Source: Pseudomonas sp. 21
GTDB lineage: Bacteria; Pseudomonadota; Gammaproteobacteria; Pseudomonadales; Pseudomonadaceae
Assembly: GCF_000955805.1 (NCBI RefSeq)
Contig: NZ_JYOA01000002.1
Span: 1 to 42,246 of the forward strand
DNA: 42,246 bases
Reading direction: 5' to 3'
Every line of letters begins with the position of its first letter. Positions within the stretch are counted from its first letter, which is position 1. Below are positions 1 to 42,246 of this stretch, piece after piece. Made by a program: the position numbers and the translations under genes. The notes beneath the pieces are model-generated. The model was not told the origin of the DNA and ran no database searches. It saw nothing but the letters and a program-made list of their open reading frames with translations.

Positions 1-666
1 GTGGCCGTGTCGGTCAGCCCCGACGCACCGGCGATCACGCTCAGCGCATAGGTGAGGGTGCCGGCGCCGTCGGCACCGAAGGCCGAGGTGAAGTTGGCGG
101 CGAAGTTCTGCGTGGAGTCGGTCGTCAGGACCGATTCGTCCACGGTCATGACCGGCTCGACGCCGGTGGTGCTGATGCTCGGGCCGTCGTCCTTGAAGAC
201 GAGGTTCTGGCCGATATTCAGCGTGGCCTGGGCGCTGTCGCCGTCGGCGTCGGTCTTGGTCGCGGTCAGTTTCACCAGGTCGTCGGAGGTCAGGGTCCTG
301 GAGTCATCCGCATCACTGGTGTTGGCGTGCACGATGGCGCGCTGCTGGTCCAGCGTCACGGTGCCGTTGGCGGCCACGCTGACGGTGAACACCAGGTCGT
401 TGCTGGTGGCCGTGCGGCCTTCCACCACGGCGCCGTTCATGGACAGGTTGACGGCTTGTCCGGTGGCCGTGTCGACCAGCCCGGAGGCGCCGGCGATCAC
501 GCTCAGCGCGTAGGTCAGGGTGCCCGCGCCGTCGGCGCCGAAGGCCGAGGTGAAGTTCGCGGCAAAGTTCTGCGAGGCATCGGTGGTGAGGACGGATTCG
601 TCCACCGTCAGCGTGGGTTCGGTGCCGGTGGTGCTGATGCTCGGTCCGTCGTCCTCGAAGATCATC
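1..666 (-). repeat. Tandem 462-nt coding repeats of the adhesin
   Basis: GTGGCCGTGTCG at 1 recurs at 463, and the block encoding DDGPSISTTG recurs with the same 462-nt (154-codon) period. The two copies differ mainly at third codon positions. One complete unit and part of the next are in the window; the array continues past the left edge. Confidence 0.85.
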
Positions 667-2423
667 TTCGAGCCGATTTCCGCGGTGGCATTGGACACCT
701 GCAGCAGCTTGAAGCCGCCGATGTCGAAGTCGGCGTGGTCATTGCCCTTGGCATCCAGGGCGCCGCCGTTCTCGACGAGCACGCGGTTGTGATCGGCCGT
801 GGTGGTGTATTCGATCTTGTAGCCGGCCAGCACGCCGGTGATGGTCGCTACGCCGCCAGTGAAGGTGATGGCGATGGTCGGGTCGTTCACCGAGCCGTTG
901 GAGTTCTCGACCACCGCTCCGGTGGCGATGTTGATGACCCGGACATTGGTGATGGCGACCGCACTGTCGCCGGCGTAGCCGTCGATGAACTGCGTGCCGG
1001 GTTCCGCTGCCGTGGTGAAGGCGCTGACCTTGACGATGGCGCTCTTGCCGCTCTGCAGTTGGACGACATCGAAGCTGGCGGTCTTGGCGTTGAACATCTG
1101 GGTGAAGTCGATGTTGGCTTCGATGTCCGCTTCGTTCTGGTCCAGGTTGGGAATGGTCACGTTCTGCCGGGCGCCGGTGACGAAGGTGAAGCGGATGCCT
1201 TCCTGCTCGACGATCATCTGGTTGTTGGTGCCGAAGGTGGTCGGGCCGCCAGCCTGGCTGGTGTTGATGGTGTCACCCGTGTTGATGCTAGCGCCGGTGG
1301 ACTGGTTGGCCGGGTCCTTGCCGGTGGCGATGATGGTCGGGTCGGTGATGCGGATCACCCCGTTGTCATTCACCGTCGTGGGCGTCGCCGTGGTGAACAT
1401 CAGGAAGAGGTTCTGCCCGGACGGCGCGTCGGCCAGGCTGAAGGTCAGGTCCTGGCTGGTGCCGATGAAGACCTTGTTGGTGAGGTCGAGGGCGTCGTCG
1501 GGATTGCTGGTGACCGGGTGCTTGAGCGGCTGGTATTCCACGGTCCAGATCTTGCCGCCGCTCACCGGCGAGCCGGTTTCCTCGATGTAGGCGGCGAACA
1601 CGATGGCACCCGCGGGGCCGCCGGCCCGTCCGACGAGCACGTTGTTGTTGGTGGTGTCGGTGTAGAGAAGGATGTCCTGCCCGGCGAGGGTATCCAGGCC
1701 ACTGTCCAGGCCGTTGAGCGGTGCGCCGCCGCTGCCGGTGAAGAGGATGTCGGTGATCGCGCCGCCGGGTGCGGCGCTGATGGTGAAGGCATTGCTGCCG
1801 GTATTCCCGGCCGCGCCGGTATAGCCGCTCAGGGCGGCGCTCGAGGCCGTACCGGCACCCAGGGCGGTCAGGCGGGCGGTGAACGCGGCAGGCAGGGAGG
1901 CGAGGAGGATGTCGTTGTCATTGGCGTCGCCCGCCGGGCTCGGGGTGGCCGTGGCGTTCTGCAGGCCGGCGGTTTCGTCTACCGAGACGGTCACGCCGGT
2001 CGCCGATACGATGGGGCCGGCGTCGGTAAAGGTGGCGGTCGCCGTGGCGCCGTCACTGGAAGCGGAGAGCAGGAAGCGTGCCCCGGCCGAGTCGTCCGGG
2101 TCGACGTACCAGGACGTGGTGACGCTGCCGTTGGCCAGGCCGTCCAGGTCACCGGCGCCGCCGTCGGTCACGTACCAGGGATCGTGGCCGGCACCGGCGC
2201 TGGTATTGAGCACGTCATCCGCGGTGCCCCACGTGCCGTCGGCGCCGGGGCTGGTGGCGTGGTCCACCTCGATTTTCACGGTGCTGCCGGCGGTGAAGCC
2301 GCTGGCGGTGATGATGGCGGTGCTGCCGGGGGCGTAGTCATTCTGGTCGGTGGTGACGGAAGGAGCGTTGGTGTCATCTGCGGTGGGGCGCGTTGGCGAC
2401 GCAATCTTCTTATGGATGGTCAT
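1..2423 (-). CDS. Giant repeat adhesin (T1SS-143/DUF5801-type), N-terminal part
   Basis: The frame is open from ATG at 2423 to the window edge: 807 codons with no stop, so the gene is cut at its 3' end. GGGAGAA lies 5 nt before the ATG and fixes the start. The first residues (MTIHKKIAS) do not form a Sec signal. A beta-rich N-terminal domain follows (about residues 18-125; DYAPGSTAIITASGF, DGTWGTADDV). After a longer Asp/Thr/Gly-rich stretch come tandem 154-residue units beginning DDGPSISTTG, with TVDESVL and FAANFTSAFGADGAGTLTYAL. Such units are typical of very large type I-secreted RTX/LapA-like surface proteins. Composition is acidic and almost free of Cys. The calcium-binding nonapeptides and C-terminal secretion signal expected of the family would lie outside the window. 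Biofilm or surface attachment is inferred from family. Confidence 0.85.
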   Translation of the reverse strand, partial: MTIHKKIASPTRPTADDTNAPSVTTDQNDYAPGSTAIITASGFTAGSTVKIEVDHATSPGADGTWGTADDVLNTSAGAGHDPWYVTDGGAGDLDGLANGSVTTSWYVDPDDSAGARFLLSASSDGATATATFTDAGPIVSATGVTVSVDETAGLQNATATPSPAGDANDNDILLASLPAAFTARLTALGAGTASSAALSGYTGAAGNTGSNAFTISAAPGGAITDILFTGSGGAPLNGLDSGLDTLAGQDILLYTDTTNNNVLVGRAGGPAGAIVFAAYIEETGSPVSGGKIWTVEYQPLKHPVTSNPDDALDLTNKVFIGTSQDLTFSLADAPSGQNLFLMFTTATPTTVNDNGVIRITDPTIIATGKDPANQSTGASINTGDTINTSQAGGPTTFGTNNQMIVEQEGIRFTFVTGARQNVTIPNLDQNEADIEANIDFTQMFNAKTASFDVVQLQSGKSAIVKVSAFTTAAEPGTQFIDGYAGDSAVAITNVRVINIATGAVVENSNGSVNDPTIAITFTGGVATITGVLAGYKIEYTTTADHNRVLVENGGALDAKGNDHADFDIGGFKLLQVSNATAEIGSKMIFEDDGPSISTTGTEPTLTVDESVLTTDASQNFAANFTSAFGADGAGTLTYALSVIAGASGLVDTATGQAVNLSMNGAVVEGRTATSNDLVFTVSVAANGTVTLDQQRAIVHANTSDADDSRTLTSDDLVKLTATKTDADGDSAQATLNIGQNLVFKDDGPSISTTGVEPVMTVDESVLTTDSTQNFAANFTSAFGADGAGTLTYALSVIAGASGLTDTA

Positions 2424-2453
2424 GATGTTCTCCCGAGCATTTCCATGCGTGGC

Positions 2454-2475
2454 GGCCAGACCTCGACTGCTGGCC
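2454..2475 (-). promoter_or_regulatory. Hairpin in the adhesin leader
   Basis: GGCCAG (2454-2459) and CTGGCC (2470-2475) can pair 31 nt upstream of the adhesin ATG. A second small hairpin (ACTCCCA/TGGGAGT) lies near 2531-2551. The rest of the 2424-2676 gap shows no gene or clear promoter. A regulatory role is only inferred. Confidence 0.3.
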
Positions 2476-2676
2476 TTTTACTGCTACATGCCACGACTAT
2501 GGGGACGCCCCGGGGAATGCGCATCGGCCGATACTCCCAGGCGGGTTGGGAGTTTCGGACTACGGGGGCAGGGGAGCGCAGGCGCTGCGCCGCTTTCAGC
2601 GAAGCGCTTGCCGACGAGAGGTAGAGACGTTGGTTTAGCGAGGGGGATGGTGGCGAACAGCTGGCGATCGCTCATG

Positions 2677-2703
2677 AAAAAGCCCGCATCATGCGGGCTT
2701 CTT
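2677..2703 (-). terminator. Rho-independent terminator after the 136-aa gene
   Basis: Read on the minus strand, AGCCCGCAT and ATGCGGGCT pair as a GC-rich stem and run into TTTTTC, about 20 nt after the stop codon at 2720. Confidence 0.85.
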
Positions 2704-2719
2704 TCATTCTGCGCGGCGC

Positions 2720-3130
2720 TCAGTGCTTGGGTGTGTCTTCCGGAAGGGCGAGCAGCTGCTTCTCGCGGTTCCAATCGAAGGGCTCGCCGTTTTCTTCGGC
2801 CTCGAAGCGGCGCTCGTCGAGTTGCTGGTACATCTGCAGCTCTTCGTCGGGCATGTAGTGCAGGCAGTCGCCGCCGAAGAACCACAAGAGGTCGCGCGGG
2901 ATCAGGTGGGCGATCTGCGGGTAGCGGTGGAATATCTGGCTGATCAGGTCCTGGCCCAGGTACTGGGCGCCTTCCGGGTCGCGCGGCAGTTCTACCAGCA
3001 GTTCGTCGAAGCGCTCGAGGAACAGGCCGTGGTTGTCCTCGGGAACCTGCTCGGCTTCGCCCAGGGCGCCCAGGATCATGCGCAGGTGGTTGAGCAGGGC
3101 GATGTGGTGATCGAGATAGGCGCTGGCCAT
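2720..3130 (-). CDS. Conserved Pseudomonas protein (PA2817-like)
   Basis: A 136-residue acidic, soluble protein with no signal peptide or membrane segment. It is predicted mostly helical and ends in a charged tail (FEAEENGEPFDWNREKQLL). A short aromatic motif, PRDLLWFFGGDCLHYMPDEE, sits at about residues 78-97. I recognise it as the kind of conserved hypothetical found next to fadE in P. aeruginosa (recalled as PA2817) and know no biochemical function. The start (CAT at 3128-3130) has GAGGAATTCC just upstream. Its own terminator follows. No function should be assigned from sequence alone. Confidence 0.8.
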   Translation of the reverse strand: MASAYLDHHIALLNHLRMILGALGEAEQVPEDNHGLFLERFDELLVELPRDPEGAQYLGQDLISQIFHRYPQIAHLIPRDLLWFFGGDCLHYMPDEELQMYQQLDERRFEAEENGEPFDWNREKQLLALPEDTPKH

Positions 3131-3200
3131 GGAATTCCTCTGGAGCTGTGTGCAAACGGCCGGGGAGTATATCGGGTTGCCGGCCCTGCCGCCGCTGCGA

Positions 3201-3614
3201 TCAGCGGATCGGTTGCGACAGGGTCTGCCGGCGCTGGTTATTGATCTGCTGGCGTTGCTGGTCGAGCAGGCGCTGCTGCTGTTGCAACTGCTGTTGCTGC
3301 AGGTCGTTCTTCTGCCGCTGGATCAACTGGTCGCTCTGCCGCCGCTGCTCGTCCCAGCGGCGCTGGTTGTCCTGCTCGCGCTGCAGGTTCTGCTGCTTCA
3401 ATTGCAGGCGCTGGTCCTCGTAGTCCAGGCGCTGGCGGTCCAGCTCGTTCTGCCGCAGCTGCTGCTGGCGGCGCAGGCTGTCCTGCTGTTGCTGGATCGG
3501 GTCGATGACCGGGCTGGGTGCTGGCGCCGGACGCGGGCGGCCGGGGTAGAGCCAGGGATCGGCCTGGACGCTGCCGGCCAGCAGCGCGAGCAGCAGGAGG
3601 ATGGATCGACGCAT
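3201..3614 (-). CDS. Exported Gln/Arg-rich coiled-coil protein (PA2816-like)
   Basis: 137 residues from ATG at 3614; GGAGAA lies 8 nt upstream and the signal peptide starts exactly there. Residues 1-18 form a Sec signal (RRSILLLLALLAGSVQA, cleavage after AQA-like VQA). A short Pro-rich segment follows (PGRPRPAPAPSPV). The remainder, about 90 residues, is built of Gln, Arg, Leu and Asp in a continuous helical pattern (QQQQDSLRRQQQLRQ, LQQQQLQQQQRLLDQQ), expected to form a periplasmic coiled coil. A frame starting further upstream is possible but would bury the signal. Function unknown; it is recalled as a neighbour of fadE in related genomes. Confidence 0.75.
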   Translation of the reverse strand: MRRSILLLLALLAGSVQADPWLYPGRPRPAPAPSPVIDPIQQQQDSLRRQQQLRQNELDRQRLDYEDQRLQLKQQNLQREQDNQRRWDEQRRQSDQLIQRQKNDLQQQQLQQQQRLLDQQRQQINNQRRQTLSQPIR

Positions 3615-3686
3615 GTGCGGTTCTCCATGGGATGATGTTCTCAGTGTGCACCCGATAGCCCGTATCGCCACTGCTGTGCGTCGGAG

Positions 3687-3712
3687 AAAAAAGAGGCGCC
3701 CGAAGGCGCCCC
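3687..3712 (-). terminator. Terminator after fadE
   Basis: On the minus strand GGCGCC-TTCG-GGCGCC is followed by TCTTTTTT, about 20 nt after the fadE stop. Confidence 0.85.
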
Positions 3713-3730
3713 CTGCGTGAAAGGCGCAGC

Positions 3731-6166
3731 TCAGTCGGCCTTGCCGGCCAGTTCTTCCTTGGAGAAGTCATCCACGTCGATCACCGCGCGGCGGGCACGT
3801 TCGGCGGCATGCAGGGTTTCGGCCTCCGCGGCTTCCAGCACGCCCGCCTCGGCGGCGGCGTCGATGGGCGACTGTCCCGGCTTGGGATTGACGCCATGCT
3901 CCTTGAGCGCCTTGTGCAGCTTCTTCTGCAAGGGCGCCGCGGCAGCGAGCTGGTCGTAGGCGAAGGTGAGCTTGGCCACCGGATCATCCGGGTCGGTTGG
4001 CAGGTGCGCGCCGGCAAGGATCGCCTGCAGCGCCGGGTCGCTCAGCGGGCGGCCGAGGATCTCGGCGATCTCGGCGTCCAGCGCATCGCCAGGGCCACGG
4101 TGGCGGCGGCCCAGCGGCAGCACGAGCACGCGCAGCAGGCAGCCGAAGGCCCGGTTGGGGAAGTTGTCGATCAGGTCGGCCAGCGCCGCTTCGGCCTTCT
4201 CCAGGTTTTCCTCCATGGCCCAGCGCAGCAGCGGGTGGAGGTAATCCGGGTTGTCCAGGTCGTGGTAGCGCTTGAGCGCGGCGGAGCCCAGGTACAGGTG
4301 GCTCAGCGCATCGCCCAGGCGCGCCGACAGGCGCTCGCGGCGCTTCAGCTCACCGCCGAGCATCATCATGCTGAAGTCGGCAAGCAGGGCGAAGGAGGCG
4401 GCGAGGCGGTTCAGCGCGCGGTAGTACGGGCGGCTGACGCGGTCGCCCGGCACCTGGTCGAAGCCGCCGAAGCCCAGGCCCAGCAGCAGGCTGCTGGCGG
4501 CGTTGCTGACGGCGAAACCGATGTGGTCGAGCAGCAGTTCGTCGAACTCGCGCTCGGCCTGGTCCTGGTCCTCGCGGCGGGCCAGTTCCATTTCCTTGAG
4601 TACGTACGGATGGCAGCGGATGGCGCCCTGGCCGAAGATCATCAGGTTGCGCGAGAGGATGTTGGCGCCCTCGACGGTGATGAAGATCGGCGCGGCCTGC
4701 CAGGAGCGGCCCAGGTAGTTGTTCGGGCCGAGGATGATGCCCTTGCCGCCATGGATATCCATGGCGTGGGCGATGCACTCGCGGCCGCGTTCGGTGAGGT
4801 GGTACTTGAGGATGGCCGAGAGCACCGAGGGCTTCTCGCCCAGGTCCACGGCGTTGGCGGTGAGGATGCGCGCGCTGTCCATCAGCCAGGCGTTGCCGCC
4901 GATGCGGGCGAGCGCTTCCTGAATGCCTTCGAAGGCCGACAGCGGCACGTTGAACTGCTCGCGCACCTGGGCGTAGCGGCCGCTGACGTAGCTGCCGGCC
5001 TTGGCGGCGCTGGTGCCCACCGCCGGCAGGGAAATCGAGCGGCCCACGGACAGGCAGTTCATCAGCATCATCCAGCCTTTGCCGATCATTTCCTGGCCGC
5101 CGATGATGTAGTCCAGCGGCACGAACACATCCTTGCCGGAGTTGGGGCCGTTCATGAAGGCGGCGCCCAGCGGCACGTGGCGACGGCCGATCTGTACGCC
5201 GTCGGTGTCGGTGGGAATCAGCGCCAGGGTGATGCCGAGGTCTTCTTCCTCGCCCAGCAGGTGGTCCGGGTCATGGCACTTGAAGGCCAGGCCGAGGAGG
5301 GTGGCGACGGGGCCGAGGGTGATGTAGCGCTTCTCCCAGGTCAGGCGCAGGCCGAGGACTTCCTGGCCTTCCCACTGGCCCTTGCAGACCACGCCGACAT
5401 CGGTCATGCCGCCGGCATCGGAGCCGGCCTGCGGGCTGGTGAGGGCGAAGCAGGGAATCTCGTCGCCGGTGGCCAGGCGCGGCAGGTAGCGCTGGCGCTG
5501 GGCGTCAGTGCCGTAGTGCAGCAGCAGTTCGGCCGGGCCGAGGGAGTTGGGCACCATCACGGTGGAGGCGAGGTCGCCGCTGCGGGTGGCGAGCTTCATC
5601 ACCACCTGGGAGTGGGCGAAGGCGGAGAAGCCCTTGCCGCCGTATTCCCTGGGAATGATCAGGCCGAAGAAGCCCTGGCTCTTGATGTACGCCCAGGCTT
5701 CGGGCGGCAGGTCCATGTCCTTGCCGACCTGGTAATCGTTGATCATCGCGCAGAGCTGCTCGGTGGGGCCGTCGACGAAGGCCTGTTCCTCCTCGGTCAG
5801 CTGTGCGCGGGGGTAGGCCAGTAGCGTGTGCCAGTCCGGGCGGCCGCTGAACAGCTGGCCGTCCCACCAGACGGTGCCGGCCTCGATGGCCTCGCGCTCG
5901 GTTTCGGACATCGGCGGCAGGGTCTTCTTGAACCAGGCGAACAGCCGCGAGGTGAACAGGCTGCGGCGCAGGTCGGTGGCGAGAATGGTCACCGCGACCA
6001 CGGCCCAGAGCAGCCACAACAGCACCATCCAGCCGTGGGCGTGGCTGAACAGGCTCATCAGTGCGAGGTACACGGCGACTATGCCGAGTGCCTTCAGGGG
6101 CGCGGCGCGGCGGTGCGCGAGCCAGGCGACGCCGAGGATCAGGACGAGTAACCAGACGAGCAGCAT
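3731..6166 (-). CDS. fadE: Acyl-CoA dehydrogenase FadE
   Basis: 811 residues, close to E. coli FadE (814). It catalyses the first step of fatty-acid beta-oxidation, oxidising acyl-CoA to trans-2-enoyl-CoA with FAD. The start is ATG 6166, with GGAGGAA 5 nt upstream; an upstream in-frame extension has no such site. Two or three N-terminal hydrophobic helices (about residues 1-20, 27-45, 48-65) precede the dehydrogenase core, as in FadE. The core has the flavin/substrate loop ALTSPQAGSDAGGM, and MDIHGGKGIILGPNNYLG followed by ITVEGANILSRNLMIFGQGA. The C-terminal third is the FadE-specific DUF1974-type region. It is divergent from the transglutaminase-like gene. No obvious PsrA-type GAAAC/GTTTC palindrome is visible upstream. 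Confidence 0.93.
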   Translation of the reverse strand: MLLVWLLVLILGVAWLAHRRAAPLKALGIVAVYLALMSLFSHAHGWMVLLWLLWAVVAVTILATDLRRSLFTSRLFAWFKKTLPPMSETEREAIEAGTVWWDGQLFSGRPDWHTLLAYPRAQLTEEEQAFVDGPTEQLCAMINDYQVGKDMDLPPEAWAYIKSQGFFGLIIPREYGGKGFSAFAHSQVVMKLATRSGDLASTVMVPNSLGPAELLLHYGTDAQRQRYLPRLATGDEIPCFALTSPQAGSDAGGMTDVGVVCKGQWEGQEVLGLRLTWEKRYITLGPVATLLGLAFKCHDPDHLLGEEEDLGITLALIPTDTDGVQIGRRHVPLGAAFMNGPNSGKDVFVPLDYIIGGQEMIGKGWMMLMNCLSVGRSISLPAVGTSAAKAGSYVSGRYAQVREQFNVPLSAFEGIQEALARIGGNAWLMDSARILTANAVDLGEKPSVLSAILKYHLTERGRECIAHAMDIHGGKGIILGPNNYLGRSWQAAPIFITVEGANILSRNLMIFGQGAIRCHPYVLKEMELARREDQDQAEREFDELLLDHIGFAVSNAASSLLLGLGFGGFDQVPGDRVSRPYYRALNRLAASFALLADFSMMMLGGELKRRERLSARLGDALSHLYLGSAALKRYHDLDNPDYLHPLLRWAMEENLEKAEAALADLIDNFPNRAFGCLLRVLVLPLGRRHRGPGDALDAEIAEILGRPLSDPALQAILAGAHLPTDPDDPVAKLTFAYDQLAAAAPLQKKLHKALKEHGVNPKPGQSPIDAAAEAGVLEAAEAETLHAAERARRAVIDVDDFSKEELAGKAD

Positions 6167-6294
6167 GCGGATTCCTCCATGACAGCCCAACCCGGCGACA
6201 GCAGGCCGTAGCGGGCTTGGTGACGAGAGTGCACGAACACTTTGACGGGCGTTTCCCTGCAAGGGATGCCGCCACAATGCCCCGGAAGCTTAGC

Positions 6295-6341
6295 TGGCCG
6301 AATCGGACCAATGGCCGCATGGCCGGATAGCTTGGCCGGAT
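6295..6341. repeat. Four TGGCCGNAT direct repeats between fadE and the transglutaminase-like gene
   Basis: TGGCCGAAT (6295), TGGCCGCAT (6312), TGGCCGGAT (6320) and TGGCCGGAT (6333) are spaced 17, 8 and 13 nt apart in the divergent promoter region. They lie just upstream of a possible TTGTCG (6346) / TAGACT (6371) promoter for the plus-strand gene. A binding array is possible, though GC-rich chance repetition cannot be excluded. Confidence 0.35.
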
Positions 6342-6415
6342 CGCCTTGTCGGGCAGGCGCCGGCGCTGGTTAGACTGGGGGCGCCATCAAGGATGACCAG
6401 CCCGGAGACCACGCC

Positions 6416-7084
6416 ATGCAGCCCTACCTCAAGCCCAGCCGCTTCGTTGATAGTGACCACCCCGGGGTAATCGAGTTCGCTCTAAATCACCGGGGCGACG
6501 GCGGTACGCCGCTGGAGCAGGCGGTGGCGCTGTATTACGCGGTGCGCGACCAGATTCGCTACAACCCCTACGTGTTCAGCCTCGACCCGCAGACGCTCAA
6601 GGCCAGTCATGCGCTGGAGGCCGGTCAGTCCTACTGCGTGCCCAAGGCCACGTTGCTGGCGGCCTGCGCCCGGTATTGCGGCATCCCCGCGCGCATTGGC
6701 CTGGCCGACGTGAAGAACCACCTGGCCACGCCGCGCCTGCTGGAACTGCTGCGCAGCGAGGTATTCGCCATGCACGGCTATACCGAGCTGTTCCTCGAAG
6801 GCCGCTGGGTCAAGGCCACGCCGGCCTTCGACATCGGCCTGTGCGAGGCCTTTGGCGTGCTGCCGCTGGAGTTCGACGGGCGTACCGACAGCGTCTTCCA
6901 CCCGTTCAACCGCGAGGGTGAGCGGCACATGGAGTACCTGCGCGACCACGGCCAGTTCCCCGATGTGCCCGAGGCGTTTTTCTTCGGCTACCTCAAGCAG
7001 TGCTACCCGCACCTGTTCATGGGAGAAGACGCGCCACTGGATGGCGACATGCGCAGCGAAGCGTCAACCCAATTGCCCACATAA
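6416..7084 (+). CDS. Transglutaminase-like cysteine protein (PA2814-like)
   Basis: 222 residues, no signal peptide, so probably cytoplasmic. It carries the transglutaminase-core order: Cys in AGQSYCVPKATLLAACAR (about residue 74), His in MHGYTELFLEGRWVKATPAFD (about residue 119) and the Asp of that same segment. This is the Cys-His-Asp arrangement of microbial transglutaminase/protease-like proteins, although the substrate is unknown. GGAG lies 9 nt before the ATG. It is divergent from fadE and followed by an independent glutathione S-transferase. It could act as a protease, amidase or cross-linker, and sequence does not decide between these. Confidence 0.82.
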   Translation: MQPYLKPSRFVDSDHPGVIEFALNHRGDGGTPLEQAVALYYAVRDQIRYNPYVFSLDPQTLKASHALEAGQSYCVPKATLLAACARYCGIPARIGLADVKNHLATPRLLELLRSEVFAMHGYTELFLEGRWVKATPAFDIGLCEAFGVLPLEFDGRTDSVFHPFNREGERHMEYLRDHGQFPDVPEAFFFGYLKQCYPHLFMGEDAPLDGDMRSEASTQLPT

Positions 7085-7230
7085 GAAAATCGCCCACATA
7101 AACACAATCGATAGTCACCATCAGTGCTTGCGACTTTTTTCCTGGCGCCGTTGCCGGTAGGGTGCCGTCATCCGAAATCGCGTCCGTTGGGCGCATGACC
7201 ATCGAATGACGACAACAAGAGAGGCGCAGC

Positions 7231-7848
7231 ATGCTCAAGATCTGGGGCCGGAAGAACTCCTCCAACGTGCGCAAGGCGCTCTGGTGCGCGGAAGAGGCCG
7301 GCCTGGCTTATGAACGGATCGATGCCGGCGGCGCTTTCGGCCTGGTCAACGACGAGCCCTACCGCTCGCTGAACCCCAACGGCGTAGTGCCGACCCTGGA
7401 CGACGACGGCTTCGTGCTCTGGGAGTCCAACACCATCGTCCGCTACCTTGCCGCGCGCTACGCCCCGGACCTGTACCCGCAGGACCTGCAGCAACGCGCC
7501 AGCGCCGAGAAGTGGATGGACTGGACCACCTCATCCTTCGCTACGCCGTTCCGCACCGTGTTCTGGGGCACCCTGCGCACCCCGCCGGAGCAGCGCGATG
7601 CCGCCGCCATCCAGGCCGCCATCGCTACCTGCGTGGCCCTGCTGGCAGTCCCCGAGGCCGCGCTGGCGAAGCAGCCGTACCTCACCGGCGAACAATTCGG
7701 CATAGGCGACATTCCGCTGGGCAGCTTCATCTATGCTTGGTTCGAAATGCCCATCGAGCGCCCGCCACAGCCGCATCTGGAAGCCTGGTACGCCCGCCTG
7801 AAGGCGCGCCCGGCCTACCGTGCGGCGGTGATGACAGACCTGACCTGA
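7231..7848 (+). CDS. Glutathione S-transferase family protein
   Basis: 205 residues. The N-terminal thioredoxin-like domain (1-80) has the Ser active-site region KNSSNVRKALW, the cis-Pro loop NPNGVVPTL and the gamma-Glu-binding ESNTIVRYLA. An all-helical C-terminal domain follows, with the N-capping-type GEQFGIGDIPLGS. It is a cytosolic enzyme expected to conjugate or reduce electrophiles with glutathione; the substrate is unknown. AGAGAGG precedes the ATG. The 146-nt gap upstream holds no gene. It lies 107 nt before the ABC exporter genes and may be transcribed separately. Confidence 0.92.
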   Translation: MLKIWGRKNSSNVRKALWCAEEAGLAYERIDAGGAFGLVNDEPYRSLNPNGVVPTLDDDGFVLWESNTIVRYLAARYAPDLYPQDLQQRASAEKWMDWTTSSFATPFRTVFWGTLRTPPEQRDAAAIQAAIATCVALLAVPEAALAKQPYLTGEQFGIGDIPLGSFIYAWFEMPIERPPQPHLEAWYARLKARPAYRAAVMTDLT

Positions 7849-7954
7849 ATGCCTGCGCGTGCCGCGGAGGTTGCAATCCTCGCGGCGTACCCTTATCAAG
7901 CAGGCCTTTTTCCAAAGACATGCGTCTTTCCACCGACTTGCAACGGGAAAACCC

Positions 7955-8887
7955 ATGAGTTCCGCGCTGTCCATCCGTCAACTGACGAAGACCTACGGCA
8001 ACGGTTTCCAGGCCCTCAAGGGCATCGATCTGGACGTCGCCGAGGGCGATTTCTTTGCCTTGCTGGGCCCCAACGGCGCCGGCAAATCCACCACCATCGG
8101 CATCCTCTCCACCCTGGTGAACAAGACCAGCGGCACGGTCAACGTGTTCGGCCATGACCTGGACAAGGACCCGTATGGCTTGAAGCGCTGCCTGGGCGTG
8201 GTGCCCCAGGAGTTCAACTTCAACCAGTTCGAGAAGGTGTTCGACATCGTCGTCACCCAGGCCGGCTACTACGGCATCCCGATGAGCGTGGCCAAGGGCC
8301 GCGCCGAGAAGTACCTGACCCAGCTGGGCCTGTGGGACAAGCGCAATTCTGCCTCCCGCGAACTCTCCGGCGGCATGAAGCGCCGCCTGATGATCGCCCG
8401 TGCGCTGGTGCACGAGCCGCGCCTGCTGATCCTCGACGAACCCACCGCCGGCGTGGACATCGAACTGCGCCGCTCGATGTGGAACTTCCTCACCGAGCTC
8501 AACCAGGAAGGCATCAGCATCATCCTCACCACGCACTACCTGGAGGAGGCCGAGCAGCTGTGCCGCAACATCGCGATCATCGACCACGGCACCATCGTGG
8601 AGAACACCAGCATGCGCAAGCTGCTGAACAAGCTGCACGTGGAGACCTTCTACCTCGACCTGCAAGGCACCCTGAGCGAGGCGCCGAAGCTGGACGGCTA
8701 CCCGGTGCGCCTGGTGGATGACCACACCCTGGAAGTGCAGGTGGACAAGTCGCTGGGCATCAATGGTCTGTTCGTCCAGCTCAACGCCCAGGGCCTGCAG
8801 GTGCTGAGCCTGCGCAACAAGAGCAACCGCCTGGAGGAACTGTTCGTGTCGCTGGTGGAGAAGAATCTGTCGAAGGTGGCGGTATGA
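7955..8887 (+). CDS. ABC transporter ATP-binding protein (YadG/DrrA type)
   Basis: 310 residues from ATG 7955. A frame opening upstream adds 32 residues without homologous character. Walker A GPNGAGKST, Q-loop VVPQEFNFN, signature LSGGMKRRL, Walker B LLILDEPTAGVD and switch His TTHYLEEAEQL are all present, so it should hydrolyse ATP. About 70 extra C-terminal residues form the regulatory tail common in this exporter class. It overlaps the permease gene by 4 nt (ATGA), so the two are co-translated. The transported substrate is unknown; E. coli YadGH is the nearest family I know. Confidence 0.93.
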   Translation: MSSALSIRQLTKTYGNGFQALKGIDLDVAEGDFFALLGPNGAGKSTTIGILSTLVNKTSGTVNVFGHDLDKDPYGLKRCLGVVPQEFNFNQFEKVFDIVVTQAGYYGIPMSVAKGRAEKYLTQLGLWDKRNSASRELSGGMKRRLMIARALVHEPRLLILDEPTAGVDIELRRSMWNFLTELNQEGISIILTTHYLEEAEQLCRNIAIIDHGTIVENTSMRKLLNKLHVETFYLDLQGTLSEAPKLDGYPVRLVDDHTLEVQVDKSLGINGLFVQLNAQGLQVLSLRNKSNRLEELFVSLVEKNLSKVAV

Positions 8888-9663
8888 GCCACGAACTGCG
8901 CGCCAACTGGGTCGCCCTCAACACCATCGTCTACCGCGAAGTCCGCCGCTTCCTGCGCATCTGGCCGCAGACCCTGCTGCCGCCGGCGATCACCATGGTT
9001 CTGTACTTCGTCATCTTCGGCAACCTGATCGGCCGGCAGATCGGCGACATGGGCGGCTTCACCTACATGCAGTACATCGTGCCGGGGCTGATCATGATGT
9101 CGGTGATCACCAACTCCTATGGCAACGTGGTGTCGAGCTTCTTCGGCAGCAAGTTCCAGCGCAACATCGAGGAGCTGCTGGTCTCGCCGGTATCGCCGCA
9201 CACCATCCTCCTCGGCTTCGTCTGCGGTGGCGTGCTGCGCGGGCTGGCGGTGGGCGTGATCGTCACCCTCCTGTCGCTGTTCTTCACCGACCTGCAGATC
9301 CATCACCTGGGCATCACCGTGCTGGTGGTGGTGCTGACCGCCGGGATCTTCTCCATGGGCGGTTTCGTCAACGCGGTGTTCGCGCGCAACTTCGATGACA
9401 TCTCCATTGTCCCGACCTTCGTGCTGACGCCGCTGACCTACCTGGGCGGGGTGTTCTACTCGATCACGCTGCTGCCGCCGTTCTGGCAGACGGTGTCGCT
9501 GGCCAACCCGATCCTGCACATGGTCAACGCCTTCCGCTACGGCATCCTCGGCGTGTCCGACATCCGCATCGGCACCGCGGTGATCTTCATGCTGGTGGCA
9601 ACTGTGCTGCTGTATATCTTCTGCGTGCGCCTGCTGGTGAGCGGGCGCGGGATGCGCCAGTAA
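8884..9663 (+). CDS. ABC-2 type permease (YadH type)
   Basis: 259 residues with six predicted membrane helices (about 30-50, 65-85, 110-135, 145-168, 175-195, 228-248) and the ABC-2 signature region around FVLTPLTYLGGVFYSITLLPPFWQ. It forms the membrane half of the exporter with the upstream ATPase, through the 4-nt overlap. A strong terminator follows, closing a two-gene operon. Substrate not predictable. Confidence 0.93.
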   Translation: MSHELRANWVALNTIVYREVRRFLRIWPQTLLPPAITMVLYFVIFGNLIGRQIGDMGGFTYMQYIVPGLIMMSVITNSYGNVVSSFFGSKFQRNIEELLVSPVSPHTILLGFVCGGVLRGLAVGVIVTLLSLFFTDLQIHHLGITVLVVVLTAGIFSMGGFVNAVFARNFDDISIVPTFVLTPLTYLGGVFYSITLLPPFWQTVSLANPILHMVNAFRYGILGVSDIRIGTAVIFMLVATVLLYIFCVRLLVSGRGMRQ

Positions 9664-9684
9664 GCGGCTCGTTGCGATGATTGA

Positions 9685-9717
9685 GAAAAGGCCCCGGTTG
9701 GGGCCTTTTTCTTTTTC
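9685..9717 (+). terminator. Terminator after the ABC exporter
   Basis: AAAAGGCCCC-GGTT-GGGGCCTTTTT followed by CTTTTT, 22 nt after the permease stop. Confidence 0.9.
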
Positions 9718-9754
9718 GGGGTATTGGGTGCATGGCCGCTGGAGCATTTGATCT

Positions 9755-9833
9755 TGTAGGAGCGAGCTTGCTCGCGAACCGCCCAACGCGAGCGCTGCCG
9801 GTGAACCTGTTCGCGAGCAAGCTCGCTCCTACA
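9755..9833. repeat. REP pair overlapping the end of copS
   Basis: TGTAGGAGCGAGCTTGCTCG and its inverted partner CGAGCAAGCTCGCTCCTACA flank about 35 nt, the usual Pseudomonas inverted REP doublet. The right end supplies the TAG stop of copS (9829-9831, minus strand). Confidence 0.9.
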
Positions 9834-11157
9834 GGGAAAGGTGCTTCGGAAACTCGATGATGAATCGCGTCCAGCCCTGTGCCGATTCGCAGCGAATCTC
9901 CCCGCCATGGGCGCGGACGATGGAGCGGCAGATCGCCAACCCCAACCCGGCATGCTCGCCCTGGCCTTCGCGGCGGGCCGGGTCGGCTCGGTAGAAACGG
10001 TCGAACAGGCGCGGCAGGCGCTCGGGTGGAATCTCCCTGCCCGGGTTTTCCACGCTCAGGCGGCCCGGCTCCAGGCGTACGCGAATCTGCCCGCCGTCCG
10101 GGGTGAAGCGCAGGGCGTTGTCCAGCAGGTTGGCCAGTACCCGGCGCAGCAGGGCGCGGTCGCCCTGTGCCGACAGCTCGCCCTCGCGTTCCAGGCGGAT
10201 GGACTTCTCTTCGGCCAGCGGCCCGTAGAACTCCAGCAACTCGTCCACCTCGCTGGCCAGCGCCAGTGGCTGGCTGCTAGGGGCGAGCAACCCGTGGTCG
10301 GCCTTGGCCAGGAACAGCATGTCATTGACCATCGCGGTGAGCCGCTCCAGCTCCTCCAGGTTGCCGTGCAGCGCCTCGCGATAGTCCTCCAGGCCGCGCG
10401 AGCGCGACAGCACCACCTGGGTCTGGGTCAGTAGCCCGGTCAACGGTGTGCGCAACTCATGGGCGATGTCGGCGGAGAACGCCGACAGGCGCTGGAAGGC
10501 CTCTTCCAGGCGCGCCAGCATGGCGTTCAGTTCGCCGGCCAGACCGCGCAGTTCCTGCGGCATCTGCCCGGCGTCCAGGCGGGTGGTCAGCGAGTGCGCG
10601 CTGACCTGCGCCGCCACCTCGCTCATGCGTCGCAACGGGCGCAGGCTGGCGCGGGCGGCCCAGGCGCCGAGCAGGGCGGTGGCCAGGGCGGAGAAGCCCA
10701 TGGTCATCCAGATCAAGCGCTGCATGCGTTGCAGGAAATGCTGGTGGTGGGTGATGTCGAGGATCAGGGTGAGCTGCGGTCCTTTGGTCTGGCTGGCATC
10801 CAGCGGCGCCTGCAGTTCGCGATAGGCAGGGGCTTCGTCGCTGGCCATGTTCATCGCCGGCAGTTGCCAGAACCAGCGTTGGCCGTCAGGGCCTTGCAGG
10901 CGCAGGCCGAGGTCGGGGTGGCGCTCCAGCTCGCGGCGCAGCTCGGCGGAGTGTGGCGCCAGTTCGTCGGCGTTGCCGACGCCCTTCAATACATCGCGGA
11001 AGATCGCCAGCTTTCCGCTCAGCAACTGCTGGTCCAGCTCGATGAAGTGCGCCTCGCTGGCACGGCTGAAAATGAGGCCGGCCAGCAACGACACGGCGGC
11101 AGTGCAGGCGGCGAACAGCAGGCTCAGGCGCAGGCCGAGGGACAGGCGCGCGCTCAT
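9829..11157 (-). CDS. copS: Copper-sensing histidine kinase CopS
   Basis: 442 residues. Helix one is at about 9-30 and helix two at about 148-170; they enclose a periplasmic sensor of roughly 118 residues that includes His37 and a HHQH cluster at 137-140, suitable for copper ligands. A HAMP region follows. The phospho-acceptor is His233 in [15 protein letters not shown]. The ATPase domain keeps its N, G1, F ([10 protein letters not shown]) and G2 ([11 protein letters not shown]) boxes. ATG 11157 overlaps the copR stop (ATGA). The stop codon lies inside a REP element. It should phosphorylate CopR in response to periplasmic copper; the sensing assignment rests on the adjoining copper operon. 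Confidence 0.93.
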
Positions 11158-11834
11158 GCTTCGCGCTCTTCCAGTACGTAACCCATGCCACGCACGGTGT
11201 GGATCAGGCGTTGCGGGAAGTCGTCGTCGACCTTGGCGCGCAGGCGGCGGATGGCGACCTCGATGACGTTGGTGTCGCTGTCGAAATTCATGTCCCACAC
11301 CTGGGAGGCGATCAGCGACTTGGGCAGCACCTCGCCGCTGCGGCGCAGCAGCAACTCCAGCAGGGCGAACTCCTTGGCGGTCAGGTCGATGCGCTTGCCG
11401 GCGCGCTGCACGCGGCGGCGCAGCAGGTCCAGCTCGAGGTCGGCCAGTTGCAGGGTGGTTTCCTGGATCTGCTGGCCGCCGCGGCGCAGCAGGGTGCGGA
11501 CGCGGGCGAGCAGTTCGACGAAGGCAAAGGGTTTCACCAGATAGTCGTCGGCACCCAGTTCCAGGCCGCGCACGCGGTCTTCCACGGCGTCGCGGGCGGT
11601 GAGGAACAGCACCGGCACTGCGCTGCCGGCCTGGCGCACCGCCTGGAGGATCTGCCAGCCATCGCGGCCGGGGAGCATCACGTCGAGGATCAGCAGGTCG
11701 TGCTCGGCGGCCAGGGCCAGTTGCAGGCCTTCGTCGCCGTCGGCGGTCAGGTCGACGGCGAAGCCGGCCTCACTCAGGCCCTGCTGCAGGTATTGGCCGA
11801 TGCGGGGTTCATCTTCGACGATGAGGAGTTTCAT
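11154..11834 (-). CDS. copR: Copper response regulator CopR (OmpR family)
   Basis: 226 residues from ATG 11834; a longer upstream frame has no receiver homology. The receiver (1-115) has acidic residues E7/D8, phospho-acceptor D51 in [10 protein letters not shown], the switch Thr in VLFLTARD and Lys in YLVKPF. The winged-helix domain (about 125-224) includes [20 protein letters not shown] and [15 protein letters not shown]. It overlaps copS by 4 nt and is divergent from the cupredoxin-copA-copB operon. A CopR-type box lies in the shared intergenic region. Probable activator of copper-defence genes. Confidence 0.94.
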
Positions 11835-11923
11835 GGTCCGGGCTTCCGTCCTGGCGCGTGCGCCGAATTCTGTCAGTGTGGCTGGCCGCTTTATACCGCG
11901 ACAGCCGCCGATCAGCGCCAAGC

Positions 11924-11938
11924 TGACACATTTGTAAT
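11924..11938 (+). promoter_or_regulatory. CopR box candidate
   Basis: TGACACATTTGTAAT matches the pattern TGACA-N4-TGT-N-AT that I recall for CopR of P. aeruginosa. It sits 75 nt before the cupredoxin ATG and 89 nt before the copR ATG, so one site could serve both directions. Confidence 0.65.
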
Positions 11939-12013
11939 CTTCCCGACAGGCAAGCCTCAGGCGCGGATGGCGACCATGGCCGCAAGCAATCGAATCCATC
12001 AAGGAAAGTCGCC

Positions 12014-12550
12014 ATGTCCCCGCTCAACCTGTTCCGTGCCTCCGTCCTCGGCCTCGCCGCCGTCATCAGCCTGCCGGCCCTGGCCGACGCCGGGCACGCC
12101 TACGACTTCGGCAAGCCGGCCAAGGCCGCCCAGGCTACTCGCACCGTGGAGATCAAGCTGGGCGAGATGTTCTTCGAGCCGGAGAACATCGACGTGAAGC
12201 CGGGCGAGACCGTGCGCTTCGTCATCCACAACACGGGCAGCCTGCTGCACGAATTCAACCTGGGCAGCGCCGCCATGCACGCCGGCCACCAGAAGGAAAT
12301 GCAGCAGATGATGGATGCCGGGATGCTCACGCCGACCGGCATGCAGCACGACATGAGCCAGATGGACCATTCGAAGATGGGCCACGGGCAGATGATGAAG
12401 CACGACGATCCCAACAGCGTGCTGGTGGAGCCGGGCAAGAGCGCCGAGCTGACCTGGACCTTCAGCAAGGCCACCAGCCTGGAGTTCGCCTGCAACATTC
12501 CGGGGCACTACCAGGCCGGCATGGTCGGCAAACTGACCGTCAAGCCTTGA
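12014..12550 (+). CDS. Periplasmic cupredoxin with Met/His-rich insert (PA2807-like)
   Basis: 178 residues. A Sec signal ([17 protein letters not shown]) is followed by a type 1 copper fold. Likely ligands are the His of LLHEFNLG and the Cys, His and Met of [13 protein letters not shown]. Between them is an insert of about 45 residues rich in Met and His ([28 protein letters not shown]), suited to binding several Cu(I)/Cu(II) ions. A purine-rich AAGGAAAG precedes the ATG. It is the first gene of the operon, with copA starting 10 nt later, and is probably CopR-controlled. Role: periplasmic copper binding or electron transfer to CopA. Related to PA2807 and CopI-type proteins. Confidence 0.9.
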
Positions 12551-12560
12551 GCGCGCCGAG

Positions 12561-14216
12561 ATGATTCGCGCAAGGGATTGGGCCCTGGGGGCGCTGCTGC
12601 TGGCACCATTGGCGGTGCAGGCCGGCGTGTATGACCTGACGATTGGCGAGGGCGAGTTGAAGCTGTCCGATGGCGCGCGCAAGGCGCTCACGGTGAACGG
12701 CCAGACACCCGCGCCGGAGTTGCGTTTCAAGGAGGGCGAGGATGTCGAATTGCGCGTCACCAACACCCTCGAGCGCGACACCTCGCTGCACTGGCACGGG
12801 CTGATCCTGCCCTATACCCAGGATGGCGTGCCGGGCATCAGCTTCCCGGGTATCAAGCCGGGCGAGACCTTCACCTACCGCTTCACCGTCAAGCAGTCCG
12901 GCACCTACTGGTACCACGCCCACAGCGACTTCCAGGAGATCGAGGGCCTCTACGGCCCGCTGGTGATCGAGCCGAAGGCGCGCGAGCCGTACCGCTACGA
13001 CCGCGAGTACACCCTGCTGCTGGCCGACTGGCACGACACGAAGCCGGAAACCGTGTTCGCCAACCTGAAGAAGCAGAGCGACTACTACAACCACAACCAG
13101 CGCACCCTCGGCGACTTCATCGCCGACTCCAGCGCCAATGGTTTCATGGCGACCCTGCGCGACCGCCTGGACTGGGGCGGCATGCGCATGACGCCGACGG
13201 ACATCGCCGACATTGCCGGCTTCCGCTTCCTGGTCAACGGCCAGGACGCCACGCAGAACTGGACCGGCCTGTTCAAGCCCGGTGAGCGCGTGCGCCTGCG
13301 CATCATCAACGGCTCGGGCATGAGCTACTTCGACCTGCGCATCCCCGGCCTGAAGATGACGGTGGTGCAGGCCGACGGCAACGACGTGCAGCCGGTGACG
13401 GTGGACGAGCTGCGCATCGCCGTGGCCGAGACCTACGACGTGATAGTCCAGCCGCAGGAGGACCGCGCCTACACCTTCTTCGCCGAAGCCATGGACCGCA
13501 GCGGATACGCCCGTGCGACGCTGACGCCGCGCCCGGGCTTGGTGGCCGAGGTACCGGCATTGCGCGAGCGGCCGCTGCTGACCATGGCCGACATGGGCAT
13601 GAGCCACGGGGGCATGGACCACGGCGGCATGGCGATGGCTCAGCCGGAAGGTTCGGACATGGCCGGCATGGATCACTCGCAGATGGCCGGGATGGATCAT
13701 TCGGCCATGGGCGCCGCCGCGCCGAAGTCCGACTACGCCCCCGGCAGCGGCCTGACGCCGCAACCGGCCGAACCGGGCAACCGCCTGCTGGTCTACGCGG
13801 ACCTGAAAGCCATGCGCCCCTATGCCGACTACCGCGCGCCGGACCGCACCATCGAGTTTCGCCTGACCGGCAACATGGAGCGCTACTTCTGGTCCATCGA
13901 CGGCAAGAAGTACTCCGAGGCCGAGCCGATCCGCCTGACCTACGGCGAGCGCGTGCGCATCCGCTTCGTCAACGACACCATGATGACTCACCCCATGCAC
14001 CTGCACGGCATGTGGATGCAGCTGGACAAGGGCAACGGCCGTTTCAACCCGCTCAAGCACGTGGTCAGCGTGGCGCCGGGCAGCACCCTGGACGTCGACG
14101 TGCCCGCCGACGCCCTGGGCGAATGGGCCTTCCACTGCCACCTGATCTACCACATGGCTGCCGGCATGATGCGCAAGGTCATCGTCGAGCCGGCCCCCGC
14201 CAGCGCCAGCCTCTGA
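12561..14216 (+). CDS. copA: Multicopper oxidase CopA/PcoA
   Basis: 551 residues of periplasmic multicopper oxidase. Copper-site motifs are complete: HWHG (77-80), WYHAH (117-121), HPMHLHG (477-483) and HCHLIYHMAAGM (525-536). The Cys526 motif defines the type 1 and trinuclear centres. A Met-rich segment (about residues 344-390; MSHGGMDHGGM, MAGMDHSQM) binds or oxidises Cu(I). The N-terminus (MIRARDWALGALLLAPLAVQAG) looks like a plain Sec-type signal; I do not see the RR-x-F-[L] Tat motif usual for CopA. It lies between the cupredoxin and copB genes with gaps of 10 and 9 nt. Function: oxidation and sequestration of periplasmic copper. Confidence 0.94.
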   Translation: MIRARDWALGALLLAPLAVQAGVYDLTIGEGELKLSDGARKALTVNGQTPAPELRFKEGEDVELRVTNTLERDTSLHWHGLILPYTQDGVPGISFPGIKPGETFTYRFTVKQSGTYWYHAHSDFQEIEGLYGPLVIEPKAREPYRYDREYTLLLADWHDTKPETVFANLKKQSDYYNHNQRTLGDFIADSSANGFMATLRDRLDWGGMRMTPTDIADIAGFRFLVNGQDATQNWTGLFKPGERVRLRIINGSGMSYFDLRIPGLKMTVVQADGNDVQPVTVDELRIAVAETYDVIVQPQEDRAYTFFAEAMDRSGYARATLTPRPGLVAEVPALRERPLLTMADMGMSHGGMDHGGMAMAQPEGSDMAGMDHSQMAGMDHSAMGAAAPKSDYAPGSGLTPQPAEPGNRLLVYADLKAMRPYADYRAPDRTIEFRLTGNMERYFWSIDGKKYSEAEPIRLTYGERVRIRFVNDTMMTHPMHLHGMWMQLDKGNGRFNPLKHVVSVAPGSTLDVDVPADALGEWAFHCHLIYHMAAGMMRKVIVEPAPASASL

Positions 14217-14225
14217 GGAACCGCC

Positions 14226-14933
14226 ATGAAACGCATTGCAACGGTGGCCTGCGCGGCGACCCTGGGCCTGGCCTTGCCCGCCGAAAGCGCCGAGATGGAC
14301 GACATGCCCCAGGGCTCGCTGCTGATCCAGCGCCTGGAAAGCCGCTTCCATGGCAACGACCAGGCGCTGGGCTGGGAAGCCCAGGGCTGGTACGGCACCG
14401 ACTACCAGAAGCTGCGCCTGAAACTGGAAGGCGAACGCGACGCCGGCGGCCCGACCACCGACAACGAAGTGCAACTGCTCTACCAGCGCCTGGTCGCCGA
14501 CTTCTGGGACTGGCAGGTGGGCGTGCGCCATGACGACCAGCCGGGTCCGTCGCGCACCTATGCCGTTCTCGGTCTCCAGGGGCTGGCGCCGCAGTGGTTC
14601 GAGGTGGACGCCAACCTGTTCCTCAGCGAGCGCGGCGACCCGTCGTTGCGCCTGGAAACCGAGTACGAGCTGCTGCTGACCCAGCGGCTGATCCTCGAAC
14701 CCTCGCTGGAATACAACCTGGCGCTGGCCGATGACCGGGATATCGGCGTGGGTGCGGGCGGCAGCGAGCTGGAGGTGGGCTTGCGCCTGCGCTACGAGCT
14801 GCGCCGGGAGTTCGCACCGTACTTCGGCTACGTCTGGAACAAGACCTACGGCCGCAGCGGCGATATCGCCCGCGCCGAGGGTGAGGACGACGAAGAGGGC
14901 TACTGGGTGGCGGGCGTGCGGATGTGGTTCTGA
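14226..14933 (+). CDS. copB: Outer-membrane copper resistance protein CopB/PcoB
   Basis: 235 residues. A signal peptide ([19 protein letters not shown]) precedes alternating polar/hydrophobic strands of a small outer-membrane barrel ending in the classical terminal aromatic (VRMWF). Family-typical segments include [21 protein letters not shown] near the C-terminus and [21 protein letters not shown] near the N-terminus. It is shorter at the N-terminus than P. syringae CopB, lacking most of the Met/His-rich leader. GAGGAA precedes the ATG. Last gene of the copper operon; it works with CopA, probably by binding copper or permitting its movement at the outer membrane. Confidence 0.93.
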
Positions 14934-14983
14934 CCTGTCCGCCGGCTTTCATTGCGCGCGAAATCCGGACCCCGCCGCTCCTC

Positions 14984-15083
14984 TGTAGGAGCGGGCCATG
15001 CCCGCGATCGCGCGCGTGGCGCGCTCCTGCAATTTGGCGCCGGAGCTGCTGGGGAATCTGTGCGCGAGCAAGCCAGTTCCAAC
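14984..15083. repeat. REP element (GGAGCGGGCC class) plus a degenerate partner
   Basis: TGTAGGAGCGGGCCATGCCC...GGCGCGCTCCTGCA (14984-15031) is the same class as the element at 36384. A decayed copy (TGCGCGAGCAAGCCAGTTCC) follows near 15059-15080. A GGCCTCCGG/CCGGAGGC hairpin at about 15091-15117 lies between this and queF. No gene is visible in the 14934-15190 gap. Confidence 0.75.
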
Positions 15084-15190
15084 AGGTCCGGCCTCCGGCT
15101 CGTCCGCCGGAGGCTGAAAGGGGCGGCGGATTTGTATACACTCGCCGCCTCGCGTCACCACCCGCATCGCCGATCCAGCAGGACCTCCCC

Positions 15191-16021
15191 ATGCAGCATC
15201 CCGCCGAACACTCGCCCCTGGGCAAATCCAGCGAATACGTCTCCACCTACGCGCCGGAGCTGCTCTTCCCGATTTCCCGCACCACCAAGTGGGCGGAACT
15301 GGGCCTGACCGCGGCTACCCTGCCGTACCAGGGCGTGGACCTGTGGAACTGCTACGAGCTGTCCTGGCTGACCGCGTCGGGCAAGCCGGTGGTGGCCATC
15401 GGCGAGTTCTCGATCCCGGCGCAGTCGCCGAGCATCATCGAATCCAAGTCCTTCAAGCTCTACCTCAACTCGCTGAACCAGACCGCCTTCGACAGCACAG
15501 AAGCCGTGCGCGCGATCATGGAACGCGATCTGTCCGCCGCCGCCGGGGCGCCGGTGGGCGTGCGTGTGCGGGGTCTGGACGAAGTGGCAGGCGAGGGTGT
15601 GGCCGTCATCGAAGGCACCTGCGTCGATGATCTGGATGTCGCGGTGGAGAGCTATGACCACCCGCGTCCCGAGCTGCTGCGCTGCGACGACACCCGCCGT
15701 GTCGACGAAGTGCTCTACAGCCACCTGCTCAAATCCAATTGCCCGGTCACCGGCCAGCCGGACTGGGGCACCCTGGTGATCGAGTACGCCGGCCCGGCGC
15801 TGGATCCCGCCAGCCTGCTGGCCTACGTGGTTTCTTTCCGCCAGCACCAGGATTTCCACGAGCAGTGCGTCGAACGCATCTACCTCGACCTGCAACGCCT
15901 GCTGCAACCGACCCGCCTGACTGTCTACGCGCGCTACGTGCGCCGTGGTGGGCTGGACATCAACCCCTACCGCAGCAGCGAAGCCGTGCAGCCGGACAAT
16001 CGCCGGCTGGTGCGTCAGTAA
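15191..16021 (+). CDS. queF: NADPH-dependent 7-cyano-7-deazaguanine reductase QueF
   Basis: 276 residues, the length of the long (E. coli-type) QueF. It reduces preQ0 to preQ1, the last free-base step before insertion into tRNA during queuosine synthesis. The catalytic Cys184 and Asp191 lie in [12 protein letters not shown]. The QueF motif [11 protein letters not shown] is at 84-94. [13 protein letters not shown] in the C-terminal half is family-typical. AGGACC lies 4 nt before the ATG, so the longer upstream frame is rejected. TTTGTATACACT about 50 nt upstream is a plausible -10 region. It stands alone, and a bidirectional terminator follows. Confidence 0.96.
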
Positions 16022-16050
16022 CTCCCGGCGCGCCTGTAAAACGCGGATAC

Positions 16051-16080
16051 GAAAAACCCGGCCTTGGCCGGGTTTTTCTT
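16051..16080. terminator. Bidirectional terminator, queF / DUF4404
   Basis: GAAAAACCCGGCC-TT-GGCCGGGTTTTTC has A- and T-runs on both sides and lies between convergent genes. Confidence 0.9.
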
Positions 16081-16104
16081 GCCTGGGGGAAAGCCAGTCA
16101 GGGA

Positions 16105-16368
16105 TCAGATCCCCATGTTCGCCAGGCTCTGCACGATGGAGCGCAGCGTGCCGGCCAGCGTCGGATGGCTTGCCTCGAAGCGCTCGACGGCCAGGTTGAC
16201 GTTATCCATCAGAGTCTCGTCGGCCAGCGCCTCTTCGTTGGCCAGCTGCAATTCGATGTCCTTGATCAGGGCTTGCAGTGATTCGCGCTCTTCCGCGTTC
16301 AGCGGCGGCTGACGTTCCAGCTGGTCGCGCAGGGCCTGGAGTTCTTCCTGGAGGCGTTGTGTCGGCAT
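16105..16368 (-). CDS. DUF4404 family protein
   Basis: 87 residues, helical and Leu/Glu-rich (LQEELQALRDQLERQPPL, ALIKDIELQLANEEAL), with no signal or membrane segment. The C-terminal segment FEASHPTLAGTLRSIVQSLANMGI is the family hallmark. A short coiled-coil oligomer is likely. Function unknown. In the recalled PAO1 order it is also next to queF (PA2805). It ends facing the queF terminator and is separated from the upstream HD gene by 78 nt. Confidence 0.88.
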   Translation of the reverse strand: MPTQRLQEELQALRDQLERQPPLNAEERESLQALIKDIELQLANEEALADETLMDNVNLAVERFEASHPTLAGTLRSIVQSLANMGI

Positions 16369-16446
16369 GGTGGTGTCCTTCTGCGGTACGTACCCAAAGA
16401 TGGACCTCGCCCGACGGGGAAAAGGTCCATCGCCATGCCTTTGAGC

Positions 16447-17028
16447 TTAACTCGCCGCGCGCACCCTTGCCTGATGCCGATCAATTCGCAGGAGACGTTC
16501 GAGTAGCGGGAAGAAGTGCTCCAGCTCCGGCGTGCGCATGGCCGGGTCCTTGCCCAGGTCGTCCAGGCGGCGCAGCGTCAGTGCGTCCTGGGAGAAGGGC
16601 GCGTTGAGGAAGGCGCTGGAGCCGCGTTCATCGAACGGCCCGCCCTGCAGCGCCAGGCTCTGCCGCGAGGCCCAGGACAGGCCGGCGTGGTACGCCGGAT
16701 CGACCGCGCAGAGGTAGCGCTTGGCGGCCACATGCAGGCGGATCGGCTGCCAGACGGATTCGGGCAACAGCTCGCGCAACAGAGTGGCGCCGAACTCCTC
16801 GTGGCGCTGGTCCTGTTCGTCGATCAGTTGCGGGTCTTCATAAAGATGGCCGATGTCGTGGAGCAGGGCGGCGATCACCAGGCTGTCGGAACAACCGGCG
16901 CGCTCGGCCAGGGTGGCGCACTGCAGCGCGTGTTCGGCCTGGCTGACGGCCTCGCCGTAGGGCTCGGCGCCATGGCTGGCAAAACGCTCGGCCAGCTCGT
17001 CGAGGAAGCGGTGGCGCTCGTGCTTCAT
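16447..17028 (-). CDS. Phosphonate-degradation-associated HD-domain protein (PhnZ-related)
   Basis: 193 residues, matching the HDIG family usually annotated as 'phosphonate degradation operon associated' (TIGR03276 type). Metal ligands are visible: His33 (AEHALQCA), His57-Asp58 and His61 (ALLHDIGH). Tyr24 and Glu26 precede them in EPYGEAVSQ, a region that in PhnZ contacts substrate. Later family motifs are VAAKRYLCAVDPAYHAGLS and LQGGPFDE. AGGAGAA precedes ATG 17028, which overlaps the HAD gene stop (ATGA), so it is the second gene of a tight pair. PhnZ itself is a diiron oxygenase cleaving hydroxyalkylphosphonates. Whether this protein oxidises or hydrolyses is undecided. Confidence 0.85.
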   Translation of the reverse strand: MKHERHRFLDELAERFASHGAEPYGEAVSQAEHALQCATLAERAGCSDSLVIAALLHDIGHLYEDPQLIDEQDQRHEEFGATLLRELLPESVWQPIRLHVAAKRYLCAVDPAYHAGLSWASRQSLALQGGPFDERGSSAFLNAPFSQDALTLRRLDDLGKDPAMRTPELEHFFPLLERLLRIDRHQARVRAAS

Positions 17029-17768
17029 GGTTTTTCTCCTTTCAGACGGCGGCTGGCGATGTCCTGCAGGCAGGAATCCAGCTCGCCCAGATGATCGATG
17101 ACCGAGTGCACGCCAAGGCGGTACAGGCCGAGTGTGGCCTGGGCGCGCAGGCGGTCGCGGTCGAGATTGCCCAGGGCATTCCAGTCGCCGGGCGCTTGGC
17201 CGCACAGGGGGCCGCTGGCGGCCAGGCCGATGGTCCACAGGCCGGCGTTCAGGCCGGCCTGGAGCAGGCGCGGCTGGCCGCTGACCAGGACGCAGCCGTC
17301 CAGGTGCGGGCTGTCCAGCTGTATCAGCGCCTGCCAGCAGGAATCCGGCGCGGGCCACTGGCGGCCGGCGATGCCCAGGCCGGTGGCAAGCTGGTCGTCC
17401 AGCGCGGCAGCAAGATGCAGCGTGGTGGCATTGGGTAGCTCATCCAGCCAGGCACAGGGAACGCCGCGCTGGTGCAGCGACTGCAGGGCATCCAGTGCGC
17501 CAGGGGTGGCCTCGGCGTGGGCCTGGGCGGCTTCGTCCAGGGCGGACTGGAAGCGGTTGCGCTCCTGGGGAGCGGCACAGCGGCCCAGGGCAAGGTCCAG
17601 CGCGTCCTGCGGGGGCAGGGCGATGGCGCTTGTCAGGCGGTCCGGCGGACAATCGGGGCAAATACGTTGCAGGGCAACCGGCAGCGTCCTTGCGCCGAAG
17701 TCCACCAGGTCGCCCGACAGTCCGAACAGCAGGGAAGTGAAGCGCGGAAGGTCGGCAGTCGCAGGCAT
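17025..17768 (-). CDS. Phosphonatase-like HAD protein lacking catalytic residues
   Basis: 247 residues that follow phosphonoacetaldehyde hydrolase (PhnX) along their length. The C-terminal part (LYRLGVHSVIDHLGELDSCL) and AGLNAGLWTIGL are clear. The motif I segment FDWAGT of PhnX reads FGLSGD (15-20): the nucleophile Asp is Gly16. The acidic motif preceding AGLNAG reads LVSGQPRLLQ instead of carrying the metal-binding Asp pair. No Lys stands in the cap (IALPPQDALDLALG) where PhnX has its Schiff-base Lys. It is therefore probably a pseudo-enzyme or has a different chemistry. First gene of the operon with the HD protein. Recalled as a conserved Pseudomonas protein (PA2803). Confidence 0.85.
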   Translation of the reverse strand: MPATADLPRFTSLLFGLSGDLVDFGARTLPVALQRICPDCPPDRLTSAIALPPQDALDLALGRCAAPQERNRFQSALDEAAQAHAEATPGALDALQSLHQRGVPCAWLDELPNATTLHLAAALDDQLATGLGIAGRQWPAPDSCWQALIQLDSPHLDGCVLVSGQPRLLQAGLNAGLWTIGLAASGPLCGQAPGDWNALGNLDRDRLRAQATLGLYRLGVHSVIDHLGELDSCLQDIASRRLKGEKP

Positions 17769-17787
17769 GGCGGGCTTTTCTGATAAT

Positions 17788-17799
17788 TGGTCTAGGCCA
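17788..17799. promoter_or_regulatory. Probable GntR/HutC-family operator
   Basis: TGGTCTAGGCCA is palindromic except for one base pair and resembles HutC/PhnF-type operators (TGGTNTANACCA). It lies 19 nt upstream of the HAD gene ATG, over its likely promoter (CAATTATCA on the minus strand), and 81 nt upstream of the divergent GntR gene. Confidence 0.6.
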
Positions 17800-17847
17800 G
17801 ACTAGCGGGCCATTGTGACGGTCCGATGAAGTCCCCCTGCGTGCCGT

Positions 17848-17853
17848 TATAAT
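17848..17853 (+). promoter_or_regulatory. -10 element for the GntR gene
   Basis: TATAAT lies 27 nt before ATG 17881. No good -35 hexamer stands 16-18 nt upstream, so a transcription factor or an extended -10 may compensate. Confidence 0.5.
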
Positions 17854-17880
17854 CGCCGCGCCTTTTTGCGGAAGACACTC

Positions 17881-18597
17881 ATGCCGGTCGAACCCATGCC
17901 CCATTACCTGCGCATTCGCGAGCAGTTGGCGCAGGACATCGCCAACGCCACCCTGACCGAGCGCCTGCCCGCCGAGCGCGAGCTGGCCGAACGCTTCGGC
18001 TGCACCCGCGTAACCCTGCGCGAGGCGCTGCAACAGCTGGAAACAGAAGGCTTGCTCTACCGCGAGAATCGCCGCGGCTGGTTCGTCTCGCCGCCGCGCA
18101 TCCGCTACAACCCGACCCGCACCACGGGCTTCATGGATTACGTCCAGGCCCAGGGCCGCGTACCGCGTACCGAAGTGCTCGCCGCTGAACGCCGTACCGC
18201 CGGGCCGGCTATCGCTCGACGCATGGGGCTGGATGAAGAGGCGGAGGTATTCCACATCCTGCGCCGCCGCTGGGTCGACGAGCGGCCGGTGATGCTCGAG
18301 GAAATCACCCTGGACGCCAGTTGGTGCCCAGGCCTGCTCGACCACGGGCTGGATACCTCACTCACCCGTGTGCTGCGCGAGGCGCTGGGGCTGAGCCTGG
18401 CTCGCTCCGAGCTGGCCATGCACTCCACGGCGCTGGTGGAGGCGCGGGCGACGCCGCTGCAACTGACGCCGGGCTCGCCGGGGCTGTACGTGGAGCGCGC
18501 CAGCTATGTCGGGGGCGGTCGGCTGGTGGAATGGGACCAGGAGTTCTGGCGCTCCGATGCGCTGGAAATTGTCATCGACGCACGGTATCCCGACTGA
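17881..18597 (+). CDS. GntR-family regulator, HutC/UTRA subfamily
   Basis: 238 residues. The winged helix (about 5-72) includes LPAERELAERFGCTRVTLREALQ and ENRRGWFV. It is followed by the UTRA ligand-binding domain (about 90-235; GRVPRTEVL, EVFHILRRRWVDERPVMLEE, RASYVGGGRLVEWDQEFWRSDA). ATG 17881 has GGAAG 6 nt upstream; an upstream TTG and an internal ATG at 17896 are less likely. It is divergent from the HAD-HD operon, and the palindrome between them suggests it represses that operon and possibly itself. UTRA domains bind small acids, sugars or phosphonates; the ligand is unknown. Confidence 0.9.
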   Translation: MPVEPMPHYLRIREQLAQDIANATLTERLPAERELAERFGCTRVTLREALQQLETEGLLYRENRRGWFVSPPRIRYNPTRTTGFMDYVQAQGRVPRTEVLAAERRTAGPAIARRMGLDEEAEVFHILRRRWVDERPVMLEEITLDASWCPGLLDHGLDTSLTRVLREALGLSLARSELAMHSTALVEARATPLQLTPGSPGLYVERASYVGGGRLVEWDQEFWRSDALEIVIDARYPD

Positions 18598-18701
18598 AGT
18601 GGCACTATGCTCTCAACTGGAAGCAAGCGAAACGGCATCCTGCACCCCTGAATCGAAATCCTGCGAGAGCGGTCCGGGTCTGCAAAACCGTTGCGCCTCT
18701 A

Positions 18702-18707
18702 TATAAT
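18702..18707 (+). promoter_or_regulatory. -10 element for mlaA
   Basis: TATAAT at 18702-18707 in the 169-nt gap before mlaA; the -35 region (near TCTGCA) is weak. The mlaA ribosome site is GGAG at about 18753. Confidence 0.45.
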
Positions 18708-18766
18708 CTGCCCGCATAGCGGGGCCGCCATGGCTGGCCCGATTCACATTCACTGGAGAATTCCCG

Positions 18767-19471
18767 ATGCGCCCACTAGGCGTCCAATGGACGAAACGCT
18801 GCTGCAGCCTGCTCGCCGCCGCTGGCCTTGCCACCCTCCCTTTCCTGGCCCAGGCCGCCAGCGAAGACGACCCGTGGGAAAGCGTCAACCGTCCGATCTT
18901 CACCTTCAACGACACCCTGGACACCTACGCACTCAAGCCGCTGGCCCAGGGCTACCAGTACGTCACCCCGAACGTCGTGCAGGATGGCGTGCACAACTTC
19001 TTCGGCAACATCGGTGACGTGCGCAACCTGGTCAACGACCTGCTGCAGCTGAAGTTCCGCGATGCCGGCGTCGACACCAGCCGCCTGCTGTTCAACACCA
19101 CCTTCGGCCTGGCCGGTGTCTTCGACGTGGCCACCCACATGGGCCTGCGCCGCAACGACGAAGACTTTGGCCAGACCCTCGGCCATTACGGCGTGGGCAG
19201 CGGCCCCTACGTGATGCTGCCGCTGCTGGGCCCGAGCACCCTGCGCGATGCACCTTCGCTGATCCCGGACGCCTACACCGGCCCGTATCCGTACATCGAC
19301 AATGTGCCGGTTCGTAACAGCATGCGTGCCGTGGACGTGGTCGACACCCGCGCCGACCTGCTCAAGTCCGAGAAGCTGATCAGCGGCGACAAGTACACCT
19401 TCATCCGCAACGCCTACCTGCAGAACCGCGAGTTCAAGGTCAAGGACGGCGAGGTCGAAGACGACTTCTGA
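18767..19471 (+). CDS. mlaA: Phospholipid-asymmetry protein MlaA (VacJ)
   Basis: 234 residues. MlaA sits in the outer membrane with porins and removes mislocalised phospholipids, passing them to MlaC. Family motifs are DPWESVNRPIFTFNDTLD (34-51), NFFGNIGDVRNLVNDLLQ, the GVDTSRLLFNTTFGLAG segment and HYGVGSGPYVMLPLLGPS. The N-terminal signal ends LPFLAQAASEDD and would be cut by signal peptidase I. There is no lipobox before DPWE (the Cys pair at 12-13 lies before the hydrophobic core), unlike the E. coli lipoprotein. The Mla transport genes mlaFEDCB are not in the window. A GC hairpin follows. Confidence 0.95.
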   Translation: MRPLGVQWTKRCCSLLAAAGLATLPFLAQAASEDDPWESVNRPIFTFNDTLDTYALKPLAQGYQYVTPNVVQDGVHNFFGNIGDVRNLVNDLLQLKFRDAGVDTSRLLFNTTFGLAGVFDVATHMGLRRNDEDFGQTLGHYGVGSGPYVMLPLLGPSTLRDAPSLIPDAYTGPYPYIDNVPVRNSMRAVDVVDTRADLLKSEKLISGDKYTFIRNAYLQNREFKVKDGEVEDDF

Positions 19472-19502
19472 TCCTCCTTTCCGGCAGGCCTCTCCTGTCC
19501 TC

Positions 19503-19530
19503 CAGCCCGCGCCGTTCGTGGCGCGGGCTG
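19503..19530 (+). terminator. Hairpin after mlaA
   Basis: CAGCCCGCGCC-GTTCGT-GGCGCGGGCTG, a perfect 11-bp stem 32 nt after the stop, has no T-run. It may be a 3'-end stabiliser or an imperfect terminator. Confidence 0.55.
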
Positions 19531-19652
19531 CGCCTGCTTGAACCCTTGAGCGGATGGGAGTAGTGTCTGCGCCTTGTCGCGACCGACCCGCGCCGCTGTT
19601 CCCTAGAATGAGCGCCAAACCACAACCCCGGCGCCGTTTGCCTGGATGACCC

Positions 19653-20837
19653 ATGCACAAAGCCAGTGCCTCGCTGCTGATTATCGATGACGACGACGTC
19701 GTCCGCGAAAGCCTCGCCGCCTACCTGGAAGACAGCGGATTCAAGGTCACACAGGCCACCAACGGCCTGGAAGGCCTGAAAGTCTTCGAGCACGAACTCC
19801 CCGATCTGGTGATCTGCGATCTGCGCATGCCGCAGATGGACGGCCTCGAGCTGATCCGTCGCGTCAGCGAGATGGCGGTGGAAACCCCGGTGATCGTGCT
19901 GTCCGGTGCCGGCGTCATGAGCGACGCTGTCGAGGCTCTGCGCCTGGGTGCCGCCGACTATCTGATCAAGCCGCTGGAAGACCTCGCTGTCCTGGAACAC
20001 TCGGTACGCCGTGCCCTGGACCGCGCCTTCCTGCGCTCGGAAAACCGCCGCTACCGCGAAAAGCTGGAAACAGCGAACCGCGAGCTGCAGGCCAGCCTGA
20101 ACCTGCTCCAGGAAGACCAGAACGCCGGTCGCCAGGTGCAGATGAACATGCTGCCGGAGACGCCGTGGGAGTCCGAGGGCCTGGCCTTCTCCCACCAGAT
20201 CATCCCGTCGCTGTACCTGTCGGGTGACTTCGTCGACTACTTCCGCGTGGACGCCCGCCGCATCGGTTTCTACCTGGCCGACGTTTCCGGCCACGGCGCT
20301 TCGTCCGCCTTCGTCACCGTGCTGCTGAAGTTCATGACCACGCGGCTGCTGTACGAGTCCAAGCGCAACGACATGTTGCCGGAATTCAAGCCGTCGGACG
20401 TTCTCGGCCACATCAACCGCGGGCTGATCAACTGCAACCTGGGCAAGCACGTGACCATGCTCGGTGGCGTGATCGACCTGGATACCGACCGTCTGACCTA
20501 CAGCATCGGCGGTCACCTGCCGCTGCCTGTGCTTTATGTCGACGGTGAAGCCCGCTACCTGGAAGGCCGTGGCCTGCCGGTAGGGCTGTTCGACGAAGCG
20601 ACTTACGAGGATCATGTCCTCGATCTTCCCAAATCCTTCAGTCTTTCCCTGTTCTCGGACGGCATTCTCGACGTCCTTCCGGGAGCTACGCTGAAAGAAA
20701 AGGAGACGGCCCTGCCCGAGCAGGTCGTCGCCGCCGGCGGAACCCTGGATGGCCTGCGTCAAGTCTTCGGACTGGCCAAGTTGTCCGAGATGCCGGATGA
20801 TATTGCCTTGCTGGTGTTGAGCAGGAACCTTGCATGA
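19653..20837 (+). CDS. rssB: Response regulator with PP2C phosphatase output, RssB
   Basis: 394 residues. The receiver (5-120) has acidic cluster D12-D15, phospho-acceptor D56 (LVICDLRMPQMDG) and Lys in YLIKPLEDL. A coiled linker (about 130-165; RYREKLETANRELQASLNLLQED) follows. The PP2C/SpoIIE-type domain (170-393) has metal-binding Asp residues in LSGDFVDYF, LADVSGHGASSAF, FSDGILDVL and MPDDIALLVL. A -10-like TAGAAT is at 19604. It overlaps the STAS gene by 4 nt and should dephosphorylate that antagonist. In P. aeruginosa the RssB/RssC pair is linked to sigma-factor control; no partner kinase is in the window. Confidence 0.93.
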   Translation: MHKASASLLIIDDDDVVRESLAAYLEDSGFKVTQATNGLEGLKVFEHELPDLVICDLRMPQMDGLELIRRVSEMAVETPVIVLSGAGVMSDAVEALRLGAADYLIKPLEDLAVLEHSVRRALDRAFLRSENRRYREKLETANRELQASLNLLQEDQNAGRQVQMNMLPETPWESEGLAFSHQIIPSLYLSGDFVDYFRVDARRIGFYLADVSGHGASSAFVTVLLKFMTTRLLYESKRNDMLPEFKPSDVLGHINRGLINCNLGKHVTMLGGVIDLDTDRLTYSIGGHLPLPVLYVDGEARYLEGRGLPVGLFDEATYEDHVLDLPKSFSLSLFSDGILDVLPGATLKEKETALPEQVVAAGGTLDGLRQVFGLAKLSEMPDDIALLVLSRNLA

Positions 20838-21316
20838 GTACCGGTAAAATCCAGTTCGCCGAGCAGGATGGCTCATTCGTCCTGAAGTTCGTGGGCGAAG
20901 TCCGACTGACCCTGTGTTCGGCGCTGGATGCCACCATTGAAAAAATCTTCGCCGCGTTGAATTTCTCGGCGATCATCATCGATCTCACGGAAACCCAGAG
21001 CATCGACAGCACCACGCTGGGACTCCTGGCGAAGTTGTCGATTCTCTCGCGGCAGAAGGTCGGACTGTTGCCCACGCTGGTCACCACCAACGCGGACATC
21101 ACCCGGTTGCTGCAGTCGATGGGCTTCGATCAGGTGTTCAACATCGTCGATCGCCCGATTCCGTGCTCGGATTGCCTGACCGATCTGCCTCCCCAGGACC
21201 AGTCCGAGGAGGTGGTGCGCGGCAAGGTGCTCGAAGCCCACCGTATCCTGATGGGCCTGAACGAGACCAATCGAGAGGCCTTCCATGATCTGGTGAGCGC
21301 GCTCGAGCGCCACTGA
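20834..21316 (+). CDS. rssC: Anti-sigma factor antagonist RssC (STAS domain)
   Basis: 160 residues. The STAS domain (about 5-105) has the expected phosphorylation site Ser59 in QSIDSTTLGLLAKLS. A family-specific C-terminal extension of about 50 residues (PIPCSDCLTDLPPQDQ, then a helix) follows. ATG 20834 overlaps the rssB stop, so phosphatase and substrate are made together. The phosphorylated and free forms would switch binding to an anti-sigma protein encoded elsewhere. It ends at a long hairpin shared with tal. Confidence 0.92.
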   Translation: MSTGKIQFAEQDGSFVLKFVGEVRLTLCSALDATIEKIFAALNFSAIIIDLTETQSIDSTTLGLLAKLSILSRQKVGLLPTLVTTNADITRLLQSMGFDQVFNIVDRPIPCSDCLTDLPPQDQSEEVVRGKVLEAHRILMGLNETNREAFHDLVSALERH

Positions 21317-21328
21317 TTCGATGAGCTG

Positions 21329-21365
21329 AAATGCAAACCGGCGCCCTGGGCGCCGGTTTGCATTT
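21329..21365. terminator. 17-bp perfect hairpin between rssC and tal
   Basis: AAATGCAAACCGGCGCC (21329-21345) and its exact complement (21349-21365) flank a 3-nt loop. With AAA/TTT ends it can terminate both convergent genes. Confidence 0.85.
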
Positions 21366-21380
21366 GCTCGTCCGCAGTTT

Positions 21381-22301
21381 TCAGCGGTTGGCGAGCAGCG
21401 CCTCGAGCTTTTCCTGGTCACGGGCGAACAGGCGGATGCCTTCGGCCAGCTTCTCGGTGCCCATGGCGTCTTCGTTCATCTGCCAGCGGAAGGTGCTTTC
21501 GTCCAGTACCTGGCGCGCCTCGCCGCCACCGGGCTGCAATGCGCGCGGCAGCTCGCCCTGGGCGTCGGCCAATTGCTGCAGCAGGTCCGGGCTGATGGTC
21601 AGGCGGTCGCAGCCGGCGAGCTGCTCGATCTGGCCGAGGTTGCGGAAGCTGGCGCCCATGACCACGGTCTCGTAGCCGTTGGCCTTGTAGTAGCGGTAGA
21701 TGCGCGAGACGGACTGCACGCCCGGATCTTCCGCGCCAACGTAGTCGCGGTTGTTGGCCTTCTTGTACCAGTCGTAGATGCGCCCGACGAAGGGCGAGAT
21801 CAGGAACACGCCGGCGTCGGCGCAGGCGGCCGCCTGGGCGAAGGAGAACAGCAGGGTCAGGTTGGTCTGGATGCCTTCGCGCTCCAGTTGTTCGGCAGCG
21901 CGGATGCCTTCCCAGGTGGAGGCGATCTTGATCAGCACGCGGTCGCGGCCGATGCCTTGCTGGTCATACAGGTCGATCAGGCGGTGGGCGCGTTGCAAGG
22001 TGGCTTCGGTATCGAAGGACAGGCGGGCGTCCACTTCGGTGGAGATGCGCCCCGGAATCACACCCAGGATGTCCTTGCCCACGGCAACGGCGAAGCGATC
22101 ACAGGCCAGGCCGGCGTCGCCCTGCGCGCCTTCGGTGGCGCGGGCCAGGTGCTCGGTGTAGCGGGGCAGGGCGGCAGCCTTCAGCAGCAAGGACGGGTTG
22201 GTGGTGGCATCCACCGGCTTCAGGCGGGCAATGGCGTCGAAATCGCCGGTATCGGCGACAACCGTGGTGTACTGCTTGAGTTGTTCCAGCTTGGAGGTCA
22301 T
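21381..22301 (-). CDS. tal: Transaldolase
   Basis: 306 residues, class I TalB type. It moves a dihydroxyacetone unit between sedoheptulose 7-phosphate and glyceraldehyde 3-phosphate in the non-oxidative pentose-phosphate pathway. The Schiff-base Lys125 lies in [27 protein letters not shown] (28-42) and [18 protein letters not shown] are also diagnostic. It is slightly shorter than E. coli TalB (317). It lies 62 nt downstream of dusA in the same direction and may be partly co-transcribed. The terminating hairpin is shared with rssC. Confidence 0.96.
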
Positions 22302-22363
22302 GGCGCGTCTTCCGTAGAGAGTGCATCGACCTTACCCGAGGCCGATGCGTCACTCAACGGGAC

Positions 22364-23368
<1,005 letters not shown>

Positions 23369-23559
23369 CGGTGCTTCGTATCTGGCTTCGCTTGGGGGCG
23401 CGAAATCGCTCGCGCCGCGGAAAGGGCGGAGATTTTACCGGGGTTGCCCGCTCCGCGCACGGAAACCGGCGGGCGGTCTGTCTTGGGCTTGATCTGGCCT
23501 GCCGGTCAGCATCGACGCAACTGCTACCCTCTGGGTTTCTGACAGAAGGATCTCACTCG

Positions 23560-23901
23560 ATGAAACCCCTATTGCTGACGCTTCCGCTGATCCTGCTGAC
23601 TGCCTGTTCCTCGCCGGGCAAGCTGAAGGAAGACGCTCCGGCATTGCGGCTGGAGAGTGGCAAGTCGCCCTCGGTCTACATGAGCTGCCTGTTGCCGAAA
23701 TGGCAGGCCATACGCTCCTCGGCGGCGGTGAAGGAAATCCGTTTCGGCTACCGCTTGCTGGTGCCGGCCGCCTCGGGTGATACCGCTGAGGTGCTGCTGG
23801 AGGCGACGGCGGCGGACAAGGGCAGCGATGTGGTGCTCTATCGCCGCAATCCACCAAGCCCGGACGATGCGATCACCCAGGCGGCGCGCAGCTGCCTGTA
23901 G
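23560..23901 (+). CDS. Small putative lipoprotein
   Basis: 113 residues. Lipobox LTAC (Cys16) follows a short hydrophobic signal (LLLTLPLILLTAC), so the mature protein begins CSSPG and is anchored in the membrane; Ser at +2 suggests the outer membrane. A second Cys pair (Cys43, Cys112) could form a disulfide. The segment RLESGKSPSVYMSCLLPKWQ is the most distinctive part. I do not recognise a functional family. AAGGA lies 9 nt before the ATG. A GCCGCC/GGCGGC hairpin at 23941-23962 follows. Confidence 0.8.
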   Translation: MKPLLLTLPLILLTACSSPGKLKEDAPALRLESGKSPSVYMSCLLPKWQAIRSSAAVKEIRFGYRLLVPAASGDTAEVLLEATAADKGSDVVLYRRNPPSPDDAITQAARSCL

Positions 23902-24049
23902 CGACTCAAGCAGCGCCTCGTCTACCACTAAGGAACGATAGCCGCCGGGTGCAGCAGGCGGCCTAATGGCTCTGACAAGAATAATCGGGCTCCCCGGCAG
24001 CGCGCCCGCGCTGCGCAGCGGCAGGGCCCGCCAGAAGAGAGCTGCCGCC

Positions 24050-25609
24050 ATGGATATCGCGCGTCCGCGTATCGTCCTCATCCTTACCCTGCAGACTTGC
24101 GGCCTGGTGCTGCTGTTCATCGCCCAGGCGCTGGGCGGCTGGCCGCTGTCGTTGTGCCTGCTGCTGGCCGCGGTGCTGCTCTGGGGGCCGTGGTTCGTCC
24201 CTGAGAGGGCCGCGCCGGCCAGTGCGCTGGCAGTGCTGCCGGATGTCGCCGAGCTGACCCGCGAGCTGTCCCAGGGCACCAGTCGCAATGCGCTGTCCGC
24301 CGCCGGGGTGTCCTTCTCCGTGCAGCGCCTGGTGGAGAAGCTGGAGTCCCAGGTGGTGGCGGCGGAGCAGATCGTCGGCAGCGCCGAGGTGATGATCCAT
24401 ACCGAGCGAGCTACCTCGAACCTCGCGCGCCAGGCGAAGGAGGCGGCCACTCTTGCCCGCGCCGGCAGCGATAGCGGGCGCAGCGAACTGCAGGCCGCCA
24501 TCGACTGCATGCGCCAGTTGAGCCAGCGCGCCAGCGCCAGCCGTGCGCTGATCGAGACCCTGAATGCGCGCAGCGAGGACATCCAGCGCGTCACCCAGGT
24601 GATCCAGTCCATTGCGAGCCAGACCAACCTGCTGGCCCTCAACGCGGCCATCGAGGCCGCGCGCGCGGGTGAGCACGGCCGTGGCTTCGCCGTGGTTGCC
24701 GAGGAGGTGCGTGGGTTGGCCGGGCGCACCGCCGAGGCCACCGACGAAGTCGGGCAGATGATCGAGGACATTCAGCGCCAGACCGGCGAGGTGGTGGAGC
24801 AGATTCGCCAGCTCACCGATGACCTGGGCCTGGGCGTCAGCCAGGTGGAAAGCACTGGCCGCCAGTTGCAGGATATCGCCGGGCTGGCCGCCACCGTGGA
24901 AACCCAGATCACCGAGATCGCCGAGGGCGCGGAGATCAACCGCAACCAGCTGGACAGCCTGTTCGCCGCCGTCGAGCAGGTGCGCGGCGACCTGCGCGCC
25001 AGCGACGAGCAGACCCACCGGCTGGCGGATGCGGCGGTGCAGCTGGAAACCCAGGCGGAGATGATCAGCGAGCGCCTGGCCGAAGTGGCGCTGGATGACT
25101 ATCACCAGCGCATCTATGACCTCGCCCGTGCCGGTGCGCAGGCCATCGGTGCGCGTTTCGAGACGGACATCGACACCGGACGCATTGGTCCGGAGGATCT
25201 GTTCGACCGGGACTACCAGCCTTTGCCCGGTACTCGCCCGCAGAAGTTCCGCACGCGGTTCGACCGCTACACCGACGAGGTGCTGCCACGCATCCAGGAA
25301 GACCTGCTGCAACGCCACGAAGGGCTGGTGTTCGCCATCGCCTGTACTGCCGAGGGGTATGTGCCGACGCACAACCAGGCGTTCAGCCATCCGCCCAGCG
25401 GCGACCTGCAGGTGGACATGCTCAAGAGCCGCAGCAAGCGCCTGTTCAACGACCGCACCGGTGTGCGCTGTGGCAGCCACAACCAGCCGATGCTGCTGCA
25501 GACCTACTGCCGCGATACCGGCGAGCTGATGCACGACCTCTCGGTGCCGATCTACGTGCGCGGGCGCCAGTGGGGTGGGCTGCGTTTGGGCTACCGCCCG
25601 GAAGCCTGA
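24050..25609 (+). CDS. Methyl-accepting chemotaxis-type transducer with C-terminal sensor
   Basis: 518 residues from ATG 24050 (an ATG at 23966 is also in frame). Two closely spaced membrane helices (about 8-28 and 32-52) leave almost no periplasmic loop. The signalling hairpin includes [20 protein letters not shown] and [20 protein letters not shown], the CheA/CheW contact tip. The last 160 residues are a separate cytoplasmic alpha/beta domain ([25 protein letters not shown]-like [42 protein letters not shown]) with Cache/PAS-like ending. It therefore probably senses an internal or membrane signal. The ligand is unknown and no che genes are nearby. Confidence 0.88.
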
Positions 25610-25637
25610 GGCCGACTACCCGTATGAAAGCCGTCCC

Positions 25638-25693
25638 GTAGGAGCGAGCTTGCTCGCGAACCAAACCCCGTTGTGGGGCTGTTCGCGAGCAAG
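25638..25693. repeat. REP pair with a decayed right arm
   Basis: GTAGGAGCGAGCTTGCTCGC (left) is intact. The right arm TTCGCGAGCAAG stops before the usual CTCGCTCCTACA, so it is truncated or mutated. Confidence 0.8.
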
Positions 25694-25730
25694 GACTAGG
25701 CGTCCCCCTCGGTCCTGCTTGGAGCCGCAG

Positions 25731-25767
25731 AAATAAAAAAAGCCGCGAAGGAGTTGGACGCGGCTTG
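25731..25767 (-). terminator. Terminator after the urate/xanthine permease
   Basis: On the minus strand AAGCCGCG...CGCGGCTTTTTTTATTT forms stem and U-tract, 35 nt after the permease stop. Confidence 0.85.
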
Positions 25768-25801
25768 GTGCGGGCGTCCGGGAGACGCCCGCGAAAGGGG
25801 C

Positions 25802-27148
25802 TCAGTGATGCCCGCAGAGGGCGTCGCGGCCTTGTTCGCCGAGGATGTTGAAGAGGATATTCAGCACCACGGCCCAGATCGCGGTCATCGCGATGCCGCT
25901 GTGGGTGATCGGCTCCATCCACTGCGGCAGCGCGGCGAAGAAGTCCGGACGCACCACCGGCACCATCCCCATGCCAATGCTCACCGCCACCAGCAACTGG
26001 TTGCGGCGATCGACGATGTCCGCCTCATGGAGGATGCGGATGCCGCTGGCAGCGACCATGCCGAACATGGCGATGCCGGCGCCGCCCAGAACGGCTGGCG
26101 GAATCGAGGCGACCAGGAAGGCGGCCTTGGGCAGCAGCGACAGGGCGATCAGGAACAGCGCGGCGGCGGCGGTGACGTAGCGGCTGCGCACGCCGGTCAT
26201 CTGCACCAGGCCGATGTTCTGGGCGAACGAGGAATGGGTGAAGGTGTTCATGAAGCCGGCGATGAAGGATGCGCCGGCATCGCACAGCAGGCCGCGGCGC
26301 AGGCGGTTGGGGCAGATTTCGGTCTCGGTGATCTTGCCCAGGGCGAGGAACATGCCGGTGGACTCGACGAAGATGATCACCACCACCAGGCACATCGAAA
26401 GCACCGGAGCCAGGTGGAATTCCGGGGCACCGAAATGCAGCGGGGTGACCACGTCGAACCACGGGCGCTGCTCGATGCCGTCCAGGCTGACCATGCCCAT
26501 GCTGGCGCCGATGATGTAGCCCAGCAGCATGCCGATCAGCACCGAGACGTTGACCCAGAAGCCCTTCAGGAAGCGGTTGATCAGCAGGATGACTGCCAGC
26601 ACGAAGGAGGACAGGGCGAGGTATTCGATGGCGCCGAAGTTGGCTGCCGCCTTGCCGCCGCCGGCCCAGTTGATCGCCACCGGGAACAGGCACATGCCGA
26701 TGGAGGTGATCACGGTGCCGGTCACCAGCGGCGGGAAGAAGCGCACGATGCGGCTCATGAATGGCGCGATGAGCATGCCGAAGAAGCCCGCGGCGATGGT
26801 CGCGCCGAAGATGCCGGTCATGCCCACGCCGGGCATCCCGGCCATGGCGACCATGCTGCCGACGGCGGCGAAACTGGCGCCCATCATCACCGGCATGCGG
26901 ATGCCCACCGGGCCGATGCCGAGCGATTGCACCAGCGTGGCGATGCCGGCGACCAGCAGGTCGGCGTTGATCAGGAAGGCGATTTCCTCGCGGGAGAGAC
27001 CGGCGGCCTGGCCGACGATCAGCGGGACGGCGACGGCGCCGCCATACATCAGGAGAACGTGCTGGAAACCGACCAGCAGCAGCTGCAGCAAGGGCAAACG
27101 CTGGTCGACGGGCGAGCCGGTATGGGAGCGCTCAGTTACCACGGACAT
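25802..27148 (-). CDS. NCS2/NAT permease for urate or xanthine
   Basis: 448 residues, 12-14 membrane helices, inner membrane. The nucleobase-ascorbate transporter signature QNIGLVQMTG occurs in FAQNIGLVQMTGVRSR. The conserved QH of helix 1 (LVGFQHVLLMYGG) and the substrate-contacting Glu of IIFVESTGMFLALG are also present. Proton symport of urate/xanthine is typical for this clade and fits the neighbouring urate catabolic genes; uracil is less likely. It is transcribed separately from the puuE-puuD operon, from a TTGAAC/TATAAA promoter with the TTGTATACAA operator just upstream of the -35. Confidence 0.93.
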   Translation of the reverse strand: MSVVTERSHTGSPVDQRLPLLQLLLVGFQHVLLMYGGAVAVPLIVGQAAGLSREEIAFLINADLLVAGIATLVQSLGIGPVGIRMPVMMGASFAAVGSMVAMAGMPGVGMTGIFGATIAAGFFGMLIAPFMSRIVRFFPPLVTGTVITSIGMCLFPVAINWAGGGKAAANFGAIEYLALSSFVLAVILLINRFLKGFWVNVSVLIGMLLGYIIGASMGMVSLDGIEQRPWFDVVTPLHFGAPEFHLAPVLSMCLVVVIIFVESTGMFLALGKITETEICPNRLRRGLLCDAGASFIAGFMNTFTHSSFAQNIGLVQMTGVRSRYVTAAAALFLIALSLLPKAAFLVASIPPAVLGGAGIAMFGMVAASGIRILHEADIVDRRNQLLVAVSIGMGMVPVVRPDFFAALPQWMEPITHSGIAMTAIWAVVLNILFNILGEQGRDALCGHH

Positions 27149-27260
27149 GCAACACCTCGGTTTTTATTGTTGTCAGTCGCTGGTTGCCGGACGGGCACGA
27201 CAACCGGGAAGTACTGGCCGATCTCACCCCCGGGGCCGAGCGGGTGAAGCGGTGCGGGAC

Positions 27261-27289
27261 TTTATAAACGCGATGTGTATTACGTTCAA
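27261..27289 (-). promoter_or_regulatory. Promoter of the urate/xanthine permease
   Basis: Minus strand: TTGAAC (27289-27284), 17-nt spacer, TATAAA (27266-27261). The leader to ATG 27148 is about 105 nt. Confidence 0.65.
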
Positions 27290-27296
27290 TCGATTT

Positions 27297-27306
27297 TTGT
27301 ATACAA
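27297..27306. promoter_or_regulatory. Purine-regulon operator 1 (TTGTATACAA)
   Basis: A perfect palindrome directly upstream of the permease -35, centred near -47. The same sequence occurs at 31077 and 31271, with close variants at 35280 and 35440. Apart from this, the promoter, a REP and a terminator, the 27149-27590 gap shows nothing. Confidence 0.75.
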
Positions 27307-27427
27307 CTCTGCGGTCACGTTTTGTCTGCCTGGTGCTGCATGGCTCTGGGCCGCGCGTTTCCTGGGTTCGGCAATTCTGTAGCCATTGGTCGAGTGGACT
27401 ACATTTTTGTTTCAGGGGCTGCTTTTC

Positions 27428-27515
27428 GTAGGAGCGAGCTTGCTCGCGAATGGACGCGCTCCCTGTCGCGACGGTGCGTCGGGATGTTCTGTTCGCGAGC
27501 AAGCTCGCTCCTACA
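27428..27515. repeat. REP pair
   Basis: GTAGGAGCGAGCTTGCTCGC and the inverted GCGAGCAAGCTCGCTCCTAC flank about 48 nt, between the permease promoter and the puuD terminator. Confidence 0.9.
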
Positions 27516-27542
27516 GGGGGCATGCCGGGCGTTTCGTGGGCA

Positions 27543-27572
27543 TAAAAAAACCGCACCCGAAGGTGCGGTTCT
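27543..27572 (-). terminator. Terminator of the puuE-uraD-allA-puuD operon
   Basis: Minus strand: AACCGCACC-TTCG-GGTGCGGTTTTTTTA, about 20 nt after the puuD stop. Confidence 0.9.
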
Positions 27573-27590
27573 TCTGGCCGTGCCGCAGGC

Positions 27591-28928
27591 TCAATTAACC
27601 TGGGCACCCTTGGAGATCCAGTCTCCGACGAGCTTGCGCTCTTCCGGGGTCATCTGGGTGATGTTGCCCAGCGGCATCACCTGCGAAGCCACGGCCTGCG
27701 CCTGGATGCGCGGGGCGAGCTGCTGGATCTGCTGCGGGGTGTCGAACATCACGCCGGCCGGCGCGGTGCTGAACAGGTTGCTGGTCGGCTTGGCCGAGTG
27801 GCAGACGGCGCAGCGCTCCTGGATGACGTGGTGGACCTTGTCGAAGCCTTCGGTCGAGCCCGCGGCGGCGGATGCCTGGGCCGGAGCAGCCTGAGCCTGC
27901 TGGGCAGCGGCAGCCTTGGCGGCTTCCTCGTCCTTGGCGCGTTCGGCCGGGGTCTTGCCGCCAACGGCGGTTTCCGGCAGCGGCTGGTACTCCACCTTCG
28001 CCGGTTGGGCGCTGGCAGTGTTATCGCTGCTGGGGAAGTTCGGGCCGGTGACGAACGCCAGGGCGATCATGCCGACGGCGCCGGCGGGCAGGGCCCAGGC
28101 CATGCCGTTGCCGTTGTGGCGGGTGTTGAAGTAGTGACGCACGATCACCGCCAGCGCCGCGATGCAGGTCAGGATCAGCCAGTTGTAGTGGCTGCCGTAG
28201 GTGCTCGGGAAGTGGTTGCTGATCATGATGAACAGCACCGGCAGGGTGAAGTAGTTGTTGTGGCGCGAACGCAGCAGGCCTTTGGCCGGCAGTACCGGGT
28301 CGGGCTCGCGGCCTTCCTCGATGGCCTTAACCAGTGCGCGCTGGGCCGGCATGATCACGCGGAACACGTTGCCCACCATGATGGTGCCGATGATGGCGCC
28401 CACGTGCAGGTAGGCACCGCGACCACTGAACACCTGGCTCAGCAGGTAGGCGGCGAGCACCAGCAGGCCGAACAGGATGGCGCCGAGCAGGGCGGGTTTC
28501 TTGCCCAGCGGGGAGTCGCACAGGGTGCTGTAGATGAACCAGCCGGCGATCAGCGAGCCGATGCCGATGGCGATGGCGGCGGCCGGGGCGAGGTCGCTGC
28601 CCGGTGCGATCAGGTACAGGGTCGGGTTCAGGTAGAACACGATGGTCAGCAGGCAGACGCCGGACATCCAGGTGGAGTAGGCCTCCCATTTGAACCAGTG
28701 CAGGTTGTCCGGCATTTTCGGCGGGGCGAGCTTGTACTTCTCCAGGTGGTAGATACCGCCACCATGGATCGCCCAGAGATCACCGGAGAGCCCTTCGCGC
28801 GGGTTGGCGCGGTTGAGGTTGTTCTCCAGCCAGACGAAGTAGAACGAAGCGCCGATCCAGGCAATGCCCACAATCATGTGGACCCAGCGGACCAGCAGGT
28901 TCAGCCATTCGATGAGATGTGCTTCCAC
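27591..28928 (-). CDS. puuD: Membrane-bound cytochrome c urate oxidase PuuD
   Basis: 445 residues. The N-terminal part (about 1-315) has eight or more membrane helices with conserved His/Trp-rich segments (WVHMIVGIAWIGASFYFVWLE, LWAIHGGGIYHLEKYKL) of the urate hydroxylase domain. An Ala/Gln/Glu-rich linker (about 335-362) leads to a cytochrome c domain with haem site CAVCH (373-377) and a Met ligand in VASQVMPLGNITQMT. It oxidises urate to 5-hydroxyisourate and passes electrons to the respiratory chain rather than to O2, so no H2O2 is made. It is last in the operon, 53 nt after allA. The product feeds UraH, encoded divergently. Confidence 0.94.
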   Translation of the reverse strand: MEAHLIEWLNLLVRWVHMIVGIAWIGASFYFVWLENNLNRANPREGLSGDLWAIHGGGIYHLEKYKLAPPKMPDNLHWFKWEAYSTWMSGVCLLTIVFYLNPTLYLIAPGSDLAPAAAIAIGIGSLIAGWFIYSTLCDSPLGKKPALLGAILFGLLVLAAYLLSQVFSGRGAYLHVGAIIGTIMVGNVFRVIMPAQRALVKAIEEGREPDPVLPAKGLLRSRHNNYFTLPVLFIMISNHFPSTYGSHYNWLILTCIAALAVIVRHYFNTRHNGNGMAWALPAGAVGMIALAFVTGPNFPSSDNTASAQPAKVEYQPLPETAVGGKTPAERAKDEEAAKAAAAQQAQAAPAQASAAAGSTEGFDKVHHVIQERCAVCHSAKPTSNLFSTAPAGVMFDTPQQIQQLAPRIQAQAVASQVMPLGNITQMTPEERKLVGDWISKGAQVN

Positions 28929-28981
28929 AGTTTTTTACCTCTTGCCCGGGTGCCGCCGTCGCGGCAGGCGGGCCTCTCTTA

Positions 28982-29488
28982 TTAGTTCGCTTGGGGGTCG
29001 AGGAGGAGCTGTTCGTCCTCGGTGAAGAAATGCTCGTCGCAGTTGTTGCCAGAACCGCTGCGATCGACCACCAGGAAGTCATCCCGCTTTTCGATCGTCA
29101 GCACCGGGTGGTGCCAGACGCCGCGGTGGTAATTGACGCCCTGCTTGCCGTTGGACAGGAAAGCGCGGACGAGGCCCGATACAGGTACATCGCCAAGGGG
29201 CGCGACCACGATCAGAAAGGGGTTGCCGAGCAGCGGAATGAACGCCTGACTGCCCTGCGGATGACGTTCCAGCATGCGGATGCGCAAGGGCATCTCCAGT
29301 GATTCGGCGCTGAAGATGCTGATGATGGCCTTGTCATCGGGCTGCGCCGTTTCGACGGTGGCGAGCTTGTGATAACGGCGGGTGGAACCGTTGTTGATCA
29401 TGAAGAAGTCACTGCCTTCGGTTTCGATGACATCACCGAATGGGGCGAAGGCTTCCTTGGTCAACGGCTCGATCTTCAGGGTACGCAT
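28982..29488 (-). CDS. allA: Ureidoglycolate lyase
   Basis: 168 residues of the AllA cupin fold. Family motifs are EPLTKEAFAPFGDVIE (7-22), INNGSTRRYHKLA, MLERHPQGSQAFIPL, LSNGKQGVNYHRGVWHHPV and NNCDEHFF. It splits ureidoglycolate into glyoxylate and urea, the end of the allantoin route. ATG 29488 follows uraD by 69 nt, and puuD starts 53 nt after its stop. Allantoicase, which makes its substrate, is not in the window. A CCCCTTCC/GGAAGGGG hairpin lies in the gap where alc sits in the gene order I recall for PAO1. Confidence 0.94.
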   Translation of the reverse strand: MRTLKIEPLTKEAFAPFGDVIETEGSDFFMINNGSTRRYHKLATVETAQPDDKAIISIFSAESLEMPLRIRMLERHPQGSQAFIPLLGNPFLIVVAPLGDVPVSGLVRAFLSNGKQGVNYHRGVWHHPVLTIEKRDDFLVVDRSGSGNNCDEHFFTEDEQLLLDPQAN

Positions 29489-29520
29489 GGCTGGTCTTCT
29501 TATTTCGTTGTTCGCATGGA

Positions 29521-29540
29521 CCCCTTCCAGTGGGAAGGGG
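29521..29540 (-). other. Hairpin between uraD and allA
   Basis: CCCCTTCC-AGTG-GGAAGGGG forms an 8-bp stem in the 69-nt uraD-allA spacer, without a T-run. It may be an mRNA processing or stability element, or mark a former gene junction. Confidence 0.5.
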
Positions 29541-29557
29541 AGTGAAGGTCCGCTCGC

Positions 29558-30073
29558 TCAGAGCTGCTGCAGGCGGAACATCGCGATCTTGTTGATCTCC
29601 GCCAGGGCGGTCTGGAACTCCTGCTCCGGCGTGTTGTGGATGCGCTCTTCGAACGCAGCCAGGATCTGGTGACGGTTGCTGCCCTTCACTGCCTTGATGA
29701 AGGGGAAGCCGAACCTGGCCTTGTACGCGTCGTTGAGTTCGGTGAAGCGGGCGAACTCCTCGGCGGTGCAATCCTGGATGCCGGCGCCGGCCTGTTCGGC
29801 GGTGCTGGAGGCGGTCAGCTCGCCGCGGACAGCGGCCTTGCCAGCGAGGTCCGGGTGCGCGTTGATCAGCGCCAGCTGCGCGTCGTGGCTGGCGGACAGG
29901 AGGATGTCGGCCATGCGCTGCTGCAGCAGTTCGATGTCGTTCAGGCTGTCGTCGACGCCCAGGTCATAGGCCTTCTCGGCGACCCACGGGGAGTGCTCGT
30001 AGATATCGGCGAAGGCGCTGACGAAGGCCGCGCGGTCGAGGCTGGCCGGGGTGAGGGTCTGGAAGCGGCTCAT
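29558..30073 (-). CDS. uraD: OHCU decarboxylase
   Basis: 171 residues, all-helical. It converts 2-oxo-4-hydroxy-4-carboxy-5-ureidoimidazoline to S-allantoin, fixing the stereochemistry. The catalytic His73 is in LALINAHPDLAGKAA; the family segments GIQDCTAEEFARFTELNDAYKARF and GFPFIKAVKG follow. ATG 30073 overlaps the puuE stop (ATGA), so allantoin formation and its hydrolysis are translationally coupled. A longer upstream frame is rejected because it reads antisense-like through puuE. Confidence 0.95.
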   Translation of the reverse strand: MSRFQTLTPASLDRAAFVSAFADIYEHSPWVAEKAYDLGVDDSLNDIELLQQRMADILLSASHDAQLALINAHPDLAGKAAVRGELTASSTAEQAGAGIQDCTAEEFARFTELNDAYKARFGFPFIKAVKGSNRHQILAAFEERIHNTPEQEFQTALAEINKIAMFRLQQL

Positions 30074-31005
30074 GCCAGGGTCTCCTGCGCTTTGAACGGG
30101 TGGTTCTCGTGCCAGTGCTTGGCGATGTCTACACGGCGTGCGATCCACACCTTCTCGTGACCCTTGACGTACTGGATGAAGCGCTCCAGCGAGGCCATGC
30201 GAGCCGGACGGCCCAGCAGGCGGCAGTGCATGCCGATGGAGAGCATCTTCGGCGCGCCCTCGGCACCTTCGGCGTAGAGCACGTCGAAGGCGTCCTTGAG
30301 GTATTCGAAGAAGTCGTCGCCCTTGTTGAAGCCCTGCACCTGGGTGAAGCGCATGTCGTTGGTGTCCAGGGTGTAGGGGATCACCAGGTGCGGCTTCTCG
30401 GCGGTGCTCGCCGGGTCCCAGTAGGGCAGGTCGTCGTCGTAGGTGTCGGAGTCGTAGAGGAAGTTGCCATCCTCGCGGACGATGCGGCGGGTGTTCGGGC
30501 CCAGGCGGCCGGTGTACCAGCCCTGCGGGCGCTGGCCGGTCAGCTCGGTGAGGATGCGCACGGCCTCGAACATGTGCTCGCGCTCCTGTTCCGGGTCCAT
30601 GTACTGGTAGTCGATCCAGCGGTAGCCGTGGCTGCAGATCTCGTGGCCGTCGGCGACCATCTGGCGGATTGCCTCGGGGTGGCGCTGGGCGGCCATGGCC
30701 ACGGCGAACACGGTCAGCGGCAGGTCGTGCTTCCTGAAGAGTTTCAGCAGGCGCCACACGCCGGCGCGGCTGCCGTACTCGTACAGCGATTCCATGCACA
30801 TGTTGCGCTCGCCCTTGAGCGGCTGGGCGGCGACCATTTCGGAGAGGAAGGCTTCGGATTCGGCATCACCGTGCAGGATGTTGCGCTCGCCGCCTTCCTC
30901 ATAGTTGAGGACGAAGGACAGGGCGATGCGCGCATCGTTCGGCCAGTGCGGATGGGGGATGTTGTTGCCGTAACCGATCAGGTCGCGTGGGTAGTCAGCG
31001 CTCAC
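30070..31005 (-). CDS. puuE: Allantoinase PuuE (polysaccharide-deacetylase family)
   Basis: 311 residues from GTG 31005, with AAGGAA 7-8 nt upstream; an upstream ATG frame adds low-quality sequence. It hydrolyses allantoin to allantoate. It belongs to the NodB/polysaccharide deacetylase fold rather than the amidohydrolase allantoinases. Signature parts are PRDLIGYGNNIPHPHWP (5-21), SLYEYGSRAGVWRLLKLF, GHEICSHGYRWIDYQ and GWYTGRLGPNTRR. First gene of the operon puuE-uraD-allA-puuD. A TTTACA/TATACA promoter overlapped by operator TTGTATACAA lies about 75 nt upstream. Confidence 0.94.
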   Translation of the reverse strand: MSADYPRDLIGYGNNIPHPHWPNDARIALSFVLNYEEGGERNILHGDAESEAFLSEMVAAQPLKGERNMCMESLYEYGSRAGVWRLLKLFRKHDLPLTVFAVAMAAQRHPEAIRQMVADGHEICSHGYRWIDYQYMDPEQEREHMFEAVRILTELTGQRPQGWYTGRLGPNTRRIVREDGNFLYDSDTYDDDLPYWDPASTAEKPHLVIPYTLDTNDMRFTQVQGFNKGDDFFEYLKDAFDVLYAEGAEGAPKMLSIGMHCRLLGRPARMASLERFIQYVKGHEKVWIARRVDIAKHWHENHPFKAQETLA

Positions 31006-31076
31006 TGCAGTGTTCCTTCTTGTGGTTGGCGGTCGGCGCCGAGTCGGTGGACCGTGCGCTGCCGTTGATGGGTGCA

Positions 31077-31086
31077 TTGTATACAA
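31077..31086. promoter_or_regulatory. Purine-regulon operator 2, over the puuE -10
   Basis: TTGTATACAA contains the -10 TATACA (minus strand). TTTACA lies exactly 17 nt upstream (31106-31101) as -35. Binding here should block transcription of the operon. Confidence 0.75.
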
Positions 31087-31270
31087 AATGTGGAGTGGTC
31101 TGTAAATACAATCTGCGCAACGGTCGTTTCATTCCATTCGTCAACGTTCGACAGGGCCTGGATGCACGGTGTGCCCTGTTCTGGCGCGGGCTTGGCTGGC
31201 TTTGCAACGGGTTCTGCAGCTGCTGGCTGGAGGGTGCCGGCAGGGCTTTTGAGCGGGTTGAATCAATTTT

Positions 31271-31280
31271 TTGTATACAA
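31271..31280. promoter_or_regulatory. Purine-regulon operator 3, upstream of uraH
   Basis: TTGTATACAA, identical to operators 1 and 2, lies 136 nt before the uraH ATG. A -10-like TATACA is inside it and TATATT stands at 31298, but the exact promoter is unclear. The rest of the 31006-31415 gap shows no gene. Confidence 0.7.
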
Positions 31281-31415
31281 TCAGTTGTGCGGCTGGGTAT
31301 ATTCGCTTCACCCAAACGCACCCGCGGGCTGTCTCGATGGCGACCCGCTCATTCGCATCAACAAGACAGAGGAGGAAGGTGTCGGCCGGCTCCGCCGCAG
31401 GACACCGATAAGCCC

Positions 31416-31769
31416 ATGGGACGCCTGACCACTCACGTACTGGATTCCGCCCACGGCTGCCCTGGCCACGGCATCAAGATCGAGCTGTATCGCGTCGAAG
31501 GTCAGCAACTGGAGCTGATCACCACCCGTGTGACAAATGATGACGGTCGCTGCGACGAGCCTCTGCTGCAAGGCGAGGATTTCCGCGCCGGCGTCTATCA
31601 GTTGCTGTTCAACGCTGGCGACTACTACCGCGCCCGCGGCGTCGAGCTGCCCCAGCCGGCGTTCCTCGACCAGGTGGTGCTGCGCTTCGGCATCGCCTCG
31701 GAAAGCGACCATTACCACGTGCCGCTGCTGATCTCCCCCTACAGCTATTCCACCTATCGCGGCAGCTAG
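31416..31769 (+). CDS. uraH: 5-hydroxyisourate hydrolase (transthyretin-like)
   Basis: 117 residues, the usual size. It opens 5-hydroxyisourate, the PuuD product, to OHCU for UraD. Active-site residues are His7 (LTTHVLD), Arg45 (NDDGRCDEP), His99/His101 (DHYHVPLLISPYSY) and the C-terminal signature YRGS. The frame is open further upstream, but similarity starts at this ATG; AGGA 13 nt upstream is a weak ribosome site. No signal peptide. It is divergent from puuE across a shared regulatory region and followed by a strong terminator. Confidence 0.95.
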   Translation: MGRLTTHVLDSAHGCPGHGIKIELYRVEGQQLELITTRVTNDDGRCDEPLLQGEDFRAGVYQLLFNAGDYYRARGVELPQPAFLDQVVLRFGIASESDHYHVPLLISPYSYSTYRGS

Positions 31770-31815
31770 TCCCCGCCCGTAGGTTTTCCCCCGGACTCTT
31801 CGTGGAGTCTTCCTC

Positions 31816-31843
31816 GGCCCGCCCACACTGCGGGCTTTTTTTT
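31816..31843 (+). terminator. Terminator after uraH
   Basis: GGCCCGC-CCACACT-GCGGGC followed by eight T residues, about 50 nt after the uraH stop. It separates uraH from the following regulator. Confidence 0.9.
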
Positions 31844-31918
31844 GCCTGCGATTTCTCCGACGTGTGGTCCCTGCTTGGGCTAGAACTATCAGGAAATTAC
31901 CCTTTTCCGAGAGAGTGC

Positions 31919-33718
31919 ATGAGCAGAATCCTGATCGTCGAAGAGCAACCGGTAACGCGTCATGCCTTGCGCTTGATGATGGAGGCTGATCGCCATGAAG
32001 TGGTCGGTGAAGCCGACAACGGACCCGATGCCCTGCACCAGGTGCGCCAGTGCAAGCCCGACCTGATGATCCTCGAGCTCTCCATCCCGCGTCTGGGTGG
32101 GCTGGAGGTGTTGCAGCGACTGGCCGCCCAGGATTCGCCGGTCAAGGTACTGGTGCTGACCGCGCAGGATTCCGAATACTTCGCCGGCCGCTGCTTGACC
32201 GCGGGTGCCGCCGGCTTCGTCAGCAAGCAGGAGGACGCCCAGGCGGTGCGCGAAGCCGTGCGCGCCATCGCCCAGGGGCATAGCTATTTCCCCAGCCATG
32301 CGCTGGGTAGCGTCAGCGCGGCCGAAGAGGCGGGCCATGGTGAGCTGCTCAAGGGCCTTTCGGTGCGCGAACTGAGTGTCCTGCAAATGCTCGCGCGGGG
32401 CTTGAGCAATATCGCCATCGCCGACCAGTTGTCCATCAGTGACAAGACGGTGAGCACCTACAAGGTGCGGTTGATGCAGAAGCTGCACGCCAAGTCGCTG
32501 GTGGAGCTGATCGATATCGGTCGCCGGCATGGGCTGGTGGAAGGAGGTCCGGCAACGGACGTGGAGTCTGCCGGACAGGCGGTCGATGCCGAGGATCGTG
32601 CTGAACTCGATCTGTTGCGCAACATGCTCGATGCCCTGCCGCATCCTCTCAGTCTGCGGGGGCTCGACGGCAAGATCCGCTACTGCAACAAGGCGGCCTA
32701 TCTCATTCCTGGCAAGACGCGCGACGAGATGATCGGCAGCACGCTGGCCGACCTGGGGCTTTTCGCCAGCAGCCGCGAGGGCGAGATGCTGGCCTCCACC
32801 CTGAGCGCCACCATCGCCCGTGGCGAGCCGGCGGATGTAGATGTCGAATTCCAGTCCATCAACAATATCCGTCACGTCGTGTATTTCTGGTCGCGCCCCT
32901 ATTATCGCGGCGAGGGTGAACTGGCCGGAGCGATCACCGGCGCCGTGGATATCACCCAGCGCGACGACCTGATCCGCGTATTGCGTAATACCAGCGCCCG
33001 CGCCGAATCCATCAGTCGCGGCAAGAGCGAGTTTCTCGCCAGCATGGGCAGCGAGTTGCAGGGACCATTGCAGAGCCTGGTGGCGATGATCGACCTGTCG
33101 CTCAACCAGAGTGATCCCGAGCGTCGGCGAGAGCCGCTGGGCGTGGCGCGCTCGCTGGCCAATAACCTGCTGCATGTGCTCGGTGACCTGCAGATGCTCA
33201 GTCGCGCCGAGTCGGGGCGCCTGGAGCTGATGCCCGAAATGGTGGACCTGCGCCAACTTCTCGACCGCAAGCTGGAGAAGCTGCGTGAACCTGCGAAGGC
33301 AAAAGGCGTGGAGGTGGTCGCGGACTTCGAACTGGCCATACAGACCGCCGTCTGGTGCGATCCGCAACCGCTGCGCCTGGTGCTCGACAATCTGCTGGGC
33401 AACGCCCTGAAGTTCACCGACAGCGGTCGCATTCTGCTGCGCTTGCAGGCGCGCGGGCATGGTCAGGGAATGGTCGGGGTGCAGATCGATGTGGCCGATA
33501 CCGGCGCGGGCATTCCCCTGGAGGAGCAGGCCGGGCTCTTCGATCCCTTCAGTCAGCCGCTGCAGAGCCAGAACGTCCGGCGCGGTGGCAGCGGCCTGGG
33601 ATTGGCGCTCGCGCGTGGCCTGGTGGAGGCAATGGGCGGTGAACTGCTGATGAGCAGCCGGCCAGGTGTGGGCAGTGAATTCAGCGTCCACCTGGAACTG
33701 CCCGCAGCCTCGGATTGA
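31919..33718 (+). CDS. Receiver-LuxR HTH-PAS-kinase fusion lacking both phospho-acceptors
   Basis: 599 residues from ATG 31919 (GAGAG just upstream). Residues 1-120 are a BvgA/EvgA/NarL-type receiver. The phospho-Asp position is Glu53 (LMILELSIP); Thr of VLVLTAQDS and Lys of GFVSKQED remain. Residues about 147-212 are a LuxR-type helix-turn-helix (LSVRELSVLQMLARGLSNIAI, SDKTVSTYKVRLMQKL). Residues about 232-345 are PAS. The dimerisation segment reads FLASMGSELQGPLQS, with Ser378 where kinases have the H-box His. Residues 478-597 are an apparently complete HATPase domain (DNLLGNALKFT, DTGAGIP, LFDPFSQ, GGSGLGLALARGL). No membrane segment. It is likely a DNA-binding regulator gated by PAS or nucleotide. 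Target genes are unknown; the purine cluster is the obvious candidate. Confidence 0.9.
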   Translation: MSRILIVEEQPVTRHALRLMMEADRHEVVGEADNGPDALHQVRQCKPDLMILELSIPRLGGLEVLQRLAAQDSPVKVLVLTAQDSEYFAGRCLTAGAAGFVSKQEDAQAVREAVRAIAQGHSYFPSHALGSVSAAEEAGHGELLKGLSVRELSVLQMLARGLSNIAIADQLSISDKTVSTYKVRLMQKLHAKSLVELIDIGRRHGLVEGGPATDVESAGQAVDAEDRAELDLLRNMLDALPHPLSLRGLDGKIRYCNKAAYLIPGKTRDEMIGSTLADLGLFASSREGEMLASTLSATIARGEPADVDVEFQSINNIRHVVYFWSRPYYRGEGELAGAITGAVDITQRDDLIRVLRNTSARAESISRGKSEFLASMGSELQGPLQSLVAMIDLSLNQSDPERRREPLGVARSLANNLLHVLGDLQMLSRAESGRLELMPEMVDLRQLLDRKLEKLREPAKAKGVEVVADFELAIQTAVWCDPQPLRLVLDNLLGNALKFTDSGRILLRLQARGHGQGMVGVQIDVADTGAGIPLEEQAGLFDPFSQPLQSQNVRRGGSGLGLALARGLVEAMGGELLMSSRPGVGSEFSVHLELPAASD

Positions 33719-33748
33719 GCCCGGCGAAGCATCAGCCCCTGAAACCCA

Positions 33749-33775
33749 AAGACCCCGGCCAAGGCCGGGGTCTTT
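33749..33775. terminator. Terminator between the fusion regulator and azgA
   Basis: AAAGACCCCGGCC-AA-GGCCGGGGTCTTT works on both strands and lies between convergent genes. Confidence 0.9.
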
Positions 33776-33796
33776 CGTTTCATCGCGTGCTGCGAC

Positions 33797-35143
33797 TCAG
33801 AGGAAGATGAACTTCGCCACGAAGATGGCGCACAGCGCGTACAGGCTGATGGTCACGTCCTTGTGGCGGCCGGTGAAGACCTTCATCGCCACGTAGGTCA
33901 CGAAGCCCAGCGCGATGCCGTCGGCGACCGAGAAGGTCAGCGGCATCATGATCACGGTGACGATCGCCGGGATGGTCTCGGTGTGCTCGTTCCAGTCGAT
34001 GTGGGCCATGCCGCCCATCATCAGCATCGCCACATAGATCAGCGCGCCGGCGGTGGCGTAGGCGGGGATCATGCCGGCCAGCGGGGCGAAGAACATGGCC
34101 GCGACGAACAGCACGCCGACCACCACGGCGGTCAGGCCGGTACGGCCGCCGGCGGCGACGCCCGCGGCGCTTTCCACGTAGCTGGTCACCGGCGGCACGC
34201 CGAGCACGGCACCGAAGGCGCTGGAGGTGCTGTCGGCCTTCATCGCTTTCGACAGGTTCTCGATGCGACCGTCTTCGCGTACCAGGTGCGCGCGTTGCGC
34301 GACGCCCATCAGGGTGCCGGCGGTGTCGAACATGTGCACGAAGAGGAAGGCCAGGATCACGCTGATCATGGTCACGTTGAACGCGCCGGAGATATCCATC
34401 GCCAGGAAGGTCGGCGCCAGGCTCGGGGGCATGGAGAACACGCCGCCGAACTGGACGATGCCCAGGGCGATGCCGGCCACGGTGACGGTGAGGATGCTGA
34501 TCAGGATGCCGCCGAACACGCGGCGGTATTCCAGTACGGCGATCATCAGGAAGCAGATGGCGGCGAGCAGCGGGCCGGGGCTGGTCAGGTCACCCAGGTG
34601 GACCAGGGTGGCTGGGCTGGCGACCACGATGCCGGCGGTCTTCAGGCCGATCAGCCCGAGGAACAGGCCGACGCCGGCGCCCATGGCGAAGCGCAGGCTG
34701 ACCGGAATGCTGTTGAGCAGCCATTCGCGGATGCGCGAGAAAGTCAGGATCATGAAGGCGATGCCGGAGATGAACACCGCGCCCAGCGCGATCTCCCAGC
34801 TGTAGTTCATGGTCTTGACCACGGTGTAGGTGAAGAAGGCGTTGAGGCCCATGCCCGGCGCCAGGCCCACCGGCCAGTTGGCATACAGGCCCATGAGGAA
34901 GCAGCCCAGCGCGGCGGCCAGGCAGGTAGCCACGAAGGCGGCGCCGTGGTCGATGCCGGCGTCGGCCATGATGTTGGGGTTGACGAAGATGATGTACGCC
35001 ATGGTGATGAAGGTCGTGAGACCCGCGGCGAGTTCGGTCTTCACGGTGGTGCCATGCTGGCTGAGCTTGAACAGGCGTTCGAGCAGGCCGGTGGCGGGGG
35101 GACTGGATGCAAAGGATTGTTGTTCTTGTTTGGTGCTTTCCAC
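33797..35143 (-). CDS. AzgA-family purine-base permease (adenine/guanine/hypoxanthine)
   Basis: 448 residues from GTG 35143, preceded by AGGAG 7 nt upstream; a TTG five codons earlier is less likely. About 13 membrane helices. Family motifs are TELAAGLTTFITMAYIIFVNP, GLAPGMGLNAFFTY, FLFVHMFDTAGTLMGVA and VPPVTSYVESAAGVAAGGRTG, as in E. coli AdeP/GhxP/PurP-like carriers and Bacillus PbuG/PbuO. It imports purine bases by proton symport. The promoter (TTGAAC, 16 nt, CATAAT) has a regulon operator variant in its spacer, so it should be co-regulated with urate catabolism. No xanthine dehydrogenase genes are in the window. Confidence 0.93.
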   Translation of the reverse strand: MESTKQEQQSFASSPPATGLLERLFKLSQHGTTVKTELAAGLTTFITMAYIIFVNPNIMADAGIDHGAAFVATCLAAALGCFLMGLYANWPVGLAPGMGLNAFFTYTVVKTMNYSWEIALGAVFISGIAFMILTFSRIREWLLNSIPVSLRFAMGAGVGLFLGLIGLKTAGIVVASPATLVHLGDLTSPGPLLAAICFLMIAVLEYRRVFGGILISILTVTVAGIALGIVQFGGVFSMPPSLAPTFLAMDISGAFNVTMISVILAFLFVHMFDTAGTLMGVAQRAHLVREDGRIENLSKAMKADSTSSAFGAVLGVPPVTSYVESAAGVAAGGRTGLTAVVVGVLFVAAMFFAPLAGMIPAYATAGALIYVAMLMMGGMAHIDWNEHTETIPAIVTVIMMPLTFSVADGIALGFVTYVAMKVFTGRHKDVTISLYALCAIFVAKFIFL

Positions 35144-35270
35144 AGCGGTACTCCTCAACGCTCTTGTTGTTGGTCCCTTGCCGTCGGCTGGTTCACCTGC
35201 GTCCCTTGCGCTAACGGAAAGAGTTGTGAGGGTGTGAATGTTGACCTTTGGGTCAGGAAGTCACGCCGCG

Positions 35271-35298
35271 ATTATGCAGTTGTGTACAAAAAGTTCAA
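35271..35298 (-). promoter_or_regulatory. azgA promoter with purine-regulon operator 4 in its spacer
   Basis: Minus strand: TTGAAC (35298-35293), 16-nt spacer, CATAAT (35276-35271). TTGTGTACAA (35280-35289), one base from the palindrome of operators 1-3, fills the spacer. Confidence 0.7.
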
Positions 35299-35400
35299 AT
35301 AATGTTTAGTGTCTTGCCGAAAGATTTTTACAAGCAAAGCGTCGGAATGGTCGCACGCTGACCTTCACCAAGCTCCGGTGCCGTGCGGCCTTGGGCTTGA

Positions 35401-35417
35401 TCGCGAGTCGCTCGCGA
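35401..35417. other. Small inverted repeat upstream of gntR
   Basis: TCGCGAG-TCG-CTCGCGA has perfect 7-bp arms about 35 nt upstream of operator 5. It could be a second protein site or a chance palindrome. The rest of the 35144-35538 gap holds two promoters and operators 4 and 5 only. Confidence 0.35.
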
Positions 35418-35439
35418 CGGCTGCACGATAGTGGCCACT

Positions 35440-35449
35440 TTGTGTACAC
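35440..35449. promoter_or_regulatory. Purine-regulon operator 5, at the gntR promoter
   Basis: TTGTGTACAC has the exact palindromic core GTGTACAC and includes the -10-like TACACT (35445-35450). This is consistent with autoregulation of the GntR gene. Confidence 0.6.
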
Positions 35450-35538
35450 TGTGCCCCACGCCTGGCCCGCGGCCAGCTTCACTCATGCCCCCACGGATTT
35501 CGCGCCGGTTCAACCCGGCTGAGCAGGGTTCGACTCCG

Positions 35539-36315
35539 ATGACCGACCAGTTGCAACAGATCAGGAAGCAGCCGCGCAATGGCAAGGCGCGCAGCGGCAC
35601 TCAGGACGAGATCGTCTACGCGCACATCTTCGACGCCATCCTCGAACAGCGCCTGGCGCCCGGCACCAAGCTGAGCGAAGAGGCCCTCGGCGAAATCTTT
35701 GGCGTCAGCCGCACCATCATCCGTCGCGCCCTGTCGCGCCTGGCCCACGAACAGGTCGTCCTGCTGCGCCCCAACCGTGGCGCCGTGGTGGCCAGCCCGA
35801 GCATCGACGAAGCCCGGCAGATTCTCTTCGCCCGCCGCACCGTCGAGCGCGCGATCACCGAGTTGGCCGTGGACAACGCCAGCAGCGATACCCTCGCCGA
35901 ACTGCGCGACATGGTGAAACAGGAGCAATCCAGCTTCGCCCGCGGTGACCGTGGCGCCGGCATCCGCCTTTCCGGCGAGTTCCACCTCAAGCTCGCCGAA
36001 ATGGCGAAGAATGCCCCGCTGGTGGTGTTCCAGCGCAGCCTGGTGTCGCAGACCTCGCTGATCATCGCCCAGTACGAAAGCGGTGGCCGCTCGCACTGCT
36101 CGTTCGACGAGCACAACGAGATCCTCGACGCCATCGAGAAGGGCGACAAGGAAAAGGCCGTGACCCTGATGATGCACCACATGGCGCACATCGACGACAA
36201 GCTGAACCTGGACGTGGACGGCGCCTCCGGCGACCTGCACGCGGTGTTCTCGCACCTGCTGGCCGGCAAGAAGAAGCCGCGCCGCAGCAAGGCCGACGCC
36301 GACTCGGCGGCCTGA
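35539..36315 (+). CDS. GntR-family regulator, FCD subfamily (purine catabolism)
   Basis: 258 residues from ATG 35539; an upstream in-frame ATG exists but the added stretch lacks homologous character. The winged helix (about 22-85) includes LAPGTKLSEEALGEIFGVSRTIIRRALSR-type sequence and RPNRGAVVASP. The FCD domain (about 95-230) has the metal/ligand His and Asp residues in SGEFHLKLAEMAKN and FDEHNEILDAIEKGD, plus MMHHMAHID. FCD regulators bind palindromes with GT...AC cores, matching TTGTRTACAM at five promoters here. It is the probable pathway repressor, with a urate-pathway metabolite as inducer. Recalled counterpart: PA1520. Confidence 0.9.
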   Translation: MTDQLQQIRKQPRNGKARSGTQDEIVYAHIFDAILEQRLAPGTKLSEEALGEIFGVSRTIIRRALSRLAHEQVVLLRPNRGAVVASPSIDEARQILFARRTVERAITELAVDNASSDTLAELRDMVKQEQSSFARGDRGAGIRLSGEFHLKLAEMAKNAPLVVFQRSLVSQTSLIIAQYESGGRSHCSFDEHNEILDAIEKGDKEKAVTLMMHHMAHIDDKLNLDVDGASGDLHAVFSHLLAGKKKPRRSKADADSAA

Positions 36316-36325
36316 TCGCCGAGCC

Positions 36326-36360
36326 AGAAAAAAGCCCCGCATCTGCGGGGCTTTTTCTTT
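36326..36360 (+). terminator. Terminator after gntR
   Basis: AAAAAAGCCCCGC-ATCT-GCGGGGCTTTTT followed by CTTTTT, 13 nt after the stop. Confidence 0.92.
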
Positions 36361-36383
36361 TTCGAGGGCAGGATAGTCACTCC

Positions 36384-36433
36384 CTGTAGGAGCGGGCCAC
36401 GCCCGCGATCGCGCCCACGGGGCGCTCCTACAG
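36384..36433. repeat. REP element overlapping the end of the efflux lipoprotein gene
   Basis: CTGTAGGAGCGGGCCACGCC...GGGGCGCTCCTACAG belongs to the same class as 14984. Read on the minus strand its right end CTGTAG encodes the last Leu codon and the stop of the efflux gene. Confidence 0.88.
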
Positions 36434-37870
36434 GTTCTGCGCGCGCTCTTCGGCCTGCTGCCAGCCGCCACCCAGGGACTTGTAGAGCAGCACCAGCGTG
36501 GTCACCACGGCTTCGCGGCTGCGCACCTGCTGTTCCTCGGTGGCCAGCAGTTCGCGCTGGGCGCTGAGTACGTTGAGGAAGTCCACCGCGCCGGCCTTGT
36601 ACTGCTCGCGGGCGTTGGCCAGGGCAGTGCGGCCATGCTCGGCGGCGCTGTCCAGGCTGGCCAGGCGGCGCTGGTCGGCGGCGTAGTCGGTGAGCGCGTC
36701 GTCCACTTCCCTCCAGGCATTGAGCACGGTGCGGCGGTAGGCGATGGCCGATTCCTGCTGCTGGGCCTCGCGCAGGGCGAGCATGCCCTTCAGTCGGCCG
36801 CCCTCGAAGATCGGCAACGACAGGCTCGGGCCGATGCCGAAGGTGCGGCTGTTCCAGTCGCCGAAGCCGGACAGTTGCAGCGCCTGGAAACCGAAGCTGC
36901 CGTTGAGGCTGATGCGCGGATAGAAATCCGCCCTGGCCACGCCGATGCTGGCGGTGGCTGCATGCAACGTGGCTTCGGCACGGCGGATATCCGGACGACG
37001 CTGGGCCAGTTCCGAGGGCAGGCCGACTGGCACGCCACGGGGCGGCTGCGGCACGGGTTTGGCCTGGGCGAGCTCAGCTTGCAGCGCGCCAGGCGCTTCG
37101 CCGAGCAGGTAGCCCAGGGCGTTGATCAGTCGCGCCTGGCGCTTCTGGCTGTCGGGCAGGCGCGCTTCGATGCTGGCGACCTGGGTCAGCGCCTCGGCCA
37201 CATCCAGTTCGGTGGCGACGCCATCGGCGCGGCGCAGGCGGGTCAGCTCCAGGCTGCGCTGGGCGATCTCCAGATTGCTGCGGATGATCGCTTCCAGGTC
37301 CTGTTCGGCGCGCAGTTGCAGGTAGTTGCGTGCGGTCTCGGCGAGTACCGAGACGAGCACGTCGCGGCGGCCTTCCTCGGTGGCCTGCACGTTGGCGTCG
37401 GCGGCTTCCAGTTCGCGGCGCACGCGGCCCCAGAAGTCCAGCTCCCAGGACAGGTCGAAGCCGCCATCGAGCTGGTTGAAGTTGTCCTTGCCCGCCTTGC
37501 CGGACGGATCGCTCAGGCCGACTTCGCTGTTGCGCTTGCGCTGGTAGCCCAGGCCCGCGCCGACGTTGGGCACGGCATCGCCGCCCAGTGCCTGGCGGAT
37601 CGCCCGGCTCTGCTGCAGGCGCGCATCGGCTTCGCGCAGGTCGAGGTTGGCATTTGCCACGCGGCGTTGCAGGTCATCCAGTTGCGGGTCGCCCAGCAGA
37701 GTCCACCACTGCGCTTCCAGCGGGGCGTTGAGCGCCTGGCTCGGCGCCTGGCCGCGCTGGGCCGACCAGTCCACCGAGTCGGCATCTTTCGGGCGCTGGA
37801 AGTCCGGGCCGACACTGCAGGCGCCGAGCGCGAGCAGAGCCAGGAACAGAGAGGTGCGGGTGGCGATCAT
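36428..37870 (-). CDS. Outer-membrane efflux lipoprotein (NodT/OprM family)
   Basis: 480 residues. The signal ends in lipobox LGAC (Cys18), giving a mature N-terminus CSVGPDFQRP typical of NodT-family trimeric channels. Two repeated OEP domains follow, with the conserved segments QWWTLLGDPQLDDL, FDLSWELDFWGRVRRELEAA, VPVGLPSELAQRRPDIRRAEA and LYKSLGGGW near the end. It forms the outer-membrane exit duct for the EmrA/EmrB-like pair. ATG 37870 overlaps the stop of the adaptor gene by 4 nt. The stop codon comes from a REP element but the family-conserved LGGGW end is intact. Confidence 0.94.
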   Translation of the reverse strand: MIATRTSLFLALLALGACSVGPDFQRPKDADSVDWSAQRGQAPSQALNAPLEAQWWTLLGDPQLDDLQRRVANANLDLREADARLQQSRAIRQALGGDAVPNVGAGLGYQRKRNSEVGLSDPSGKAGKDNFNQLDGGFDLSWELDFWGRVRRELEAADANVQATEEGRRDVLVSVLAETARNYLQLRAEQDLEAIIRSNLEIAQRSLELTRLRRADGVATELDVAEALTQVASIEARLPDSQKRQARLINALGYLLGEAPGALQAELAQAKPVPQPPRGVPVGLPSELAQRRPDIRRAEATLHAATASIGVARADFYPRISLNGSFGFQALQLSGFGDWNSRTFGIGPSLSLPIFEGGRLKGMLALREAQQQESAIAYRRTVLNAWREVDDALTDYAADQRRLASLDSAAEHGRTALANAREQYKAGAVDFLNVLSAQRELLATEEQQVRSREAVVTTLVLLYKSLGGGWQQAEERAQNL

Positions 37871-38934
37871 TGCACGGCCACCTGCTGCTCTTTCGCTGCG
37901 TGCTTGCCGGTGTCGATCCGCGCGATCACCGACATGCCCACGCGCAGCTTGTCGCGCAGCGGCTGGTCGGCGTCGAGGACGATCTTCACCGGGATGCGCT
38001 GGACGATCTTGGTGAAGTTGCCGGTGGCGTTGTCCGGGGCGATGGGCGCGAAGCTCAGGCCGGTGGCCGGGGCGATGCTGTCGACGTGGCCGCGCAGCTT
38101 CTCGCCGGGGAAGGTGTCGATACTGATCTCGACCATCTGGCCGGGCTGTACATCGGTGAGCTGGGTTTCCTGGAAGTTGCCGACCACATAGGCGTCCTGC
38201 AGCGGCACCACCGCCAGCAGCGCATTGCCCGGCGTGGTGTAGGCGCCGACGCGCACGGCGCGGCGGCCGACCATGCCGTCGAAGGGCGCGCGGATCTCGG
38301 TGTACGACAGGTTGAGTTGCGCCTGCTGCAACTGCGCCTGCCCACGCTTCAGCGCGCCGAGCGCTTCGGCCTGCTGTGCCAGCAGCACGTCGAGCTGCTT
38401 GCGAGCGGCGAGGGCGGCGGCCTTGTTCTTGTCCAGCACGGCCTTCGCCGAGTCGACGTGCGAGCGTGCCTGCTGGGCGTTCTGCAGCGTGCCGGCGCCC
38501 TGAGTGGCGAGGTGCTGGTAGCGATTGAGTTCCTGTGTGGCGAAGGTCAGTGCGGCCTGGTCGGCTTGTACCTGGGCGGTGGTCTGGGCGATCACTGCCT
38601 GCTGGCGCTCCAGGTCAGCGGCAACGTGGTGATGACGCGCCTCGGCGGCCAGCACATCGGCTTCGGCGGCATCCAGCGCAGCGCGATAGTCGCGGGCGTC
38701 GATGCGCGCCAGGACCTGCCCGGCCTTCACCGACTGGTTGTCTTCCACCAGCACTTCCTCGATGAAACCGGCGACTTTTGGCGCCACCAGGGTGAAGTCC
38801 GCGTGGATGTAGGCGTCGTCGGTGCTCTGCTCACGGCTCGGCCCGAGCAGGCGCAGCAGCAGGTAGACGACAAGGGCGAGCAGCAGCACGGCAACCAGGG
38901 CCAGACTGCCGCGACGGGAGCTGAGTTTCGACAT
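37867..38934 (-). CDS. EmrA/HlyD-family membrane fusion protein
   Basis: 355 residues. One N-terminal membrane helix (about 11-30), then the biotinyl-lipoyl half-motif (DDAYIHADFTLVAPKVAGFIEEVLVEDNQ begins at about 39). A long Ala/Gln/Leu coiled-coil hairpin (about 82-215) follows, then the second lipoyl half (LSYTEIRAPFDGMVGRRAV) and beta-barrel. It bridges the inner-membrane carrier and the outer-membrane channel. It is 15 nt downstream of the carrier gene and overlaps the channel gene by 4 nt, so the three proteins are made as a unit. Confidence 0.94.
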   Translation of the reverse strand: MSKLSSRRGSLALVAVLLLALVVYLLLRLLGPSREQSTDDAYIHADFTLVAPKVAGFIEEVLVEDNQSVKAGQVLARIDARDYRAALDAAEADVLAAEARHHHVAADLERQQAVIAQTTAQVQADQAALTFATQELNRYQHLATQGAGTLQNAQQARSHVDSAKAVLDKNKAAALAARKQLDVLLAQQAEALGALKRGQAQLQQAQLNLSYTEIRAPFDGMVGRRAVRVGAYTTPGNALLAVVPLQDAYVVGNFQETQLTDVQPGQMVEISIDTFPGEKLRGHVDSIAPATGLSFAPIAPDNATGNFTKIVQRIPVKIVLDADQPLRDKLRVGMSVIARIDTGKHAAKEQQVAVQ

Positions 38935-38949
38935 GGGCAGACCTTTGAA

Positions 38950-40533
38950 TCAGTGGTTGGGGATGACAGGGCGCGGCGGATAGACCCGCAGCGGCATCAG
39001 CGGAATCAGGACGAGCAGGGCGGCGGCCAGCCAGGACATCGCCAGCAGCGTGTCGGAGGCGGCGAGCACGCCGGCCTGGCCGCGTACCTGGCCGGCCAGG
39101 CGGCCGACGTTTTCGGCGCCGCCCAGTTGCTCCAGGCGCAGGCCGAGGGCTTGCGAGGCGTTGCCCAGGTGATCGACCAGGCGGTTGGAGTGGTAGTGCT
39201 CGCGCCAGGTCATCAGGAGCGACACCACGGCGCTGCCGAGCACCGCCGAGAAGCCGCGCACGCTGTTGAACCAGGCCGAGGCAAACGGCCCCTCGATGGG
39301 CGCGACAACGCTGGTGGCGGACATCAGCAGCGGCACGATGGCCATCGGCTGGCCGATGATCTGCAACGCCAGCAGGGCGTAGAAGTTCTCTCGCGTCCAC
39401 TCGCTGGTGAGCTGGCTCATGCCGAAGGCCGACAGCCCGCACAGGCTGATGCCGATGGCCAGCACCCAGCGGCAATCCACCCGCGGGATGTTGCACAGTG
39501 CAGCGACCAGCGGCAGCGAGACCAGTTGCGGCAGCGCTACCAGCAGTGCCATGGGTGCCGATTGCAGCGGGCGATAGCCGTGGGCGGAGGCGAGGTAGGA
39601 CGCCGGCACGCCGGAGCAGGCTCCGAGTACCACCAGCACGCCGGCGAGGGTGATCAGCGAGTGGGTGAAGTTGCGCCGCTTGAGGATGTCCAGGCGGAAG
39701 AACGGCAGAGGATGCGTCCACTCGTTGACGAAGAACGCCGCCAGCAGCCCCGCGCCGCCGATCACCAGCAGGGTGATCAGGTCCGACTCGAACCAGTCCA
39801 GGCGCTCGCCCTGCAAGAGGCCGATTACCAGCATCAGGATGCCCGGCAGGCCGAGTGCAAGGCCGATGGTGTCGAACTGGCGCAAGCGCTCCAGGCGTAG
39901 CGGGTCCTGCGGGATGCCCCAGGCGACGGCGGCCAGCGCCACGGCGCAGAGCGGGATGACCTGCCAGAACACCCACTGCCAGCCGACGAACTCGGTCCAC
40001 AGCGCCGCCAGCGGCATGCCCAGGTTGGGCGCGAAGGTGGCGGTCAGCGCATAGGCGCCCAGGCCGTAGAGCTTGATGCCCGGCGGCAGGAAGCGCAGCG
40101 CCACGGTCATCAGCATCGGCGGCATGCAGCCGCCGGCGAAGCCTTGCAGCAGGCGCAACAGGTAGAGCGTCTCGACGTTCGGCGCGAACGGGCAGAGCAG
40201 CGCGAGCAGGGCAAAGCAGGCGATGGCACCGAGGGTAAAACGGCGCAGCGACACGGTGACCGAGAACCAGGGCGCGAAGGCCATGGCGGCGACCTGCGCC
40301 GCCGAATACAGGGCGATCAGCCAGGTGCCTTCGTCGTGACCGATGGACAGCGCGCCGCGCACGTCGGTCATGGCCAGGTCGGTGACCTTCTCGTTGAGGC
40401 CGGCGCTGAGGGAGGCGATCAGTACGCCGATCATGCCGACCACGATGCGCAGGCCGAATGGCTGGGCAACGGCTGGCGTGGCGCGCTTGGCCGGTTGCGA
40501 AGTGGCGGCGGAAATCGGGGCGAGCGCGGTCAT
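38950..40533 (-). CDS. EmrB-type MFS drug/proton antiporter (DHA2, 14 helices)
   Basis: 527 residues from ATG 40533, with GGAGG 7 nt upstream. About 14 membrane helices starting at residue 28. It shows DHA2-like segments such as DVRGALSIGHDEGTWLIALY, the helix-5 region FAPNLGMPLAALW, and LRLLQGFAGGCMPPML. It expels toxic organic compounds or aromatic acids using proton force, through the EmrA-like adaptor and the OM channel. First gene of the three-gene operon. A TTTTCA-17-TAGACT promoter and a LysR-type palindrome lie upstream. The exported compound is unknown. Confidence 0.93.
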   Translation of the reverse strand: MTALAPISAATSQPAKRATPAVAQPFGLRIVVGMIGVLIASLSAGLNEKVTDLAMTDVRGALSIGHDEGTWLIALYSAAQVAAMAFAPWFSVTVSLRRFTLGAIACFALLALLCPFAPNVETLYLLRLLQGFAGGCMPPMLMTVALRFLPPGIKLYGLGAYALTATFAPNLGMPLAALWTEFVGWQWVFWQVIPLCAVALAAVAWGIPQDPLRLERLRQFDTIGLALGLPGILMLVIGLLQGERLDWFESDLITLLVIGGAGLLAAFFVNEWTHPLPFFRLDILKRRNFTHSLITLAGVLVVLGACSGVPASYLASAHGYRPLQSAPMALLVALPQLVSLPLVAALCNIPRVDCRWVLAIGISLCGLSAFGMSQLTSEWTRENFYALLALQIIGQPMAIVPLLMSATSVVAPIEGPFASAWFNSVRGFSAVLGSAVVSLLMTWREHYHSNRLVDHLGNASQALGLRLEQLGGAENVGRLAGQVRGQAGVLAASDTLLAMSWLAAALLVLIPLMPLRVYPPRPVIPNH

Positions 40534-40619
40534 GGCCGGCCTCCACGGGGGTGGCCGATGCCGCCGCCGGTGGGCGGTACGGTGCAAGGCATAGGAATCA
40601 ACTCGGGTATTTGCGACCG

Positions 40620-40648
40620 AGTCTAGGGAAGGGCGTGAGTTGTGAAAA
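40620..40648 (-). promoter_or_regulatory. Promoter of the efflux operon
   Basis: Minus strand: TTTTCA (40648-40643), 17-nt spacer, TAGACT (40625-40620). This would give a start near 40613. Confidence 0.5.
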
Positions 40649-40665
40649 TTGAAATGATTGCAGCT

Positions 40666-40690
40666 AATCAGTGCGTCTGATGCACTGATT
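40666..40690. promoter_or_regulatory. LysR-type binding site
   Basis: AATCAGTGC and GCACTGATT form perfect 9-bp arms around a 7-nt spacer and contain T-N11-A. The centre (40678) is about 65 nt upstream of the predicted efflux start, the usual LysR recognition position. No T-run follows, so a lysR terminator is less likely. Confidence 0.7.
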
Positions 40691-40696
40691 GAGCGA

Positions 40697-41620
40697 TCAG
40701 CTCAGCAGGCCGGAGCTTTCCCGCAATTCGATGCAGACGCGCTTCACCGTCTGGCGCAGCCAGCTGTGTGCGGGGTCGTTGTCGAAGCGCGGGTGCCAGG
40801 CCTGCAGGATCACCACGGATTTCAGCGGCAGCGGGATGTCGAACTGGCGCAGGGCGAAGCCCAGGCGGTCCAGGCGCCACAGCGAATGCTCGGCGATGGG
40901 CAGCACCAGGTCGGATTCCAGCAGGGCGAAGATCGAGGAGTGGAAGGTCGGCGCGGTCAGGCGGATTTCCCGGTGCAGGCCGAGGTTCGCCAGTTCCTCG
41001 TCGATCGGCCCGATGGCCCGGCCGCGCCGCGACACGCTGATCTGCGGGAAGGAGGCGAAGCGCTCCGGGGTGATCTCGTCGTCGAAGATCGGGTGGTCGC
41101 GCCGCGCCAGGCCGACGAAGCTGGTGGTGAACAGGGTCTGCGTGCGGATTTCCGGCTCCAGGGTCGAGGTGGCGCCGATGTAGAGGTCGATGCGGTTCTG
41201 CCGCAGGGCTTCGTCGTCGAAGTCGGCTTCCGGGGCGATGCGCAGGCTGCAGCGCGGCGCCTCGTCCTTCATCACCGCCAGCATGCGCGAGGCGAAACCG
41301 CCCACCAGTACGTTGTTGGAGCGCAGCACGAAGCAGCGTTCGAGCTGGTCCATGCGCAGGTTTTCCTTGGCGTTGAACAGGCGCATGGCGTGTTCCACCA
41401 GGTCGCTGACTTCCTCGCGCAACTGCAGGGCGCGAGGTGTCGGCACCAGGTTGCGCCCGGCGCGGACCATGATCGGGTCGCCCACCGCTTCACGAATGCG
41501 CGACAGGGTGCGGCTCATGGCGGGTGCACTGAGGTGCATGCGTCGCGCCGCACCGACCACGCTGCCTTCTTCGAGCAGGATGTTGAGGGCGACCAGCAGG
41601 TTGAGATCGGGCAGGGCCAT
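40697..41620 (-). CDS. LysR-family regulator of the efflux operon
   Basis: 307 residues. The N-terminal winged helix (about 5-64) includes LNLLVALNILLEEGSVVGAARR and LSAPAMSRTLSRIREAVGDPIMVRAG. The effector domain (about 90-300) has FVLRSNNVLVGGF, DLYIGATSTLEPEIRT and LALSRRDH-like VGLARRDHPIFDDE. The NodD/LeuO-like subgroup fits. It lies 163 nt upstream of the efflux carrier gene in the same direction, unlike the more common divergent arrangement. Candidate activator through the palindrome in that gap. Effector unknown. Confidence 0.93.
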   Translation of the reverse strand: MALPDLNLLVALNILLEEGSVVGAARRMHLSAPAMSRTLSRIREAVGDPIMVRAGRNLVPTPRALQLREEVSDLVEHAMRLFNAKENLRMDQLERCFVLRSNNVLVGGFASRMLAVMKDEAPRCSLRIAPEADFDDEALRQNRIDLYIGATSTLEPEIRTQTLFTTSFVGLARRDHPIFDDEITPERFASFPQISVSRRGRAIGPIDEELANLGLHREIRLTAPTFHSSIFALLESDLVLPIAEHSLWRLDRLGFALRQFDIPLPLKSVVILQAWHPRFDNDPAHSWLRQTVKRVCIELRESSGLLS

Positions 41621-41785
41621 GGTGACTCCGAAGACGGTGGTGCGGTGCTATTCATGTTCCATTGCGAAGGGCTCGCTGGGCAAGCGTGCGTTTCGTGCAA
41701 TGGTTCATTACGTCTGGCGTGCCTTTACGGTCCGGCGCGCGCCCCGAAGAATGGCGGCGGATTTCGTTTCATGAAGGAGAAAGGC

Positions 41786-42208
41786 ATGTTCAAACGGATA
41801 CTGCTGGCCGTCGACGGTTCGGCGCAGTCGCCTCGGATCATTGCCAGTGCCGCCGAGCTGGCGCTGTGCAGCGATGCGGTGGTGCATGTGGTCTGCGCCG
41901 TGGACCGCGCCTTCGCCATGCCGCGCCAGGATGCGCTGGAGTACCCGCCGGCCGAGCAGGAGCAGCACGAGGCCCAGGCGCTGGTGGATGACGCCGTGGT
42001 GCAGTTGCAGCCGTGCGTTGCGACGGGAGCGGTGGTGGCCGGTGATCCGGCGCGGGCGATCCTGCGCGAGGCGGAGCGCCTGGAATGCGACCTGATCGTG
42101 ATCGGGCACCGGCATCTGGGGCGCATCGAACGCTTGCTCGATCCGTCGGTGGGGCAGCGGGTGATCGAGCGGGCGCCGTGCCCGGTGCTGGTGGAGGTAC
42201 GGGAGTAG
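41786..42208 (+). CDS. Universal stress protein (UspA family)
   Basis: 140 residues, single Usp domain. The start MFKRILLAVDGSAQS holds the conserved Asp of the nucleotide site. The ATP-binding pattern of UspFG-type proteins (G-x2-G-x9-G-S/T) is only partly met: VIGHRHLGRIERLLDPSVGQRVIERAPCPVLV has His where most have Gly and Asp-Pro in place of Gly-Ser, so ATP binding is uncertain. AAGGAG lies 7 nt before the ATG. It is divergent from the LysR gene with a 165-nt gap. Role: survival under general stress, inferred from family. Confidence 0.9.
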   Translation: MFKRILLAVDGSAQSPRIIASAAELALCSDAVVHVVCAVDRAFAMPRQDALEYPPAEQEQHEAQALVDDAVVQLQPCVATGAVVAGDPARAILREAERLECDLIVIGHRHLGRIERLLDPSVGQRVIERAPCPVLVEVRE

Positions 42209-42231
42209 AGTGCCTGTTGGCTCGGTGGCGT

Positions 42232-42246
42232 GCGGTTCGCGAGCAA
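42232..42246. repeat. Partial REP cut by the window edge
   Basis: GGTTCGCGAGCAA matches the right arm of the REP pairs at 9755 and 27428, and the window ends inside it. Confidence 0.6.

Follow-up and report, generated by a model that had tools for sequence, protein, structure and literature searches.

INTRODUCTION

The closest described systems are BvgA/BvgS of Bordetella and EvgA/EvgS of E. coli, in which a response regulator and a PAS-kinase are separate proteins and the kinase has a periplasmic part, a C-terminal receiver (REC), and an HPt domain. In Pseudomonas aeruginosa, proteins of this kind form the Roc system (RocA1/RocS1), which controls surface structures, again with separate kinases and regulators. 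Bacteroides hybrid two-component systems unite sensor, kinase, receiver, and helix-turn-helix (HTH) in one membrane-bound, phosphorylatable chain. ComP and AgrC are active membrane-bound kinases that have a hypervariable input and a linked, co-varying signal gene. The ingredients of the protein considered here are also known separately, namely, receivers without the phospho-acceptor Asp (PMC4395418), pseudo-histidine kinases (PMC12632262), BvgAS (PMC3726324), and the Roc systems (PMC12051241), all four sources being cited here from part of their text.

Here, we describe a fused regulator of Pseudomonas sp. 21 that is encoded in the window, i.e., the whole 42,246-nt stretch of DNA that was analyzed. 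It resembles BvgAS and EvgAS in its aligned halves and in the regulator-then-kinase order of 17 unfused loci, but it is one polypeptide without the periplasmic part, C-terminal REC, HPt, phospho-Asp, and phospho-His. Like the Bacteroides hybrids it is a single chain, with the opposite domain order. A hypervariable input joined to a fixed output is a trait in common with ComP and AgrC; no signal gene is evident beside the fused regulator. The Roc proteins come from the same genus and are of the same kind but, unlike the fused regulator, act as separate chains, and no fused member is described in the cited part of PMC12051241. Glu at the phospho-Asp site is shared with ChxR (PMC4395418); an Asp-less receiver followed by a LuxR HTH and a PAS-pseudokinase is not mentioned in the cited part of that source. 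The initial annotation of this locus allowed for an already described family of such architecture. Searches of one open-licence library, which contains few subscription journals, listed no such family and no report of a fused family with both phospho-acceptors lost, nor one of a hypervariable member.

RESULTS

Domain organization and setting of the fused regulator

The gene occupies positions 31919..33718 of the forward strand and encodes a protein of 599 amino acids (aa). ORF translation and Pfam confirm the order receiver–LuxR HTH–PAS–kinase core that the initial annotation had given for it. The receiver (aa 4 to 115, 31928..32263; Pfam Response_reg, 1.4e-24) is followed by a conserved LuxR/GerE HTH (aa 147 to 199, 32357..32515; Pfam GerE, 1.3e-19), a PAS domain whose solved relative is the BvgS PAS (aa 237 to 349, 32627..32965; Pfam PAS_4, 4.8e-08; 6zj8), a DHp (HisKA) helix pair from which the His is absent (aa 369 to 433, 33023..33217; Pfam HisKA, 2.7e-05), and a HATPase_c domain (aa 481 to 595, 33359..33703; Pfam, 1.3e-25), all on the forward strand. 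The HisKA match reaches 24.6 bits, which is under the curated Pfam cutoff of 26.9. The part that begins with the linker behind the HTH (at about aa 210), ends at the stop codon, and comprises linker, PAS, DHp, and ATPase (32546..33718, forward strand) is referred to below as the variable half. An alternative GTG start upstream at 31802 would give a 638-aa protein; conservation of M1, the start of the 599-aa reading, reaches at least 90% in the alignment of 93 rows presented below.

The receiver fold is followed by a GerE/LuxR HTH, and EvgA chains are among the best solved relatives. The periplasmic sensor part and the C-terminal REC/HPt of the BvgS/EvgS type are absent; the receiver comes first and the ATPase last in the 599 aa. 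With the folds kept and the catalytic residues lost, the protein has the features of a pseudo-histidine kinase and a pseudo-receiver. The AF2 model (93 sequences; mean pLDDT of 86.8, pTM of 0.49) shows the PAS, a single long helix (residues 346 to 395), and the kinase fold, and thus supplies the structure prediction that had been proposed as a check; the domains are well modeled, their arrangement is not. In a Foldseek comparison with PDB, WalK, the LOV-kinase YF1, HK853, and EvgA were among the best matches.

The slot that holds the gene is bordered on the left by uraH (HIUase/transthyretin family, Pfam; 31419..31769, forward strand) and on the right by a Xan_ur_permease family gene (Pfam; 33797..35158, reverse strand). 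In the window, the gaps between the regulator and these two neighbors, both of which are conserved, are 149 and 78 bases, respectively. A GC-rich hairpin-like repeat with a T-run 3′ of uraH (31817..31843, forward strand) probably terminates uraH transcription, and a separate promoter for the regulator is therefore likely. Comparison of base composition with four flanking genes (GC of 0.642 versus 0.632 to 0.662; GC3 of 0.79 versus 0.80 to 0.95) is not telling.

Both phospho-acceptors are lost and the ATP site is kept in most of the family

At the codon level, Glu53 and Ser378 are as initially annotated: codon 53 is GAG (32075..32077, forward strand) in place of the phospho-acceptor Asp, and codon 378 is AGC (33050..33052, forward strand) in place of the phospho-acceptor His, within the H-box sequence MGSELQGP. 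The remaining active-site residues of the receiver are kept (E8/E9, T81, and K103). The ATP-binding boxes had been read as intact, and the residues N495, D527, G529, G559, and G561 are indeed all present.

A protein search in which 7996 candidates were scored gave 1170 matches at E ≤ 0.001, 120 of which were listed. The alignment of 93 same-architecture rows consists of the query and the listed P0002 to P0097 minus the fragments P0046, P0070, P0071, and P0077; the listed P0098 to P0121, whose precomputed domains lack GerE, were left out. P0070 and P0071 (P. nicosulfuronedens, PAS-kinase only) were considered as orphan sensor cassettes; they start just after the HTH or later and look truncated or broken.

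Position 53 is Glu in 78 of the 93 rows, Asp in 13, Gly in 1, and Ala in 1. Position 378 is Ser in 29, Gly in 17, Arg in 11, Asn in 10, Thr in 9, and Ala in 6 rows and, more rarely, Glu (5), His (4), Gln (1), or Leu (1), i.e., 89 of the 93 rows have no His there. Lys103 is invariant (93 of 93). The two losses are thus a family trait, and homologs that retain Asp (13 of 93) or His (4 of 93), which had been named as evidence that this copy is a decayed one, are in the minority. Since both losses are common to most of the family, a decayed single copy is ruled out and a sequencing error at either codon is very unlikely, Glu53 being present in all 38 closest rows (P0001 to P0038).

In these 38 rows, position 378 is Ser (21), Gly (15), or Asn (2), while K103, N495, D527, G529, and G561 are invariant; C256, W324, and P327 are invariant as well. 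The residue four positions after the lost His is Gly in 37 rows and Ala in 1; it is Thr in 11 of 11 unfused relatives. Scoring of five ATP-site residues across all 93 rows gave an intact site (4 or 5 residues kept) in 71, a partial site in 2, and a lost site in 20; the pattern in the latter two groups fits decay of the sequence in those rows. Three further members of the same architecture are encoded in the own genome of the window, with Asp/Asn, Asp/Thr, and Asp/Arg at positions 53/378. Receivers with Asp53 and with Glu53 therefore coexist in one genome, and none of the four members has the His.

Relation to unfused BvgA/BvgS-like pairs

The resemblance to a BvgA/BvgS-type pair, noted from the start, holds for both halves, which align with proteins of the BvgA/EvgA and BvgS/EvgS kind. 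The receiver-LuxR half aligns with EvgA (5f64 and 8zwn) and the PAS with that of BvgS (6zj8). A response regulator of PA7 (L052) aligns at 50% over residues 1 to 209 of the fused regulator. At 17 loci (L043, L045, L047, L050, L053, L058, L059, L061, L062, L064, L066, L067, L069, L070, L076, L081, and L086), unfused relatives of both halves lie on one strand, the response regulator first and the PAS-kinase match following it at 1.2 to 1.8 kb. L044, L063, and L068 have the kinase match on the opposite strand, and 15 loci had a regulator match but no kinase match.

Eleven of the 17 unfused pairs, chosen by similarity and not proven to be the sister group, served as outgroup, and all 11 keep both Asp and His. 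A quick tree was built from 71 fused and 11 outgroup rows, and a branch with an SH-aLRT of 100 sets the fused rows apart. On this tree, position 53 must have changed at least nine times and the state His/no His at least five times. L024 (Rahnella) and L049 (P. typographi), at first apparent family members, proved to be unfused pairs whose H-box is intact, and the tree excludes them. Because the two halves resemble BvgA/EvgA and BvgS/EvgS, and because the outgroup pairs keep Asp and His, the best origin that these alignments suggest is a fusion inside a bvgAS-like operon followed by loss of the phosphorelay. In the simplest history, bvgA would have joined the PAS-encoding part of bvgS, and the C-terminal receiver and HPt would have been lost.

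All 38 closest rows have C256, as do 81 of 93 rows overall and 11 of 11 outgroup rows; it aligns with Cys607, the sole Cys of the BvgS PAS. Replacement of Cys607 in BvgS leads to loss of the response to nicotinate, the response to MgSO4 being kept (PMC3726324, part of the text). C256 was also considered as an EvgS-type redox cysteine; however, BvgS has no Cys at those positions according to the cited part of PMC8174306, and C256 matches Cys607 instead.

The regulator is not a fixed part of the purine cluster

Embedding in a purine catabolic cluster had been annotated for the gene, and Pfam confirms the purine genes in the window. When the slot was inspected in 25 genomes, 17 had a family member beside the permease gene and 6 had uraH and the permease gene with none between them; 2 could not be judged. 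Four of the six regulator-less slots hold another ORF (L160, L161, L163, and L164), presumably that of a LysE-type transporter, and the other two, of 238 and 306 bases, contain no regulator match. In G019, whose slot is among those without the regulator, the neighbors are 97 to 100% identical to those of the window. Since uraH and the permease gene persist without the regulator in 6 of 25 genomes, it is not a fixed part of the cluster. A specific purine role is not supported, an autotransporter gene being the recurrent neighbor elsewhere, and the purine setting looks incidental from this comparison. Tandem regulator pairs lie near the permease gene in P. schmalbachii, P. jinjuensis, and G015 (L018:10001-13608, L019:10001-13577, and G015:C1:3475460-3479060).

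The sensor half is hypervariable between species

From 25 genomes of the genus, we compared the 14, that of the window included, that have a copy at least 55% identical. In all 14, which were chosen for having the gene, uraH and the permease gene flank the regulator, and the regulator frame is open, at 597 to 604 aa, in the 13 orthologs. Identity to the window is 91 to 100% for eight flanking proteins and 55 to 84% for the regulator. Mean pairwise identity among the 38 closest proteins is 0.955 in the receiver, 0.942 in the HTH, 0.394 in the linker that follows, 0.542 in the PAS, 0.708 in the DHp, and 0.596 in the ATPase. A DNA profile of seven genomes drops at about residue 200 and stands at 86 to 98% again from the permease gene on, with one intergenic dip beyond it. 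A hypervariable input and a conserved output are thus found at one locus, between species only.

Synonymous and nonsynonymous divergence was calculated as median NG86 values over 91 pairs, dS near 1 being close to saturation. The eight flanking genes have dS of 0.09 to 0.32 and dN of 0.005 to 0.024. Within the regulator, dS and dN are 0.94 and 0.035 in the receiver (aa 1 to 118), 0.73 and 0.060 in the HTH region, 1.15 and 0.48 in the PAS, 0.89 and 0.25 in the DHp, and 1.07 and 0.38 in the ATPase. The median PAS dN/dS of 0.41 does not demonstrate positive selection; weak constraint together with recombination is a possible cause of the PAS variation. Since dS is raised in the conserved receiver too, the alleles look older than their neighborhood, which points to recombinational replacement.

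In AU tests, the data of all three gene parts (receiver-HTH, PAS, and DHp-ATPase) reject the flank trees, the flank data reject the gene trees, and each gene part rejects the trees of the other parts; in the more lenient SH test, the PAS data do not reject the DHp-ATPase tree (p = 0.12). None of 11 splits is common to the flank trees and the whole-gene tree. L012 and L121 carry sister alleles in all three parts (bootstrap of 100), and the flank tree puts L121 with L009 and L119. The two flanks also conflict with each other, which means that conflict between trees does not by itself single out the regulator gene: the upstream-flank data reject the downstream tree outright (log-likelihood loss of 329 versus 654 to 935 for the gene trees), rejection of the upstream tree by the downstream-flank data is weak (p = 0.033; loss of 34 versus 89 to 138), and the two trees share 1 of 11 splits, the downstream tree being poorly resolved. 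Recombination between species appears to have replaced the gene, both as a whole and in parts.

Control copies of the same family, which lie elsewhere in a partly overlapping set of genomes, have PAS identities of 87 to 97% in 14 of 19 pairs. These comprise P3 copies (5 genomes, 10 pairs; 87 to 97% at the protein level), P2 copies (93 to 95% in three pairs, 68 to 69% in three pairs with a more distant genome), and P4 copies (93% in one pair, 70 to 71% in two); a fifth set, P5, with mixed copies and unalignable flanks, was left out. The degenerate ATPase part of the control copies is more variable than their PAS (67 to 72% among three genomes for P2). The contrast is weakest between the window genome and G006, with PAS dS of 0.62 and dN of 0.16 versus dS of 0.51 and dN of 0.05 for P3. 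A further reading of the variation, which we regard as doubtful, is a polymorphic specificity switch, in which a nucleotide-clamped, phosphorelay-dead PAS module would be swapped by recombination between Pseudomonas species and would connect many ligand or partner specificities to one conserved receiver-HTH output. Such a locus would be similar to pheromone-type loci, except that the protein is of a pseudo-two-component kind and that no linked signal gene is evident.

Many family members outside the purine slot lie near autotransporter genes

Two of the three own-genome paralogs adjoin large autotransporter genes (L129:5832-9002, reverse strand; L130:10854-15464, forward strand). Pfam finds Autotransporter and Pertactin domains in one of the products and Autotransporter and autochaperone domains in the other; pertactin is controlled by BvgA. 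When the beta-domains of these two proteins were used as queries on the fetched flanks, an autotransporter gene was found near 23 of 28 family loci outside the purine slot. Of these 23, 18 were labeled divergent by the script and L017, L020, and L022 are convergent; L030 and L037, where open frames overrun the regulator start, look divergent too. No match was present in the fetched flanks of L018, L019, L028, L046 (a cut contig), and L048, nor in L013 and L014, which are contig ends outside the 28-locus count. Fifteen stretches round other copies (L128 to L142, from genomes that are partly those of the 28 loci) gave nine with a match; L128, L131, and L139 to L142 had none, as did L125 to L127. 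The same queries gave no match at the 43 control loci, most of which hold unfused regulators or kinases and one of which is L060, or at the 13 orthologous purine-slot loci. PF03797 has no match on the contig of the window and 10 matches in the 6.33 Mb of its genome. For much of the family, this linkage suggests that the natural target is likely the neighboring pertactin-like autotransporter gene.

A dyad, GTAGGA-N4-TCCTAC, occurs with at most one mismatch 78 to 84 bases before the regulator start in L023, L025, L027, L031, L055, L129, L135, and L137, i.e., in 8 of 29 autotransporter-linked members versus 0.2% of shuffles; it was found post hoc, and the eight loci include several close relatives or one genome twice. 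It is a possible binding site of the shared HTH. Upstream of the 14 purine-slot regulators, no copy was found with up to three mismatches.

Two other arrangements were seen at these loci. A family-like receiver-only frame of ~115 codons lies near an autotransporter gene in L184 (7451-7798, reverse strand, and 8449-10383, forward strand), the beta-domain of which is 93% identical to that of L130. The P3 paralog (L128) and an EAL-domain gene are divergently oriented, and a gene that encodes PucR purine-regulator domains is nearby (L128:7408-8583, reverse strand; L128:13866-15533, forward strand).

DISCUSSION

With moderate confidence, we propose that these proteins are one-component regulators of a single family: a BvgA/EvgA-type response regulator was fused to the PAS-kinase portion of a BvgS/EvgS-type protein, the phosphorelay was lost, control became conformational, and, at the purine slot, sensor halves were swapped by recombination. 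The PAS would sense a ligand, and the signal would pass via the long helix to a nucleotide-bound DHp-ATPase dimer acting as a conformational clamp on the attached receiver-HTH. Conformation, not phosphate, would then set how the receiver-HTH dimer sits on DNA, with Glu53 holding the receiver in one state, and very different sensor halves would feed one conserved DNA-binding half. Three features suggest the clamp: both phospho-acceptors and the Thr four positions on are gone, ATP residues are retained in the variable half, and the HTH is conserved. In favor of this explanation, N495, D527, G529, and G561 do not vary across the 38 closest rows, in a half of the protein with mean domain identities of 54 to 71%; that the window member has neither a nearby autotransporter gene nor the upstream dyad counts against it.

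A less likely alternative is a constitutive activator with a decaying tail, where Glu53, as a mimic of phosphorylation, would keep the HTH permanently on and weak constraint would account for the variation of the PAS-kinase half. According to the cited part of PMC4395418, Asp-less receivers have Glu more often than any other replacement (26%), and Glu can mimic the phosphate, but the change from Asp to Glu is by itself often insufficient for constitutive activity. Loss of the ATP site from 20 of 93 rows counts in favor of a decaying tail; however, the ATP residues, C256, W324, and P327 do not vary in the 38 closest rows, the frame stays open at 597 to 604 aa in 13 orthologs, and weak constraint on the tail does not explain the raised synonymous divergence of the conserved receiver. 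We consider it improbable that the His-less DHp-ATPase is a scaffold or decoy that tunes unfused Roc/Bvg-type systems by binding their response regulators or phosphotransfer proteins. Integration of pseudo-histidine kinases in networks is discussed in the cited part of PMC12632262, and the own genome has a 1081-codon frame that matches residues 228 to 594 at 34%, yet no unfused partner adjoins the regulator in the window and direct DNA output through the conserved, fused HTH is the simpler reading.

That the protein senses purine catabolites and regulates their catabolism is decidedly improbable. Its position between uraH and the permease gene in all 14 genomes, which were selected for having the gene, speaks for such a role, whereas the six regulator-less genomes, the autotransporter genes beside its relatives, and a hypervariable PAS, which is not expected of a sensor for one metabolite class, speak against it. 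The intact ATP residues would also allow a hidden phosphotransfer, to a His or HPt of another protein or to Ser378 itself. We regard this as very improbable: position 378 is Ser, Gly, or Asn in the closest rows and Asn, Thr, or Arg in the own-genome paralogs, so that none of these paralogs offers a His, and the receiver Asp is gone too; an unrelated protein could still act as the partner.

If a conformationally controlled one-component regulator is the correct reading, then what appears to be a two-component pair has become a one-component protein across a whole family, with the kinase fold and the ATP site kept and the phosphate chemistry gone. The family would thus be a system for asking what the ATPase of a pseudokinase is for. 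A hypervariable sensor half at a fixed slot, with copies at other loci as controls, makes the faster divergence of the sensor testable, and the linkage to autotransporter genes points to candidate targets.
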